Assembly (NCBI GenBank): GCA_013213785.1 | Contig: JABSPZ010000009.1 | Span: forward strand, 124,001 to 188,000 | Source: Henriciella sp. | GTDB taxonomy: Bacteria; Pseudomonadota; Alphaproteobacteria; Caulobacterales; Hyphomonadaceae | Reading direction: 5' to 3' | DNA length: 64,000 bases | Shown: positions 1 through 64,000 of the stretch, in pieces | Position numbering within the stretch: the stretch's first letter is position 1 | Layout of the letters: each line of letters starts with the position of its first letter | The notes under the pieces: generated by a model | What the model was told of the DNA's origin: nothing | The model's input: the letters and a program-made list of their open reading frames with translations, nothing else | Database searches by the model: none | Translations under genes and position numbers: made by a program

Positions 1-1
1 C

Positions 2-229
2 GTTCGCGACAACACGATAGAACGGTTCGGGCCGGTGCGATCTGTCACCGCAACGAAAGAAAAGGGCCTCGTCTTTGAAGTTGCGTTTGAGGGCCTACAG
101 CGTAGCCCAAGGCACAAGTCGGGAATCGCTATGCGGTTCCCGCGGATCAACAGAATTCGCTGGGACAAACCGAGCGCGGAGGCGGACCGGTTGGAGAACT
201 TAGAGGCCTTGCTGCCCGAGAATGCGTGA
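2..229 (+). CDS. ATP-dependent DNA ligase, C-terminal fragment (truncated by window edge)
   Basis: Open frame from base 2; '...LVFEVAFEGLQRSPRHKSGIAMRFPRINRIRWDKPSAEADRLENLEALL' matches the C-terminal OB-fold end of bacterial ATP-dependent DNA ligases. Confidence 0.8.
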   Translation, partial: VRDNTIERFGPVRSVTATKEKGLVFEVAFEGLQRSPRHKSGIAMRFPRINRIRWDKPSAEADRLENLEALLPENA

Positions 230-263
230 TGGACAAGTTGTCGAAGCCTGATAGGGCGGGTCG

Positions 264-1172
264 ATGAATTTTCGCGATTTCTTGTTACTTTCAGCGGTGT
301 GCTTCGTTTGGGGCTTGAACCTGGTTGTAACGCGTTGGGTTGTTGCGGATGCAGGTGTTCCACCGCTCTTTTTCGCCGCGATGCGGTTTGCGGGGATCGC
401 GCTCGTTTTGTTTTGGTTTTTAAGACCGATCCCAAAAAACCTCGGGACGCTGTTCTTAATTGCCATGGGTATGGGCGCGGTCCACTTTGCATTTCTCTTT
501 ATGGGGCTAGCAAATGCCGAAGCGAGTTCGGTCTCCGTTGTAGGTCAACTCGGAGTGCCGTTCTCAACTTTGATGAGCATGGCTTTCCTGGGCGAAGTGG
601 TGGGTTGGCGCCGAGGCTTGGGGATCATGCTCGCCTTCGCGGGCGCGATTTTGATCGCCGTTGATCCGAACACGTTCCAGCTTAGCTTTGGCCTCCTATA
701 CGTCGTCTTTGCGGCGCTGATCGCATCTGGAGCAGGCATCCTGATGAAGCGCATGCCGTCGATTAGCGCGTTACAAATGCAGGCCTGGATCGGTCTGTTT
801 AGTTTCGCGCCGTTGTTCGCAGTTTCCGGGCTCCTGGAGAGTGATCAAAATGGCTGGGGCGCCTTTATCGAGGGCGGTTGGCTAGTTTGGCTCGCAACTG
901 CCTTTGCCGTGCTCGGCGTCAGCGTTTTTGGTCACGGTTGTTTCTACAATCTGATCAAGAAGTACGATATCTCTCTGCTCTCGCCGTTGACGCTGATGAC
1001 GCCGGTATGGGGCGTTGTGCTCAGTATCGTGATGCTGGGAGAGGTCCTGACATTGCAGTTAGTTGTCGGGGCGGCCATTTCATTAGGCGGCGTGTTTGTT
1101 ATTCTCATCCGTCCCAACAGCGCCATGCCTGAGGCGGCGCTTGGCGATAAGGTGAGAGGCAAGAAAGAATGA
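264..1172 (+). CDS. EamA/DMT family transporter
   Basis: 302 aa hydrophobic ORF with two EamA-like halves (VCFVWGLNLVVTRWVV; TPVWGVVLSIVMLGE). Confidence 0.88.
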   Translation: MNFRDFLLLSAVCFVWGLNLVVTRWVVADAGVPPLFFAAMRFAGIALVLFWFLRPIPKNLGTLFLIAMGMGAVHFAFLFMGLANAEASSVSVVGQLGVPFSTLMSMAFLGEVVGWRRGLGIMLAFAGAILIAVDPNTFQLSFGLLYVVFAALIASGAGILMKRMPSISALQMQAWIGLFSFAPLFAVSGLLESDQNGWGAFIEGGWLVWLATAFAVLGVSVFGHGCFYNLIKKYDISLLSPLTLMTPVWGVVLSIVMLGEVLTLQLVVGAAISLGGVFVILIRPNSAMPEAALGDKVRGKKE

Positions 1173-1948
1173 AGATCGAGGCGCATCCCAGCCCGAATTT
1201 CAATGACCGCAAAGCGCCGGTCGATATGCTTGTGTTTCACTATACCGGGATGGAGACAGGCCAAGCGGCGCTGGACCGCATGTGTGATCCAGAAGCTGAG
1301 GTTTCCGCTCACTATATGATCTGGGAAGATGGCCGCATTGTGCAGCTTGTTGGCGAAGACAAACGCGCCTGGCATGCTGGTGTGTCGAGCTGGAAGGGCG
1401 AGACTGATCTAAACTCCAGGTCAATCGGCATCGAGATCGTCAATGGTGGTCATGATTGGCCGTTGCCTGGTGATCGACTTCCGCCCTTTCCAGAGGTCCA
1501 GATCGACGCGCTCATTAAACTCACGCATGGCATCATGGACCGATGGGATATCCCGCAACAGCGGATTGTTGGGCATTCTGACATCGCGCCGGCGCGGAAG
1601 CAGGATCCGGGAGAGCATTTTCCTTGGGCAAAGCTCTCCCGATTTGGGATCGGCCTATGGCCATCTTCTTTGCTGGATGGCGCGTCCGGCTCAAAAGCGT
1701 CGGCCAAAGGCCCGCAGCTTATCGGGCGCGGCCTTGGGCCTGGCGATGATAAAAAAGCGGTGAGCCGCATGCAGACAATGCTTGCTGGCATTGGTTACGA
1801 GATCGAGGCTACCGGCACCTATGATAAGGCGACGGAAACAGTTGTGTGCGCCTTCCAAAGGCGTTGGCTTCAAGACCAAGTGACCGGTCTCGCCGACCTG
1901 CGCACGCTCCGCATGATCGGTCTGATGCATCCGCAATATCTGCGCTAA
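1169..1948 (+). CDS. N-acetylmuramoyl-L-alanine amidase (Amidase_2) with C-terminal peptidoglycan-binding domain
   Basis: 'LVFHYTGMETGQAALDRM...VSAHYMIWEDGRIVQLV...RAWHAGVSSW...SIGIEIVN...GHSDIAPARKQDPGEHFPW' is AmiD-like; 4-nt ATGA overlap with upstream ORF. Confidence 0.92.
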   Translation: MKIEAHPSPNFNDRKAPVDMLVFHYTGMETGQAALDRMCDPEAEVSAHYMIWEDGRIVQLVGEDKRAWHAGVSSWKGETDLNSRSIGIEIVNGGHDWPLPGDRLPPFPEVQIDALIKLTHGIMDRWDIPQQRIVGHSDIAPARKQDPGEHFPWAKLSRFGIGLWPSSLLDGASGSKASAKGPQLIGRGLGPGDDKKAVSRMQTMLAGIGYEIEATGTYDKATETVVCAFQRRWLQDQVTGLADLRTLRMIGLMHPQYLR

Positions 1949-2934
1949 CTCAATTCGAGACAGTGGCGATCGCCCTCACGAGCAATGCTAAAACCACGTT
2001 GTGTCACCGTTTTGGCTGCGTTTGAGTCATGAAAGCGTATCGCGTTCGTATGGTTGTAGTGGATGAAATTCACGCCCGTCTTTGTCTCAGGGGGCAAATG
2101 CTCGAGCAACTCCATGCTTTGAGTTACGCGCGGGTGTGGGATGAGTGACATGTCTCTGCCAGGTAATTCGAAGTCATCGTAGAAAGTTGCGTCGATGAAG
2201 GCGAGATCAACTTGTTTGACAATGTCTTCGATGCGGAGATCGAAATCAGTGTCCCATTCCTCCCAGCTATCGATGTCTGGCAAATACAAAGCGCTCTTTT
2301 GTGAGCTTTGGATGATGTAACCGACGGTTTCCGAATACTCATCTCGGTGGGGAACCCGATAAGGGGTTACCTGAATCGTGTTGGAAATCGTGATGGGCGT
2401 GCGATCCTCGAGGGACTTCAGGACGATATTGCCGAGCTCCACCAACTGTCCCCAAGGACCATTCTGAGCGAGAAATTCTCGCATGCGAGGCATTGCATAC
2501 ACGGGAACGCCCGACGTCCCAGCGACTTCCCGTCCGAGAAACATCAATCCTGCATAATGGCCGATATGCGCATGAGTTAGAAACACGCCTGCGACGCCCT
2601 CATTTTTCGCCTCCGATGGAGACAAAGTATCAAGGCGCTGAAGTTGTTCGGTGATGTTGGGCGTCGCATCGAACAAGTATCGCTCGGATGTCTCTAGGTT
2701 GACGACAGCGATCGATGTCGCGGTCAGGCGAAGACTAGGATCTTTCCAGGCCGGGTCGTCCGGATTTCCAAACTGAGGTGCACCGGCGTCTTGCCCCGCG
2801 CCGAGTACGATAAGCTCAACGCTGCACCTGGCGGTTTGGGGGGCACTCGGCGCTGCCCAGATAGACTCCACAGTGCAGCTGCCCGTGGCAATTGCGGATG
2901 CGATAAGACAGCTCAGAAAACCAAAGCGGTGCAT
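1945..2934 (-). CDS. MBL-fold metallohydrolase, PqqB-like, secreted
   Basis: Signal peptide plus 'LGAGQDAGAPQFGNPDD...FLTHAHIGHYAGL'. Confidence 0.8.
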   Translation of the reverse strand: MHRFGFLSCLIASAIATGSCTVESIWAAPSAPQTARCSVELIVLGAGQDAGAPQFGNPDDPAWKDPSLRLTATSIAVVNLETSERYLFDATPNITEQLQRLDTLSPSEAKNEGVAGVFLTHAHIGHYAGLMFLGREVAGTSGVPVYAMPRMREFLAQNGPWGQLVELGNIVLKSLEDRTPITISNTIQVTPYRVPHRDEYSETVGYIIQSSQKSALYLPDIDSWEEWDTDFDLRIEDIVKQVDLAFIDATFYDDFELPGRDMSLIPHPRVTQSMELLEHLPPETKTGVNFIHYNHTNAIRFHDSNAAKTVTQRGFSIAREGDRHCLELS

Positions 2935-2950
2935 TCAACCCTCTCGCTGC

Positions 2951-3562
2951 TTATGCTTTCGCACTCGGTCGGGCGTGGCAGCGATCATACCAAGCGCTGA
3001 TATTGCCCAGATCCCGGTTGAGTGGCTGACCAACCTGTTCGCCAAAGGCCAGGAAGGCTGAGAGCAGAATATCGGCCAGCGTAAAGCGATCGCCCGCGAG
3101 ATAGTCGCGACCATCCATTTCTTGATCGAGCCAGGCCAGCTTGTCCTGGACACAGGCTTTCAAGCCGTCTGCTGCTTCTGGTAGGCAGCGCATGCGATCC
3201 TGAAAGATTGGCAGGCCCTCAGCAAACCGAAACCCATTGGCCAGCGGTTCACAGACATTCAGGTCAGCCCAGCGTGTCCAGCGGCGAACTTGTGCTCGTT
3301 CCTCTGGTGTTGCGCCCATTAAAGGTTCGCCGGGCTGGCTTTCGTCGAGATATTCGCAAATGACGGTGATCTCAGTCAGCATGGTCCCATCATCGAGCTG
3401 AAGGGCGGGTAGCTGTCCTGCTGGGTTTATCTCGAGATATTCCGACTGGCGATTTACGCCTGCCATGATGTCCACCTCTTCCAGAAGCAGCTCGATGCCA
3501 CGCTCGGCCATGAAGGTTCGCACCACCTGCGGATTTGGTCCCATCGAATTATAGAGTTTCAT
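2951..3562 (-). CDS. Glutathione S-transferase family protein
   Basis: 'MKLYNSMGPNPQVVRTFMAERGIELLLEEVD...NPAGQLPALQLDDG..LTEITVICEYLDE' thioredoxin-fold GST N-domain. Confidence 0.9.
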   Translation of the reverse strand: MKLYNSMGPNPQVVRTFMAERGIELLLEEVDIMAGVNRQSEYLEINPAGQLPALQLDDGTMLTEITVICEYLDESQPGEPLMGATPEERAQVRRWTRWADLNVCEPLANGFRFAEGLPIFQDRMRCLPEAADGLKACVQDKLAWLDQEMDGRDYLAGDRFTLADILLSAFLAFGEQVGQPLNRDLGNISAWYDRCHARPSAKA

Positions 3563-3580
3563 AAGGCTCTCCTGGCTTGG

Positions 3581-4351
3581 TTAGAAGTTTACGCGGTTTG
3601 AGACGGTTCCATCGACGATGAGGTTTGAGCCTGTCGTGTAAGATGATCTTGGGCTCGCTAGGAAGACGGCTGCGTCTGCGATTTCTTGCGGGGTTGCACA
3701 GCGTCCGGTCGGGTTTCTAGAAACCGCCTGTTCGAAGAATTCCGGCATGTTTTGCTCGACCATGTGCCAAACGCCCCCTTCGAAATAGACCATGCCAGGC
3801 GACACGACATTGGTGCGGATCCCGCGCTTGGCGTGCTGACGCGCGAGGCCCTTCGCCATATGAATCAAGGCTGCTTTTATGGGACCATATGATCCGGCAT
3901 TGTCGGCAACGGCGGCTGAAATAGACGCGATGATGACGAAGGCTGCATCGCCGTTCTCATCGGCGGCTTTGCCCAGAAATGGCTCTGCCGCTTCGAACGC
4001 ATTGACGGCGCCCAAAACATCGAGGTTGAAGTTTTGCTTCCATGAGCTCTCATCATTGCCCTGAGCCATCGCGCCAGCGTTCGAAACCAGGATGTCGATA
4101 CCGCCCAGTTCTTCGCCAGCAGATGTGATCCAGCTTTTGAGCGCCGCGCCGTCAGTGACATCGACCGAACCGCCTGTGGCTTTGACGCCTTTCTCTTGGA
4201 GTGCTGACACAGCTGCCGAGATCTGATCCGCATTGCGCGCGCAGATCGCAACGTTTGCGCCTTCATCTGCCAGCGTGTCTGCGATGGCGCGGCCAATGCC
4301 CCGTGTCCCACCGAGGATGACGGCGTTCTTGCCTTTGAGTTTTAAGTCCAT
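3581..4351 (-). CDS. SDR family oxidoreductase
   Basis: 'GKNAVILGGTRGIGRAIADTLADEGA', 'SNAGAM', 'YGPIKAAL' (variant YxxxK), C-terminal 'TGSNLIVDGTVSNRVNF'. Confidence 0.92.
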   Translation of the reverse strand: MDLKLKGKNAVILGGTRGIGRAIADTLADEGANVAICARNADQISAAVSALQEKGVKATGGSVDVTDGAALKSWITSAGEELGGIDILVSNAGAMAQGNDESSWKQNFNLDVLGAVNAFEAAEPFLGKAADENGDAAFVIIASISAAVADNAGSYGPIKAALIHMAKGLARQHAKRGIRTNVVSPGMVYFEGGVWHMVEQNMPEFFEQAVSRNPTGRCATPQEIADAAVFLASPRSSYTTGSNLIVDGTVSNRVNF

Positions 4352-4467
4352 GCTGCGCTCCGATGTCTTTCTTCAGCTCGTATCGGAGCATACTCGCGGC
4401 TTTGCGCCAATGCGGGTCGTCGCGAGAGGGGGCTGGCGGTTTTCTCGCGTTTGAACTATATCGCCCG

Positions 4468-4838
4468 CTCCAGACGGCTGGGCAGTTGCTGCCCCTGACT
4501 TGATCAGGGGTGGAGGAAAGTCCGGGCTCCACGGAGACATGGCGGTGGATAACGTCCACCCGGCGCGAGCCGAGGGAAAGTGCCACAGAAAGCAAACCGC
4601 CCTGAACTTGCTTCGGGGTAAGGGTGAAAGGGTGGGGTAAGAGCCCACCGGGGCTTCGGTGACGCGGCCCGCATGGTAAACCCCGCCAGGAGCAAGACCG
4701 AATAGGGGGCGTATATGGGCCGTCTTCAGCCTACGCCCTGGGTGTGTCGCACCAGGCGTGCAGCAATGCGCGTCGCAGAGGAATGACTGCTGAACCCGTA
4801 AGGGGGAACAGAACCCGGCTTATAGGCCGTCTGGATTT
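4468..4838 (+). ncRNA. rnpB: RNase P RNA, bacterial class A
   Basis: 'gaggaaagtccgggctcc', 'agggtgaaagggtggggtaagagcccacc', 'acagaacccggcttata' core elements; terminal P1 pairing cagacggc/gccgtctg. Confidence 0.96.
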
Positions 4839-4840
4839 TT

Positions 4841-5251
4841 CTACCGGCACCGCCCGTAGCGATCGGGCGAGGCCCCTAGGCCACCTCTAAGACCTGGAGG
4901 GTTCTCCCAGTTCGTTCCGCGTCCGCCGGCGCGTCCTGGCGGATTGTCATCGCGGTCATACCAGCACTTCGCGCTTTGGTTCCACCAGCCATAATTGGCG
5001 TGCCAGTAGCCGAATCTCGGATTGTAATAGTATCCCGCTGATAGCGAGGTGAAGCGGACTTGTTTGCCGCGGACAACAACCATTCGGCGATCCGGGCTTG
5101 CACCTGGTCCACCTACCGGACCGGGGGGATTTTCCCAATTTGTGCCAGGTCCGCCAGCGGGGCCGGGCGGGTTGTCATCACGATCATGCGCGCAAGCGGT
5201 TGGGAGGCCGGCGATCACAAAGATCAAAGCGGAGGCGATGCAGTGTTTCAT
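4841..5251 (-). CDS. Small secreted Pro/Gly-repeat protein of unknown function
   Basis: Signal peptide with Cys (GLPTACAHD) and two copies of a DRDDNPPGxAGGxGTNWENPPGxxGGxGASPDR module. Confidence 0.7.
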   Translation of the reverse strand: MKHCIASALIFVIAGLPTACAHDRDDNPPGPAGGPGTNWENPPGPVGGPGASPDRRMVVVRGKQVRFTSLSAGYYYNPRFGYWHANYGWWNQSAKCWYDRDDNPPGRAGGRGTNWENPPGLRGGLGASPDRYGRCR

Positions 5252-5318
5252 TTGAATACCTCATTTTCTTATATGAGGTGGAACGCGCTGCGATCGTATC
5301 TCCGTCGATCTGACCTGC

Positions 5319-5792
5319 TCATCCTTTGCAGTTCTGGGTTTTCTCCATCACGCCCAGTTGTTCGACACGGCCCGTATTATTGGCGACATTGAAGTAGATA
5401 TTGCCATAATCATACACGGTGCTGTCAGCTTTCGACACGACGCAATCAGGTACGCCGAAGGCTGCGCGTGTGGTGATTTGTTCTGCGCCGGTCGAAATGC
5501 CGTCCGCTGTCCTAAAGCGTCCATCTTGGACAATGATCCAATATACTTCGTCATGCGCGCCAACGGTGAAACCATCGAAGACATAGGTGGTTGCAGCGGT
5601 GCCCCGCATGGGGATCGTTTGCCGGGGCACGCCTTTCAGCGCCAAGAGCTGATCGAGCGGCATTCCAATTTCGACGTCGCCGACCCGTTCGCCGGGGACG
5701 ATTTGATTGTCATTCAGCGTAAGCGGGGAGCTCGCGCAGCCACACAGCAAGCCAAGGCTCGCAAACAGAGAAATAGATTTCACAGGAGTCAT
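5319..5792 (-). CDS. Putative lipoprotein, SmpA/BamE-like topology
   Basis: Lipobox 'LGLLCGCAS'; 'VGDVEIGMPLDQLLALKGVP'; C-terminal 'YDYGNIYFNVANNTGRV'. Confidence 0.65.
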   Translation of the reverse strand: MTPVKSISLFASLGLLCGCASSPLTLNDNQIVPGERVGDVEIGMPLDQLLALKGVPRQTIPMRGTAATTYVFDGFTVGAHDEVYWIIVQDGRFRTADGISTGAEQITTRAAFGVPDCVVSKADSTVYDYGNIYFNVANNTGRVEQLGVMEKTQNCKG

Positions 5793-5901
5793 TATGAGAC
5801 GGTCTCGATTGGCCGCCCCCGCAGCATATCGTCTCTAATTCACTGGAAACAGACTGCTTTGTCGAGACGCGGAGACGTGAACTCTCTGTCAGGTTTGGTG
5901 G

Positions 5902-6702
5902 CTATGCAGACGGAACTGTTACGTCGCCCCAGACGATGAAATGCGGATTGTCATAGCCGCGAGCCTTTTTGCCATACAGCAAAGGCGTCCCGTCTGTTTC
6001 GGTGACTTTTGCGCCAGCCGCCTCAGCAATAGCTTGCCCTGCAGCAGTGTCCCACTCCATGGTTCGACCGAGGCGCGGATACAGATCGGCCTCGCCAGCC
6101 GCGATGAGGCAGAATTTGAGAGATGAGCCTGCCGAGATGATTTCGCCGATATTCTGGGTCTCTAAAAAGGCATTCGTCTCATCGCTGCGATGAGATTTCG
6201 AAGCGATCGCCGTCAGCCCGGCATCTGGCACTCGGCGAATTTGAAGCGGGGACCGTTCGCTCTCTTGAGGAACGTACGCGCCCGGTTCAGCACTTGCTTG
6301 CCAGGCGGAGAAACGGCTAGCGGCAACGAAGAGGCGGTTTAGAGCGGGCGCGTAGACCACGCCCATTACGGGGACGCCGTTCTCAATAATGCCGATATTG
6401 ACGGTGAACTCGCCGCGTTTGTTGATGAACTCTTTCGTGCCGTCCAGCGGATCGACCAAGGCGAAACGACTTCCGTGCTCGGGAATGTTTCCCGCCGCAA
6501 CCGACTCCTCTGCGATGACAGGAAGCTCCGGATCGGCATCCGCTAAAGCCGCAAGGATCAAAGCTTCGGCTTTCTCGTCCGCTTCGGTGACGGGTGAGCT
6601 GTCATCTTTGCGATCCACATTAAAATCAGTCGCGTAGACCTGCATGATGAGGTGTCCCGCGTCCAAAGCGATGCGCGCGAGGAGGTCTCCGGTTAAGCTC
6701 AT
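5902..6702 (-). CDS. cysQ: 3'(2'),5'-bisphosphate nucleotidase (CysQ/inositol monophosphatase family)
   Basis: 'DDSSPVTEADEKAE', 'VIAEES', 'LVDPLDGTKEFINKRGEFTVNIGI', 'EWDTAAGQAI'. Confidence 0.93.
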   Translation of the reverse strand: MSLTGDLLARIALDAGHLIMQVYATDFNVDRKDDSSPVTEADEKAEALILAALADADPELPVIAEESVAAGNIPEHGSRFALVDPLDGTKEFINKRGEFTVNIGIIENGVPVMGVVYAPALNRLFVAASRFSAWQASAEPGAYVPQESERSPLQIRRVPDAGLTAIASKSHRSDETNAFLETQNIGEIISAGSSLKFCLIAAGEADLYPRLGRTMEWDTAAGQAIAEAAGAKVTETDGTPLLYGKKARGYDNPHFIVWGDVTVPSA

Positions 6703-7679
6703 GAAACGTGTCTTTCTTGCAGAGGAATGAGCAGCGGGTCCGCCGCCAAAATGCGGTGCGCCGTGCTGATTGTATCAAAGGCTTGTTGGCTATCGCCGAG
6801 ACGGGGTGCGTTCGGGTCGGATATCCTAGCCAAGAAGGCGGAAAGGGCGACGAGAGCTCCATTTGAAGACTCGAACCGGTCAACGGTTTCATGCCGGGGC
6901 GCAGATCCATCTGTGCGTGCGGAAATCAAGGCTTCCTGGCCGAACCTTTGGTCTTCGGTGTTCAGACCTTCGAGCCATAAATAACCCCGCTCATATCCAA
7001 GCTCTATCCGGAAAGTCGGTCGCCACTGTGTCGTCGAGATATGCAGGCTCGCGAGTGTTCCGCCGTGTGTGCGAAGCGTCGCGATGATATTGCTCTCTGA
7101 GCCGATTTGCTCAGTTCGATCGAGATCGGAGAAGCCGCCAATATCCTGAAACGGACCTGCGAAGGCTTGCATGATATCAATCATCTCGGCGCCGAGGCCG
7201 AATACCGGATGATGCTCAGCTTCACGGCCAGCAACGCCGCAAACGCCCCGCATTGTCAGCAGATTGCCAAACTCCCCAGTGCCGACTTTAGCGAGCGCTG
7301 TTGCAACAGAGTCGTGATGACGCGCTGTAAAGCCGAATTGAAGCTGGGTCCCAGAGGCAGTTTGTTCACACCGCCGGATTTCGATCATGTCTTCGACGGT
7401 GAGAGGAACGGGATGCGTGCTGTAGACCGGCCATGGACCAGAAAGCGCGGCTTCAATCCAGGGGCGCAGGTCTTTTTGAGGACCGGCGAGGATGATTCCA
7501 TCTAAGGACTCTGTTTGCATCGCGCTGCGCAGGCTCTGAATACCAGCCTCGTCGCAAGCGACATCGAGCGCGAATGCAGCGATTTGGCCCGCTTCAGCCA
7601 GAGTGTTCAGGACAAGATGGTGGTCTGAATCCAGTTGGTCGGCACCAATCACGGCGATGCGGATCTGGGACATACTCAA
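6699..7679 (-). CDS. Gfo/Idh/MocA-family oxidoreductase-like protein
   Basis: Rossmann-like N-terminus 'IRIAVIGADQ', 'PVYSTHPVPLTVEDMIEIRR', 'GFTARHHDSVATALAKVGTGEFG'; 4-nt overlap with cysQ. Confidence 0.75.
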   Translation of the reverse strand: MSMSQIRIAVIGADQLDSDHHLVLNTLAEAGQIAAFALDVACDEAGIQSLRSAMQTESLDGIILAGPQKDLRPWIEAALSGPWPVYSTHPVPLTVEDMIEIRRCEQTASGTQLQFGFTARHHDSVATALAKVGTGEFGNLLTMRGVCGVAGREAEHHPVFGLGAEMIDIMQAFAGPFQDIGGFSDLDRTEQIGSESNIIATLRTHGGTLASLHISTTQWRPTFRIELGYERGYLWLEGLNTEDQRFGQEALISARTDGSAPRHETVDRFESSNGALVALSAFLARISDPNAPRLGDSQQAFDTISTAHRILAADPLLIPLQERHVS

Positions 7680-7773
7680 CCGGGCTCCTTAAGCGCTGGA
7701 CAGCGATAGCGGGTTGAGAGGGGCACCACAAGCGTGATGCTCAGACCTTGCACAAGATTGTTAGGGCGCTCGT

Positions 7774-8403
7774 TTAAGCGGCAAGCGCTTTCAAAAGTGC
7801 TTCGGCTTGCGTCTTAGAAAACGCTTCCGGCAAAGGCGCCCGCATAATCATGATCCGAGACCAAATTTGGCCGGTCAGAATGTCGACCGCTTGATCCAGG
7901 TCATAGTCGCGGCGAACGACATTCTTTGCCGCGATTTCTGCGAGGATTATCCGAAGCGGCGCGCGGATGTGTTCTTTCATCCAATTGCGCCAAGTTTCCC
8001 CAGCATCCTTGTCATCACTCGCGGCGATCATTGCCGTGCGCAGGACGGCGTGGCCTGAGCCTTGGCGTGTGGTTTCTTCTAACGGGTACACAAGCGCCGC
8101 AATGCGTTCGACTGGGTCGCGGCCCAGCTTAGAGGCTGCTGGAACAAGTTCCACAGCTGCTTCGATGCACATATTTCCGATCGCGGGCCACCAACGATAG
8201 ATGGTTTGTTTGGACGCTTTTGCTTTGCGAGAGACTTTGTCGACGCTGAACTTGCGCCAACCGTTTTCCGCCATCTCTTCTCGTGTGGCCTTCAAGATTG
8301 CGGCACGCGATTCCTCGCTGCTGCGTTGTCCCTTTTTAGGTTTGGCCATCGTATCTGTCATAACGTCCGCATCTTTGAATAGTGTACATATTTTGGCTAA
8401 CAC
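7774..8403 (-). CDS. TetR/AcrR family transcriptional regulator
   Basis: 'SRAAILKATREEMAENGWRKFSVDKVSRKAKASKQTIYRWWPAIGNM' HTH; probable start is an internal Met (MTDTMAK). Confidence 0.9.
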   Translation of the reverse strand: MLAKICTLFKDADVMTDTMAKPKKGQRSSEESRAAILKATREEMAENGWRKFSVDKVSRKAKASKQTIYRWWPAIGNMCIEAAVELVPAASKLGRDPVERIAALVYPLEETTRQGSGHAVLRTAMIAASDDKDAGETWRNWMKEHIRAPLRIILAEIAAKNVVRRDYDLDQAVDILTGQIWSRIMIMRAPLPEAFSKTQAEALLKALAA

Positions 8404-8615
8404 GGAACGAACCGTTTGTCTTTCGTATCGTGCATTAAAATTACGAACGTTTCATGACCTGATAATCACAAACTTACGCGGTGCGAGTGCCCGTAAAATT
8501 GAGACTGGGTTTGCAAAGCGTGACAAAAAGACCGGACAATTCGAAATGAATAGGCGCAGCGCGTGTGCGGCTTATATGGCGACTATCTCAATAGTTGATT
8601 CGACAAGGAACTACC

Positions 8616-9602
8616 GTGGACGTTGCGCTCTCGACCCTTCTTTCGCCGATAATTCTGTTTTTTGCGCTTGGAATGGCTGCCGCTTTGCTGCGTTCGCAGA
8701 TGAGCGTCCCCGAAGCCATCGCTAAAGGCATGGCCATCTATCTGATGATGGCCATTGGCCTCAAAGGCGGGGTCGAAATGTCGAAGAACCCGCTGACCAC
8801 AGAGGTCTTACTGGTCCTGTTGGCGGGTATCGTCCTTTCCTTCCTCATTCCGCTGATTGCTTTCATCTTTTTGAGGCTCACCACCAAGCTCGATCAAGTC
8901 AATGCCGCGGCGACGGCTGCGCATTACGGGTCTATCTCGATTGTCACCTTCGTGGCCGCGACAGAAGCGGTGCGTCTCTCTGGATTTGATAGCGGGGGGC
9001 ATTTGGTTGCCGTGGCAGCCCTTATGGAAACGCCCGCGATCATAACGGCGCTCTTTCTGGCCTCGCGCGGCGGTGGCGGAAGAGAGAAGCCAGTTGCCGG
9101 GTCTGAGCAAGGTGAGCTTGTTCGAGAAGTGTTTCTCAATGCCTCGATCGTCGTACTCGTTGGCGCGCTCGTGATTGGCTGGATTGCTGGAGAAGAGGGC
9201 ACTGAAACGGTCCGGCCATTCTTTGTCGACCTGTTCCAAGGCGTGTTGTGCTTGTTCCTACTCGATATGGGGCTGTCTGCGGGGCGCGGGCTTCGCCAAG
9301 GGTGGCGGCAGCTCAGCGTGATGACTGTCGGATTTGGGCTTTATATGCCGCTCGTTTCGGCCTGTATCGCAGCTGCCTTCGCTTACGCTTTAGGTATGCC
9401 TGTCGGCGATGCAGCTCTATTGATCACGTTGACGGCATCCGCGTCTTACATTGCTGTTCCAGCCGCGATGCGACTGGCGCTGCCAGAAGCGAAACCCTCC
9501 ATCTACTTAACGCTGTCGCTTGGGGTAACCTTCCCGTTTAATGTCACGATAGGCATACCGATCTATATTTATCTCGCACTGCTAATAAACGGACAGGGGT
9601 GA
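8616..9602 (+). CDS. Sodium-dependent bicarbonate transport family permease (SbtA-like)
   Basis: 'LSPIILFFALGMAAALLRSQMSVPEAIAKGMAIYLMMAIGLKGG', 'AAHYGSISIVTFVAATE', 'LTASASYIAVPAAMRLALPEAKPSIYLTLSLGVTFPFNVTIGIPIY'; GTG start chosen after 'aaggaac'. Confidence 0.9.
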   Translation: MDVALSTLLSPIILFFALGMAAALLRSQMSVPEAIAKGMAIYLMMAIGLKGGVEMSKNPLTTEVLLVLLAGIVLSFLIPLIAFIFLRLTTKLDQVNAAATAAHYGSISIVTFVAATEAVRLSGFDSGGHLVAVAALMETPAIITALFLASRGGGGREKPVAGSEQGELVREVFLNASIVVLVGALVIGWIAGEEGTETVRPFFVDLFQGVLCLFLLDMGLSAGRGLRQGWRQLSVMTVGFGLYMPLVSACIAAAFAYALGMPVGDAALLITLTASASYIAVPAAMRLALPEAKPSIYLTLSLGVTFPFNVTIGIPIYIYLALLINGQG

Positions 9603-9605
9603 TCT

Positions 9606-9911
9606 ATGGAGAAGCATTTACGCATCGAGCTGATCATTGAGCGAATGGCCCATAAACGTGCCTGCCGCGTGCTCGAGGCAGGTGGGATGACCGGTTACAC
9701 AGTCGTCCCAGCTATGGCGGGTTATGGAAACTCGAAACGCTGGAGCCGAGACACGGACCTGTCAGCGAGTGGCGACATGGTTGTCATCATATCAATTGGC
9801 GATGAAGCGAAAGTGCGCCCCGTCCTCGATCAGATCGGCGACTTACTGGGCGCACACATTGGCGTGGTGACCGTGACGGAAGTGGAAGTCCTCCGCCCCG
9901 GTCGTTTCTAA
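9606..9911 (+). CDS. PII-like signalling protein (SbtB-like)
   Basis: 101 aa ferredoxin-like PII pattern 'RIELIIERMAHKRACRVLEAGGMTGYTVVPAMAGYG...GDMVVIISIGDEAKVRPVLDQIGDLLGAHIGVVTVTEVEVLR'; begins 3 nt after sbtA-like stop. Confidence 0.85.
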   Translation: MEKHLRIELIIERMAHKRACRVLEAGGMTGYTVVPAMAGYGNSKRWSRDTDLSASGDMVVIISIGDEAKVRPVLDQIGDLLGAHIGVVTVTEVEVLRPGRF

Positions 9912-9918
9912 GATCGGT

Positions 9919-10449
9919 CTAGCCTTCAGAGCCGCGCGCGACGGCTTGCGCGATCAGTTCGCGGGCTTTCTCAACGCCTGACCAGCCTTCAACTTGGCTC
10001 CACTTGCCCGTCTCAAGGTCCTTATAGTGGGTGAAGAAGTGCGTGATCTTCTGGACCAAAATGTCTGGAAGGTCGTGATAAGTCGCGATTTTATCGTAAT
10101 AGGCAGTGAGCTTTGGATGCGGAACCGCGAGGATCTTTTCATCCGGCCCTTTATCATCCGTCATCATCAAAACGCCAACCGGGCGGGCACGAACAACACT
10201 GCCCGGGACCAATGGGCGGTTGCCGACAACCATGACATCGATTGGGTCGCCATCTAGGCTGAGTGTGTGCGGGACAAACCCGTAATTACAAGGGTAGCGC
10301 ATTTCGGTGTAGAGATAGCGGTCAACGAACATCGCGCCGGAAGCTTTGTCGATTTCGTATTTGATTGGGTCGCCGCCCAATGGAACTTCCACAATGACAT
10401 TGAGATCATCGGGTGGATTTTGGCCTGCGGTGATTTTGGTGATGTCCAT
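9919..10449 (-). CDS. ppa: Inorganic pyrophosphatase
   Basis: '[58 protein letters not shown]'; start set at MDITKI. Confidence 0.96.
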
Positions 10450-10578
10450 GGGAGGATGCCTTTTCCAATGCACTAATTTGCGCTGCCCGTGCAGGATCGC
10501 GGCCAAGACGTCAACCGGTCATAAGGTCTTCAGTTCAATTGCATGCAGTGCTGCTTATTAAGCGAGCGACCTAGGGGC

Positions 10579-11190
10579 CTATTCTACCACAGAGTAATTG
10601 AAACTGATCGAGAGTCTCGGCTCCTCTGTTTGGCTCGCCAGGACTTCGTGCCGCAGCCAACTCTCCCACATCAGGACATCACCAGGCGTTGGTGTGCGAT
10701 AGGCGAATCGGGCCGCCTCTTCAGGCGCATCGCGCTTGAGGGGCGGAGCTGCCATCATCATCGCGATGCGAGGGTCCTCGAACTTGATTCGCCCCGAGCC
10801 TGAGGGCACGGCGATATAGCAGGTGCCTGAAATGACGCTGTTTGGATGGATGTGACCGGAATGATGCCCGCCTTCACCAAGGATATTGATCCATAGACTG
10901 TCACAGCTCAGCCGCGCGGACCCCAGATCCCAGTATCTCGCTTCAGCAAATTGGTGCGCAAACGCATCGAGTTGCGTGACCAGTTCTGCGAAAGCAGGCG
11001 CCCGTTGTGGAAGATCATCCAAGGAGGCGTAGGATGTATATCCTGGATAGCCTTCTTGCTCGCACCAATCATGCCCCGCTTGGTCGCCGTCTTCGATCAT
11101 CCAGCAGGCGTCGTGCAGATCTTCGACCAGCTCGCTCTGAGATAGGCGTGTGTGTTGGATATGGCTGGCGAAGAGTGCGATTTGGGTCAT
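10579..11190 (-). CDS. TIGR02466-type 2-oxoglutarate/Fe(II) oxygenase
   Basis: 'SLWINILGEGGHHSGHIHPNSVISGTCYIAVPSGSGRIKFEDPR...TPTPGDVLMWESWLRHEV'. Confidence 0.85.
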   Translation of the reverse strand: MTQIALFASHIQHTRLSQSELVEDLHDACWMIEDGDQAGHDWCEQEGYPGYTSYASLDDLPQRAPAFAELVTQLDAFAHQFAEARYWDLGSARLSCDSLWINILGEGGHHSGHIHPNSVISGTCYIAVPSGSGRIKFEDPRIAMMMAAPPLKRDAPEEAARFAYRTPTPGDVLMWESWLRHEVLASQTEEPRLSISFNYSVVE

Positions 11191-11352
11191 GCCGTTCTCT
11201 TAAGCAGGAAATGCGCGGTGACAATATTGCTGGGCTGCGGCGGCTCTGAGGAATTTGAACGTCTATCATCACGTTTCTGTTTTTCAGCTTGCGCTCCGAC
11301 GAATAGTCTGTTCTGAACAGTATACAAATCATTCAGCGGTAAGGAGGCGACC

Positions 11353-11814
11353 GTGGCGCAGACCAGGTTTACAGTGAATGGCGAAGATCGCGCCGTGGAG
11401 ACGGATCCGAGCACGCCGCTGCTTTGGGTTATTCGCGAAGAGCTTAAGCTCACCGGAACAAAGTTCGGATGCGGGATCGCTCAGTGTGGGGCCTGCACGG
11501 TCCACTTGGATGGGACACCTGTGCGGTCATGCTCGACGCCTCTAGCGGCCGCGGAAGGCGCTGAGGTCACAACGATTGAAGGCGTCGCGTCGGAGGATGG
11601 CACCCGCCACAAGGTCCAAGCCGCTTGGATTGAACATCAGGTCCCGCAATGTGGATACTGCCAATCTGGGCAAATCATGTCTGCGGTCGCCTTGCTTCGC
11701 GACAATCCGAATCCAACGGATGAAGACATTGATACTGCGATGCGCGGAAACATTTGCCGCTGCGGCGCCTATGGGCGGATCCGTGCGGCCATCAAATCAG
11801 CGGCGAGCGCGTAG
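11353..11814 (+). CDS. (2Fe-2S)-binding protein, isoquinoline 1-oxidoreductase alpha / xanthine dehydrogenase small-subunit family
   Basis: '[34 protein letters not shown]' and '[13 protein letters not shown]...[12 protein letters not shown]'. Confidence 0.94.
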
Positions 11815-11825
11815 GGAGATCGATC

Positions 11826-14027
11826 ATGGGAAAATGGACCCGTAGAGGATTTATCGCAGCTGGCCTGGTAGGCGGCGGTGTTCTGGCGGTTGGCGTTGGT
11901 ATTCGCGAAGGTCATCGCGCGCCAAAACTGGCTCACCTGGTCGCAGATGAGGACGAAACGCTCGTCAATGTTTGGGTGAAGCTTTCACCCGACAATACGA
12001 TCACAGCGATCGTCCCACACAGTGAAATGGGGCAGGGGGTGTTTACCTCCATGGCGCAAATGCTGGCGGACGAAATGGATGCTGACTGGGAGAAAGTCAC
12101 ATTTGAGCAAGCGCCCGCTCATGAAGGCTATGCCAACTATCCGCTAGGCCGTGAATTTATTTTGGGAGACACAAAGGTCCCAGGCTTCGTGCAGGATTCG
12201 TTGAACGGTGGATTCTTGCGGATCGCGCAATCCATGGGGCTGCAAATTACCGGCGGCAGCACAGCTGTCCGCTTCACAGGTATGGGCGGCATGCGGATCG
12301 CGGGCGCTGCGGCGCGCGAGATGATCGTCAAGGCTGCGGCCAAAGAATGGGATGTCAAAGCGAGTGAACTCAGCACGCGCAAGAGCATGGTCCTGCATGA
12401 AGCGAGTGGTCGCGAGGCCCCTTACGCAGAGTTTGCGGAACGCGCTGGGAAAATGTCGCCTCCCACGCAGCCAAAGCTGAAAACCCCCGAAGAGTTCACG
12501 CTCATGGGCAAGTCTCTACCGCGGTTCGACATCCCGTCGAAGACCGATGGCACCGCAGAGTTCGGCATTGATGTGGATCTACCGGGTATGAAGTATGCTG
12601 CCGTCATGGGCGCGCCCGTGCTCGGCGCGGAAACTATTAGCGTAGACGACACGTATGCGCGCGACATGCCCGGCGTGATCAAGATCTTGGATAAGGGCGC
12701 GTTTTTAGCGGTTGTGGCTGACGGCTATTGGCAAGCCGAAAACGCAATCCGCCAGCTCGATGTCACATGGAGCGAAACAGGCGCGGAAAACCTCGATCAG
12801 GCTGAGATCTTCGCGCGGATGCGATCTGCGATCGATGATGCGGATGGCAAAGGCGAAGAAGATGTCGCGATCGGCAATGTCCGCCGTGCGTCAGAGTCTG
12901 CCGCTCGTGTCTATGAAGTAGAGTATTCTGTCCCGTTCCTGGCGCATGCCGCCATGGAGCCGCTCAACGCCACGGCTTGGCTTCGCGACGGCAAAATCGA
13001 CTTGTGGTCAGGCTTGCAGAATCCGCTTGCGGTTCGCGACGAGATTGCGGGCGCTTATGACGTGAAAAAGCACGACGTTACCGTGCATAATGTCTTGCTT
13101 GGCGGCGGATTTGGGCGCCGGTCTAATCCGGATTACCCCTTAATGGCGGTCGAAATCGCCAAAGAGTTCGATCACCCGGTCAAGATGATTTGGTCACGTG
13201 AGCAAGACACGCAACAGGACTGGTATCGCCCAGCATCTGTGAGCCGGTTCAAGGCGGGCCTAGATGCAAACGGAATGCCGGTGTCTTGGGACAATATGTT
13301 TACCGAGAAACACGATCCGCCCGAGGCCTCACACATTCCGTACAAAATCGACAATCAGCTGATCCAGTACACGAATGCGGAGCATCACATCCGTTTCGGG
13401 CCTTGGCGATCAGTCGATCACACACAGCATGGTTTCTTTATTGAGAGCTTTATCGACGAACTCGCCGACCAAGCCGGAATGGATGGCTATGCTTATCGGC
13501 GAAAGCTTCTTGAGCACTCGCCGCGATACATTGCGGTCCTCGACGCGGCGGCGAAAGCGGCTGATTGGGGACGAGAGGTCCCTGAAGGTCACGGTCTCGG
13601 GATTGCGCTTGTCGACTCTTTTGGCACCGCGGTCGCGCAGGTGGTCGAGGTCGATGTGGCCGGACCCGAACCGCGGGTCGTTCATGTCTGGTGCGCGGCT
13701 GATCCAGGCTATGCCATGAACCCTGACGGCTTCATCGCGCAAATCGAGAGTGGGATTATCTACGGGCTCACCGCCGCGCTCTATGGTGATATCACCATCG
13801 AAGGCGGCGCTGTGGTTCAGTCGAATTTCCACGATTACCCGATGCTTCGCATAGACGAATCTCCGCAGATTTCCGTTGAGATCATCAATAGCGGAGCAAA
13901 GGTCGGTGGCGGCGGTGAGCCGGGCACTCCTCCGATTGCACCGGCGCTCGCCAATGCGGTGTTTGCAGCCACCGGCGTGCGCGTGCGCAGTCAACCAATC
14001 GCGAACTTCAAGGAAGGGCTCAGCTAA
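11826..14027 (+). CDS. Xanthine dehydrogenase family molybdopterin-binding subunit (IorB-like), Tat-exported
   Basis: Tat-like 'WTRRGFIAAGLVGGGVLAVG'; 'MGQGVFTSMAQMLADEMDADW'; 'GGGFGRRSNPDYPLMAVEIAK'; 'GGGGEPGTPPIAPALANAVFAATG'. Confidence 0.93.
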   Translation: MGKWTRRGFIAAGLVGGGVLAVGVGIREGHRAPKLAHLVADEDETLVNVWVKLSPDNTITAIVPHSEMGQGVFTSMAQMLADEMDADWEKVTFEQAPAHEGYANYPLGREFILGDTKVPGFVQDSLNGGFLRIAQSMGLQITGGSTAVRFTGMGGMRIAGAAAREMIVKAAAKEWDVKASELSTRKSMVLHEASGREAPYAEFAERAGKMSPPTQPKLKTPEEFTLMGKSLPRFDIPSKTDGTAEFGIDVDLPGMKYAAVMGAPVLGAETISVDDTYARDMPGVIKILDKGAFLAVVADGYWQAENAIRQLDVTWSETGAENLDQAEIFARMRSAIDDADGKGEEDVAIGNVRRASESAARVYEVEYSVPFLAHAAMEPLNATAWLRDGKIDLWSGLQNPLAVRDEIAGAYDVKKHDVTVHNVLLGGGFGRRSNPDYPLMAVEIAKEFDHPVKMIWSREQDTQQDWYRPASVSRFKAGLDANGMPVSWDNMFTEKHDPPEASHIPYKIDNQLIQYTNAEHHIRFGPWRSVDHTQHGFFIESFIDELADQAGMDGYAYRRKLLEHSPRYIAVLDAAAKAADWGREVPEGHGLGIALVDSFGTAVAQVVEVDVAGPEPRVVHVWCAADPGYAMNPDGFIAQIESGIIYGLTAALYGDITIEGGAVVQSNFHDYPMLRIDESPQISVEIINSGAKVGGGGEPGTPPIAPALANAVFAATGVRVRSQPIANFKEGLS

Positions 14028-14145
14028 CGCGGTCACGCCCTGGCTTGGCCTTTCCCACAAGCAATCTGTGGTCGGATCTTGTCTTGAGACCCGTGGGTCG
14101 CGTATTGGGACCGCATAAAACGTTGACCAAGCAGGAGTCTTACGA

Positions 14146-14607
14146 ATGACCGATCGTACTTTTGAGCCAATGACAAAGGCAGAAGTTGTCGCCGCGCAGC
14201 GCGCATGGGCCAAATATGTGACGGAACAAGACGTCGAGAACCTCCTCGGCCTTTATGACTTTGGCAGCGCCGATGAGCCACTTTTGTTTAAGCCAACCTT
14301 GGCGGATGTGATTCGATTGGATCGCGAGGGCGCAAAGTCCTACTTCATTGGGGGCAATCCAGACTTTCCGCACGATCATGGCTTCTTGAAGCGCGGTTGG
14401 AAAACGGTTGAGTTTCAAAGCGCCGCTGGACCGATCCTAAAAGCGGGCGGACTCGGCTACAAAGACATGGGCCACTACACATTCACCGACGGCGACGGTA
14501 ACGCCACACGCGCGGACTACACATTCGCGTACCACAAGCTCAGCGGCCAAGTGTTGATTTCACTGCATCACTCTTCGCTGACCTGGTTCCCACCGATCGA
14601 CGAATAA
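14146..14607 (+). CDS. CaMKII-AD/COG4337-like protein; candidate iota-class carbonic anhydrase
   Basis: 'MTKAEVVAAQRAWAKYV...LLFKPTLADVIRLDREGAKSYFIGGNPDFPHDHGF...MGHYTFTDGDGNATRADYTFAYHKLSGQVLISLHHSSLTWFPP'; C-terminal HHSS motif as recalled for bacterial/cyanobacterial iota-CAs. Confidence 0.62.
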   Translation: MTDRTFEPMTKAEVVAAQRAWAKYVTEQDVENLLGLYDFGSADEPLLFKPTLADVIRLDREGAKSYFIGGNPDFPHDHGFLKRGWKTVEFQSAAGPILKAGGLGYKDMGHYTFTDGDGNATRADYTFAYHKLSGQVLISLHHSSLTWFPPIDE

Positions 14608-14657
14608 ACAGCGCATCGCACTAGATTGAAAAAGTTCGAGGGAGAGGCCCCCTCGAA

Positions 14658-16061
14658 TTACATTTGCATCGTCCAGCCTTCAACGCCCATAGCCGCCTGA
14701 CGGACGGCTTCTGACAGGGTTGGGTGAGCGTGACAGGTGCGGGCGACGTCTTCAGAAGACGCGCCAAACTCCATCGCAATCGCGATCTCGTGGATCATCT
14801 CGCCGACGCCGACGCCAATCATGTGGGCGCCCAAGATGCGGTCTGTGCCTTCTTCAGCGAGGATTTTCACAAACCCAGCGGTCTCGTGGTTGGTGCGCGC
14901 GCGGGAGTTGGCCATGAAGGGGAATTTACCCCTCTTATATTTGATGCCAGCCTCTTTGAGCTGCTCTTCGGTTTTACCGATCGTTGCGATTTCCGGGTTG
15001 GTGTAGACCACGCCTGGGACGAGATCGTAATCAACGTGTCCGGCTTTGCCTGCGATCAGCTCAGCGACGGCTGCGCCATCATCCTCAGCTTTGTGCGCGA
15101 GCATTGGGCCAGCGATACAATCGCCAATCGCCCAAACGCCTGACGCCACTTTGAAGTGGTCAGTGGTTTCGATCACCCCGCGGCGGTCTGTCTTGCCGCC
15201 AATATTTTCAAGACCGAGGCCTTCAGTGTAGGGGCGTCGTCCGACCGCGACGATCACGATATCCGCGTCGACAGTTTCTGCGTCCCCTCCAGCCGCTGGC
15301 TCCATCGTGAGCTTGAGCTTGGTTTTGAGCTTCTCAACGCTGGTCACTTTGGTGCCGAGCTTGAAGTTTAGGCTTTGCTTTTTGAAAGTCCGCTGGGCTT
15401 CTTTTGCGATCTCATTGTCCGTGCCGGGCAGAATGCGATCGAGGTATTCAATGACCGTGACTTCAGACCCGAGACGAGACCAAACGCAGCCCATTTCCAA
15501 ACCGATGACGCCGGCGCCAATCAGGACCAGCTTCTTTGGGATCGCTTTAAGGCTGAGCGCGCCAACGTTCGAAACAATCCGCTCTTCGTCGATTTCAATG
15601 CCTGGCAGTGTAGAGGGCTCCGATCCCGTCGCGATGACGATGTTCTTCGCAGAGAGTGTCTGCTTGGATCCGTCTTTCGCCGTCACTTCGACTTGTCCGG
15701 GGCCTGTGATCCGACCTTTGCCTTGGACATGGTCGACTTTGTTCTTCTTCAGCAGAAACGCAACGCCTTTTGTCAGGCCATCAACGGCATCTGCTTTTTG
15801 GGCCATCATTTGCGGCAAATCGATTTCCAGTTTGCCGGTTTTGATTCCCATAGAGGCGAAGTCATTCTTCGCCGCTGCGTAATACTCAGACGCGTGCAAA
15901 AGCGCCTTAGACGGGATACAGCCAACGTTGAGGCAGGTCCCGCCAAGTGTATCATTCATTTCGATACAGGCTGTTTTAAGCCCCAATTGTCCTGCGCGAA
16001 TTGCACAATTGTAGCCGCCTGGGCCACCGCCGATGATTACGACGTCATAGGTGTCTGCCAT
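14658..16061 (-). CDS. lpdA: Dihydrolipoyl dehydrogenase
   Basis: 'YDVVIIGGGPGGYNCAIRAGQLGLKTACIE...GGTCLNVGCIPSKALLHASE', 'CHAHPTLSEAVRQAAM'; start set at MADTYD. Confidence 0.97.
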   Translation of the reverse strand: MADTYDVVIIGGGPGGYNCAIRAGQLGLKTACIEMNDTLGGTCLNVGCIPSKALLHASEYYAAAKNDFASMGIKTGKLEIDLPQMMAQKADAVDGLTKGVAFLLKKNKVDHVQGKGRITGPGQVEVTAKDGSKQTLSAKNIVIATGSEPSTLPGIEIDEERIVSNVGALSLKAIPKKLVLIGAGVIGLEMGCVWSRLGSEVTVIEYLDRILPGTDNEIAKEAQRTFKKQSLNFKLGTKVTSVEKLKTKLKLTMEPAAGGDAETVDADIVIVAVGRRPYTEGLGLENIGGKTDRRGVIETTDHFKVASGVWAIGDCIAGPMLAHKAEDDGAAVAELIAGKAGHVDYDLVPGVVYTNPEIATIGKTEEQLKEAGIKYKRGKFPFMANSRARTNHETAGFVKILAEEGTDRILGAHMIGVGVGEMIHEIAIAMEFGASSEDVARTCHAHPTLSEAVRQAAMGVEGWTMQM

Positions 16062-16145
16062 GGGATATTTTGCCTGTTCCAGCTCGCCATTAGAATCTGG
16101 CGGCAACCTAGTGTCGTCGTCGGCAAATGCAATCTAAGAAACGAC

Positions 16146-16508
16146 TTAAGCGCGGCGCAATGTCAGAATAAGAACAGATAAGGTGATTGCGGCGAGCCCG
16201 AAAATGACCTCGTCCATCCAAAGCCCGGAATCAGCGCCTGAGACGGCCATTAGTCCGCCCAGAATTCCAAACAGCACGGATCCGATCGCTGCGAGCGTTC
16301 CGCCCGACTTCAGTTGCACCACAACGAGCAAGCCGCCAAGCGCCATAAGCGTGGTGCTGACCACCCGAATGATCCCGGTCGGAGGTTCAAATAAAGCGCT
16401 CGCTAAATCGCCGCCGCGCGACGTGAAAGCCAGAATTGCTTCAAGCGCACCCCAGCCGAGCCACAGGCCGAGGCCAAGCATCACAATTCCTGCAAGTCTT
16501 CTCAGCAT
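16146..16508 (-). CDS. Hypothetical integral membrane protein
   Basis: 120 aa hydrophobic ORF (MLRRLAGIVMLGLGLWLGWGALEAI...). Confidence 0.6.
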   Translation of the reverse strand: MLRRLAGIVMLGLGLWLGWGALEAILAFTSRGGDLASALFEPPTGIIRVVSTTLMALGGLLVVVQLKSGGTLAAIGSVLFGILGGLMAVSGADSGLWMDEVIFGLAAITLSVLILTLRRA

Positions 16509-16608
16509 GTTGGTTTCTCCCCGAGACTTTAATTGTGACGGATTTGTCATGCAATTGCAAACAAAGGCACAACCGGGAAAGACGTTTTAGGGGCAGCTTT
16601 GTGGCAGA

Positions 16609-17220
16609 TTATTGGCGACGCTGCCGGGCTCGCATTTTGCGTCCCTCGGCTGCAAAGTGGGCACGCTGACGTGCAATCGCCGCGGGGATGGGTCTGCGGT
16701 AGCGGATTTCTCGCTCTGGCTTTTGGGGCTGCTCGACTGGAGCTTGCACATAGATGACTTGCTGCCCATCAGTCGTTTCATCCGGACGTTCAGGAGTCGG
16801 CACACGCTTGCGGCACAGTTCCCAGACAGCGATCCCGAGCAGCACTGCTCCTGCTGCGGCGCCCGCCACAGCGCCTTCTCCGGCGCTCGGATCTTGCCAC
16901 CAACCGGGTTCAAAATCGACCAGGAAGACGCAAGGGAAGCCTGCAATCGCGCCCATAAAATACCAAAGGCGCGCAGCTCTTTGCTTATTCCCCAGGCTCA
17001 AAGCGGATGCGTAAAAGCATAAGGCTGCCAAGAAATACGGAGCGCCATAAACGATCCCAAGCTCTCGCCAATCAATACCGCTAAGACCGCCCAAGGCGTC
17101 ATCTTCGAGCACAAAGCCCGCAAGCATCATGAGGCTCGGCCAGCGGATTGCGGCCATTGCTCCAAAAGCAAAGGCGATTGCGTATAACGCGATCAGAAGC
17201 GCAATCAGTCGTCGTGGCAT
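16609..17220 (-). CDS. Hypothetical membrane protein with basic C-terminus
   Basis: 203 aa, several TM segments then 'RYRRPIPAAIARQRAHFAAEGRKMRARQRRQ'. Confidence 0.6.
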   Translation of the reverse strand: MPRRLIALLIALYAIAFAFGAMAAIRWPSLMMLAGFVLEDDALGGLSGIDWRELGIVYGAPYFLAALCFYASALSLGNKQRAARLWYFMGAIAGFPCVFLVDFEPGWWQDPSAGEGAVAGAAAGAVLLGIAVWELCRKRVPTPERPDETTDGQQVIYVQAPVEQPQKPEREIRYRRPIPAAIARQRAHFAAEGRKMRARQRRQ

Positions 17221-17280
17221 ATTTTCTTAATAGGCCGGTAAAATTGATATGCCATGAATATAGTCGAAGGGATTTGAGCT

Positions 17281-17742
17281 ATGTTCCGACAAAGTCCACC
17301 ACAAGTGCCAATGGCGCTTATGTTTGGCGGTGTAATACCGTTTGCGTCCTCTGCCGGCGCGATGATTGTTTTGCGAGAAAACCTCGCACTCTTGAATCTC
17401 GCGGCGCTATGGCTGCTGGTTTACTCCGCAATTATTCTGAGTTTCCTCGGCGGGGTCCGCTGGGGCGCTGAAATTGCGAAGCGGGAACGACCGCGATTTG
17501 CTGAGCTTGGCCCATCTGTCTTAGGCGCGCTTGCCGGATGGGGGCTGGTCATGGCTGGCTTCCAGCATGGCATGCAGACCTGGCTTTTCGCAGCCATGGG
17601 CGCGGCGCTGACGCTTCACTATTTTTATGATGTGATTTCGCCTGAGTTACCGCTTTGGTATCGCCGCATGCGTGTCTGGCCGACGCTTGGCGCGGTTCTG
17701 TCTCTCGCTGTGGCGTATTTCGTACTTACTCAGCAGGCATAG
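17281..17742 (+). CDS. DUF3429 domain-containing membrane protein
   Basis: 'YSAIILSFLGGVRWGAEI...' and 'LTLHYFYDV' pattern of the DUF3429 family. Confidence 0.8.
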   Translation: MFRQSPPQVPMALMFGGVIPFASSAGAMIVLRENLALLNLAALWLLVYSAIILSFLGGVRWGAEIAKRERPRFAELGPSVLGALAGWGLVMAGFQHGMQTWLFAAMGAALTLHYFYDVISPELPLWYRRMRVWPTLGAVLSLAVAYFVLTQQA

Positions 17743-18265
17743 GCATCCGAGAGCGAGGCAGGCTTATGCCCGCGGCTCGGAAACTAATCGTAGCGAGCAC
17801 GAGCGATAGGACCGCATTCCACCCCGCCATAGAGAGGCCGTACTGGCCTTTCCAGGGATCATCCATGCAAGATGGCGCGCCCTGTCGCGCGTTTAAGTTC
17901 GAAAGATCGATCGCGTCCATATCGACCAGATTGGCTGTGCAGCCGCTTGGGGCAGGCCAGAACTTGTATTCGACACCCGCATGATAGGCTGCGACGACGG
18001 CCCCGGTGAGGAATACCAAGCCGAGCATAATGTTGAACGCCAATATGAAGCGCGGGTTCTGTCGAACCTGCCATAGGGCGAGCGCTGTCACGGTCATCGC
18101 GACCACGGCCCAATAGACTTCACGCTGTCTCAAACAGAGCGGGCAGGGCAGTAGTAGCGCAAAACTTTCGAACGCATGAGCCGCACCCAGCATGCCAAGC
18201 GCCGCAGCGAGGGCAATCGCCGGCCAGCGCCATGTGTTCAGAAAAGGGTCTATACGTTCAAACAT
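17726..18265 (-). CDS. dsbB: Disulfide bond formation protein B (DsbB-like)
   Basis: 'LLLPCPLCLRQREVYW' CPLC motif and second Cys pair 'GCTANLV..GAPSCMDDPW'; 17-nt tail overlap with DUF3429 gene. Confidence 0.88.
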   Translation of the reverse strand: MFERIDPFLNTWRWPAIALAAALGMLGAAHAFESFALLLPCPLCLRQREVYWAVVAMTVTALALWQVRQNPRFILAFNIMLGLVFLTGAVVAAYHAGVEYKFWPAPSGCTANLVDMDAIDLSNLNARQGAPSCMDDPWKGQYGLSMAGWNAVLSLVLATISFRAAGISLPRSRMPMPAE

Positions 18266-18345
18266 TACCCCTAAAATCGGGTGCCGGACGCTAAGAGTCC
18301 ATGCGGCAACCGAGCACGGGGGCTTACAGTTTTGTTAGGCGGCGT

Positions 18346-18960
18346 CTAACCGAGGATCATATCTTTCAAGCTGCTAATGATCCAAGTCGATCCAGTGACC
18401 AATATGCCGATCCAAACAGACCCTAAGATTGCGCCGAGAATCACCAATAGCCCATCCCGCGCCATAAAGCCGAACGCGACAATCGCGACGGCAATTGCAG
18501 GGGTCGAATTGGTCAGCGGCAAAGGTACCAAGATTGAGGCACAGAAGGCCGTCAGGAAGAGCGCCACCAAGCGTTCCATCGATTTACTGGTCAAAAACGA
18601 TAGTCGTGGATGAGAAATCACTTCCAACCAGCCGAACCATTTGCGTCCAAAGGAGGATGTCCGCGTGAGACCGGCGTTGTTGATCATGCGCTGGCCAAAC
18701 TTTTCAGGGAGCCACGGTTCTTCGCGCCCGGCCAGCATTTGCAGGGTCAGCGCCATCATCGGTAAGGACACAACCTGCGGCACGCCGTACAAAAACGGGA
18801 TCGCGCAGGGTAGGGCCAAAATAAACAGCATCGCCCCAAAAGCCCGTTCCTCAAGGCGGTCGAGAATTTGGTGCAGGCTAAAGCCTTCTTCCGGCGCTTC
18901 AGCGGCCATGGCCTCGAGCGATTGCAAGAAGGTGCGTTGGGGGTGTTTCAACTCGGTCAT
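18346..18960 (-). CDS. Exopolysaccharide synthesis ExoD family protein
   Basis: 'GFSLHQILDRLEERAFGAMLFILALPCAIPFLYGVPQVVSLPMMALTLQMLAGREEPWLP'. Confidence 0.88.
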   Translation of the reverse strand: MTELKHPQRTFLQSLEAMAAEAPEEGFSLHQILDRLEERAFGAMLFILALPCAIPFLYGVPQVVSLPMMALTLQMLAGREEPWLPEKFGQRMINNAGLTRTSSFGRKWFGWLEVISHPRLSFLTSKSMERLVALFLTAFCASILVPLPLTNSTPAIAVAIVAFGFMARDGLLVILGAILGSVWIGILVTGSTWIISSLKDMILG

Positions 18961-19053
18961 CGCCGCTTCCCTAGCGAGCTTCGTGCCAACCGCAAAGTGG
19001 TGATTGACGAGCGGGTTCGCCTGCGGCAGTTAGGCGACCTGCCATTTTAAGGA

Positions 19054-19140
19054 GCCTCCCTGGCGGAATTGGTAGACGCGACGGATTCAAAATCCGTTTC
19101 TGGCAACAGAGTGCCGGTTCGAGTCCGGCGGGAGGTACCA
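19054..19140 (+). tRNA. tRNA-Leu (anticodon CAA)
   Basis: gcctccc/gggaggt acceptor stem (one G-U), anticodon arm acgga-ttCAAaa-tccgt, long variable arm, ggttcgagtcc T loop, encoded CCA. Confidence 0.97.
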
Positions 19141-19376
19141 ACATTCTCTTACTGTGCCCATATGTATTGACCTATGAGGCTAGGAACATGAGATCGTGTT
19201 ACTGAATCCGTCACTATTAGAACTTGCTAAGCGATGGATTGCCTCGAGTCCGAGACTTGACGCGTCTCAATTAGAAAGTTTGAAAAATACCCATTAGTCA
19301 GGCTCGAATATAGTTAAAAAGTATCGACATCGAAACAAAGTTTTTCTAACCCAAAGGCAAAGGGGTGGGTTAAAAG

Positions 19377-20807
19377 ATGAGTTCGGTAGGACTAAAAGGG
19401 CAAAAGCCCAGTACGGGTTTCCACAATTTGGATTGGACTGATGGCGCTCGAACAGGGCTTACTTTGTCTGCTGTAGGAGTGTTCTTTATTGGCCGTGACT
19501 TCTATCAACCCGCTTTTCTTGACTCATCGTTAGACTGGTTGATCTCAATTTCATTGGCCTTTGGCGGGTGGATTATTTTCCAACTGGCTCGTACTCTGTC
19601 TCGCTGGAAGTCCATAAAAATAAGTCTATCGGCTGCGCGCAGCGATCGGACCCCAGCTCAATGGCGCTCGATCACGCAGGGTTTCAGAGAGATTTTCCTT
19701 TATCTATCGATTAGCTTGGTAGGCTTGTCACTCTTGATTTGGAGCGTCAGAACGAACTCTTATGTCGATTGGAGTCTTATTGAGATTGTGAGCGACGCAA
19801 CGGGTTCAGATCATTCTCGACAATCCGCAATCGTGCTTTCCATGCTATCTCTGGCGTTTTTACCAATCTTGGTTGGAAGCACGCTCAAGGCCCGCCACGA
19901 AGCCAAAGGAAACCTCTTTAGAGACGATGCCGTCTCATCTACAACAGCGTACGTCGGCATTGTTTTGGTCTCATCCATGGGGATGCTGGCGGTTTGGGCT
20001 GGCAATCAAGATAGTGAAATTTCGAGCACATTAGCATTTTATGTCACGTTTGGCGTAATGCTGATGTTCGTCACATTTATCTTGTGGCCTCATATTGCAC
20101 GCCTCTTAAACATCCACTCCGAGCGATTGGATGCTTCCGATAATCAACCGGCGTCAGCTGGGGTTCCTCAGTCGCTTCCTGCTACCGCTCTGAGTTATGT
20201 GGATTCATTTCTGGTTCGACTGATTGCTCCCCTGTCCGGTGCTACGCAAAAAGGCCCTATGGTCCCTCACGTCCTAGTACTACTCGTTTTGGGACCGCTC
20301 ATCGCGATTGGTTTTTTCCTGCCAGCGCCCTTTGGGCTCATGCCGGTGTTTTTGGGAATGCTCATCGTGCTTTCGTTGGGAAGACGTTGGGCTTGGATCG
20401 AAGATGATCGCGAGACCGCTTCGCGTTTGTTGCAAACTGAAAGCGAAGAGATTCATATTGGCTTTGATAATGATCTTAAAGATGAAGCGATTGCTGAGAC
20501 TCACTTAGAGGCTCTTTGCGCTAACGCCGATGCGCGAACCGAAGGGAAAAAGCTACACGACCCATTGATCCAGGGCGTCCAATATAAGGATGTGCCGGTT
20601 TTTCAGTATCGCGTTTGGTGTCTTGAACGCTTGCAAGAGCAACGCGCCGCAGTCTCACAGAATGCGCGCGACACCCTCGATACCTTTCTCGAAGAGAACG
20701 GTGCTCTGGAGCCTCTGATCCGGCTGAACGCCATAAACAGTGGCTACGATACCCAGCGGGCTGTGCCGTTTGGAACATCAATCTCGGTGTTTGAGAGCGT
20801 GAAGTAA
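19377..20807 (+). CDS. Orphan multi-TM membrane protein of unknown function
   Basis: 476 aa; at least six predicted hydrophobic segments and an acidic C-terminal cytosolic domain; no family recognised. Confidence 0.7.
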   Translation: MSSVGLKGQKPSTGFHNLDWTDGARTGLTLSAVGVFFIGRDFYQPAFLDSSLDWLISISLAFGGWIIFQLARTLSRWKSIKISLSAARSDRTPAQWRSITQGFREIFLYLSISLVGLSLLIWSVRTNSYVDWSLIEIVSDATGSDHSRQSAIVLSMLSLAFLPILVGSTLKARHEAKGNLFRDDAVSSTTAYVGIVLVSSMGMLAVWAGNQDSEISSTLAFYVTFGVMLMFVTFILWPHIARLLNIHSERLDASDNQPASAGVPQSLPATALSYVDSFLVRLIAPLSGATQKGPMVPHVLVLLVLGPLIAIGFFLPAPFGLMPVFLGMLIVLSLGRRWAWIEDDRETASRLLQTESEEIHIGFDNDLKDEAIAETHLEALCANADARTEGKKLHDPLIQGVQYKDVPVFQYRVWCLERLQEQRAAVSQNARDTLDTFLEENGALEPLIRLNAINSGYDTQRAVPFGTSISVFESVK

Positions 20808-20909
20808 GCTTGAGCCTCGAAAAGATCTGCCTGGAAATCTCAACACAGCGCATGTGTCGCTCTTGCTAATCTTTCGTCCGGCTTAAATAAGCGGGCAAAG
20901 GATGTTCTA

Positions 20910-21968
20910 ATGCTCGACACTATGACGACACACCAATCAGTTCCCGGAGCCGTGGGCCCGCTGCCGACAGATCACCCCGAAGTTGTGCAGGGCAAGATTG
21001 GCGTTCTTCTGGTCAATCTCGGGACGCCAGATGGCACTGACTATTGGTCTATGCGTCGATATTTGTCCGAGTTTTTGTCGGACCCGCGCGTGATCGAAGT
21101 ACCGCAGCCGATTTGGCAACTCATTCTACAAGGGCCGATCCTCACCTTTCGACCGAGCAAATCTGGCCGCGCGTATAAGAAAATATGGACTGAGGATGGC
21201 TCACCGCTCTTGTTCTACACCAAGCGTCAGGCGGAGAAGCTGAATGAGCGGATCGGTAGCGATAATCTGATCGTGGATTTTGCAATGAATTATGGCAATC
21301 CAAGCATCGCCTCGAAGGTCGCAGCGTTAAAACAACAAGGATGCGATCGCATCTGCGTCGTCCCGCTCTACCCACAATATTCGGCCGCAACGACGGCGAG
21401 TGTTTGCGACCGCACGTTCAAAGTCCTGAAGGGTATGCGCTGGCAACCGGCGCTGCGAACGGCGGCGAGTTTCCACGACCAGCCCGTCTATATCGATGCG
21501 CTCGCAAAATCGATCTCTGAGCATCTTGCGACCCTCGATTTCACGCCCGACAAAGTGCTCATGTCCTATCACGGCATCCCGAAAGCCTATTTTGACAAGG
21601 GCGATCCCTATCATTGCCATTGCCATAAAACGACGCGCCTTGTGGCGGAGCGTCTTGGTTGGGCTGACGGCTTTGCGATGACGACATTCCAGAGCCGGTT
21701 TGGACCGACGAAATGGCTAGAGCCCTATACGGACAAAACGCTTGAGGCTTTACCCGAAATGGGCGCGAAGAAAGTTGTTGTGGTTTCACCTGCCTTCATC
21801 TCTGATTGCCTTGAAACGTTAGAAGAGCTTGCCATGGAAGGCCGCGATGAATTCATGGAAGCGGGTGGCGAGGCCTACTCTGTTGTGCCGTGTTTGAATG
21901 ATAGCAACAGCGCGATCGATGTCATTGAAGATGTGGTTCGGCGTGATACGGCTGGCTGGATCGCGTAA
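20910..21968 (+). CDS. hemH: Ferrochelatase
   Basis: 'KIGVLLVNLGTPDGTDYWSMRRYLSEFLSDPRVIE', 'MSYHGIPKAYFDKGDPYHCHCHKT', 'TTFQSRFGPTKWLEPYTD', 'VVSPAFISDCLETLEE'. Confidence 0.97.
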   Translation: MLDTMTTHQSVPGAVGPLPTDHPEVVQGKIGVLLVNLGTPDGTDYWSMRRYLSEFLSDPRVIEVPQPIWQLILQGPILTFRPSKSGRAYKKIWTEDGSPLLFYTKRQAEKLNERIGSDNLIVDFAMNYGNPSIASKVAALKQQGCDRICVVPLYPQYSAATTASVCDRTFKVLKGMRWQPALRTAASFHDQPVYIDALAKSISEHLATLDFTPDKVLMSYHGIPKAYFDKGDPYHCHCHKTTRLVAERLGWADGFAMTTFQSRFGPTKWLEPYTDKTLEALPEMGAKKVVVVSPAFISDCLETLEELAMEGRDEFMEAGGEAYSVVPCLNDSNSAIDVIEDVVRRDTAGWIA

Positions 21969-21970
21969 GC

Positions 21971-22327
21971 GTGGATGGCTGGATCAAAAACGGAAAAGTC
22001 CGTGGCCGGATTACCGAAGATGGCGCCTTGGAAGTGCGCTGTTTTGGGCTCACCACACAGACCAAATATTATAAACAGCTGTTTCGGGAGTTCTTCCGAA
22101 AAGACTTCCAACGCCTAAGACCGGGCTATGGCGATTTCGACGTCTATATCGTGATGGAATATACGGGCGATGCGCCTTGGATGGACCTCGATAACCTCGC
22201 AAAAGCGCTGCTCGATAGCCTCACTGGAAATGCGTTTGAAGATGACCATCAAGTGGCGCGTCTGCTGGTTGAACGACGCGTGGGCGATCGAGAAGGGATC
22301 TATATGCGCGTGCGAGAGATGGACTAA
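21971..22327 (+). CDS. RusA-like Holliday-junction resolvase family protein
   Basis: 'APWMDLDNLAKALLDSLTGNAFEDDHQVARLLVERR' matches the RusA catalytic DxDNLxKxxxDxL...DDxQV pattern; GTG start. Confidence 0.78.
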   Translation: MDGWIKNGKVRGRITEDGALEVRCFGLTTQTKYYKQLFREFFRKDFQRLRPGYGDFDVYIVMEYTGDAPWMDLDNLAKALLDSLTGNAFEDDHQVARLLVERRVGDREGIYMRVREMD

Positions 22328-22638
22328 GAGCTCTCGCGCCCCCAAGCGCGCATGGCATCAATAATTGGACGCATATTGCGGCCTTTCTCGGTCAGCAGAT
22401 ATTCCGACCGTGGTGGATGGGTATCATAGATCTTGCGCTCTACCACACCATGATCTTCCAACATTTTTAGCCGATTTGAGAGCGTGTTCGGCGCAATACC
22501 CTTCAGCGCGATTTCAAAGTCTGAAAAGCGCCGCGCCCCATTATCCACTAATTCGCGAATGATTTCACTGGTCCATCTCGACCCGATGATGAACGCCGTC
22601 CGCGAAACCGGGCAGAGAGGGAGATTCTTTTTCGCCAT
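22324..22638 (-). CDS. HxlR family transcriptional regulator
   Basis: 'CPVSRTAFIIGSRWTSEIIRELVDNGARRFSDFEIALKGIAPNTLSNRLKMLEDHGVVERKIYDTHPPRSEYLLTEKG'. Confidence 0.95.
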   Translation of the reverse strand: MAKKNLPLCPVSRTAFIIGSRWTSEIIRELVDNGARRFSDFEIALKGIAPNTLSNRLKMLEDHGVVERKIYDTHPPRSEYLLTEKGRNMRPIIDAMRAWGRESS

Positions 22639-22671
22639 TGCGCTCCATTAGCGAATTTGCTTTATGAGATC

Positions 22672-22698
22672 TAGTAACTACAAATATGATAGTAACTA
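22672..22698. promoter_or_regulatory. Direct repeat TAGTAACTA-N9-TAGTAACTA (candidate HxlR operator)
   Basis: Two identical 9-mers at 22672-22680 and 22690-22698 in the divergent HxlR/MAPEG intergenic region. Confidence 0.65.
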
Positions 22699-22717
22699 TA
22701 TCAAGGAGGACACCATT

Positions 22718-23119
22718 ATGGGTTTTGAGTTGCAAGCTGTGGTTTGGACAACCGTGATTTTAGCCGCCCTTATTGGTTTTCAAGGCGGACTCGTTCCTAT
22801 CTATCAAGGATTCGCATGGGGCCTCGGCAACCGAGATGAAGCACGTGAGAAAACCGAACTTCAATTGCGCACGGCGCGGACCGTCGCCAACCATATTGAA
22901 GGCATGATGGTCTTCATCCCATTGGCGCTGATTGTCGCTATGTCAGATCTCTCTTCCACCCTGACGACTTGGGGAGCGGGCCTATATCTCCTCGGACGCG
23001 TTCTTTTTGCGCCGCTCTACCTCATTGGCGTACCTTATCTGCGGTCCCTCGTTTGGGGCGTCAGTTTAGTCGGTATTATAATGCTCGGCTTTGAAGTCGT
23101 GCGCGCAGCGATCGGGTAG
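22718..23119 (+). CDS. MAPEG family membrane protein
   Basis: 'LRTARTVANHIEGMMVFIPLALIVAM...GAGLYLLGRVLFAPLYLIGVPYLRSLVWGVSLVGIIML'; RBS aaggagg; start set at MGFELQ. Confidence 0.85.
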   Translation: MGFELQAVVWTTVILAALIGFQGGLVPIYQGFAWGLGNRDEAREKTELQLRTARTVANHIEGMMVFIPLALIVAMSDLSSTLTTWGAGLYLLGRVLFAPLYLIGVPYLRSLVWGVSLVGIIMLGFEVVRAAIG

Positions 23120-23129
23120 TGCCGCTGGA

Positions 23130-24494
23130 TTAAGAGCGCGGGCGACAGCTATCTGTGTCACCGAACACGCACGCGACGAGCCGTGCTTGACGTGCGCCCT
23201 CGGGGTCGGCTTGGCCACCGATTCCAAGCTCGAGGTTCTCTGCATAAGAGGCGCAGCCAACATCATGCCCCAAATCGCAGGCGCGCATGAAAAAGTCGCG
23301 AACGCTTGTCGCTCTCTCTTCGCCCGAGCGCATGTTGATGAGAATGAAATCGGCTGCAGACACGCAAAGCTCCGCGCTGCGGGCGTCGTTTTCTGGACAG
23401 GCTGACGCGTTCGCGCTGAGCGCCAGGTCGATCTCAACATCGCCGCCGATTCCGAGCATGTAGAGATCTGCAACTTCGCGGCAGGATTCCAACCGGCCGA
23501 GATCGCAGGATCGCTTCAACGTCTCTCGTGCGAGTGGGAGATCGGGGCTTGTGGCTCTGCCTTCGATATGGTCGTGAGCAAAAGTTGCACAGGCACTCGC
23601 ATCGCCAAGCTCACAGGATTTCGAGGTGAACTCGAGCACGAGATCATGGCTGTTTTCAAGTCCCGACACCCTTAAGTGGTCCGCCATGTTTTGGCAGCCC
23701 TTAATATACCCGCCGTCACAAACCTCTTCGGAAAATGACAGGAAAGTTGCGTCAATGATTTGTGTGGTGCCTCGAGCGTTTCGCGGGTCGTACATCTCCA
23801 AGAGCGTATCGCAGACGACGGAAGATTGCATTTGGCCAATCTCGGACAAACAGGTGTCTCGCAAAGGAGAAATGGCTTGTTCGAGTTCCCCATCCTCAAG
23901 CATGTTCGTCGCTGTTTGAATGAGGTCCTGAGGATCATATTGCGGCGGCGGTGGCGCTATGGTTTCAGCCACCTCAGTTGGTTCGGTTTCGAGTTCCGTT
24001 TGAGGTTCAGGTTCAGTTGAAGCAACGAGCTCTTCTTCTGGTTCGTTCTGTTCTATGGGGCGGCATCCGAGCTCAATCTCGGCCCATTCAAGCATGGAGC
24101 GGCTGGGGGATGTCGTAAGTGTTTTGTGAAACGCCCAGAGCTCCAGACTCCCCGCGTCGACCAGGTCTGATATTTGGGCGTCCATCGGATCGTTTCCATC
24201 GGCACCGCAAGACTGATCTCGAAAGCAGATCGATAATCTGAGAAGGGCGTCGTCATCGCTTTCCAGCGCATCCAGCCCAATTAGGTGCCATTCTAGCACC
24301 ACCAAGGCTGCATAGCGGTTCTCGAGGTCTACATACTGCTCCGCGGGCAGACTTCCTTGTAAAGCAACCAGAGCGTCGTGTGAGCTCTCTACGTATCGCT
24401 CAACCGATGATTCAGTTGGGCAATCAGCATTTGCCGCCGCCGAGGCAATACCGGCTAGTCCCCAGATCGCTGCTGATCGCAGTGCGTGTAACAT
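23130..24494 (-). CDS. Secreted Sel1-like-repeat protein
   Basis: Signal peptide, Pro/Glu-rich linker (EPEPQTELETEPTEVAETIAPPPPQYD), repeated Cys-bearing 'CELGDASACATFAHDHIEG'-type Sel1-like units. Confidence 0.75.
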   Translation of the reverse strand: MLHALRSAAIWGLAGIASAAANADCPTESSVERYVESSHDALVALQGSLPAEQYVDLENRYAALVVLEWHLIGLDALESDDDALLRLSICFRDQSCGADGNDPMDAQISDLVDAGSLELWAFHKTLTTSPSRSMLEWAEIELGCRPIEQNEPEEELVASTEPEPQTELETEPTEVAETIAPPPPQYDPQDLIQTATNMLEDGELEQAISPLRDTCLSEIGQMQSSVVCDTLLEMYDPRNARGTTQIIDATFLSFSEEVCDGGYIKGCQNMADHLRVSGLENSHDLVLEFTSKSCELGDASACATFAHDHIEGRATSPDLPLARETLKRSCDLGRLESCREVADLYMLGIGGDVEIDLALSANASACPENDARSAELCVSAADFILINMRSGEERATSVRDFFMRACDLGHDVGCASYAENLELGIGGQADPEGARQARLVACVFGDTDSCRPRS

Positions 24495-24624
24495 CTAACG
24501 TCCCTAAACATTACGCATGCGCAACATATCATGCGGGTAATCGTTCAACAAGAAAATGCGCTCTCCGCTACGAGGAACAGTCGAGACGGGAGCTCATCAT
24601 GCAAGTTTCGTGTCTAAGGCGAGA

Positions 24625-25089
24625 TTAGCTGAGCCGTTTAAAGGGCATTGGGATCGCTGTTGCGGTGGCTTTTGCGACCAATATCCCTTTATTATCAAAG
24701 CATTCAGCCTCCATGAAGGCAGCGGAGCGACCCCACTTTAGAATCCGGGCTTCAACATGGGCATCTCCTGGCATCAGGCGCCGAAGATAAGAGGTTTTCA
24801 TCTCGAGGGTGGGGGCCGTCATGGTTACATTTGAGGCAATTATGCAACATGTGCTCATTGCTTCATCCATCATGGCCGCGATAAATCCGCCTTGGACCGC
24901 GCCGGTTGGGTTCGCAAACATGGTTGGAACGTCAAAGTCCATTCGCACGCGCTGGGCGTCTTGTTCGACCTCAGTGAGGCGCATGCCAAGCGTTTCAGAG
25001 CAGGGCGGACGTTTTTTGCTGTTCTGAAACCGCGCGAGCATTTCGGCGTCCGAGACGCGCGGTTTTTCGTCTTGTTCTGAACCCGCCAT
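24625..25089 (-). CDS. PaaI-family (hotdog fold) thioesterase
   Basis: 'FANPTGAVQGGFIAAMMDEAMSTCC...TLEMKTSYLRRLMPGDAHVEARILKWGRSAAFMEAECFD'. Confidence 0.88.
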   Translation of the reverse strand: MAGSEQDEKPRVSDAEMLARFQNSKKRPPCSETLGMRLTEVEQDAQRVRMDFDVPTMFANPTGAVQGGFIAAMMDEAMSTCCIIASNVTMTAPTLEMKTSYLRRLMPGDAHVEARILKWGRSAAFMEAECFDNKGILVAKATATAIPMPFKRLS

Positions 25090-25091
25090 GC

Positions 25092-25577
25092 TTATTTGCG
25101 GCGGAAGGCGTCGAGACTAACCACCGTGTCGCCAGATTCTGCTTCTGGCGCATCACTGGAATCGACCTCTGTCTCAGCCTGTTCAAGCGCTGGATCGACG
25201 ACTTTCGCGTCTTCTCCGGTCGGCGCTTTTTCGAAGCTGACACCGAAATTCACAGCAGGATCTACGAAACGGGTCATCGCAACGTATGGGATTGAGAGAT
25301 GCTGCGGCACCCGATTGAATTTCAGAACGATTTCGAAGTGCCCATCATGCACTTCCAAGTCCCAGTATTGATGCTGAATGACGATCGTCATCTCGTCCGG
25401 GAACTGTTCGATCAAGTGGTCCGGGATCTTTACGCCAGGCGCTTTTGTCCGGAACGTCACGTAGAAATGGTGATCACCTGGAGGGGCTGACCCTTTGGCC
25501 GCTTGGCGCATCGCTTCGCGAACGACGCCGCGCATAGCCGCCTGTGTCAGTGCCTCATAGCCGATATAGTCGGTCAT
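25092..25577 (-). CDS. sspB: SspB family ClpXP adaptor (alphaproteobacterial type)
   Basis: 'HHFYVTFRTKAPGVKIPDHLIEQFPDEMTIVIQHQYWDLEVHDGHFEIVLKFNRVPQHLSIPYVAMTRFVDPAVNFGVSF'; acidic C-terminal tail ending in 'VVSLDAFRRK'. Confidence 0.92.
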   Translation of the reverse strand: MTDYIGYEALTQAAMRGVVREAMRQAAKGSAPPGDHHFYVTFRTKAPGVKIPDHLIEQFPDEMTIVIQHQYWDLEVHDGHFEIVLKFNRVPQHLSIPYVAMTRFVDPAVNFGVSFEKAPTGEDAKVVDPALEQAETEVDSSDAPEAESGDTVVSLDAFRRK

Positions 25578-25744
25578 TTCCCGCTCCCAGTTGAGAGGAG
25601 ACGACTATCTCCTCTAAACGTCTCTCGCAACGCTGTTCATGCGTTAGGCGAGCCTATTTCTGCATCTTCCCCAGATGGGAAGTTTCTTATTTTGGTTAAG
25701 CGCTTTCTGCAATGTCGACTGCACAAGGCGTTACTCTACGACGT

Positions 25745-26045
25745 AAAAGTGGAGGCTTCTGTTGCCAGGCGCCTCCGGGCCCCGCCTAAGGCGCTGATGC
25801 CCTAGGAGTTAAAGCGGTTTTCCACGCACTGCGTTACGCAGCGAGCAGTTCACCTTCAGCAAAGTTGTCATTAGCAACTATTGTTGAGTGAGCTTCTAAC
25901 GCAGCTCATGCGGGTGAAAGCTTCGTCTTTACACGTCCGTCGATCCTATTTCGCCCCCAAATGACCCGCTGAAGGGAGGGTCTTTGGTGGAGGCGCCGGG
26001 TACCGCCCCCGGGTCCGAACCGCTTATTACACGCGCGTTTATCAC
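25745..26045 (-). ncRNA. ssrA: tmRNA, circularly permuted two-piece form (acceptor piece, intervening segment, coding piece)
   Basis: Minus strand: acceptor '...gcggttcggacccgggggcggtacccggcgcctccacca' ending at 25985, intervening 25959-25984, coding piece 'gggggcgaaataggatcgac...' from 25958; gggggcg pairs with cgcctcc across the two pieces. Outer ends approximate. Confidence 0.95.
25834..25875 (-). other. tmRNA tag reading frame encoding ANDNFAEGELLAA*
   Basis: gct aat gac aac ttt gct gaa ggt gaa ctg ctc gct gcg taa on the minus strand inside the coding piece. Confidence 0.93.
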
Positions 26046-26100
26046 CATAGTCCAAAAGAACGAGGTCAATATAGGCCGGGTTTGAAGAAGATAAAAGGGA

Positions 26101-26463
26101 CTAGTCCAGCTGTTCGACAATAACTTCGATCACGCCTTCCGTTCGTTCAAGCGCGGACAATTCTGCCTCAAGTGTGCTCGAATGAATCTCGCGCGTTGTC
26201 CGGAACACTGCGCCCGTTGCATCTGCCGTGAGGATTGTCAGGCGAAGCATTCGCTCGGTACCATCTAGCACGCCATCGGCGGCTCGGACCGTCAGTTTGC
26301 CGACTTGGTAGACGCCTTTTCCGGTTAAATAGACGGTCTTTCCCGCAAGCTTTGCGCCGCCAAACAGCAATCCAGCGGTCGAGGTGACGATACAGGCCGA
26401 TAGGGACATGGCGCTCAAAGCCGCGATGAGAGGTTTAAGCATCAGTTTGATCTCCGCCGACAT
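26101..26463 (-). CDS. Hypothetical lipoprotein
   Basis: Lipobox-like 'AMSLSACIVTSTAGLLFGGAKLAGKTVYLTGKGVYQVGK'. Confidence 0.65.
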   Translation of the reverse strand: MSAEIKLMLKPLIAALSAMSLSACIVTSTAGLLFGGAKLAGKTVYLTGKGVYQVGKLTVRAADGVLDGTERMLRLTILTADATGAVFRTTREIHSSTLEAELSALERTEGVIEVIVEQLD

Positions 26464-26607
26464 GTTTTGTAGTCTATTTTGCTAATGTGCGGCGCCTTAA
26501 CAGAAGATGAGGCGAGCTTTGCGCCCTGCCTTAAGAGACTTGTTCCTCGGCTCAAAACCTGCTCTTTGCCGTTTATCGATAATTCTGATGATTGGGAGAC
26601 CATCAAA

Positions 26608-28497
26608 ATGCGTACTACGCTAACTGCGCTTGCGACCATTTTCGCCCTTGCCGCTTGTGACCCGGTACGGGTTCCAAGCGCCTCTACGACTGATCCAGCA
26701 CCAACAGAGGCGCCGGCCGCGCCAACAGCGGAAGAGATCGCAGCTGAAACAGAACGCCTCAACGCCTGGTTTGAGGAAAAGTATGAAGCTGAAACGCTTG
26801 AAAGCCCGATTCAATTGACCTTCCTCGGCCGCGATGAACGCCAAGGCGAGATTGATGATTTTTCAGAGGCTGCTCAAGATGCGCAGTTGCAGCGCATGCT
26901 CGACAATGCGGCTGAACTCGAAGCCAGCTTCGATTACAACAAGCTGACGCCAGACGCTAAGATTTCTTACGATATTTGGATGTACCAGGCGGAGACTGCG
27001 AAGGCCGCTGATGCGTTCCGCTATAATGGCTACATCTTCGATCAGATGCAGGCCATCCATACGTTCTTCCCGCAGCTTTTGATCGCTTTCCACAAAGTGA
27101 TTGATGGCGAAGATATGGACAATTATCTGCTACGCGTGTCCGGCAGTGCGGTTGCAATTGATCAGCTCATAGCGCTTTCCAAAACCAATGCCGAGGCAGG
27201 GGTTCGCCCGCCATACTTTGCGTTTGAGTCCGTTATCGAAGAAGCGGGCAAAATCATCACCGGCGCCCCGTTTGATGAGAGCGGCGAAGACAGCGATATC
27301 TGGGCCGATGCCAAAGCCAAGATCGCAAACCTTCTTGAGCAGGAGCAAATTGACCAGGCCAAAGCCGATCAACTCACAGCGGACATTCGCATGGCCTTGG
27401 TCGAAGAATGGAAGCCCGCTTATGAGCGCCTGATTGCCTGGCAGGAAGAAGACATTGTGAACGCAACGCCCGAGGCACAAGGCGTGACAATGCTTCCAAA
27501 CGGCGTGGACTACTATAATGAGCGCCTCGCCAATCAAACGACAACATCTCTGACGTCTGACGAAATTCATGAGATTGGCCTCGCCGAGGTTGCTCGTCTA
27601 CGTGCCGAAATGGAAGAGATCCAGGCCGATTTCGGGTTTGAAGGCAGCCTGCAAGACTTCTTCGCCTTCCTGCGCGACACGAAAGACGATGAGCGTCTTT
27701 ATTACCCAAATACCGATGAAGGTCGCCAAGGCTATATTGACGATGCGACGGCGGCGATTGACGGCATCAAAGCTGTTCTTCCGGACTATTTCGGGATCCT
27801 GCCAAAAGCGGACATGGTAGTGAAACGGGTTGAGCCGTTCCGCGAACAGGACGGCGCGGCGCAACACTATTTCCCATCCACACCAGATGGATCGCGTCCA
27901 GGTGTCTACTATGCTCACCTGTCTGACATGACCGCGATGCCAAAGCGTGAGCTAGAGGTCATCGCCTATCATGAGGGCCTGCCAGGTCACCATATGCAGA
28001 TTGCCATTCAGCAAGAACTCGACGCTGTTCCGACCTTCCGGACGCAAGCGGGTTTTACCGCCTATAGCGAAGGCTGGGGTCTCTATTCCGAATGGCTGGC
28101 GATCGAGATGCCAGGTACGTACCTCGATCCCCTTTCGCGATTTGGCCGGGCTGGATCTGAGATTTGGCGTGCCATTCGATTGGTGCTCGACACCGGTCTT
28201 CACGCCAAAGGCTGGAGCGAGGAAGAAGCCGTCGCTTACTTCATGGAAAACTCAGCGATCACAGAAGCGCAGGCTCGCTCAGAAGTGCGCCGCTATATGG
28301 TGCTTCCTGGTCAAGCGACCAGCTACAAAGTCGGTATGCTGAAAATCCAAGAACTGCGCCGTGATGCGGAAGCAGAGCTCGGCGATGCGTTCGACATCCG
28401 TGCATTCCACGACACAATCCTAGGCGGCGGCGCGATGCCACTCGCTATCCTCGAGCGCCGTGTCGACGAATGGGTCGCTAGCGTGAAAGCGGGTTAA
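26608..28497 (+). CDS. DUF885 family protein (putative metallopeptidase-like lipoprotein)
   Basis: Lipobox 'FALAACDP'; 'AYHEGLPGHHMQIAIQQEL', 'FTAYSEGWGLYSEWLAIEMPGTYLDPLSRFGRAGSEIWRAIRLVLDTGLHAKGWSEEEAVAYFMEN'. Confidence 0.93.
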   Translation: MRTTLTALATIFALAACDPVRVPSASTTDPAPTEAPAAPTAEEIAAETERLNAWFEEKYEAETLESPIQLTFLGRDERQGEIDDFSEAAQDAQLQRMLDNAAELEASFDYNKLTPDAKISYDIWMYQAETAKAADAFRYNGYIFDQMQAIHTFFPQLLIAFHKVIDGEDMDNYLLRVSGSAVAIDQLIALSKTNAEAGVRPPYFAFESVIEEAGKIITGAPFDESGEDSDIWADAKAKIANLLEQEQIDQAKADQLTADIRMALVEEWKPAYERLIAWQEEDIVNATPEAQGVTMLPNGVDYYNERLANQTTTSLTSDEIHEIGLAEVARLRAEMEEIQADFGFEGSLQDFFAFLRDTKDDERLYYPNTDEGRQGYIDDATAAIDGIKAVLPDYFGILPKADMVVKRVEPFREQDGAAQHYFPSTPDGSRPGVYYAHLSDMTAMPKRELEVIAYHEGLPGHHMQIAIQQELDAVPTFRTQAGFTAYSEGWGLYSEWLAIEMPGTYLDPLSRFGRAGSEIWRAIRLVLDTGLHAKGWSEEEAVAYFMENSAITEAQARSEVRRYMVLPGQATSYKVGMLKIQELRRDAEAELGDAFDIRAFHDTILGGGAMPLAILERRVDEWVASVKAG

Positions 28498-28499
28498 GG

Positions 28500-30113
28500 T
28501 CATTCGCTAGACTTTCTGATAAAGGACCGGATATCGGCAGCCAGTCGATATCCGGTTTCTTCGTTTAGATACATCAGATGTCCTCCCCTATACGTTCTAA
28601 TTGTGACTGCGTCCTGCGAATGACCAGCGTCTCGTAGGGCGAGCTCCATCGCATAGAATGGGGTAACAATGTCATATGGACTGGACGCCACCAGAATTTT
28701 TAGCGGTCGTAGGTCTAGGCTGGCCAAGGTGGAATTGGCGTTTGTAATCTGGAACGCAGTTGCCAAAATCTCCGCCATGTTTGTGCCTTGTCCAAGCTCT
28801 AGGCTTTTGAGGAAATTATAGTCCCAAATTGTACCGAATCCATTGTGGCGAAGGCTGTGGTAGCTTTCCGTGTCCAAAACATAATTTAGGTTTGACTTGA
28901 GATACGATGCCAAGCGCGCTTCGAGCTCGTTTGCGAGTTCGCTGAGTTTGATGCCTGGCAGATACTCGCCTAGCGCACATTGAAACCTCGCATCGTACGC
29001 GCATCGTTTCTGCGGACGTTGCAGGGAGGCGATCGCTTGAAAAATAGTTGCGCGAACGCTGGCTTCGCTCGGGTGTTCATGCATTAAGCCGAGAAACGCG
29101 GAAACGCGCTGTCTTTTAAGGATCGCTTCATCACCAGATTGCAAATCATCTTCGAACCAGGCGGAGCCAACATCGCGCAAGGCGACGGTCTTTGCGGCCA
29201 TTAAGTACAATTGGAGGTTTCCAGCCCACATCGCTTTTGGGACATCGCCATCGTGCCAAGCAAGTGCCGCGAGTGTTGGAAAGAATCCCACCGCGTGGGT
29301 TGCTGTGCCGGCGGCTCTTCCTCTTAGGTCTAAGACGCCAGAAACGAATACGAGGCCGTGGATTTGCTTGCGAAACTTGCGGCAGGACGGATGAGACGCC
29401 ATGCCCGCGATGCGAAGTGCGCCATAACTCGCGCCAACCAGGTATACAGGCGCGTTTGCGCGATCGTTGGCGTCTAACCAGGTTTTGGCGAACCGGCACA
29501 TTGATCGTGCGTCCAAACGCAGATCGGTGAAGGTCTCAAGCTCAGCGGGATCTAGTGGGCGTGACAGCCCCGTGCCAACCGGGTCAACAAATACAAGATC
29601 CCCGACATCGATCAGAAAGCCTGCATTCTCTGCAAACGACGTTTTAGGCGCGGTCTCGGGAGCGTTTGCATAATCCAGGCTCATCTTGTTGGGCCCGAAT
29701 CCCGTTTGATGAAGCCAAATTGTCGAGCTGCCCGGGCCACCATTAAAGAAGAAAATAACCGGGCGACCCTCGTCTGGTAAGGCGGTTGTTTGTTCATAGC
29801 TGAACGACACGATTTCGATCGGTGGAAAGACGCTTTGCGGGTCAGATACAGGCGTGCGATTCACAAACGCGCGGTAGGAGAGTGGCCCCGTTTCCGATGC
29901 GAATGATAATAATTCAGACTCCGCCAAACGTTCATTAATTGGAACGGCACCGGCACTGAAACGCGGGCTCACTCTCAGGTCCATCGCGCTGAACTCTCGC
30001 GGCGGAGGCCGTTGTTTAGACTGTGCCAGTGCGCTCATACAAAAGCAGCACGCGACAATAAGTAAAACTACTGGAAACCGAAGCACTATTTTGGAGCTTA
30101 TCGTTGCCTGCAA
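28500..30113 (-). CDS. S10-family serine carboxypeptidase-like protein
   Basis: 'PVIFFFNGGPGSSTIWLHQTGFGPNKM', 'DLVFVDPVGTGLSRP', 'VYLVGASYGALRIA', C-terminal 'RTYRGGHLMYLNEETGYRLAADIRSFI'. Confidence 0.9.
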   Translation of the reverse strand: MQATISSKIVLRFPVVLLIVACCFCMSALAQSKQRPPPREFSAMDLRVSPRFSAGAVPINERLAESELLSFASETGPLSYRAFVNRTPVSDPQSVFPPIEIVSFSYEQTTALPDEGRPVIFFFNGGPGSSTIWLHQTGFGPNKMSLDYANAPETAPKTSFAENAGFLIDVGDLVFVDPVGTGLSRPLDPAELETFTDLRLDARSMCRFAKTWLDANDRANAPVYLVGASYGALRIAGMASHPSCRKFRKQIHGLVFVSGVLDLRGRAAGTATHAVGFFPTLAALAWHDGDVPKAMWAGNLQLYLMAAKTVALRDVGSAWFEDDLQSGDEAILKRQRVSAFLGLMHEHPSEASVRATIFQAIASLQRPQKRCAYDARFQCALGEYLPGIKLSELANELEARLASYLKSNLNYVLDTESYHSLRHNGFGTIWDYNFLKSLELGQGTNMAEILATAFQITNANSTLASLDLRPLKILVASSPYDIVTPFYAMELALRDAGHSQDAVTIRTYRGGHLMYLNEETGYRLAADIRSFIRKSSE

Positions 30114-30157
30114 GTATTTTTAAGAAAATAAACCCGGAAAGCAAGCTAATTAGAAAT

Positions 30158-31069
30158 CTAGCTCCCCACATTCTCCAAACTACCTAAGGCGTTTTGGACA
30201 TGTTCAACGAAGAGGCGGGCTTTGCCGCGGAGTTTGCCGCCGGTCCAAACCACGGAAAGTGGGAGGTCGGCGCCGCGCCATTCCGGCATAATCCGGACCA
30301 GAGCGCCTGATTTTACATGTGGACAAACGAGCCAATCGGGTCCGATAAAGACGCCGAGACCGTCGACGGCACCTTGTAAAAGCGTGTCGCCAGACGAACC
30401 GCGGAAGCGGCCATCCATCATGATGCGGTGCTCTTCGCCAGTTTCGATGTGTTTCAGCGTCCATTGCTGCCCCTGCAGCGATTGGCGAAACACTAAGCCA
30501 TTATGGTCCTTCAGGTTGTCGGGATCGGTTGGCGCCCCGAATTGCTCAATATATTTCGGCGACGCCCAGATACCGCGATAGGCGACGAGCAGGCGCTTCG
30601 CCATGAGGGCGCTGTCGCTCAGCTCGCCCAAACGGAACGCGACATCGACGCCTTCAGTCACGAGGTCTGTGTAGGTGTCGTCCGTCATCAGATCCATTCG
30701 GATATGCGGGTACTTATCCAAGAACGGCGCAATGGTCGGTGTGATCACGATTTGCGAGAGCGAGTGAGGTGCGCTGACACGCAGCATACCGACGGGTTCC
30801 TGATCCAAACCGCGGGCTTCAGCCTCAGCCTCGTCGAATTCAGAGAGAATGTCTTGGGCCCGCCCATAGAATTTCTGGCCGGCCTCGGTGAGCGATAGAG
30901 CGCGCGTCGTGCGATGGAAAAGCTCCGCGCCAATTTGATGCTCTAGATCCTGAATGCGGCGCGAAACGGTCGGCTGTCCGATGGAAAGGTCTGCTGCAGC
31001 GCGGGAAAAGCTGCCTGCATCTGCCACCCGCAGAAACAGCCTCATTGCGTCTATTCGATCCATGTCCAC
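30158..31069 (-). CDS. LysR family transcriptional regulator
   Basis: 'MRLFLRVADAGSFSRAAADLSIGQPTVSRRIQDLEHQIGAELFHRTTRALSLTEAGQKFY'. Confidence 0.96.
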   Translation of the reverse strand: MDMDRIDAMRLFLRVADAGSFSRAAADLSIGQPTVSRRIQDLEHQIGAELFHRTTRALSLTEAGQKFYGRAQDILSEFDEAEAEARGLDQEPVGMLRVSAPHSLSQIVITPTIAPFLDKYPHIRMDLMTDDTYTDLVTEGVDVAFRLGELSDSALMAKRLLVAYRGIWASPKYIEQFGAPTDPDNLKDHNGLVFRQSLQGQQWTLKHIETGEEHRIMMDGRFRGSSGDTLLQGAVDGLGVFIGPDWLVCPHVKSGALVRIMPEWRGADLPLSVVWTGGKLRGKARLFVEHVQNALGSLENVGS

Positions 31070-31077
31070 CAGCTCCT

Positions 31078-31092
31078 ATGCAGAAATTGCAT
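31078..31092. promoter_or_regulatory. Palindrome ATGCA-GAAAT-TGCAT, candidate LysR (T-N11-A) box
   Basis: Perfect 5-nt arms, 8 nt upstream of the lysR start, in the divergent intergenic region. Confidence 0.55.
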
Positions 31093-31200
31093 GGGGTATA
31101 TGGAACGTCTCCCGGTTCTTCGAAAGAGGGGCATGTACCATTTACGCTTCATCGACGGTCACAAAGACGCGCCGAAACACGAATCCAACAGGAGCCAAAA

Positions 31201-31776
31201 ATGGCAAACTTCACTCTCCATACCCCAGAGACCGCCCCTGAAGGGGCACGCGATTTCATTGCAGGCGTCGAAAAGAAAATGGGCTTTGTTCCATCTCTTT
31301 ATGCCGTCTTCGCAGAAAACCCGGCAGTTTTGGACGCCTACACACAATTGTCTGATCAGTTGGCGAAATCAGGTCTCACCCCGCTTGAGCAGCAAGTCGT
31401 TACGATCACCGCGAGTGTTGAAAACGAATGTCACTTCTGTGTTGCGGCACACACGACGATTTCAGAAGCTCAAGGCCTAGACCTCACGGTGATTGATGCC
31501 GTCCGCGAAGATCGTCCGATTGCCGACCCAAAACTCGAAGCTCTGCGCGTCTTCACAAAGAAAGTCGTCATCGATCGCGGCTTCGTTTCCGACACTGACG
31601 TCGATGCATTTTTGGCGTCTGGATATGATCGCGCAGCCGTCTTGGCGGTGATCCTTGGTGTAGCGATGAAAGTGATTACGAACTATACAAACCACGTTGC
31701 TGAGACGCCGGTAAACGAAGCGTTCCAAAAGCATGCTTGGACCCCGAAATCAAAGCGCGAAACCGTCGCCGCTTAA
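31201..31776 (+). CDS. Carboxymuconolactone decarboxylase/AhpD-like family protein
   Basis: 'LTPLEQQVVTITASVENECHFCVAAHTTISE' CxxC..H motif; start set at MANFTLH. Confidence 0.9.
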   Translation: MANFTLHTPETAPEGARDFIAGVEKKMGFVPSLYAVFAENPAVLDAYTQLSDQLAKSGLTPLEQQVVTITASVENECHFCVAAHTTISEAQGLDLTVIDAVREDRPIADPKLEALRVFTKKVVIDRGFVSDTDVDAFLASGYDRAAVLAVILGVAMKVITNYTNHVAETPVNEAFQKHAWTPKSKRETVAA

Positions 31777-31800
31777 CCTTCGATAACCCCTCAAATATTA

Positions 31801-31830
31801 GGGCTGCGGGTGAATCCGCAGCCCTTTTTT
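31801..31830 (+). terminator. Rho-independent terminator
   Basis: gggctgcgg-gtgaat-ccgcagcccTTTTTT. Confidence 0.93.
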
Positions 31831-31856
31831 ATCTCCTCTCGATGGGGTCACAATTC

Positions 31857-31892
31857 GCTCACACCGACGTGACTAAGGCTCACACACACGTG
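31857..31892. promoter_or_regulatory. Tandem 15-nt direct repeat with 21-bp period (GCTCACACCGACGTG / GCTCACACACACGTG)
   Basis: Copies at 31857-31871 and 31878-31892, 13/15 identical, 55 bp upstream of the DoxX-like start. Confidence 0.6.
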
Positions 31893-31946
31893 GTTCGTAA
31901 GTGAAGAATAGACGTCGTAAATGGAGGGCATAGCAAGGAGGACGCA

Positions 31947-32480
31947 ATGACGACCATGACTGATACACTCACACCGCAGGCCCAGAGCACAGGCCTCGTT
32001 TCTAAACTGAAAACTTATGCTCCACACGCGATCGCAGGCATCGCATCTTTGGTTTTTCTGGATAGCCTACGCTTCAAATTTACCAACGCGCCGGAGACGC
32101 AGACGATCTTTGGCAAGCTAAACGAATGGGCAGCGAGCTTCGGTGCTGACGGCCTCTTCGCGCAAACAGGCTTGTTCAGCCAATACGTTATCGGCACCGC
32201 GGAATTGGTTGCGGCCACGCTCTTGCTGGTTGGAATTCATCCAGCGTTTCGCCGCCTGCAAGCGGTTGGTGCACTGATCGCGTTCGCCGTGATGAGCGGC
32301 GCTGTGAATTTCCACTTGTGGACCCCGCTCGGCATTGATCCGAACAATGATGGTGGTGGCCTGTTCTTCATGGCTGTCGTCGTTTGGTTCACGTCAGCTG
32401 GCCTCGCCTTCATTCGCCGAAAAGAGCTCGCAGCTATTTTCTCCGGACTGAAAAACACATTGTTCCCGGCGCGTTTATAA
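31947..32480 (+). CDS. DoxX-like membrane protein
   Basis: 177 aa, about four TM; 'AIAGIASLVFLDSLRFKFTNAPETQTIFGKLNEW', 'YVIGTAELVAATLLLVG'; RBS aaggagg. Confidence 0.7.
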   Translation: MTTMTDTLTPQAQSTGLVSKLKTYAPHAIAGIASLVFLDSLRFKFTNAPETQTIFGKLNEWAASFGADGLFAQTGLFSQYVIGTAELVAATLLLVGIHPAFRRLQAVGALIAFAVMSGAVNFHLWTPLGIDPNNDGGGLFFMAVVVWFTSAGLAFIRRKELAAIFSGLKNTLFPARL

Positions 32481-32523
32481 CGCGCCGCTAAAGCTCCCAA
32501 CACTATTTCTGAAAGACAGACCT

Positions 32524-32988
32524 ATGAAACTTCGCACACTTCTCGCCGCCGCCATGATTGCAGCAGTACCTGTTGCTATCTCCGCTCCTGCAGCCTTTGC
32601 CGACAAAGATCCGATCTATACGGCTAAGCGTTCAAACCTGGCGCTACAGGGCTATGACACAGTTGCTTATTTCACGGTTGGCGAACCGACCAAAGGATCT
32701 GCAGACTATACGACCACGTATGAAGGCGCTGAGTTCCGTTTCTCGAGCGAAGAAAACCTCAATCTCTTCCTCGCTGAACCTGCTAAATACGCGCCTCAGT
32801 ATGGCGGGTATTGCGCCTGGGCTGTGGCTCAAGGCAAGACTGCGAAAGGCGATGCCCGCCGCTGGGCAGTCGTCGATGGAAAGCTCTACCTGAACTACAA
32901 TAAGGGCATCCAGAAAAAGTGGGACAAAAACCGTGCTGGCTTCATTACAAGCGCGGATCAGAACTGGCCGACTGTGCTGCAAGACTAG
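32524..32988 (+). CDS. YHS domain-containing secreted protein
   Basis: Signal peptide; 'LALQGYDTVAYFTVGEPTKGSADYTTTYEGAEFRFSSEENLNLFLAEPAKYAPQYGGYCAWAVAQGKTAKGD'. Confidence 0.92.
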   Translation: MKLRTLLAAAMIAAVPVAISAPAAFADKDPIYTAKRSNLALQGYDTVAYFTVGEPTKGSADYTTTYEGAEFRFSSEENLNLFLAEPAKYAPQYGGYCAWAVAQGKTAKGDARRWAVVDGKLYLNYNKGIQKKWDKNRAGFITSADQNWPTVLQD

Positions 32989-33036
32989 GGTTTTCTCCCC
33001 CTCTTAAGACCGCCGGTTAGCAGCGCGTCGCCAATA

Positions 33037-33073
33037 CCCCCCGCATGGACCCCTCCCATGCGGGGGCTTTTTT
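33037..33073 (+). terminator. Rho-independent terminator
   Basis: ccccccgcatgg-acccct-cccatgcgggggctTTTTT. Confidence 0.9.
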
Positions 33074-33214
33074 CTGCTCGCGGTGAACGAGCCCCGGCCT
33101 CATTAGAGTTAATGTTAAACCGGAATTCATGACGAAGACTTCACCCCATTGAAACTCGAATTCTGCTTCAAGGCGCCTCAAGGCGGGATCTTCCCGTGAG
33201 CCTAGGAGGACGAA

Positions 33215-33748
33215 ATGAGAAAATTGGCAGCAGCAGCAATCGTTGTCGGTGCGGCGACGGCTCCAAACGCGATTGCAGAGTCCGAATTGTACGTCACCGG
33301 CGGTCTGACATCTTTCGATGCAGAGAGCGTGGACCTGCAGGCGTTCAACTTGCGAGGCGGGATCGAGTTCCATGAGCTGCTCGGCGCAGAGTTTGAGGCA
33401 GCCTTTGGACTTGGTGCAGAGGAAATCGATGGCGGCAGCGGCGCCGAGGCCGAGCTTGAAAACCAGTTTGGCGGTTTCATCGTAGCCCGCTATCCAGTCA
33501 TTCCAAATCTCGATGTTTTGGGACGTATTGGCTACACCTCGGGCGAGCTGCAGACGTCTAATAATGGTGTGTCTTCAGACGCCGATCTGGATGGCTTCGC
33601 TTTTGGTATCGGCGGCGAGTATATGTTTACCGAGCAGCTCGGTGTTCGCGGCGACTATACCCGCGTCGAGGTTGATGACGATACGATTGACGGAGGCGTG
33701 AATATGTTTTCGATCGCCGGTGTCTATAAATTCGGGTCAGTTCGCTAA
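33215..33748 (+). CDS. Outer-membrane beta-barrel protein
   Basis: Signal peptide; alternating amphipathic strands; terminal 'NMFSIAGVYKFGSVR'. Confidence 0.85.
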   Translation: MRKLAAAAIVVGAATAPNAIAESELYVTGGLTSFDAESVDLQAFNLRGGIEFHELLGAEFEAAFGLGAEEIDGGSGAEAELENQFGGFIVARYPVIPNLDVLGRIGYTSGELQTSNNGVSSDADLDGFAFGIGGEYMFTEQLGVRGDYTRVEVDDDTIDGGVNMFSIAGVYKFGSVR

Positions 33749-34665
33749 GAATCCCGCTCAGCCCAAGCTTTTAGGATGTGATGCGCCACGGCCATTGGCG
33801 GCGGTGCATAGATGTCCGGATGGGTGCCAGCGAGCACCTGGCGGGCTTCGTCGCGCGTAATCCAACGCGCTGCTTCGAGTTCGTCTTGTTCGACCGAGAC
33901 CTCGGTGGTTTGCGCTTCGAGTATGATGCCGACCATCAATGAGGATGGGAACGGCCAAGGTTGGCAGAACAGATACTCCGCGGACGCCGGATCGGCCTTG
34001 ATGCCGGCCTCCTCTTCAAGCTCACGCGCGGCAGCTTGCTCCAAGGTTTCACCCGGCTCAACGAATCCGGCCAGCGCAGACCAAAACCCTGCAGGCCATC
34101 CCGCTTGGCGACCAAGTAGGCATTTATCATCTTTAACCGCGAGCATAATCGCCACCGGATCTGTGCGCGGAAAATGTTCTGCGCCGCACGAAGGGCACAC
34201 TCGTTTCCAGCCCGCTTCCGTCACCTCGCTTTTAGCGCCGCATTTCGCGCAGAAAGGGTGGTTGCGGTGCCATTCCAAAAGGCTTCGGGCCGTGGAGGCA
34301 AGGTTCGCTTCCATAGGGCTGAGACCGCTGGCGGCTGCGCGCATATCCGTAAAATCCCCAGACCCTTGCAGCAGAGATCCTTCAAGCTTGAAGGTAGGAT
34401 CCATATCGACCGCAAAAATTGGCGCGCCCGCTTTGTCTTCGCCAAGGAAGATTTGTTCTCCTTGCGGCGTAATTTTAGCCACCTCTGGCCCCAGCCAAAC
34501 GAGGTTCTGACCATTCGCGGCCACAAGCGGTTGGCCCTTTTGCATCAGGAAGACCAGAACATTGTCAGCGCCGATGGCATTTTGGAGCCATGCTTCATCT
34601 GTTCGGTGGTGTGCGGCCCGATTGTTTGGGTGGCTGGCGAGAGGGATATCGTTTGAAGTGGTCAT
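33745..34665 (-). CDS. nudC: NAD(+)/NADH diphosphatase (Nudix)
   Basis: Zn ribbon 'HPFCAKCGAKSEVTEAGWKRVCPSCGAEHFPRTDPVAIML', Nudix box 'GFVEPGETLEQAAARELEEEAGI', 'SQPWPFPS'-like 'CQPWPFPSSLM'. Confidence 0.96.
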   Translation of the reverse strand: MTTSNDIPLASHPNNRAAHHRTDEAWLQNAIGADNVLVFLMQKGQPLVAANGQNLVWLGPEVAKITPQGEQIFLGEDKAGAPIFAVDMDPTFKLEGSLLQGSGDFTDMRAAASGLSPMEANLASTARSLLEWHRNHPFCAKCGAKSEVTEAGWKRVCPSCGAEHFPRTDPVAIMLAVKDDKCLLGRQAGWPAGFWSALAGFVEPGETLEQAAARELEEEAGIKADPASAEYLFCQPWPFPSSLMVGIILEAQTTEVSVEQDELEAARWITRDEARQVLAGTHPDIYAPPPMAVAHHILKAWAERDS

Positions 34666-34721
34666 AAGACTGGCTTTAGCAGCTTCACCCCCCTTGTCAC
34701 GGGATGACCTAAGGGCGATAT

Positions 34722-34825
34722 AGCCTTCGGAGGCTGGCGGTGGACGAACTCCTCGCCAACCGGGTCAGGTCGGGAACGAAGCAGCCCTAACGAGTTTTCC
34801 GTTCGGGTCACTGTCCAGTCTCCAC
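34722..34825 (+). ncRNA. ffs: SRP RNA (4.5S-like, bacterial small)
   Basis: 'gccaaccgggtcaggtcgggaacgaagcagccctaa' symmetric loop and tetraloop region, flanked by ggaggctgg / ccagtctcc pairing; immediately upstream of dnaX. Confidence 0.92.
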
Positions 34826-34904
34826 TCTCATGCGCTCCTGATTGAATACGAAATGCGGATATTTGGTTGCCGCTTCCCCCGAGTCCCTGCCATAAGCTCT
34901 TATC

Positions 34905-36650
34905 ATGAGCGACACGCCCGAAACCCCTGAAGACGACGAACGCGACGACGCGACGTTCTCCATGTTTGGAGAGGCAGAGATGGGCGCGCCGCAGGATGAA
35001 GGCTACCAGGTTCTTGCTCGGAAATACCGCCCACGATTGTTCTCGGACCTGATTGGTCAGGAAGCGATGGTTCGGACGCTGACCAATGCGTTTGAAACTG
35101 GTCGCGTGGCACATGCTTTCATGCTGACGGGCGTTCGCGGCGTCGGGAAGACGACCACGGCACGGCTATTGGCGCGGGCGTTGAACTACACGCGTGACGG
35201 CAGTGATAAGCCGAGCATGAGCCTCGATCCGCCGGGCGATTTCTGTTCGGCGATTATGGCGGGCAACCATCCCGATGTCTTGGAGCTTGATGCGGCGTCT
35301 CGGACCGGGGTCGCTGATATGCGCGAGCTACTGGACGGCGTGCGATACGCGCCCGTTGCCTCACGCCATAAAGTCTACATCATTGACGAAGTTCACATGC
35401 TCTCTACCGCGTCGTTCAATGCTTTGTTGAAGACGCTGGAAGAACCACCGCCACATGTGAAATTCATTTTCGCGACCACTGAAATCCGTAAAGTTCCAAT
35501 CACGGTCCTGTCGCGCTGTCAGCGCTTCGATCTAAAGCGACTGGAGAGCGGCGAGCTATCGAAACATCTCGCGAAAATTGCCGAACGCGAAAGCGCGAAT
35601 GTCTCTGAAGAAGGGCTCGCTTTGATTGCCCGTGCGGCGGAAGGGGCCGTTCGCGACGGCCTTTCAATTCTGGACCAGGCCATCGTTCAGGCACTTGACG
35701 GTGATCAAGTCACCGGAGAGCGTGTTCGCGATATGCTCGGACTGGGAGATCGATTGCGGCTGCTCGACGCATTTGAATTTGCCATTCAAGGCGAAGCTCA
35801 AAAGGCCGTTGAAGAGGTTGCAGATCAAGTTCGGGCCGGCGCGGATCCTTTGGTCATCCTCAAAGACATGCTCGAGATCGCCGCGGATATCGCCACGGTG
35901 CAGGCAGCGGGGAACAATTACCAGTTGCCAGGCCCTGCCGATTGGACGAAGCGCACGCATGAACTTGCGGCGGCGCTGACACCGGCGCAGGCGCAGCGCA
36001 ATTGGCAAATTCTTCTGTCCGGTTATCGCGACACTCAAACCGCGCCTGAGGCTGATACCGCCCTGCGTATGGTTGTGCTGCGTTTGGTGACCGCGGCTCG
36101 CTTGCCGAGCCCAGAAGAGGCGGCGCGGATGCTGAGCGGGGGAGGGGCCTCGGGCGCGCCGGGAAAGCCTAGCGCCGCACCAGACTCGCCTTCGGGCGGA
36201 TCCCAATCCGTTGTTCAATTGGTCCAGCCATCTGAGGCCAAGATGGCAAGCTTCCGGGATGTTCTTGATCACCTGGATTCACGGAAAGAGGCTCGGTTAT
36301 GGGGCGAGGCGCGAAAGTACATCCGGGCTGAGAATTTCAAGCCAGGCCGATTGGTCTGTGCGGTGGATCCTGGCGCGCCGCGCGATCTTTTGCGACGGCT
36401 GACCGATTTCCTCGAATATGAAACGGACATGGACTGGGACGTGCTCCTGTCTGAGTCCGGGGTGGAAACGCAAAAAGAAAAAGAGACACGAGAGCGCAAG
36501 GAAGTACTGGAGGATGCCGCTCAGCATCCTGACGTCGCAGCCGCTCTCGCAGCCATTCCGGGCGCCGAAGTCGTGGACGTACAGAACAGCGCCCCTCTTG
36601 ATCCAGCGACCCTCACAGACAATGTCGTGCCCCTGAAGCGAACCTCTTAA
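34905..36650 (+). CDS. dnaX: DNA polymerase III subunit gamma/tau
   Basis: 'YQVLARKYRPRLFSDLIGQEAMVRTLTNAFETGRVAHAFMLTGVRGVGKTTTARLLARALNY', 'VYIIDEVHMLSTASFNALLKTLEEPPPHVKFIFATTEIRKVPITVLSRCQRFDLKR'. Confidence 0.98.
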   Translation: MSDTPETPEDDERDDATFSMFGEAEMGAPQDEGYQVLARKYRPRLFSDLIGQEAMVRTLTNAFETGRVAHAFMLTGVRGVGKTTTARLLARALNYTRDGSDKPSMSLDPPGDFCSAIMAGNHPDVLELDAASRTGVADMRELLDGVRYAPVASRHKVYIIDEVHMLSTASFNALLKTLEEPPPHVKFIFATTEIRKVPITVLSRCQRFDLKRLESGELSKHLAKIAERESANVSEEGLALIARAAEGAVRDGLSILDQAIVQALDGDQVTGERVRDMLGLGDRLRLLDAFEFAIQGEAQKAVEEVADQVRAGADPLVILKDMLEIAADIATVQAAGNNYQLPGPADWTKRTHELAAALTPAQAQRNWQILLSGYRDTQTAPEADTALRMVVLRLVTAARLPSPEEAARMLSGGGASGAPGKPSAAPDSPSGGSQSVVQLVQPSEAKMASFRDVLDHLDSRKEARLWGEARKYIRAENFKPGRLVCAVDPGAPRDLLRRLTDFLEYETDMDWDVLLSESGVETQKEKETRERKEVLEDAAQHPDVAAALAAIPGAEVVDVQNSAPLDPATLTDNVVPLKRTS

Positions 36651-36669
36651 GGCTTAGAAAGACGAGACA

Positions 36670-36993
36670 ATGACCGACCTCACAAAGATCATGCAGCAGG
36701 CGCAGGAAATGCAGGCCAAGATGCAGGAGGCGCAAGCCAAGATCGAAGAGACTGAGGCCGAAGGCATTGCAGGCGCTGGCCTGGTTTCTGTGACCCTCAA
36801 GGGCAAAGGCGAACTCGTCTCGATCACGATTGATCCCTCGCTGATGAGCGATGAAGCTGAAATCGTTGAAGACTTGGTGAAAGCGGCTCATCGCGAGGCG
36901 CGTAAGAACCTAGATCAAGCGATGGAAAACGCCATGAAAGAGGCCACGGCAGGCTTTGGCGGTATGATGCCTGGCTTCAAAATGCCGTTCTAG
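36670..36993 (+). CDS. YbaB/EbfC family nucleoid-associated protein
   Basis: 'MTDLTKIMQQAQEMQAKMQEAQAKIEETEAEGIAGAGLVSVTLKGKGELVSITIDPSLM'. Confidence 0.96.
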   Translation: MTDLTKIMQQAQEMQAKMQEAQAKIEETEAEGIAGAGLVSVTLKGKGELVSITIDPSLMSDEAEIVEDLVKAAHREARKNLDQAMENAMKEATAGFGGMMPGFKMPF

Positions 36994-38741
36994 TCTTTCG
37001 GATCGTCCGGCTTCTCAGTCGCCATACGATACTCCGTTTCGCGCTCTGATGTGATGAGCGTTTGCACGGCTTCGCTCTCATAGCCCATTTGCTCAAGGGC
37101 ACGCGCGGACATTTGCAATCCCGCTTCAATCGCGTCGGGAATGACGAAGGTTGCGCCTGCTTGGTATAAGAGCTGAGCGTGATCGGCGTCGCGGGCACGG
37201 GCGAGAATTGGAACATCCGGCCGGGAGTGCCGCGCTGATTTGACCATGCTCTCAGCGCTGAGCTGATTGTCCAAGGTTACCACGACCAGTCCGGCATGCG
37301 CGAGCCCAGCCTTTTGAAGGACCTCTTTGCGCCCACCATCTCCGAAATAGATCTGGCGCCCAAGCGCACGCTGGTGTGAAACGGTTTTTGGATTGGTGTC
37401 GAGGCCAACGATTTCGGCTTGTTCCCGTTCCAAGATATGCGTCACAGCGCGGCCGACGCGTCCTAGTCCTGCGACAATGATATGGCCCTCATTGGCGCTG
37501 AAATCGCTTGGGATTTGATGAGAGGGCGGCGCGGATGAAGACACTTTCGCGAGCCAGATACCCAAGCGCCAACTGGCAGGAATTACCAGCATAGAGAGCG
37601 CGACGATCGCGGTGACAATGGCTGAGGTTCTGACAGCAATCGACCCCGCGGCCAATCCAGCGCCGGCAATGACGAATGCAAATTCTCCTGCTGGCGCGAG
37701 CAGGAAGGAGGTCTCCAGAGATGTTGCTGTATCGCCTGCGAATATGCGAACGGCGATAAAAGCCAGGATCGCTTTGATGATCAACATGGCGATCAGCCCA
37801 CCTAAGACGATTTGCCAATTGTCGAGGACGACAGACAGGTCGATCGCGAGGCCGACCGTCATGAAAAACAACCCCAGGAGGAGGCCTTTAAAGGGTTCCA
37901 AATCGATCTCTGTTTGGTGCTTAAACTCTGTCTCGCCCAGCAAGAGGCCCGCAAGAAATGCTCCCAATGCGAGCGACAGGCCGGCATTATAGGTGATCAC
38001 TGAGGCCCCAACTACGGTCAGCAAAGTGATGGCCATCAGGAAGTCGCGGCCCCCTGCATTGACGGCGAGTCTGAACAGATGGCGCAGCAAGTATCGCCCA
38101 ATCGCGATAATCACGATCAGCGCAAGCAAGCCATTGAACAACGCTTGGATGAGAACCGTGGAGAGGTCGGCCTCGCCCCGGCTCGCCGTGAAGCCTACAA
38201 AAATCAGAATCGGCGCAACCAAAATGTCTTGAAACAGCAACACGCCGAGCGAACTGCGCCCGACCGGGGTCGCCGCTTTCTTATTCTCGACCATCAATTG
38301 CATGACGATAGCTGTGGACGAAAGTGCCAGCGCCAGGCCTATGATTGCAGCTTCGGTGGCGGGCAGGCCAAATAAGTACAGCCCATAGCCAATCACCACG
38401 GCGCTCAAAATAGCCTGCACCGTGCCGGCACCAAACACCGTTCGTTTCAATGCCCAGAGTTTTTGAAATGAGAGTTCTAACCCTAAGAGAAACAGTAGGA
38501 ACAGCACGCCAAGCTCTGCGAGCGGTGCGGCGGCGGCGGGGTCTGAAATGGTGACATACTCTAGAATAGGAACCTGGTCGCTGAACGCGCTGAACCCGCT
38601 CGGTCCCAATGCGACACCCGCAAGAATGAATCCGACCACGGCCGGCAGTTTGGCTGCTCTTAAAACAGGGACGACAAGGCCCGCCGCGACGAAGAAGACC
38701 AGCGCGTCTTTAATCAGCGCTTCTTGGCCTCCATGCACCAT
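36990..38741 (-). CDS. CPA2-family (KefB/KefC-like) cation:proton antiporter with TrkA-N domain
   Basis: 'ALALSSTAIVMQLM', 'SSLGVLLFQDILVAPILI', 'GHIIVAGLGRVGRAVTHILEREQAEIVGLDTNPKTV'. Confidence 0.94.
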   Translation of the reverse strand: MVHGGQEALIKDALVFFVAAGLVVPVLRAAKLPAVVGFILAGVALGPSGFSAFSDQVPILEYVTISDPAAAAPLAELGVLFLLFLLGLELSFQKLWALKRTVFGAGTVQAILSAVVIGYGLYLFGLPATEAAIIGLALALSSTAIVMQLMVENKKAATPVGRSSLGVLLFQDILVAPILIFVGFTASRGEADLSTVLIQALFNGLLALIVIIAIGRYLLRHLFRLAVNAGGRDFLMAITLLTVVGASVITYNAGLSLALGAFLAGLLLGETEFKHQTEIDLEPFKGLLLGLFFMTVGLAIDLSVVLDNWQIVLGGLIAMLIIKAILAFIAVRIFAGDTATSLETSFLLAPAGEFAFVIAGAGLAAGSIAVRTSAIVTAIVALSMLVIPASWRLGIWLAKVSSSAPPSHQIPSDFSANEGHIIVAGLGRVGRAVTHILEREQAEIVGLDTNPKTVSHQRALGRQIYFGDGGRKEVLQKAGLAHAGLVVVTLDNQLSAESMVKSARHSRPDVPILARARDADHAQLLYQAGATFVIPDAIEAGLQMSARALEQMGYESEAVQTLITSERETEYRMATEKPDDPKD

Positions 38742-38835
38742 CGTGGGCTCCTCCGGTTTGTGTCCCTCAGATCGATGTTAGACCGTTCGTCCCATAGAGG
38801 AAGAGGTTTCGGTCGGAACAGGACAAAAAGCCCGT

Positions 38836-39471
38836 CTATGCCGTTTCCAACGCCGTCTCTAAAGCACTCTGAAGGGTATTGCGTGCCGACTGGGTCAAGG
38901 CTTGCTCGAATAGGGTTAGATGCTGTTCCACAGATGCGCGGACAGCACCTGAGCCGATATCGCTGTCCTGGCCGCTCTCACGCAAGAACTCCAAATGGTA
39001 GCGCAGGATAAGGACGCTATTGGTTGCGAGCGCGGGAATGCGCTGCGGGTCCAGATTCATATGCTCGCCCTTGATCATACCATGGAAAAAAGTCTGAAAC
39101 TGTGCCTGTGTGTCCCGGTAGATCCCCGGCAACCGCTCGAGCAAGTTATCTGTATGCTCGCCATAATCGGCTTGGTCACGATAGAGAAAGCGATATTGGC
39201 GGATCTCTGAAATCAATGCGAACAGCATGTCGGCATATTCCTGCAAGATGATCTCAGGATCGCTCGGAAGCAGCGCCAGGCGGTCTTCAACGTCCACCAA
39301 AAACTGTTCGGCAATGGCTTCAAGAAGCGCGCGCTTGTTTTTGAAGTGGTACCAAAGATTACCTTCAGCAATGCCGCATTCAGAGGCGAGCTCTGCCGTC
39401 GTGACATTGCCAAAGCGACGCGCGTTGAAGAGCTCGCGCGCCGTTTCTAGAATTCGATCTTTTGTCTTCAT
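38836..39471 (-). CDS. TetR/AcrR family transcriptional regulator
   Basis: 'TKDRILETARELFNARRFGNVTTAELASECGIAEGNLWYHFKNKRALLEAIAEQF'. Confidence 0.94.
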   Translation of the reverse strand: MKTKDRILETARELFNARRFGNVTTAELASECGIAEGNLWYHFKNKRALLEAIAEQFLVDVEDRLALLPSDPEIILQEYADMLFALISEIRQYRFLYRDQADYGEHTDNLLERLPGIYRDTQAQFQTFFHGMIKGEHMNLDPQRIPALATNSVLILRYHLEFLRESGQDSDIGSGAVRASVEQHLTLFEQALTQSARNTLQSALETALETA

Positions 39472-40730
39472 CAGGCCTTCGCGTGCAAAACCACGGGCAC
39501 GTTTGTGTAGCCCATAACAAAGTTCGATAGGACGCGCTCTGGTTCGCCGACCAATTCAACGCGGTCGAACCGGTTGAGGATCTCTTCCCAAAGAATGCGC
39601 AGCTGCATCTCGCCGACGCGATTGCCCATGCAGCGATGGACGCCGAAGCCGAAAGAGAGATGGCGGCGCGCATTGGGACGATCGATCCAGAATCGGTCTG
39701 GATCTTCGATCACCGTCTCATCACGGTTGCCCGAGACGTACCACATGACGACCTTGTCGCCCTTTCTGATCTGCTTGCCTCCGAGCTCAATGTCTTCCAG
39801 CGCTGTGCGCCGCATATGACCGAGCGGGGTTTGGAAGCGAATGATCTCTGACACCATGTTTGGGATCAGTGCGGGATCAGACTTGAGCTTGGTGAACTCA
39901 TCCGGATTGCGGTTGAGCTCAACCACGCCGGCGCTGATCGAATTTCGCGTCGTGTCATTTCCGCCAACGATCAGGAGGATCAGATTGCCCAAAAACTCCT
40001 GCGGATCATTGACCATGTCCGCGGTTTCAGGATTGTGCGCCAGCAGTGAAATGAAATCGAACTTTTTCGGCTGTGCGGCGCGTTCCTGCCAGAGCCGCGC
40101 AAAGTAAGCATAGCATTCTTCCAGGGTGCGCATGCGCGCATCCATATCGACTTCGATACCCACGGTTTCGGACGTTGTCGCGACATCAGACCAATAGGGT
40201 AGGAGGTGTCGATCTTCGAACGGGAAGTCGAAGAGGGTGGCCAGCATTTGCGTCGTCAGTTCCTTCGACACCAGCTCAACCCAATTGAACTCTTCGCCGA
40301 CGGGAAGGCTATCGAGAATGTTGCATACCCGCTGGCGGATAAGCGCTTCGATCTCTGAGAGCTGAGAGGGCGCAACGGCCGGGCTAACGGTTTTGCGCTG
40401 TACGACGTGGTTTGGACCATCCATCGCAATGAACATTGGCGTTTCCATGCCTTCGGGCGCATCCCCGATGACAATATTGTCTTGCGATGAAAACACTTTG
40501 TGATTGGAGTCGACCGCAACGATGTCTTGATACCGGGTCACGGACCAATACGGGCCAAACGGGCTTTCAGGACAATAATGGATCGGATCCTCATCGCGCA
40601 GTCGCTTGAAATATGCACCTTGCTTGTTCGCCTCGAAAATCTCGGCTTTCGAAACGTCTAGGGTTTTTAAGTCCAAGCTATAGGGATCTGGGATCCCTGA
40701 ATCGTCCCAAGTGTGTGCTGTATCGGCCAA
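39471..40730 (-). CDS. Cytochrome P450, CYP153-like (alkane/fatty-acid terminal hydroxylase family)
   Basis: 'FGPYWSVTRYQDIVAVDSNHKVFSSQ', 'PMFIAMDGPNHVVQRKTVSPAVAP', 'GNLILLIVGGNDTTRNSIS', 'HLSFGFGVHRCMGNRVGEMQLRILWEEILNRFDRVELVGEPERVLSNFV'. Confidence 0.9.
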   Translation of the reverse strand: MADTAHTWDDSGIPDPYSLDLKTLDVSKAEIFEANKQGAYFKRLRDEDPIHYCPESPFGPYWSVTRYQDIVAVDSNHKVFSSQDNIVIGDAPEGMETPMFIAMDGPNHVVQRKTVSPAVAPSQLSEIEALIRQRVCNILDSLPVGEEFNWVELVSKELTTQMLATLFDFPFEDRHLLPYWSDVATTSETVGIEVDMDARMRTLEECYAYFARLWQERAAQPKKFDFISLLAHNPETADMVNDPQEFLGNLILLIVGGNDTTRNSISAGVVELNRNPDEFTKLKSDPALIPNMVSEIIRFQTPLGHMRRTALEDIELGGKQIRKGDKVVMWYVSGNRDETVIEDPDRFWIDRPNARRHLSFGFGVHRCMGNRVGEMQLRILWEEILNRFDRVELVGEPERVLSNFVMGYTNVPVVLHAKA

Positions 40731-40837
40731 TGTTTCCTCCGGTTTTTATATAATTAGGGTAATAGCCCTAAAAATAGGATCTGCCAAGATGACGGCGAGC
40801 TCTTGCCTCCGGCGCCGAGTCCGACACATTAGCGCGC

Positions 40838-41443
40838 ATGAGCAAATCTTCCGCAGGACCAGAGATACAGCGCATGATCGACCTGATCGCGCGTTTACCG
40901 GGGCTTGGGCCTCGTTCGGCTCGGCGTGCGGCGTTGTTCCTGTTGAAACGACAAGACACGCTGTTGCGGCCTATGGCTGAGGCTCTGGCGGATGCGGCAG
41001 CTAAAATCGAACAGTGTCAGGTTTGCGGCAACTATGACACGCTGCAGCCTTGCGCGGTTTGTCAGGCGCCTGGCCGCGATGACGGGCTCATCTGTGTGGT
41101 TGAAGATGTGCCGGACCTATGGGCGTTAGAACGGGCCGCGGCGTTTCGCGGGCGCTACCACGTCCTCGGCGGTGTCATGAGCGCGCTTGATGGCGTCGGC
41201 CCTGAAGATCTGACGATTGGCATGCTGATCGATCGCGTCAAACAAGGCGGTGTTCGCGAGGTTATTCTCGCGCTGAACGCAACCGTCGATGGACAGACGA
41301 CCGCGCACTATGTGGCAGAGCGCCTTGAAGGCCTAGGCGTTGAAGTTACGCGGCTTGCGCACGGTGTGCCGGTGGGCGGAGAGCTTGATCATCTGGACGA
41401 TGGCACCTTGGCCACCGCCCTTCGGTCCCGGCGCGGCGTTTAG
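40838..41443 (+). CDS. recR: Recombination mediator protein RecR
   Basis: '[24 protein letters not shown]', '[16 protein letters not shown]', '[41 protein letters not shown]'. Confidence 0.98.
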
Positions 41444-42591
41444 CTCGCCTTTTCGATGCGGTAGATCACACCATCCAACATGTTGGTTGCGACATAGATC
41501 GCGTCCGGTGTTGAGATCACATCTCTGAAACCGGTTTGAAGATCGCTCAAGAGATCTTCGGTGTCGCCGATGGTGCCGTCTTCAGCGATATCCACGCGGA
41601 CGATTTTCTGACCGGCTGGGCCGTCCATAGCGCCGATCAAGAGATCGCCAGCCCAATCTTCGAAACCGCTGGTTTCAACAATCGCCATGCCGGAAGGAGC
41701 GATGGAGGGAACCCACTTCACGTTTGGCTGCTCCATGCCTGGCGCTTCCGTCTCATCTGTGATGATCGTCCCATCATAGTTGATGCCGTAAGTGATGGTC
41801 GGCCAACCATAATTGTTTCCAGGCTGAATCACGTTGAGCTCATCGCCGCCCTTCGGGCCGTGCTCATGCGCGATGAGAAGATCAGCGCCGGCGTGATAGA
41901 CCATGCCTTGAACGTTACGATGCCCGTAAGACCAAAGCGCTGGATTGCCTTCACCTTCAACAAACGGATTATCTGCAGGGATTGATCCATCAGGCATCAC
42001 GCGCGCGATTTTGCCGTGGAGGTTTTCTGGATTTTGAGCCTCTTCCATGTAGCGATAACCATCGCCGAGAGAGATCGCCATGGATCCATCCGGCAAAAAG
42101 GCCATGCGAGAGCCATAGTGATATGTCGTTTCACGAGGGGCACCAAGAAAGATCTCGGTGACGTCTGTCACGCTGCTAGCATCTTCGGAAAGTGTTGCTG
42201 AGATGACGGCAGTTGTATTCGTGTCACCCATATCTTTTGAGTAGCTTAAATAGAGCGTGCGGTTCGTTTCAAACGCAGGGTCGAGGGTGATGCCTAGGAG
42301 GCCGCCTTGGCCTTCAACCAAGATGTCCTCTGGTAGGCCTGTAAGGGGGGCTTCGACGAGCGCGTCACCGCGGATTAGACGTAAACGTCCTTCGCGCTCT
42401 GTGACCAGCAAATCACCATTTGGCAGCGCCGCCATGCCCCATGGGAATTCCAACGTTTCCGCAATCGGGACCAGCTTCAGGCCCGAGCTTGATGTGATTG
42501 ACCCATCTGCTTCCGCAGGTGGCGGGGCAGCTTGGCCTCCACATGCGGCGAGGCTGGATATGGCGAGAATAGAAAGACTTGAGCGCAGCAC
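41440..42591 (-). CDS. PQQ-dependent sugar dehydrogenase (glucose/sorbosone dehydrogenase family), lipoprotein
   Basis: Lipobox 'ISSLAACGG'; '[27 protein letters not shown]', '[54 protein letters not shown]'. Confidence 0.95.
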
Positions 42592-42722
42592 CTGATTATC
42601 TCCTGCAATCGAATATGAGGTCTACATAACGATTCCCGGCGCAAAAGAAAGAAGGGCGACCCGTACGGATCGCCCTTTCCCTCTCTCCCCCGCGCATCGC
42701 GAGGGCCCCTTGTTGGCTCTTG

Positions 42723-45509
42723 CTACCAGCGCTTTGCAATCCGGAAGCCAAACTGACGTGGCTCCAGAAGGAAGACATTGGTGAACAGACCAGACGAAGC
42801 ATCGGTCAGATACTGGTTGGTCAGCTGATCTTCTTCGAGCAGGTTCTTCACGAAGAGTTCCAGTTCCCAATCGGCATCGACGTTTGTCAGCTGGATCGCC
42901 GCATTTGCGTTTTGGAAGCTATCCAGACGGTCTGCTTCAAGATTGAAGATCCGTGTGAAGACTTCGCCGCGGTGATAGAAGTCCCCCCGCACTGAGAGAT
43001 CCCAGCTTGGGTTGATGTCGAAGACATATTCCGCACCGACTGAGAACGTGATCTCAGGCGCAAGCGGGAGTTTGTTACCCGATACATCAACCGGATTACC
43101 GACGTTCCCAGCAAATGTTGGAAGGCCATTGCCCGCCAAGAACTGGTTCAGTGTTGCGCCACCCAGGGCGTCTTGCGCAGCATCTGGTGTACACAAGAAG
43201 GCCGCAAGACCCGCGAACGCTCCGCCACCTGCGGTGAGGAGGGTGTTCACATCTGCGATTGGGGCGACACAGTTTTGTGTTGTGCCTGCATCTTTAACAA
43301 CCACGAGGTTTGGATCGCCGCCCGTTTGGTCATACGTGTCCAGAAGCGGATCTTGGTCCGCGAGCTCTGAATTCAGTAGACCAATCGTCGAGTCGATCCG
43401 GAAGTTCTCGGTGACTTGATAATAGAATTCGCCTTCAAAGCCGAACACGGTCGCATCTACGTTTTCGTTGACTGACGTCCGGTTCACGATGGATGAGATC
43501 TGATATCCCTCATAATCGTAGTAGAACGCTGCCAGGTTCAAGATACCAGCGCCGCCGAAGAGCGTACTCTTAGAGCCAACTTCGATCGCGTTGATGAACT
43601 CAGGGTCAAACGTGTTGCTGACCGCTTCAAGGCCTGCAGACTGCGGTGGGTTGATACCGCCGCCCTTATAGCCTCGTGCAAGGCTACCATAGAGCAAAGT
43701 GTCATCCGTTGGGCCAAAGGCACCGGCTTGATAGTCGAAGCCAAAGCGTCCTGTGACTTCTTCAAACTCAGCCTCTTGGGCCGGACCGCCTTGAAGGAAG
43801 CCGTTCTCAACGCCCGGTCCGACCGAAGCGGGAGCAAGCAATAGGCTTGGTGTATTTTCTTGGCGCTTCTTATCGTTGGTGTATCGAAGGCCTAAGGTCC
43901 ACTTCAGATTGTCTGTGGCGTTCCAGTAGGCTTCACCAAATGCACCCAATGCATCGAGCTTATATGGGCTGCGGCTTCTGAAATATGTGCGGTCACCAGG
44001 GAGACCTGTCGCAACACCCAATGCTTCAGCGGTGTTGAAGAACACGAAATAGTTCGTCTCGCCGATTGTATCGAGCTTAAGCGCGCCAACCGTGAAGTTG
44101 AAGTCACCGTCGAAATCAGACTGAAGACGAGCCTCCATAGACGTCGTTTCAAAATCTGAACTAGATAGATCCGTCGCGAGGAGTGTATCCGCTGGAGCAC
44201 GCAGGCGCGTGTCGACAGGGATGTTCAGGCCAAGAGCAGGTCCGCCGGCAAAGTCACCATCGCCATCTCCATCTAGATCTGGCGTCAGTGGGGTAATGTT
44301 GAAACCGACTGTACCTATGCCTTTGTTATAGTCGTCGGTAAAACTCCGGAAGTTATCGTTATGACTCGCGAGCAATGTAAGCGTCAGATCGTTGTCAAAC
44401 TCGTATTGAAGTTCAACCTGCACGGTGTTTGACTCACCTTCAAAAGTCGGGACGAGATTTGTTTCAAACTCACGCAGATTGCTTGAAGTCGTCGCACCGG
44501 CATTCGTATCGGACCCGATGCTATCCAAGAGGCCGAGGCTTCCAGCTAGGACGCCGCCGAGCGTACCGCCCGTATTAACCGTGCCGAGGCCTGGGCGAAC
44601 TTGAATTGGGTTGCCATTGCCGTCACGAGCGTAGCCGAGACCTTCGATCTGGTATGGCACACAGCCTTGGTTGAACGGGAATGGACGCGTGTCTTTTGTA
44701 CAAAGCTGTTTCGTCGCCCGTGTTCGGGTTGAGTCTTCTTCGTAATGCTCACCCATCAACCAGAATGAGAGCTTGTCAGTGATATCACCGCCAAGTGTCC
44801 CGCGGATCGCCCACAAGTCGCGGCCATCGACATCTTCTTTGCTTCCATCGGGGAGAAGGGCGTCTGAATAGCCGTCTCTCGTCAAGCGGAAGCCAGCAAC
44901 GCGAGCGGCCAAGCGCTCACCCAATGGGACATTGATATGGCCCGTGGCTTTGACATTGTTGAACTCGCCAATCGTCAGTTCAGCGCTTGCATTAAACTCT
45001 TCGAGAACCGGCTTGGCGGTAATCGCGTTGACCACGCCGCCTGTCGCGTTCCGGCCATAAAGCGTACCTTGAGGTCCGCGCAAGATCTCGATCCGCTCCA
45101 CATCGTAGAACTCTGTCTCGAGCAGTGTTGAGCCCGACGATGATACGCCATTGACGTGCGTACCCACGGCCGCATCTGACGACGCCCCAACCGCCGCGTT
45201 GATGATGCCTCGGATACTGATGCCCCCAGCAGAGAAGTTCCCCTGCGTAGAGCCAAAGTTCGGAATGTTGAATTGGAGGTCAGAACCCGTGTCGATGTTC
45301 AGACGCTCAAGTGCGTCAGGATCAAACGCGGAGACCGCGATTGGAACATCCTGGATTGATTCCTCTGTTTTCTGGGTCGTCACGACCACTGTGCTCAACG
45401 TACGAGCACCCTCGTCTTCTTGGGCAATTGCGTGCGGCGCTGCGGCCGACAATGCGAGTGCCGAAGCACCTGCCAAAAAGACATAATTCGAGTGTCTTGA
45501 GACTTTCAT
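42723..45509 (-). CDS. TonB-dependent receptor
   Basis: Signal peptide, plug 'STVVVTTQKTEESIQDVPIAVSAFDPDALERLNIDTGSDLQFNIPNF...EILRGPQGTLYGRNATGGVVNAITAKP', C-terminal 'EPRQFGFRIAKRW'. Confidence 0.97.
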   Translation of the reverse strand: MKVSRHSNYVFLAGASALALSAAAPHAIAQEDEGARTLSTVVVTTQKTEESIQDVPIAVSAFDPDALERLNIDTGSDLQFNIPNFGSTQGNFSAGGISIRGIINAAVGASSDAAVGTHVNGVSSSGSTLLETEFYDVERIEILRGPQGTLYGRNATGGVVNAITAKPVLEEFNASAELTIGEFNNVKATGHINVPLGERLAARVAGFRLTRDGYSDALLPDGSKEDVDGRDLWAIRGTLGGDITDKLSFWLMGEHYEEDSTRTRATKQLCTKDTRPFPFNQGCVPYQIEGLGYARDGNGNPIQVRPGLGTVNTGGTLGGVLAGSLGLLDSIGSDTNAGATTSSNLREFETNLVPTFEGESNTVQVELQYEFDNDLTLTLLASHNDNFRSFTDDYNKGIGTVGFNITPLTPDLDGDGDGDFAGGPALGLNIPVDTRLRAPADTLLATDLSSSDFETTSMEARLQSDFDGDFNFTVGALKLDTIGETNYFVFFNTAEALGVATGLPGDRTYFRSRSPYKLDALGAFGEAYWNATDNLKWTLGLRYTNDKKRQENTPSLLLAPASVGPGVENGFLQGGPAQEAEFEEVTGRFGFDYQAGAFGPTDDTLLYGSLARGYKGGGINPPQSAGLEAVSNTFDPEFINAIEVGSKSTLFGGAGILNLAAFYYDYEGYQISSIVNRTSVNENVDATVFGFEGEFYYQVTENFRIDSTIGLLNSELADQDPLLDTYDQTGGDPNLVVVKDAGTTQNCVAPIADVNTLLTAGGGAFAGLAAFLCTPDAAQDALGGATLNQFLAGNGLPTFAGNVGNPVDVSGNKLPLAPEITFSVGAEYVFDINPSWDLSVRGDFYHRGEVFTRIFNLEADRLDSFQNANAAIQLTNVDADWELELFVKNLLEEDQLTNQYLTDASSGLFTNVFLLEPRQFGFRIAKRW

Positions 45510-45670
45510 ATGCTAACTCCTCCCTCGGTGCCTGCTTTTGAAGCACGAGTTATTATTGCGTTTCCTCGCGGGCTCCCCATGTTGTCCGGGAATGCCTCAG
45601 TATGCATGACAGAGGCAGGTGTGACACTTTGTCAACAAGTTACGTAGGGGACGCGGCAATTGGCGGTCTT

Positions 45671-45692
45671 CTGTGTGACATATGTTACACAG
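45671..45692. promoter_or_regulatory. 22-nt near-perfect palindrome CTGTGTGACATATGTTACACAG (CRP/FNR-like core TGTGA-N6-TTACA)
   Basis: One asymmetric base pair; lies between divergent TonB receptor and queC. Confidence 0.6.
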
Positions 45693-45752
45693 GCAAAAAT
45701 TTCGAAATCTGTGCCTGGAGTGGCCGTGGTTTCTAGGGAAAGAGAAGAAAAA

Positions 45753-46460
45753 ATGGCTGCCACGTCTGCCTTAGTACTTTTTTCGGGGGGACAAGACTCA
45801 ACCATTTGTCTTGCACACGCCTTAGCCCGTTACGACCGAATCGAAACGATTGGATTTGATTATGGTCAAAGACACTCGGTTGAACTTGGTTGCCGCCCCA
45901 AAGTCATTGAAGCGCTGCGCAAAAAGTTCCCAGAGTGGGCAGATAAACTCGGCGAAGATCATGTCTGCGATCTTTCCGTTTTAGGTGATATCAGCGAAAC
46001 GGCTATGACGTCCGAAACGGAAATCGTGATTTCCGAGAACGGCTTGCCCAACACATTTGTCCCAGGCCGAAACCTTCTTTTCCTCACCATGGCAGGCGCG
46101 CTCGCTTGGCGCCGCGGCCTCAAAACGCTCGTCGGCGGTATGTGTGAGACGGACTATTCAGGGTATCCGGATTGCCGACGCGAAACACTCGATGCGCAAG
46201 AATTGACGTTGTCGCGCGGCATGGATCGTCCCTTCACAATCGAAACGCCGCTTATGTGGCTCGACAAAGCTGAAACCTGGGAGCTTGCAGAAGACCTCGG
46301 GGGGCAAAAGCTCGTCGACCTCGTGATCGAAGAAACTCATACATGCTATCTTGGTGATCGGACGCATCGCCACGAGTGGGGCTATGGCTGCGGCACCTGC
46401 CCAGCCTGTGAGCTTCGCGCTAACGGTTATCAGAAGTGGCGTGCTAAGGTCCCTGCATGA
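45753..46460 (+). CDS. queC: 7-cyano-7-deazaguanine synthase QueC
   Basis: '[40 protein letters not shown]', '[21 protein letters not shown]', '[20 protein letters not shown]'. Confidence 0.97.
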
Positions 46461-47107
46461 AAACCTACTCCATCAAAGAAGCTTATGTGACTTTGCAAGG
46501 CGAAGGCGCGCAAACTGGCCGTGCGGCTGTCTTCCTCCGTTTCGCAGGCTGTAACCTGTGGTCCGGTTTGGAACGAGATCGCGCCAGCGCGATCTGCAAT
46601 TTCTGCGATACAGATTTCGTCGGCACGGATGGCGAGAATGGCGGTAAGTTTTCCGGTCCGGATGCTTTGGCAGCGCATGTAAAGTCTGTCTGGGATAGCG
46701 AGGCGCCCGAGGGCGGCGCGCCTTATGTGATTTGCACCGGCGGCGAACCTCTTTTGCAGCTCGATACCCCTGCAATAGCTGCCATCAAAGCTGCCGGTTT
46801 TGAGATTGGAATCGAGACGAACGGGACGCTGGTCGCGCCGGAAGGCTTAGATTGGATTTGTGTAAGTCCCAAAGCAAACGCACCAATCAAACAAGTTTCA
46901 GGCAATGAGCTAAAACTCGTCTTTCCGCAGGATGAAGCCGAGGCACAGCCGTCTCAATTTGAAAGCTTGCAGTTTCAACACTTTTTTCTCCAACCTAAAG
47001 ATGATAGGGCGCACGCCCAGAACATCGCGGCGACTGCCGCCTATTGTATGAAGCACCCGAAATGGCGATTGAGCTTACAAACACACAAACTGATCGGTCT
47101 GCCGTAG
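46457..47107 (+). CDS. queE: 7-carboxy-7-deazaguanine synthase QueE
   Basis: '[51 protein letters not shown]' (CX14CX2C cluster), '[13 protein letters not shown]', 'IGIETNGT'. Confidence 0.95.
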
Positions 47108-47484
47108 CGGTCGAAGGTCAGGTTTTCGAGATCACGAAAGCGGTCTCATTTGAGGCGGCTCATTATATGGGCGGAAAGCCTGAGGGGCATCCGTATCGCA
47201 ACGTGCATGGCCACTCATTCCGTTTGGAGGCAACGGTCGCTGGGACAGTGAAGCCCGGTGAAGAGTGGGTTCAAGATTTTTCTGAGCTCGCAGCCACATT
47301 GAGTGAAACCGCCAATAAGCTCGACCATTGTCTTTTGAATGAGATTGAGGGATTGGAAGTACCAACACTTGAGCGCATCGCGGTTTGGGCCGCAAATGAT
47401 CTCAAGCCGAAACTACCAGGTCTGAAAACGGTTGTACTCGCTCGCCCAAGTTTGGACGAGCGATGCGTTTTGGTAATCAGTTAG
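47062..47484 (+). CDS. queD: 6-carboxytetrahydropterin synthase QueD
   Basis: 'FEITKAVSFEAAHYMGGKPEGHPYRNVHGHSFRLEATVAG', 'LDHCLLNEI', 'PTLERIAVWAANDLKPKLPGLKTVVLARPSLDERCVL'; ATG at 47062 overlaps queE by 46 nt. Confidence 0.93.
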   Translation: MAIELTNTQTDRSAVAVEGQVFEITKAVSFEAAHYMGGKPEGHPYRNVHGHSFRLEATVAGTVKPGEEWVQDFSELAATLSETANKLDHCLLNEIEGLEVPTLERIAVWAANDLKPKLPGLKTVVLARPSLDERCVLVIS

Positions 47485-49412
47485 ACGCCGATCGGTCCAC
47501 CGCCAATTTTACGAATTGCAATCACTGTGGGACGCGGAGGCGTACCCTCATTGAAATCGGGCCAGCGTGTCGTTGGTGACTCAAATGTTGCCCCGTCGCC
47601 GTCGCCTGGGTGTTGAACCGATACGAACAGAGATTCTCCATCCTCGGTGAAACGTGGCCCGCAAACTTCTGCGCCGATCGGGGCGCGGAAGAAGGCTTTA
47701 CTTGTCCCGCGGCGCTCGCCCTCGGTTTCCATGGCCCAGATGCCGTCTGATGCACCGGTCGCTTCGTTGCCGTCTGTGGCCACCCAGAGGCGTCCAGATG
47801 GATCAACCGCACAATTGTCTGGGCTCCCGAACCAGCCATCATCACTGGTCAGCGGGTTCCAAGTCGCACCCACTTCGGCAACGCTCGGATCGCCGCAGCG
47901 AACGAGGATTTCCCAGCGTGATTGCGTTGCTGTGAAGTCGCGGTCAGGTTCCGTGATTTGAATGATATGCCCAAACTTATTGTTTGCGCGCGGGTTCGCT
48001 GGGTTGAGCTCGTCCTCTGTTCGGCGACTGTTATTGGTGAGCATCACCCAAACTGTGCCGGGTTCCGAATGTGGTTCGACATCTTCTGGGCGGTCCATCG
48101 GGGTCGCGCCAAGCAGGTCACCTGCGAGCCGCGCACCAATCAGGACATCGGCTTGTGAGTTAAAGCCGTTCTCTGGCGTCAGCTCACCCTCGCCATAGAC
48201 TAGCGGCATCCACTCGACCCAACCATCTTCATCAAACCGGGCGACATAAAGTGTGCCATCTTCAAGAAGATCTTTGTTGGCCTCTCGGTTGTCCGGATCA
48301 AACTTATTCTTCGATACGAACTTGTAGAGATAATCGAAGCGCTGATCGTCGCCCATATAAACAACGACATGTCCGTTCGGAGCGATGACGCTTTCAGCGC
48401 CTTCATGTTTGAACCGGCCGAGCGCGGTGCGTTTCTTTGGCGTTGAGGTTGGATCCATCGGGTCGACCTCAACAACCCAACCAAACCGGTTTGGTTCGTT
48501 TGGTTCTTTAGAGATGTCATAGCGCGAGAAATGGCGACCCCATTGGTACCAGCCGCCCGCAACGCCAAATCTCTTATGGTTTTCGGCTTCAGGATGACCT
48601 TCTTCCAAAGTGCCGAGGAAGTTGCCGTTGATGTTCTCTTCCGCCATCAGCCAAGTGCCCCAAGGCGTCGTTCCGCCAGCGCAATTGTTCATCGTGCCGG
48701 CAACAAGCAGACCTGACGGATCTTCTGTTGTTTTAACGCGGTCGTGTCCTGCGGCAGGGCCCGTCATTTTCATCGGCGTCGTGTGCGCCGTGATACGGCG
48801 ATTGTACGAACTTCCGACGACTGGCTTCCAGCCATCATCGGTGAGTTCGACCTCAACCACGCTGCCGCCATGCGCTGCCATCTCTGTCAGGCAGGCTTCT
48901 TTTGTCATTGAGGCAGGGTAGGTCGCGGCGATGCCGGGCTGCATGAGCAGGCTGGAGACATATTCGTGATTAACGCAAAGCAATCCGCGCTGAACGCCAT
49001 CGTCTCGGGTCGGCAGGGCGACGAAGCCGAGATAATCATTGTTGTAACCAAACTGGCGAAGCTGGGCGGCTTCGCTTTGGTTCATCGGGTCGAATTCCGG
49101 GCTGTCATCAAAGAGCGGATCCCCCCAGCGGATGACCTGATCGGTGGTGTAACCACTCGGGACATGATGCGTTTCATCCATGCCGCGCGTGATTTCTTCG
49201 AAATTGAAGGCCGCGGCTTGAGGGCTTTCCGGGATTTCTGAAAGCGGGATGGAGGTGTCGCTCGTCGCACACCCTGTCGCCATCAATCCTGTCGTGGCCG
49301 CCATTCCTGCGAGGAACCCTCGGCGGCTGAGCCGCGCTTCCACGATATCTCCGATCGTGCGTGCACCGTTTGCAATGCGCGGATTGGAGGTTGTGTTTTC
49401 TGAATGATCCAT
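47481..49412 (-). CDS. PhoX family (DUF839) phosphatase, Tat signal
   Basis: 'EARLSRRGFLAGMAATTGLMATGC', 'LLCVNHEYVSSLLM', 'GTMNNCAGGTTPWGTWLMAEENINGNF', 'AVDPSGRLWVATDGN'; start set at MDHSENT. Confidence 0.93.
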   Translation of the reverse strand: MDHSENTTSNPRIANGARTIGDIVEARLSRRGFLAGMAATTGLMATGCATSDTSIPLSEIPESPQAAAFNFEEITRGMDETHHVPSGYTTDQVIRWGDPLFDDSPEFDPMNQSEAAQLRQFGYNNDYLGFVALPTRDDGVQRGLLCVNHEYVSSLLMQPGIAATYPASMTKEACLTEMAAHGGSVVEVELTDDGWKPVVGSSYNRRITAHTTPMKMTGPAAGHDRVKTTEDPSGLLVAGTMNNCAGGTTPWGTWLMAEENINGNFLGTLEEGHPEAENHKRFGVAGGWYQWGRHFSRYDISKEPNEPNRFGWVVEVDPMDPTSTPKKRTALGRFKHEGAESVIAPNGHVVVYMGDDQRFDYLYKFVSKNKFDPDNREANKDLLEDGTLYVARFDEDGWVEWMPLVYGEGELTPENGFNSQADVLIGARLAGDLLGATPMDRPEDVEPHSEPGTVWVMLTNNSRRTEDELNPANPRANNKFGHIIQITEPDRDFTATQSRWEILVRCGDPSVAEVGATWNPLTSDDGWFGSPDNCAVDPSGRLWVATDGNEATGASDGIWAMETEGERRGTSKAFFRAPIGAEVCGPRFTEDGESLFVSVQHPGDGDGATFESPTTRWPDFNEGTPPRPTVIAIRKIGGGPIGV

Positions 49413-49572
49413 GCCCGTGGCTCCCAAAAAAGACTTGCGACACAAATAGCTGAGTTCTGCGAAAGTTTTAGGACCAACGCAGAGGTCTATTGTCGCAGCG
49501 CCTCGCACAGCGCGCCTTTCGAATGGGCCGCAAATTAGACTATACCGGTCTGACAAAGGGAGGGCACGTCAC

Positions 49573-50694
49573 ATGGGACGATCACTAAATACCGGGATCT
49601 GGATCATCGCGACCGGCGTTATTATTGCGCTGCTTTATGTTGGTCGCGAGATCTTTGCGCCGTTCGCGCTTGCCGTATTTCTGTTTTTGATCGTTGAGGG
49701 GTTTGCCCGTTTCATTGACGAGCGATTGTCACTGCTCGACCGGCCCTGGGCACGTGGTGTCGCGATTTTGGTCGTCATTGGCGGGTTCATTGGGTTCCTA
49801 GCCATGATGGCACGGGGCATCGGTGAGTTTGGAAGTCAGGGCGATGCCTACTTGCTGAGGATCAATGGACTGATCGAGGCGATTTATGGCGCGCTTCAAC
49901 TCGGCAATGCGCCGACTCTAACTGAGCTCGTGTTTAATGAATCAGGGCAAGCTTTCCTGGGGACCATCGCATCAGCGACGAGTGGTTTAACCGGCGATCT
50001 CGTATTGATCCTGATCTATGTGGCCTTTCTTTTCCTCGCTCAATCGGCGTGGCCCAACAAACTGGATCGTGTCTTTGTCGATGAGGAAGACCGCCAACAA
50101 GTGAAAGATGTCGGCGATGCGGCGCGGCGGGGTATCGAGACTTACTTGTGGACGCAAACCGTGATCAGCGCGCTAATCACGACGCTGACCTATCTTACTC
50201 TACTAGCATTGGGCGTCGAGAACGCGCTCTTCTTATCGACACTAATTTTTGTGCTGAATTACATCCCAACGATTGGTTCCATCGTCGCTGCACTGGTGCC
50301 GCCGCTCTTTGCGCTTGTGCAACCGGAGATTGCTGCTTGGATTCCTGGAGACGCGCCAAATGATAGCTATATTTTCGCGGCCTTGGTCTTCGCTGGCGTG
50401 AGTTTTTGGCAGTTCTCGATAGGAAACTTTGTGCAACCCAGGATTATGGGGGATACGCTCAACCTGTCGGCCCTGATCGTTCTGCTTGGACTGGCAATTT
50501 GGGGTGCGATCTGGGGCATTCCTGGGATGTTCCTGTCAGCCCCGCTAACTGTATTGATGATGATTCTCTTCGCCCAGTCGCCGACAACCCGCTGGATTGC
50601 GATCCTTCTCTCGGCAAATGGCGAACCTTTGTCGCATGAATCTACTACAAAAATACCAGATGAAGCCAAAGAAGACGCTGGTATCCCGCAATAG
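49573..50694 (+). CDS. AI-2E family transporter
   Basis: 'GIETYLWTQTVISALITTLTYLTLLALGVENALFLSTLIFVLNYIPTIGSIVAALVPPLFAL' and 'IMGDTLNLSALIVLLGLAIWGAIWGIPGMFLSAPLTV'. Confidence 0.94.
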   Translation: MGRSLNTGIWIIATGVIIALLYVGREIFAPFALAVFLFLIVEGFARFIDERLSLLDRPWARGVAILVVIGGFIGFLAMMARGIGEFGSQGDAYLLRINGLIEAIYGALQLGNAPTLTELVFNESGQAFLGTIASATSGLTGDLVLILIYVAFLFLAQSAWPNKLDRVFVDEEDRQQVKDVGDAARRGIETYLWTQTVISALITTLTYLTLLALGVENALFLSTLIFVLNYIPTIGSIVAALVPPLFALVQPEIAAWIPGDAPNDSYIFAALVFAGVSFWQFSIGNFVQPRIMGDTLNLSALIVLLGLAIWGAIWGIPGMFLSAPLTVLMMILFAQSPTTRWIAILLSANGEPLSHESTTKIPDEAKEDAGIPQ

Positions 50695-50831
50695 TTACAG
50701 ATTTGGATGAATTTTTTTCTTGGCTTAATCCCTGCAACAATCCATATACGTCAGCGTAGGGATAATTTTAGTCACATCGTAATCTGGCCTCCGCGTGCGT
50801 CCCCCCACCCAGCCTGCGGATGAGGCCAGTA

Positions 50832-50865
50832 GAGCCCGCCGAGCAAGTCCCTGCACGGCGGGCTC
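50832..50865. terminator. Hairpin gagcccgccg...cggcgggctc between convergent genes (possible terminator)
   Basis: 10-bp perfect GC-rich stem; only a weak downstream T tract. Confidence 0.55.
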
Positions 50866-50889
50866 GCTCGTTATTGGTTTGTTGGTTTC

Positions 50890-53800
50890 TTAACTCGCCG
50901 CTTGAACGAATTTGCGAACAGCATCGGTTGCCAGAGCGAACTGGGCGAAGTTTGGCTGACTTCCTGTGTACTTTTTCAAGTCCTTTAGAAGCTCGCTTCG
51001 CGCGCTCTCATTCGCGCTCGACCACGCTTCTATCGTATCTGCCTGAAGTGCGAGTTTCGTCACTTCGCCTTGCAATGCTTCCAACTCTCTGGTCAGTCCA
51101 CGCGTCGCGAGGCGATCCCAGTAAGGCATGTCGGAGATCGCTTGATCTGCGGCCGCACGCAGCCGGTCTAAAGAGAGCGTATCGCCGATTGCGATATACG
51201 CGTTGGTTACTTGATGTGGTGCGGCACCGCTTTCTTCTGAAAGGCGACGCATGAGCGGTGCATCGGCAAGCAAAGCCCCGCGGACGATTTGATCGGCTAA
51301 TTCTACCGGAACACTATCGCGTGAGAGATGTTTCGTGCGTCGCTGCATGACCGCTTTCAAATAAGCGGGTAATGCGTCGATCTGGATTGCGCTCAAAGCG
51401 TCGGCGTTTGGCGCAAGCGCTGTGATGATCTGCACAATCGACCCCGACTGACCTAAGCTCAGCAGACCGTGTGTGTAACGCGCCAGCGACCCAGATAGCG
51501 ATCCATGTAACGCCAGTTGGCGCGCCGCCGGGACCTGATTATCCAATTGATCGATGCTGCTGCGCAGCGCCGCTGCGTCGAGCAAAGCGTACGCCGCTTC
51601 AAACGCCTCAACGATTCTGGCATTGCTCGCCCCGGTTTGCTCTCTCAGTCTGAGCATGAATACAGGTCCCGCGATGTCTATTATACGATTGGCAAGCACG
51701 GTCGAAATGATCTCGCGCTTCAATCGATGCACCTGCATGACGTCGCCATAGGTTTTCAGTGCGGCAGGGAAATAGCTTTGCAGCGTGTGCTGGAAATATG
51801 GGTCGTCGGGAACGCGAGATGCCACCAAATCATCAAATAGAACAATCTTGGTCCAGGCCATCAGGACCGCTATCTCAGGTCGGGTGAGCGCGCGTCCATC
51901 TTGCTTAAACTGCGCCATTTCGGCTGTGCTCGGAAGCCCTTCGACTTGGCGATCCAGCACGCCGCGTTCTTCCAAACGCACCATCAGGCGTTCAAGCGCG
52001 TCATGGTCTCGGGTTGCGGACTCTTCTGCCAGACTTAGCGCGCCAGTTTGAGCATAGTTGTGCGCCAGAACATGCCGGGCGACGTCATCGGTCATGGATG
52101 CCAGCAAAGAATTGCGCTCGCCGCTCGGCAGCTCACCGCGGCGGATCGCTTCGGTGCACAGGATCTTGATGTTGACCTCATGGTCTGAGCTATCGACCCC
52201 AGCAGAGTTATCGATGGCGTCAGAATTCACGCGCACTTTATTGAGGCCGGCTTGGATGCGACCGGCCTGCGTTACGCCCAGGTTCGCACCTTCCCCGATC
52301 ACTTTGGCTTTGAGTTCGGTGGCATCAATTCGGACGGCGTCGTTGGCGCGATCGCCCGCGTCTGCATGGGTTTCGGTGGTTGCTTTAATGTATGTGCCAA
52401 TACCGCCAAACCAAAGCAGTTCGCACTCCGCCTTTAGCAGCGCATGGATGAGCTCGTTGGGCGTGACTTGATCCGCCGATAAGCCTGTTAGAGTCTTGAT
52501 TTGGGGCGTCAGATCGATCGATTTAGCGCTGCGATCAAAGATGCCGCCACCTTCGCTGATCAGGGATTGATCATAGTCCATCCAACTGGAGCGCGGCAGA
52601 TCAAACATACGCTGGCGCTCTTCCCATAAGCGTTCTGGATCCTGAGGGGTGGGATCCACGAAGATGTGCATGTGATTGAACGCGGCCTGCAGGCGGATCT
52701 GCTTCGAGAGCAACATCCCATTGCCAAACACGTCCCCGCTCATGTCACCGCACCCAATGACGGTGAAGGGTTCGGATTGAATATCTTTGCCAATTTCACG
52801 GAAGTGGCGTTTCACGGCTTCCCAGGCGCCTCGGGCGGTGATGCCCATTTTCTTGTGGTCATATCCAGCTGATCCACCAGACGCGAACGCATCGCCTAGC
52901 CAAAAACCGTACGCCATACTGATTTCATTAGCGATGTCAGAGAAGGTGGCCGTACCTTTGTCAGCGGCAACGACCAAATATGGATCATCGCCGTCGTGAA
53001 TGACGGTGCGGCTTGGGTTCTGGACGCTGCCATCGATCAGATTGTCGGTCAGGCCCAAAAGGCTGGTGATAAAGGTCTTGTAAGCTTCAACTCCTGCGTC
53101 CCGGATGGCTTCGCGAGATCCGCCGCTCGGTAACTGTTTTGGGAAGAACCCGCCTTTCGATCCGACCGGGACAATCACCGCATTCTTAACCTGCTGCGCT
53201 TTGACCAATCCGAGCACCTCTGTTCGGAAATCATCGCGCCGGTCTGACCATCTCAAGCCGCCGCGTGCGACGGGGCCAAAGCGACAATGGACGCCTTCAA
53301 CCTGCGGAGAATCTACGAAGATTTCGCGATAGGGTTTCGGGTCTGGCAGGTCGACGAGTTCGCGGCTTGCAATTTTGAAGCTGATGAAAGGAAGGCTTTG
53401 CCCGTCTGGCGCCGTTTGGAAGAAATTGGTCCGCTGGATCGCAACGATGAGTTCCGATAGACGCCGAATAACGCGGTCATGATCCAAGGACGGAACGGCT
53501 TCCAGCTCCCGCTCAATCTCCGTCTGAATGCTACGGGTTTGCGTAACGCGGTCACCCTCCTGATCAGGGTCAAACCGGCTAGAAAACAGGCTGATGAGGT
53601 GGCGCGTAAGCGTTGGATTGACATTTAGCGCTTGGATTTGTGTTTGCCGCGCCGGATCTAGGCCGGACTGGTGCCGGTAAGCGCACAAAGCACGGCAAAG
53701 AGCGGCTTCGCGCCAGGTGAGGCCAGCATTGAAGATCAGCGCGTTGAAGCCATCATTCTCAGCAAGCCCGCTCCAAACGGCGACAAAGGCCTCTTCAAAC

Positions 53801-55617
53801 GCCTCATTGATATCGTCCAACGCGACGCCGCTTGCGACATCAAGCTTCATGCTGAGCGCGTGGACCCAATACTCCTCGGGGGCATCGGCCACAGGCTTCC
53901 CGGCAGGCGTGACTGGATAGCCCGTTTCGAACTCTACGAACAAACCCATGCGCTCGAAAACCGGAACGCAATTCGACAGCGCGATGGCGCCGCTGCGGGA
54001 GTAGATTTTGGCGCGTACCCGGCCATCCTTATCGCCGTCGCGGTGATAGGCGCGAAGTCCGACTGGATTAGAGGCGTTGAGGCGCGCCAGCATCGCAACA
54101 TCCAGCATGGCTTCTTCTGGCGAGAACGCTTCACGATACGCAGCGTTGAAAGCGGTGGTAAATAGCTCAGCCTGGGTGCGTTGATCCGCGCTGAGGTCAT
54201 GCTCAACGATCGCGTCTCGGAACCGATCGGTCCAACGGCGCGCAAGCTTTGCGATTTGAGCTTCGAGTTCGAGTGGATCCGGACGCGATCCGTTTAGGGG
54301 GAGGGCCGTTTGGAACAGGACCCTAACCATCGTGGCGCCATCGAAGCTTGGTTGGAAGCTTGAATTGCGACCGTCCCAGGCCTCTTCAATGGCGTCCGCG
54401 ATATGTCGACGGAGGTCAGTGTCATACGTCTCGCGGGGAACGAAGACGACGGTGCTGACAAAGCGATTGAAACGGTCGGCGCGGGTGAAGACGCGAACAC
54501 GAGGGCGCGCGACCAGGTCCAATACGCCTTCCATAATCGGGGCAAGCGTTTCTGATTTCGTTTGGATCAGCTCGTCGCGCGGCCAGCCTTCGATAATGTT
54601 CGATAGGGCTTTCTCATTGTGACTGCCTGGCAGAACACCAAGAATATCCAGCACGCGCTCCATCCGGCGGCGTAGCAGAGGAATATTCCGGACAGATTCG
54701 TTGTAAGCCTCAGCTGTGTAGAGGCCGAGGAAGCGGGTTTCACCGACAACTTCACCATGCTCACCATAGTGTTTGACGCCGACATAATCGCAGGCAACAC
54801 GGCGATGAACGCGGCTCATCAAGGTTGCTTTGGCGAGGATCAGAGACTCTGGTTCCGCCAGGAAAGAGCCGATCTCTTTTGTGAGGAGCAAAGGTTCTGC
54901 GCCGCGATTCAAAACGTTTCGGTCTTCGTCTCGCATCAAGCCAAGGTTCGAACCTTCGACCATTTCCGGTTCTTCCGGTAGCACGCGGCCATCTGGGTCG
55001 GTCGGGAAATTATAGCTGCGGACCCCTAGAAAGACGAACCGTTCCTGTCCAAGCCACTTCAAGAAGTCTAAGGCTTCATCCTTGTACCGCGCTGGGATGT
55101 GAGAGCAGGCGGCGAGACGATCGATTTCCTCAACCATTCGCGCGCGCATATCTTGATAGTCATTTGTCGCTGCCGTGACTTCGAACAACGTCGCTCGCGC
55201 TTCTTCCAGAAGCTGTTTTTGTTCGGTTTCGGTAAGATTCGGCAGATGAATTTGAATCAGCGACTGGGCTTGACCATTATGCTCTACGATTGGGTGGAAC
55301 AGCGTCAGGACTTCTAAGCCGAGATCCGCACACGCCCCCAAAAGTGAGTCGACCAAGAAAGGGCGATCCGGGCCGACAACTTCGAGCAAATACTGACCAA
55401 ACCAATGTGGATCCACGTCTTTCGTATGGCGCAATCGCAGCGAGGCTTCATCGGTGCTTAGAAACCATTCCCAGAGCGATTTTCCGAGCGCTTCAACATT
55501 GCCGCGAGGAATTTTTCCGCGCGCCTCGGCGGGAACCTCGTTGAGCATTTGCGCAATGCATGACTGCAACGGGTCGTTCTTGTCGGAATCGGGAAGGGTG
55601 TGAGAATGATCTGCCAT
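50890..55617 (-). CDS. NAD-specific glutamate dehydrogenase, large (about 180 kDa) class
   Basis: 1575 aa; 'GGLRWSDRRDDFRTEVLGLVKAQQVKNAVIVPVGSKGGFFPKQL', 'VVAADKGTATFSDIANEISMAYGFWLGDAFASGGSAGYDHKKMGITARGAWEAVKRHFRE', 'GCGDMSGDVFGNGMLLS'. Confidence 0.98.
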   Translation of the reverse strand: MADHSHTLPDSDKNDPLQSCIAQMLNEVPAEARGKIPRGNVEALGKSLWEWFLSTDEASLRLRHTKDVDPHWFGQYLLEVVGPDRPFLVDSLLGACADLGLEVLTLFHPIVEHNGQAQSLIQIHLPNLTETEQKQLLEEARATLFEVTAATNDYQDMRARMVEEIDRLAACSHIPARYKDEALDFLKWLGQERFVFLGVRSYNFPTDPDGRVLPEEPEMVEGSNLGLMRDEDRNVLNRGAEPLLLTKEIGSFLAEPESLILAKATLMSRVHRRVACDYVGVKHYGEHGEVVGETRFLGLYTAEAYNESVRNIPLLRRRMERVLDILGVLPGSHNEKALSNIIEGWPRDELIQTKSETLAPIMEGVLDLVARPRVRVFTRADRFNRFVSTVVFVPRETYDTDLRRHIADAIEEAWDGRNSSFQPSFDGATMVRVLFQTALPLNGSRPDPLELEAQIAKLARRWTDRFRDAIVEHDLSADQRTQAELFTTAFNAAYREAFSPEEAMLDVAMLARLNASNPVGLRAYHRDGDKDGRVRAKIYSRSGAIALSNCVPVFERMGLFVEFETGYPVTPAGKPVADAPEEYWVHALSMKLDVASGVALDDINEAFEEAFVAVWSGLAENDGFNALIFNAGLTWREAALCRALCAYRHQSGLDPARQTQIQALNVNPTLTRHLISLFSSRFDPDQEGDRVTQTRSIQTEIERELEAVPSLDHDRVIRRLSELIVAIQRTNFFQTAPDGQSLPFISFKIASRELVDLPDPKPYREIFVDSPQVEGVHCRFGPVARGGLRWSDRRDDFRTEVLGLVKAQQVKNAVIVPVGSKGGFFPKQLPSGGSREAIRDAGVEAYKTFITSLLGLTDNLIDGSVQNPSRTVIHDGDDPYLVVAADKGTATFSDIANEISMAYGFWLGDAFASGGSAGYDHKKMGITARGAWEAVKRHFREIGKDIQSEPFTVIGCGDMSGDVFGNGMLLSKQIRLQAAFNHMHIFVDPTPQDPERLWEERQRMFDLPRSSWMDYDQSLISEGGGIFDRSAKSIDLTPQIKTLTGLSADQVTPNELIHALLKAECELLWFGGIGTYIKATTETHADAGDRANDAVRIDATELKAKVIGEGANLGVTQAGRIQAGLNKVRVNSDAIDNSAGVDSSDHEVNIKILCTEAIRRGELPSGERNSLLASMTDDVARHVLAHNYAQTGALSLAEESATRDHDALERLMVRLEERGVLDRQVEGLPSTAEMAQFKQDGRALTRPEIAVLMAWTKIVLFDDLVASRVPDDPYFQHTLQSYFPAALKTYGDVMQVHRLKREIISTVLANRIIDIAGPVFMLRLREQTGASNARIVEAFEAAYALLDAAALRSSIDQLDNQVPAARQLALHGSLSGSLARYTHGLLSLGQSGSIVQIITALAPNADALSAIQIDALPAYLKAVMQRRTKHLSRDSVPVELADQIVRGALLADAPLMRRLSEESGAAPHQVTNAYIAIGDTLSLDRLRAAADQAISDMPYWDRLATRGLTRELEALQGEVTKLALQADTIEAWSSANESARSELLKDLKKYTGSQPNFAQFALATDAVRKFVQAAS

Positions 55618-55898
55618 GAGCTCTTGTCCAAAAACGCGATCCTTTCCTTAAGGGAAATCGAATTCTCGCTCAATCAAAAGCGGAGTTGTTTTTGGACACG
55701 AACTGTTGACTGCGGTGTCAAAGATGTGGGCCGAATTCACGGCTCTACCCTAAATCACTCCATAGAAAGGATTTCGTCAGGATTTTGCAGTCCAATGTCC
55801 TTCATGTGCGACGGGATTCTATCGGGGACAAACATCGCTGGTGCGCCATCGATAAGCTCTATTTTGCCTGAATGGCGAATAGGATTAAGGCAGCACGC

Positions 55899-56573
55899 AT
55901 GAAGCGGTTGTGGCACTGGCCGATCGACCCCTTAGGTCGCACCGTTCGCTTGTTAATGGGCGAAAAAGGCTGGGTATTCGAATCTATTGAGATCCGCCCT
56001 TGGGTGTCTGATTTGGAGCTCGCTGCGCTTGCCCCAGGCGCCTGTGCCCCTGCGCTTCTTGATACCGATGCCGAAGTCAAAACCTCTGCGGTGGGATCGC
56101 TTGCGATCTGCGAATATATCGAAGAGGCTCAGCACAGTCCACGGCTCTTGCCGTTCACGCCGATGGAAAAAGCTGAAGCCCGTCGCTTATGGCAGTGGGC
56201 CGAGGAAAGCTTTGCGGGCATCAACAACACACTCTTGTCCGAGCGCGTGACTCAGTGGGTGAAGCGAGATCGATCACCCGATAGTCTCGCGCTCCGCCAA
56301 GGCGCACATGCTTTGAAGAACCGCATGACCTTTCTCGACGCTTTAGCAGGCGAACGATCTTATATTGCTGGGCGAAACCTAAGCATCGCTGATCTCAGCG
56401 TCGCAGCGCATTTGTCGTCATACGATTATTTCGGCGATGTGCCTTGGGATCTCACGCCAGACTTGAAAGCCTGGTATGCAAGGATGAAATCAAGGCCCAG
56501 CTTCCGCGCGTTGCTGGATGACCGGGTTGGCAATGCGAAGCCTATCAAACACTATACAGACCTTGATTTTTAA
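55899..56573 (+). CDS. Glutathione S-transferase family protein
   Basis: 'PLGRTVRLLMGEKGWVFESIEIRPWV', 'YIAGRNLSIADLSVAAHLSSYDYFGDVPWD'; start set at MKRLWHW. Confidence 0.85.
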   Translation: MKRLWHWPIDPLGRTVRLLMGEKGWVFESIEIRPWVSDLELAALAPGACAPALLDTDAEVKTSAVGSLAICEYIEEAQHSPRLLPFTPMEKAEARRLWQWAEESFAGINNTLLSERVTQWVKRDRSPDSLALRQGAHALKNRMTFLDALAGERSYIAGRNLSIADLSVAAHLSSYDYFGDVPWDLTPDLKAWYARMKSRPSFRALLDDRVGNAKPIKHYTDLDF

Positions 56574-56595
56574 CGCGTCAGCGGGATGAAAGCGC

Positions 56596-57720
56596 ATGTC
56601 GCTCGAAACCTTTCTCAAAACGGAAGCTGCGGAGCTTGGGTTCGATGTCTGTCGGATCTGCCGCGTCGATGAGGCGTGGACTGCGGGCGAGCGTTTAGAA
56701 GCCTTCGTTGATGCCGGATATCACGGTGAAATGGCTTGGATGGAAACCACGTTGGAGCGTCGCCGCGCGCCGACAGCGATGTGGACGGCGGCGAAGTCTG
56801 CAGTGGTCGTCGGACTGAATTACGGCCCGGACCAAGATCCAATGAAGAACCTGGAGCGGCGGGCTGAAGGCAATATCTCCGTTTATGCGCGAGGCAAAGA
56901 CTATCACGATGTCCTCAAGAAGCGATTGAAGGCACTCGCACGGGCATTCGTGGCGGAGGCCGGTGCAGATGTGAAAGTCTTCGTCGATACCGCACCTTTG
57001 ATGGAAAAGCCTCTGGCGCAAAAAGCCGGTCTCGGATGGCAGGGCAAGCATACGAACCTCGTTTCTCGAGAGCTGGGTTCCTGGCTATTTCTGGGTGTGA
57101 TGCTGACTGACGCCGGGTTGGAGATGGATCAGCGTGAGATCGATCATTGCGGATCGTGCCAAGCCTGTGTCGATATATGCCCGACCCAGGCCTTTCCCGC
57201 GCCATATAAGCTCGATGCCCGCCGTTGCATTTCCTATCTAACGATTGAGCACAAAGACCCCATCCCGATGGAGTTTCGCGGCGCGATGGGCAATCGGATC
57301 TATGGCTGTGATGACTGCCTTGCGGTGTGTCCTTGGAACAAATTTGCAGATGTTGCGAACGAGAGTGCCTTCTGGGCGCGCGCTGAGCTCAAAGGGCCCG
57401 GCTTGGATGAGCTCGCGGCGCTTGATGATGAGACCTTTCGGCAGGTCTTTTCAGGGTCGCCAATCAAACGGATTGGTCGCGACCGGTTCTTGCGAAACGT
57501 GCTCACCGCAATCGGAAACTCGTCAGATCCTACGCTCATTGACCGGAGCGTTCTTCCGCATCTTTCGGATCCGAACCCTGTGGTGCGCGGAGCCGCGATA
57601 TGGGCGCTCGGGCGCCTTGATTATGCCCGGTTCGAAACCGAAAAAGCCGCGCGCTTCACAGCGGAAACAAACGAGAGTGTTCGGGCGGAATGGAAACAAT
57701 CAATCGAGAATCTTCGGTGA
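56596..57720 (+). CDS. queG: Epoxyqueuosine reductase QueG
   Basis: '[40 protein letters not shown]', two 4Fe-4S motifs '[16 protein letters not shown]' and '[15 protein letters not shown]', HEAT-like C-terminus. Confidence 0.97.
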
Positions 57721-58406
57721 GAATTGGGCGATGGTTGTGGTTGGGCGTCAAGTTTTTGGCAGGCCTGTTCGTCACCGTACATGTCTATGCCCTGATCTTA
57801 TTTTTGGCCCCGCCACCGGGCACTGCGAATATGGCAGGTCGCATTATGCAGGGCACCACGGTCTATAACACGTGGGTGCCAATCGAGCAGGTATCACCGC
57901 ACCTCATCCGCGCCGTGATTGCAGCAGAAGATACCAAGTTCTGTAAACATTCTGGAATGGACTTCGACGCGATCCAGGATGCGCTTGATGAACGCGAGCG
58001 CAGAGGACGCCTTCGCGGCGCTTCAACGCTCACACAGCAAACCGCGAAAAACGTCTTCTTCTGGAATGGCGGCGGGTTTCCGCGCAAGGCGGGAGAGAGC
58101 TGGATGGCGCTCTTCATCGACGGCTTCTGGGGCAAGGCCCGTGTGATGGAAGTCTATTTGAATGTCGCTGAATGGGGCGATGGTCTGTACGGCGCAGAGG
58201 CGGCGGCCTATGGCAGGTTTGGCAAACCTGCACGCGATTTAACTGCTTTCGAAGCTGCGCGACTGGCGGCCGTTTTGCCAAGTCCGAACAAGTGGCGCGT
58301 CAATCCAGCTGGGCCGTATGTTCGGCAACGCACCGCGACGATCCAAGCGCGAATGAACGTTGTTCAACGCGACGGACTAGATGCCTGCGTGCTTGGCTCT
58401 AATTGA
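57690..58406 (+). CDS. mtgA: Monofunctional biosynthetic peptidoglycan transglycosylase
   Basis: '[56 protein letters not shown]', '[27 protein letters not shown]'; 31-nt overlap with queG. Confidence 0.95.
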
Positions 58407-59112
58407 GTTCAGAGAGCCGGATTGCTTCTCGGATTTGGCCTCTGAGAACAAGGATCTCGAGATTTTCCGGATCAAAGTTCAGCGCAGCCTCGATGTCGAT
58501 TTTCGCAGCGCGGTAATTCTCTGTCGCCAGATGTACGCGCGCTCGCAGTGAGAGGGCTTCCGCGTCCGCCGGTGCTTTTTCAAGCGCCGTGTTCAAATCA
58601 TCCACGCCTTCAATCCAACGCTCTGTGGCGAGATAGGCTGCAGCGCGATCCTTGTAGATCTCGGGATCATCGCGTTCGAGCTTTAGCGCGTCGGTAAGCG
58701 CGACAATCGCCGCCTGCGGATAGTTCGCGCTGAGCCAAGCATTACCAGCTTGAACGAGATATGTTGTCCGGTCTTCAGCTGAAATCGCATCTGGGGCCGT
58801 GGCAAGGGCCTCAAGGCGCGCAGCACCTTCCGCGAGACGATCCAATGCGAGCAAGGACACTGCATTGCAATAACGTGCTTTCGGGCGATTACCGCTGCTC
58901 AACCAGGCGAGGGAGTCCTCATAGGCTTCTTCCGGCTGGCTTTCCGTCTTTGCCAAACAGCTTTCGAGTCTTACTTGTTCAGCGCGGGCAATGTCGACGG
59001 ACGCAGTTTGCGCCATCGGCAGCATGCCTGACACCAAGAGGGAGATAATCATGAGCGAGCTCTCTTCTAAAGCCTTTACAGTGGCGGTAGCGAGCAAAGA
59101 GGGTGAGCGCAA
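58399..59112 (-). CDS. Tetratricopeptide-repeat protein, secreted
   Basis: Helical TPR-like units 'DDPEIYKDRAAAYLATERWIEGVDDLNTALEKAPADAEALSLRARVHLATENYRAAKIDIEAALNFDPENLEILVLRGQ'. Confidence 0.85.
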   Translation of the reverse strand: MRSPSLLATATVKALEESSLMIISLLVSGMLPMAQTASVDIARAEQVRLESCLAKTESQPEEAYEDSLAWLSSGNRPKARYCNAVSLLALDRLAEGAARLEALATAPDAISAEDRTTYLVQAGNAWLSANYPQAAIVALTDALKLERDDPEIYKDRAAAYLATERWIEGVDDLNTALEKAPADAEALSLRARVHLATENYRAAKIDIEAALNFDPENLEILVLRGQIREAIRLSELN

Positions 59113-59949
59113 ATGACAGTTCGGTCAGAACCCCTTTTTCTGTTTGGTCCGGGTTACTCGGCCACAGCCCTGTCTGAGCTCTGGCAAGGGGCCGTCTATG
59201 GGACCGTCCGCTCTAAAAGTAGCCTGGCTGCTTTAGAGAAGACGAAGATTAAACCGCTTCCGGTTGGTGAAAAAGATGCGCTTTTTCAAGCGCTTGAGGG
59301 CGCGCATTTGCTGATTTCTGCGCCGCCAAGCGAGACAGGCTGTCAAGCCCTTCAGATGCTTGGCGAACAAACAAAGCGCGCAGCAAGCGTGACCTATCTC
59401 TCGACCACCGGTGTCTATGGTGACTTGATGGGGGGCTGGGTGATGGAATGGTCAGCTGTTCGACCACAGTCCGACCGAGCGCGAAAGCGCGCGATAGCAG
59501 AGGCGGAGTGGTTTAACGCGCACGATCAGGTTCGACTGGTTCGGCTACCTGGTATTTACGGCCCTGGCCGGTCTGCGCTGGAGCGCGTGCAATCTGGCAA
59601 GGCTCGGCGCATTGTGAAGCCCGGCCAAGTCTTCTCCCGCATCCATGTCGAAGACATTGCCTCCGGCCTTTACGCGCTTCTGCAATCCGGCGCTATTGGC
59701 GCCTTCAATCTCTGCGATGACGAGGCCGCACCCCCGCAAGATGTCATTGAGTTTGCAGCCAACCTACTTGGGGTCACTCCGCCACCAGACATCCGCTTCG
59801 ATGAAGCAGATTTGTCACCGATGGGGCGAAGCTTTTATGCAGAGTGCAAACGCGTTGCGAATGCTCGCATAAAGGCCGCCACAGGGTGGCGGCCTAAATA
59901 TCCGACATATCGCGAGGGGCTCAGCGCTATCGCAGCCCAAATCGCTTAG
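59113..59949 (+). CDS. SDR/NAD-dependent epimerase-like protein (YeeZ-like)
   Basis: 'FLFGPGYSATALSEL', 'VTYLSTTGVYGDLMGGWVMEWSAVRPQSDRARKRAIAEAEW', 'RIHVEDIASGLYALL', 'FNLCDDEAAPPQDVIEFAA'. Confidence 0.87.
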   Translation: MTVRSEPLFLFGPGYSATALSELWQGAVYGTVRSKSSLAALEKTKIKPLPVGEKDALFQALEGAHLLISAPPSETGCQALQMLGEQTKRAASVTYLSTTGVYGDLMGGWVMEWSAVRPQSDRARKRAIAEAEWFNAHDQVRLVRLPGIYGPGRSALERVQSGKARRIVKPGQVFSRIHVEDIASGLYALLQSGAIGAFNLCDDEAAPPQDVIEFAANLLGVTPPPDIRFDEADLSPMGRSFYAECKRVANARIKAATGWRPKYPTYREGLSAIAAQIA

Positions 59950-61406
59950 CTTGATGCGCGGCCCATGAAGCCGAGATCGGTTTGGTTGAAGTTATTCAAA
60001 TTCGGCAGCGCTGTCCGCAATTCCCCACTGTCGAGTCCGAACCATGAGCCCATGGTTGCGGCGTACTGTTCAACCGACGTAGTTGGGATCAGGCGACCGC
60101 GGGACTTCGTGTAAGAGCTGCTATCGACATCCGCGAGCGGAATTTCGCCATACAGACGTTTGCCCTGAACAGCGCCACCCGCGACCAGGTGGTGACCGCC
60201 CCAACCGTGGTCGGTACCGTCTCCATTATCAATCACAGTCCGGCCGAAGTCGGACGCGGTGAACACAACAACATTGTTCCACTCCCCAATTTCAAGCATT
60301 GCCTGACGGAAGGAGGAGATCGCCGCAGCGAGCTGGGTATGAAGGTTGCCGATACTGCCAGACTGATTGCTGTGCGTGTCATAACCACCGGTTGAGACAT
60401 AGAACATTTGCCGTGACACATTCAGGAACTGACGGATCTTGATCGTTTCAGCCACTGACCGCATTTGGCGCGAAACGCTGTCATCCTGGAATTCGGTTGC
60501 GAACGGCGTCGCATTCTCTTGAGCCTCAGCGAATTGCGCTGAATTTTCGACGGCTTTTGCCGTTGCCGTGGCCATGTCTTGCTCGAAGATGTTTTGGCTT
60601 TGGAAATCGCGCTTTGTCAAAAAGGCCCGGATCTTGTCTCGAGCGGCATCATCACCGTCATTATAGCCAAGCAGTCCGCGATTATCGTAGAGATTTGGTT
60701 CCGCGATCCCGCTGGACCCAACCTTAAACTGAGTCACATCCTCACCCGCGAGGAAGACATCGTTTGAGCTGGTCGCAATTGCCGAGAAAATTCGATTTTG
60801 ATTTGGCGATGATGCAACGACGCGATCCATGATCCGTCCGCCCCAGCCGCGATTAGCGCCTTCGACGCCAAACGACATCCAGGTCGACTGTTGATCATTG
60901 TGAGAGAACAAACGTTTTGGCAGGATCGCTGAATTATTGTCCATCGCAGCGCGTGTGGTTGGTTCGATCAGAGGGCCGACATTTCCGACCACCGCGAGAT
61001 CACCAGCTTCAAACATGGAATGCAGGGGTGCGAGTTGCAGTGGCATCCCGAATTGGCGCCCGCCAAACTGACCGGCATTGTCCAGGTTCATCTGCAACAG
61101 ATTTGCGCGGTTTCGCGTTGAATTGGACGAGTCCGAATTATAGGCGTCGAACAGACCGCCGCGAGCGCTCCGCAATTGATTGTATGATGCCTGGTCATAC
61201 GGCAGGATTGTATCAGATCCGTCCATTCCACCTTTCAGGAAGATACAGACCATTGCCTTATACCCGCTTGTATTGGCGGCCCAAGCATTGTTGAATCCGA
61301 GGCTCGACATGGTGCCGAGACTGCTTGCGAAACCAGCGGTGCCGAGGCCTGCAAGGACGTGGCGACGTGAAGTATTGGCCATTTTTATCTCCTTCAGACC
61401 TACCAA
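59946..61406 (-). CDS. DUF1501 domain-containing secreted protein
   Basis: Tat-like 'SRRHVLAGLGTAGFASSLG'; 'MVCIFLKGGMDGSDTILPYDQASYNQLR', 'STGGYDTHSNQSGSIGNLHTQL', 'VVVFTASDFGRTVIDNGDGTDHGWGGHHLVAGG'. Confidence 0.95.
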   Translation of the reverse strand: MVGLKEIKMANTSRRHVLAGLGTAGFASSLGTMSSLGFNNAWAANTSGYKAMVCIFLKGGMDGSDTILPYDQASYNQLRSARGGLFDAYNSDSSNSTRNRANLLQMNLDNAGQFGGRQFGMPLQLAPLHSMFEAGDLAVVGNVGPLIEPTTRAAMDNNSAILPKRLFSHNDQQSTWMSFGVEGANRGWGGRIMDRVVASSPNQNRIFSAIATSSNDVFLAGEDVTQFKVGSSGIAEPNLYDNRGLLGYNDGDDAARDKIRAFLTKRDFQSQNIFEQDMATATAKAVENSAQFAEAQENATPFATEFQDDSVSRQMRSVAETIKIRQFLNVSRQMFYVSTGGYDTHSNQSGSIGNLHTQLAAAISSFRQAMLEIGEWNNVVVFTASDFGRTVIDNGDGTDHGWGGHHLVAGGAVQGKRLYGEIPLADVDSSSYTKSRGRLIPTTSVEQYAATMGSWFGLDSGELRTALPNLNNFNQTDLGFMGRASS

Positions 61407-63190
61407 GTGACCGCGTAAGACGGCGAGTTTAGAACCAGTGCGACTGCTGTCTGGACCATATCTTCTTGATCTGCCGCTGTGTTCTCAGGGCTATTGGTTC
61501 GGATCTCAACGGTGCTGATAATATCAACAATGTCGGCTTTCTCGGCCGCAGCCATGCGCCCACCGGTCAACAAACTGTCTAAGTGGTCTACCAAAGCAGT
61601 CGGATCATCCACCAGCGCGAGTTCGTCGCCATAATCTGGTGTATACGTGGCGATGTCTCGGTCACGCTGAGAGGCTCTGTCGAAAGCAAAGTCAGTCATG
61701 AAATTCAGATAGCCCACCGAGCTACTTTCATTGACGATCTGAAACTCTGGCACGGTAATATTGCGATCGCCTGCGTTCGTGCCGGGGGCGACATATCCGG
61801 GACGGTAGAAGTTGAACACTGAGGGCGAACGGAAGGCCTGCTGGCCAAGCGCGTTCTCTGAACTTCGTGTATTGCGCAGCCGCCGCTCATTCCCAGCATC
61901 TACGCCGCTAACATCAAATGCCCGCGCCCAGTGCGTGAAACGTAGAATAGGCTCGCGGACTTTCCCGCTGAGGACGGTGCCGCCACTGGGCTCATCAAGG
62001 AATGTTGAATCGTCCAGGAGAACAGCGGCGAGCGTTGCTTGTAAGTCGCCGCGTTGGCCGTTTCCAAACGTGCGTCCCCCCGCCGCGGTATAGCGGCCTG
62101 TTTCAAAGGCATTTGAGACCCGTCCGACATAAGCCGGAGATGGATCTGATTGCGTAAACCGTTGGATCAGCTGACGCGACACGAATGGTGCAACATTTGG
62201 ATGTTCGAAGATCGTATCAAGCGCGCGATCAATACTTTCCGTGCCCGACGTGCCCTCCGGAATCGTCGTCCCAAGGAATGATTTTGCGAGCTCGGAATGA
62301 TGCTCGGGATACATTTCCATCGGATTGATGGGGCCGTCTTGTGGGTCATCCCAAAAATCACCGCCTGCGAAAGACAGACCTGTAAACACGCGGGCAAGAC
62401 CCTCAATGTCGTCATTGGTATAGGTCTCGACTTGCTGCCCTTGAGCGTCGAGCTTGGGAGTCCCGTCCATGTTGAGCTCGATCAAGCCAATCGAGAACAG
62501 CTGCAGGATTTCGCGCGCATAATTTTCGTCAGGCATACGCCCCGCGCCTGGATCGCCTTTGCGGTTTCTGAGATAAGTCAGCCACTGTCCCATAGCAGGC
62601 GAATAGGTGACCTCTTCTAGCAGGTCGCGATAGTTCCCGAACGCGTTGCGGATCATGATGTCCTGATAGTAAGCGCGCGTTGGTTGGTCGTCGTCCGCAA
62701 CGTCTGAGTAAACTAAGATTTGCGAGAGCGCGAAGGCCATACGCTGGCGCAATTGGTCATTCGCCGTCACGATGTGATCCCAATAGAGTTCGTCGATCCG
62801 AAAGTAATCTAGTCGACCATCAGGGTTACGTGGCTGCGCCAATAGCTCTGGCATTGTGAGGGTTGTGCTCTTTGAGAATTCTGAAGCCAGCCAGTCCGCT
62901 GCATCACCGCCATTCAGCGACGCAATCTCGCTTTTCGACCCGCCAAACGTGGCTCGAGCGAGGAAACGCGAGGCTTCCACTTCACTATCTATCTTAGAAG
63001 ACGGTTCGGCTGGCGGTGCACTGCCGCCTCCGCCGCTTCCACCACCACCCCCTGAAACAGGCGGGGTAGGGGGTACAGACGACCCACCGCCACCGCCACC
63101 GCCACACGCGGCAGCGAACAAACTTGCAGCAACAATTACGGATGCTTTTGGAAAGCGTAACGCACTCATAAAACCGTCCCTCATACTCAC
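61400..63190 (-). CDS. DUF1800 family lipoprotein
   Basis: Lipobox 'AASLFAAACGGGG', Gly/Pro linker, 'ASRFLARATFGGSKSEI', 'RQRMAFALSQILVYS', 'NYAREILQLFSIGLIELNMDG', 'RLIQRFTQSDPSPAYVGRV'. Confidence 0.95.
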   Translation of the reverse strand: MSMRDGFMSALRFPKASVIVAASLFAAACGGGGGGGSSVPPTPPVSGGGGGSGGGGSAPPAEPSSKIDSEVEASRFLARATFGGSKSEIASLNGGDAADWLASEFSKSTTLTMPELLAQPRNPDGRLDYFRIDELYWDHIVTANDQLRQRMAFALSQILVYSDVADDDQPTRAYYQDIMIRNAFGNYRDLLEEVTYSPAMGQWLTYLRNRKGDPGAGRMPDENYAREILQLFSIGLIELNMDGTPKLDAQGQQVETYTNDDIEGLARVFTGLSFAGGDFWDDPQDGPINPMEMYPEHHSELAKSFLGTTIPEGTSGTESIDRALDTIFEHPNVAPFVSRQLIQRFTQSDPSPAYVGRVSNAFETGRYTAAGGRTFGNGQRGDLQATLAAVLLDDSTFLDEPSGGTVLSGKVREPILRFTHWARAFDVSGVDAGNERRLRNTRSSENALGQQAFRSPSVFNFYRPGYVAPGTNAGDRNITVPEFQIVNESSSVGYLNFMTDFAFDRASQRDRDIATYTPDYGDELALVDDPTALVDHLDSLLTGGRMAAAEKADIVDIISTVEIRTNSPENTAADQEDMVQTAVALVLNSPSYAVTW

Positions 63191-63377
63191 TTAATCGTTC
63201 GTACTACGGGTTTTAGTCGGCGTAAAAAGCTAAGTCTTTGTAACGCGGAGTAGTTGATTTCGATACGTGCCTCAAAGCCTTGTTAACCATAGAATTTTTC
63301 AGGTTTCTTTGAAACTTTTTTAATCTCCGAGACGACGGAAATGATTGGTAATCCTTGATTTAGAGCGACCGATTCCA

Positions 63378-63998
63378 TCAGGGCGTGATGATCAACTTGC
63401 CGACGACCTTACGGTTTTGTAGCTCTCGAAAGCCGTCCAGCGTCTGTTCTAAAGGCAGACTCGCATGGACATAAGGCCGAGTTTTTCCTTCGCGCGCCCA
63501 GTCCCAAATCTGTTTCACATTCTCTCGTCCGCGCTCTGGAAATTGGCGGCCATATTCACCCGCGCGAACCCCAACAACAGAGAAGCCTTTGATCAGAGGC
63601 ATATTCGTCGCGACATTCGCGATGCGCCCGGAGGTGAAGCCGATGACCAGTAAGCGACCATCAAAGGCGATGCATCGCACGCTCTCATCGAATATATCTC
63701 CGCCGACCGGATCATAAATCACATCTGCGCCGCGACCATCGGTCAGGTCTTTGACTTTAGTTCGGAACCCATCCGCTGTGTTAATGACATGATCGGCGCC
63801 ATAGGCTTTCACTTTTGTCAGTTTTTCATCGCTGCCGCCGGTTGCGATCACGGTTGCGCCCAGCAGTTTTCCCACATCGACAGCCGCCATGCCGACGCCG
63901 CCGCTTGCGCCATGCACGAGCAGCGTCTCGCCAGCTTGCAATCGGCCGCGCCGCACCAGAGACACATACGCGGTGAGGTAGGCAGCCGAATAAGAGGC
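63378..63998 (-). CDS. NADPH:quinone oxidoreductase / zinc-type alcohol dehydrogenase-like, partial (N-terminus outside window)
   Basis: 'GRLQAGETLLVHGASGGVGMAAVDVGKLLGATVIATGGSDEKLTKVKAYGADHVINT', 'DVIYDPVGGDIFDESVRCIAFDGRLLVIGFTSGRI'; frame stays open to the right edge. Confidence 0.9.
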   Translation of the reverse strand, partial: ASYSAAYLTAYVSLVRRGRLQAGETLLVHGASGGVGMAAVDVGKLLGATVIATGGSDEKLTKVKAYGADHVINTADGFRTKVKDLTDGRGADVIYDPVGGDIFDESVRCIAFDGRLLVIGFTSGRIANVATNMPLIKGFSVVGVRAGEYGRQFPERGRENVKQIWDWAREGKTRPYVHASLPLEQTLDGFRELQNRKVVGKLIITP

Positions 63999-64000
63999 CG

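What the first reader, a model, noticed from the sequence alone, without database searches (positions are those of the whole stretch)
14146..14607. Candidate iota-class carbonic anhydrase, easily misannotated as a hypothetical/NTF2-like protein
The ORF ends 'GQVLISLHHSSLTWFPPIDE' and contains 'AKSYFIGGNPDFPHDHGF' and 'ATRADYTFAYHK', which resemble my recollection of bacterial COG4337 proteins. The class is recent and partly metal-independent, so homologues often lack functional annotation. No recognisable signal peptide is present, implying a cytosolic location, unlike some exported bacterial members.
Basis: partly seen in the sequence, partly recalled or inferred. Interest (0 to 1): 0.6.

Follow-up and report, generated by a model that had tools for sequence, protein, structure and literature searches.

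The report
Metal-free carbonic anhydrase replacing zinc one
This small gene most likely makes a cytoplasmic, metal-free carbonic anhydrase that has repeatedly taken over the job of the usual zinc carbonic anhydrase in marine bacteria, and here a probable stub of the lost zinc gene is still visible 5.6 kb upstream, beside a bicarbonate pump.

Summary
It is a divergent, signal-peptide-free relative of the metal-independent iota carbonic anhydrases (COG4337). NCBIfam NF047901 matches at E 4e-21 but far below its naming cut-off, and Pfam is silent. The best PDB hits, by sequence and by fold, are 7c5x and 7c5v. All four catalytic residues (T51, Y66, H141, S143) are kept.

New here is what the gene does in genomes. 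All 7 carriers among 61 related genomes lack the zinc beta-CA; 51 of 54 non-carriers have it (p 3e-7). A species tree needs at least four switches, and the two genes change in opposite directions each time. In close relatives the beta-CA sits between a TetR gene and sbtA-sbtB (bicarbonate pump). In carriers that slot is empty, holds a beta-CA stub (clear in one relative, short and weak in the window at 8495-8542), or holds another gene. Alphaproteobacterial carriers nearly always have SbtA (30/32, against 10/46).

Elsewhere the clade sits in zinc-starvation (Zur) gene clusters, and many members seem to start translation at AUU. Enzymatic activity, the SbtA partnership and AUU initiation are inferred, not measured.

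The parts
14146..14607 (+). Cytosolic metal-independent-type iota carbonic anhydrase (COG4337-related), 153 aa; catalytic candidates T51, Y66, H141, S143; CO2-pocket F80
14133..14137 (+). Shine-Dalgarno AGGAG, 8 nt before ATG
8595..9602 (+). sbtA, Na+-dependent bicarbonate transporter (PF05982, 380 bits)
9606..9911 (+). sbtB-like PII protein (PF00543), next to sbtA
8495..8542 (+). Putative relic of the C-terminus of the lost beta-CA (IETG...RDKKTGQF against IESGELHWRDKKTGAF in G002), in the slot just upstream of sbtA; short, E 0.36 on its own
7774..8403 (-). TetR-type regulator; left border of the former beta-CA slot
9919..10506 (-). ppa, inorganic pyrophosphatase; right border of the beta-CA/sbtAB module
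11353..14027 (+). iorAB-like molybdenum hydroxylase pair (11353-11814 and 11754-14027); left flank of the iota-CA gene
14658..16106 (-). lpd, dihydrolipoyl dehydrogenase; right flank of the iota-CA gene

Best explanation
The gene encodes a cytoplasmic carbonic anhydrase of the metal-independent iota (COG4337) type. It hydrates CO2 to bicarbonate in a barrel pocket using Thr51, Tyr66, His141 and Ser143 and no metal. In this lineage it has displaced the zinc beta-CA, which was lost from its place in front of the bicarbonate transporter genes sbtA-sbtB, so bicarbonate supply now rests on SbtA plus the metal-free enzyme. Shown here: homology, predicted fold, retained catalytic residues, the reciprocal presence/absence with beta-CA on a tree, loss of beta-CA from a conserved slot, and co-occurrence with SbtA. 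Inferred: CA activity, metal independence, which gene change came first, and the reason for the swap. The two likely reasons are zinc saving, and that a CA slow in the dehydration direction does not leak bicarbonate that SbtA has pumped in.
For: Homology: NCBIfam NF047901 4e-21; phmmer to PDB 7c5x 1e-30 and 7c5v 1e-17. Fold: AlphaFold2 pLDDT 93.5; Foldseek best hits 7c5v (E 7e-12, TM 0.78-0.82) and 7c5x, then 3h51 (E 2e-8), all ahead of other NTF2-like folds (from E 2e-6). Active site: T51, Y66, F80, S143 invariant and H141 in at least 90% of 38 aligned proteins; the equivalents of T51, Y66, H141 and S143 are essential in all2909 (PMC8132391). Displacement: carriers 7/7 without PF00484, non-carriers 51/54 with it, Fisher 2.8e-7; no carrier has an alpha-CA. 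Class sample: 6/6 carriers lack beta-CA, 197/283 non-carriers have it. Tree: 6 changes of the carrier label, at least 4 on well-supported branches, beta-CA going the opposite way every time. Synteny: TetR-betaCA-sbtA-sbtB-ppa in G002 and G010 (also TetR-betaCA-sbtA-sbtB in G005); TetR-sbtA-sbtB-ppa without beta-CA in G000, G007, G014, G028, G036. Relics: G036 fragment E 1e-11; shorter ones in the window and G007. SbtA in 30/32 distinct alphaproteobacterial carriers against 10/46 beta-CA-positive non-carriers, p 8e-11.
Against: No activity has been measured for any member of this clade. The genome also has an exported iota-CA paralogue (L021) and a gamma-CA-like protein (L107), so the window protein is not the only possible CA. 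The clade is far from the characterised enzymes (31-32% identity) and lacks part of their N-terminal helical segment. Displacement is not absolute in the wider clade: 14 of 50 carrier genomes (mostly MAGs) still give a beta-CA hit. The window's beta-CA relic is only 17 residues and rests on position and frame. The SbtA comparison is not corrected for phylogeny, and its non-carriers were chosen to be beta-CA positive.
Confidence: 0.82

Rival explanations
1. It is a zinc-starvation enzyme: a metal-free CA made when zinc is short, in place of zinc CAs, as known Zur-controlled backup enzymes are. This may be the ancestral role of the clade, with the window copy a later constitutive form. (Compatible with the best explanation as to what the enzyme is; it differs in why and when it is made.)
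For: Unbiased clustering of neighbours over 81 loci ranks COG0523 GTPases (9 loci), HisI (8), Zur-like (6), FolE (5), CysS (4) and ThrS (4) among the top families; these are Zur-regulon backup types. Zur-like boxes GTAATGTTATAACRTTAC lie in front of the CA gene (L074), hisI-CA (L084) and folE-hisI-CA (L040, L041). Zinc-linked carriers keep a beta-CA more often (8/16 against 6/34, p 0.04).
Against: The window copy has no Zur box and no zinc genes beside it, and most loci (65 of 81) are not zinc-linked. In the Henriciella carriers there is no zinc CA of the beta or alpha class left to back up.
Confidence: 0.4
2. It is an NTF2-like or SnoaL-like enzyme of another function that merely shares the iota-CA fold.
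For: The NTF2-like fold carries many functions; 256 PDB chains match at E <= 0.001. No CA activity has been measured.
Against: Iota-CAs outrank every other fold member by sequence and structure, the four mutationally defined residues are kept, and the gene replaces a beta-CA next to a bicarbonate pump.
Confidence: 0.08
3. The anticorrelation with beta-CA is a by-product of niche: certain marine communities favour both SbtA and this gene, and beta-CA loss follows from SbtA supplying bicarbonate rather than from replacement.
For: Most carriers come from a few metagenome sets, and SbtA tracks the carriers strongly.
Against: G002, G010 and G005 have SbtA and still keep beta-CA; among the SbtA-positive genomes examined only carriers of the iota-CA lack it.
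Confidence: 0.15

Closest known systems
all2909 of Anabaena sp. PCC 7120 (PDB 7c5v/7c5w), metal-independent iota-CA, COG4337
   Same: Fold, Thr106/Tyr124/Phe138/His197/Ser199 equivalents, HHSS motif, single domain
   Different: 31-32% identity; all2909 has an N-terminal leader; the window protein has none, has a shorter N-terminal helical segment, Tyr in place of Lys180, and a loop insertion (around KAGGLGYKD)
Bn86287 of Bigelowiella natans (PDB 7c5x/7c5y)
   Same: Best sequence hit; same active-site set, including the Tyr at the Lys180 position
   Different: Three fused domains and plastid targeting; the window protein is one free domain
COG4875 iota-CAs (T. pseudonana LCIP63, Burkholderia territorii BteCA-iota; related structure 3h51)
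   Same: NTF2-like fold and HHSS motif
   Different: Different superfamily, reported metal-dependent; only a weak sequence match to 3h51 (E 3e-4)
Alternative CAs of Zur regulons: gamma-CA (Cam) and B. subtilis ytiB (PMC2770081, PMC6103462)
   Same: An alternative CA in Zur clusters with folE, hisI, cysS, thrS and COG0523, as in a subset of this clade
   Different: Cam is of the gamma class and ytiB is not an iota-CA; no iota-CA in a Zur regulon turned up in the papers searched here

Membership tests
Metal-independent iota-CA (COG4337) | Sequence homology to characterised members | tested here: met
   NF047901 4e-21; 7c5x 1e-30; 7c5v 1e-17
Metal-independent iota-CA (COG4337) | Passes the curated NCBIfam equivalog cut-off | tested here: not met
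   75 bits against 350. The exported paralogue scores 116 and also fails, so the cut-off marks a narrow naming rule rather than the limit of the family
Metal-independent iota-CA (COG4337) | Catalytic Thr, Tyr, His and Ser of the cavity | tested here: met
   T51, Y66, H141, S143
Metal-independent iota-CA (COG4337) | Cone-shaped alpha+beta barrel like 7c5v | tested here: met
   Predicted model, TM 0.78-0.82
Metal-independent iota-CA (COG4337) | CO2 hydration without metal | not testable with these tools
   needs the purified protein
Metal-independent iota-CA (COG4337) | N-terminal signal peptide reported for prokaryotic members (a usual, not a defining trait) | tested here: not met
   No hydrophobic N-terminus in the window protein or its clade; not essential for the class, but it marks a separate subgroup
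Zur regulon (zinc-sparing) member | Zur box or zinc genes next to the gene | tested here: not met
   Not met for the window copy; met for a subset of the clade such as L040, L041, L074, L084

The most novel reading that the evidence does not exclude
A distinct cytosolic clade of metal-free carbonic anhydrases has spread between phyla and repeatedly replaced the zinc beta-CA in bacteria that run an SbtA bicarbonate pump. Because it works almost only in the hydration direction it does not short-circuit the pump, and in many members its output is further held down by an AUU start codon read under IF3 control.
Probability: 0.3. Interest if true: 0.88.

Novelty: new variant of a known kind. Interest (0 to 1): 0.72.

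Why it matters
Most bacteria need a carbonic anhydrase to grow in ordinary air, and the cytoplasmic enzymes known to meet that need use a metal (established knowledge). Here a metal-free one appears to have taken over in nature, several times, with the old gene's slot and stub still visible. That gives a physiological role to metal-independent iota-CAs, links them to bicarbonate pumping and zinc saving, and turns both into simple genetic tests.

Tried and rejected
Zur control of the window copy: no box by two patterns, and counts at chance level. Mobile carriage: no member of this clade in phages or IMG/VR, and only distant exported-type relatives (<60% identity) on plasmids. alpha-CA as a substitute: absent from all seven carriers. 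A single ancestral event in Henriciella: not supported, the tree needs at least four changes. The zinc-linkage against beta-CA retention test (p 0.04) is one of several tests and was not relied on. The enrichment expectations for zinc genes use assumed per-genome copy numbers, not a measured background.

Full report
OBSERVATION. The ORF at 14146-14607 (+) is as described, with all three quoted stretches. It is under strong purifying selection against its 93%-identical orthologue (dN 0.038, dS 1.44). The genome is a Henriciella (Hyphomonadaceae): its nearest carriers G026, G022, G014 and G007 are held elsewhere as Henriciella MAGs (L022, L037, L063, L070).

WHAT IT IS. Pfam gives nothing. NCBIfam's only hit is 'metal-independent carbonic anhydrase' at E 4e-21, 75 bits against a cut-off of 350, so a pipeline would not name it. 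The only strong PDB relatives are the iota-CAs 7c5x and 7c5v; the COG4875-type 3h51 follows at 3e-4. AlphaFold2 with a 38-sequence alignment gives pLDDT 93.5 and pTM 0.88. Foldseek ranks 7c5v and 7c5x first (E 7e-12 to 7e-11, TM 0.78-0.82), then 3h51, then other NTF2-like folds from E 2e-6. In Anabaena all2909, alanine at Thr106, Tyr124, His197 or Ser199 abolishes activity (PMC8132391). I map these, through the phmmer and multiple alignments, to T51, Y66, H141 and S143; T51, Y66 and S143 are invariant over 38 proteins and H141 is kept in at least 90%. Phe138 is F80, and the dispensable Lys180 is Y125, a Tyr as in B. natans.

A SEPARATE CYTOSOLIC CLADE. The host genome has a second copy on contig 6 (L021) with a lipoprotein-like export signal. 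The window protein has none, and its N-terminal helical segment is shorter. A tree separates the clade from exported COG4337 proteins with full support and a very long branch. Within the clade, proteins are 75-93% identical to the window protein, yet records are labelled Alpha- and Gammaproteobacteria, Planctomycetota, Myxococcota, Binatota, Acidobacteriota, Gemmatimonadota, Verrucomicrobiota and Anaerolineae. Many of these labels rest on MAG bins from a few metagenome sets, so individual ones may be wrong, but the spread with such identity indicates horizontal transfer plus strong constraint. The clade was not found on phages, viral contigs or plasmids.

DISPLACEMENT OF THE ZINC ENZYME. Among 61 related genomes, the 7 with the clade gene (G000, G007, G014, G022, G026, G028, G036) all lack a beta-CA (PF00484), while 51 of 54 others have one (Fisher 2.8e-7). 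Of the three exceptions, two have an alpha-CA and one is a 90% complete genome. None of the carriers has an alpha-CA. In a class-wide sample, 6 of 6 carriers lack beta-CA and 197 of 283 non-carriers have it; the carrier G137 even has a same-genus relative, G326, with beta-CA and no clade gene. On a tree of a 1,575-aa glutamate dehydrogenase the carrier label changes six times, at least four on well-supported branches, and beta-CA goes the opposite way in every independent pair (four supported pairs are too few for a significant sign test by themselves). Genomes with only the exported paralogue keep beta-CA. Across 50 carrier genomes from many phyla, 36 lack beta-CA.

THE EMPTY SLOT. In non-carriers G002 and G010 the order is TetR, beta-CA, sbtA, sbtB, ppa; G005 has TetR, beta-CA, sbtA, sbtB, with another gene before ppa. 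In the carriers G000, G007, G014, G028 and G036 the same order runs without beta-CA, and in G022 another ORF (rfbC-like) lies in the slot. G036 keeps a 56-residue beta-CA fragment there (46% identity, E 1e-11). The window keeps a 17-residue stretch at 8495-8542 reading IETG..RDKKTGQF, in the frame and place of the beta-CA tail IESGELHWRDKKTGAF of G002 (E 0.36 alone), and G007 has a similar tail ending in the stop codon. The iota-CA itself lies elsewhere in each lineage: here 4.2 kb beyond sbtAB, between iorB and lpd. I read this as loss of beta-CA in place and gain of the iota-CA by insertion, in unknown order.

LINK TO THE BICARBONATE PUMP. The window ORF 8595-9602 is SbtA (PF05982, 380 bits), followed by a PII-like SbtB. 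SbtA is found in 30 of 32 distinct alphaproteobacterial carriers against 10 of 46 beta-CA-positive non-carriers (p 8e-11; G237/G077 and G185/G087 are the same genomes and were counted once). COG4337 enzymes hydrate CO2 but showed very low dehydration activity (4-6 against 17-86 WAU per mg). A catalyst cannot shift an equilibrium, but one that is slow in that direction would leak less of the bicarbonate that SbtA brings in. That is my favoured reason for the pairing, and it is inference.

ZINC. In 16 of the sampled loci the clade gene sits within 6 kb of zinc-starvation genes (COG0523/ZigA, HisI, Zur, FolE, CysS, ThrS), the set described for Zur regulons by PMC2770081. Zur-like palindromes stand before the CA gene in L074, hisI-CA in L084 and folE-hisI-CA in L040 and L041. 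The linked loci are scattered over the gene tree. The window copy has no such box. So zinc saving is a real theme of the clade, but not the present control of this gene.

START CODONS. The window uses ATG. In 27 of 57 mainly alphaproteobacterial members the aligned codon is ATT (20), ATC (4) or GTT (3), most with the same Shine-Dalgarno 8 nt upstream. Thirteen of these have no ATG, GTG or TTG between the upstream stop and the conserved FEPM, and the codons in between vary synonymously (S/T-E/D-R kept). The isolates Roseobacter cerasinus and Jannaschia pagri are among the ATT users. I take this as recurrent non-canonical initiation. IF3-repressed non-AUG starts are known, for example sigR GTC (PMC5472188). 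I did not test whether other genes of these genomes do the same.

VERDICT. The gene is a new variant of a known kind: a cytosolic, metal-free-type iota-CA that stands in for beta-CA.

Noticed in passing
L040:6001, L041:1642, L057:6001, L058:5452, L066:6001, L068:6001, L075:6001 and others: The codon aligned with the window's ATG is ATT, ATC or GTT in 27 of 57 members, with the same Shine-Dalgarno spacing; 13 have no standard start codon available. Likely recurrent non-canonical (AUU) initiation.
   Followed up: partly
plasmid hits H1-H3, H9, H14, H17-H19 (e.g. NZ_CP067171.1 119061-119621): COG4337-type proteins on plasmids are annotated as phosphoribosyl-AMP cyclohydrolase, apparently a misannotation.
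   Followed up: partly
L175 (Klebsiella pneumoniae plasmid, hospital sewage), 7917-8477: A distant COG4337 relative annotated hypothetical sits between IS26 copies on a conjugative plasmid.
   Followed up: no
L176, L177 against L178, L179: The beta-CA in the same slot differs strongly between close Henriciella relatives (G015 and G024 against G002 and G010), and sbtAB is absent where the other version is present, so the slot seems to be an exchange site for bicarbonate modules.
   Followed up: no
L192 (G022:C11), slot upstream of sbtA (L186, reverse-complemented, 835-1395): The beta-CA slot holds an rfbC-like (dTDP-dehydrorhamnose epimerase-like) ORF instead of a stub.
   Followed up: no
G237 (C54 and C68); L042/L043; L056/L064: Some genomes or bins carry two copies of the clade gene.
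   Followed up: no
L021:2534-3705: An IS3-type transposase pair lies about 0.9 kb downstream of the exported iota-CA paralogue of the host genome.
   Followed up: no
L107:1234-1764: The host genome has a gamma-CA-like hexapeptide protein (NF050158, 170 bits, below cut-off), a possible further CA; its presence across relatives was not tested.
   Followed up: partly
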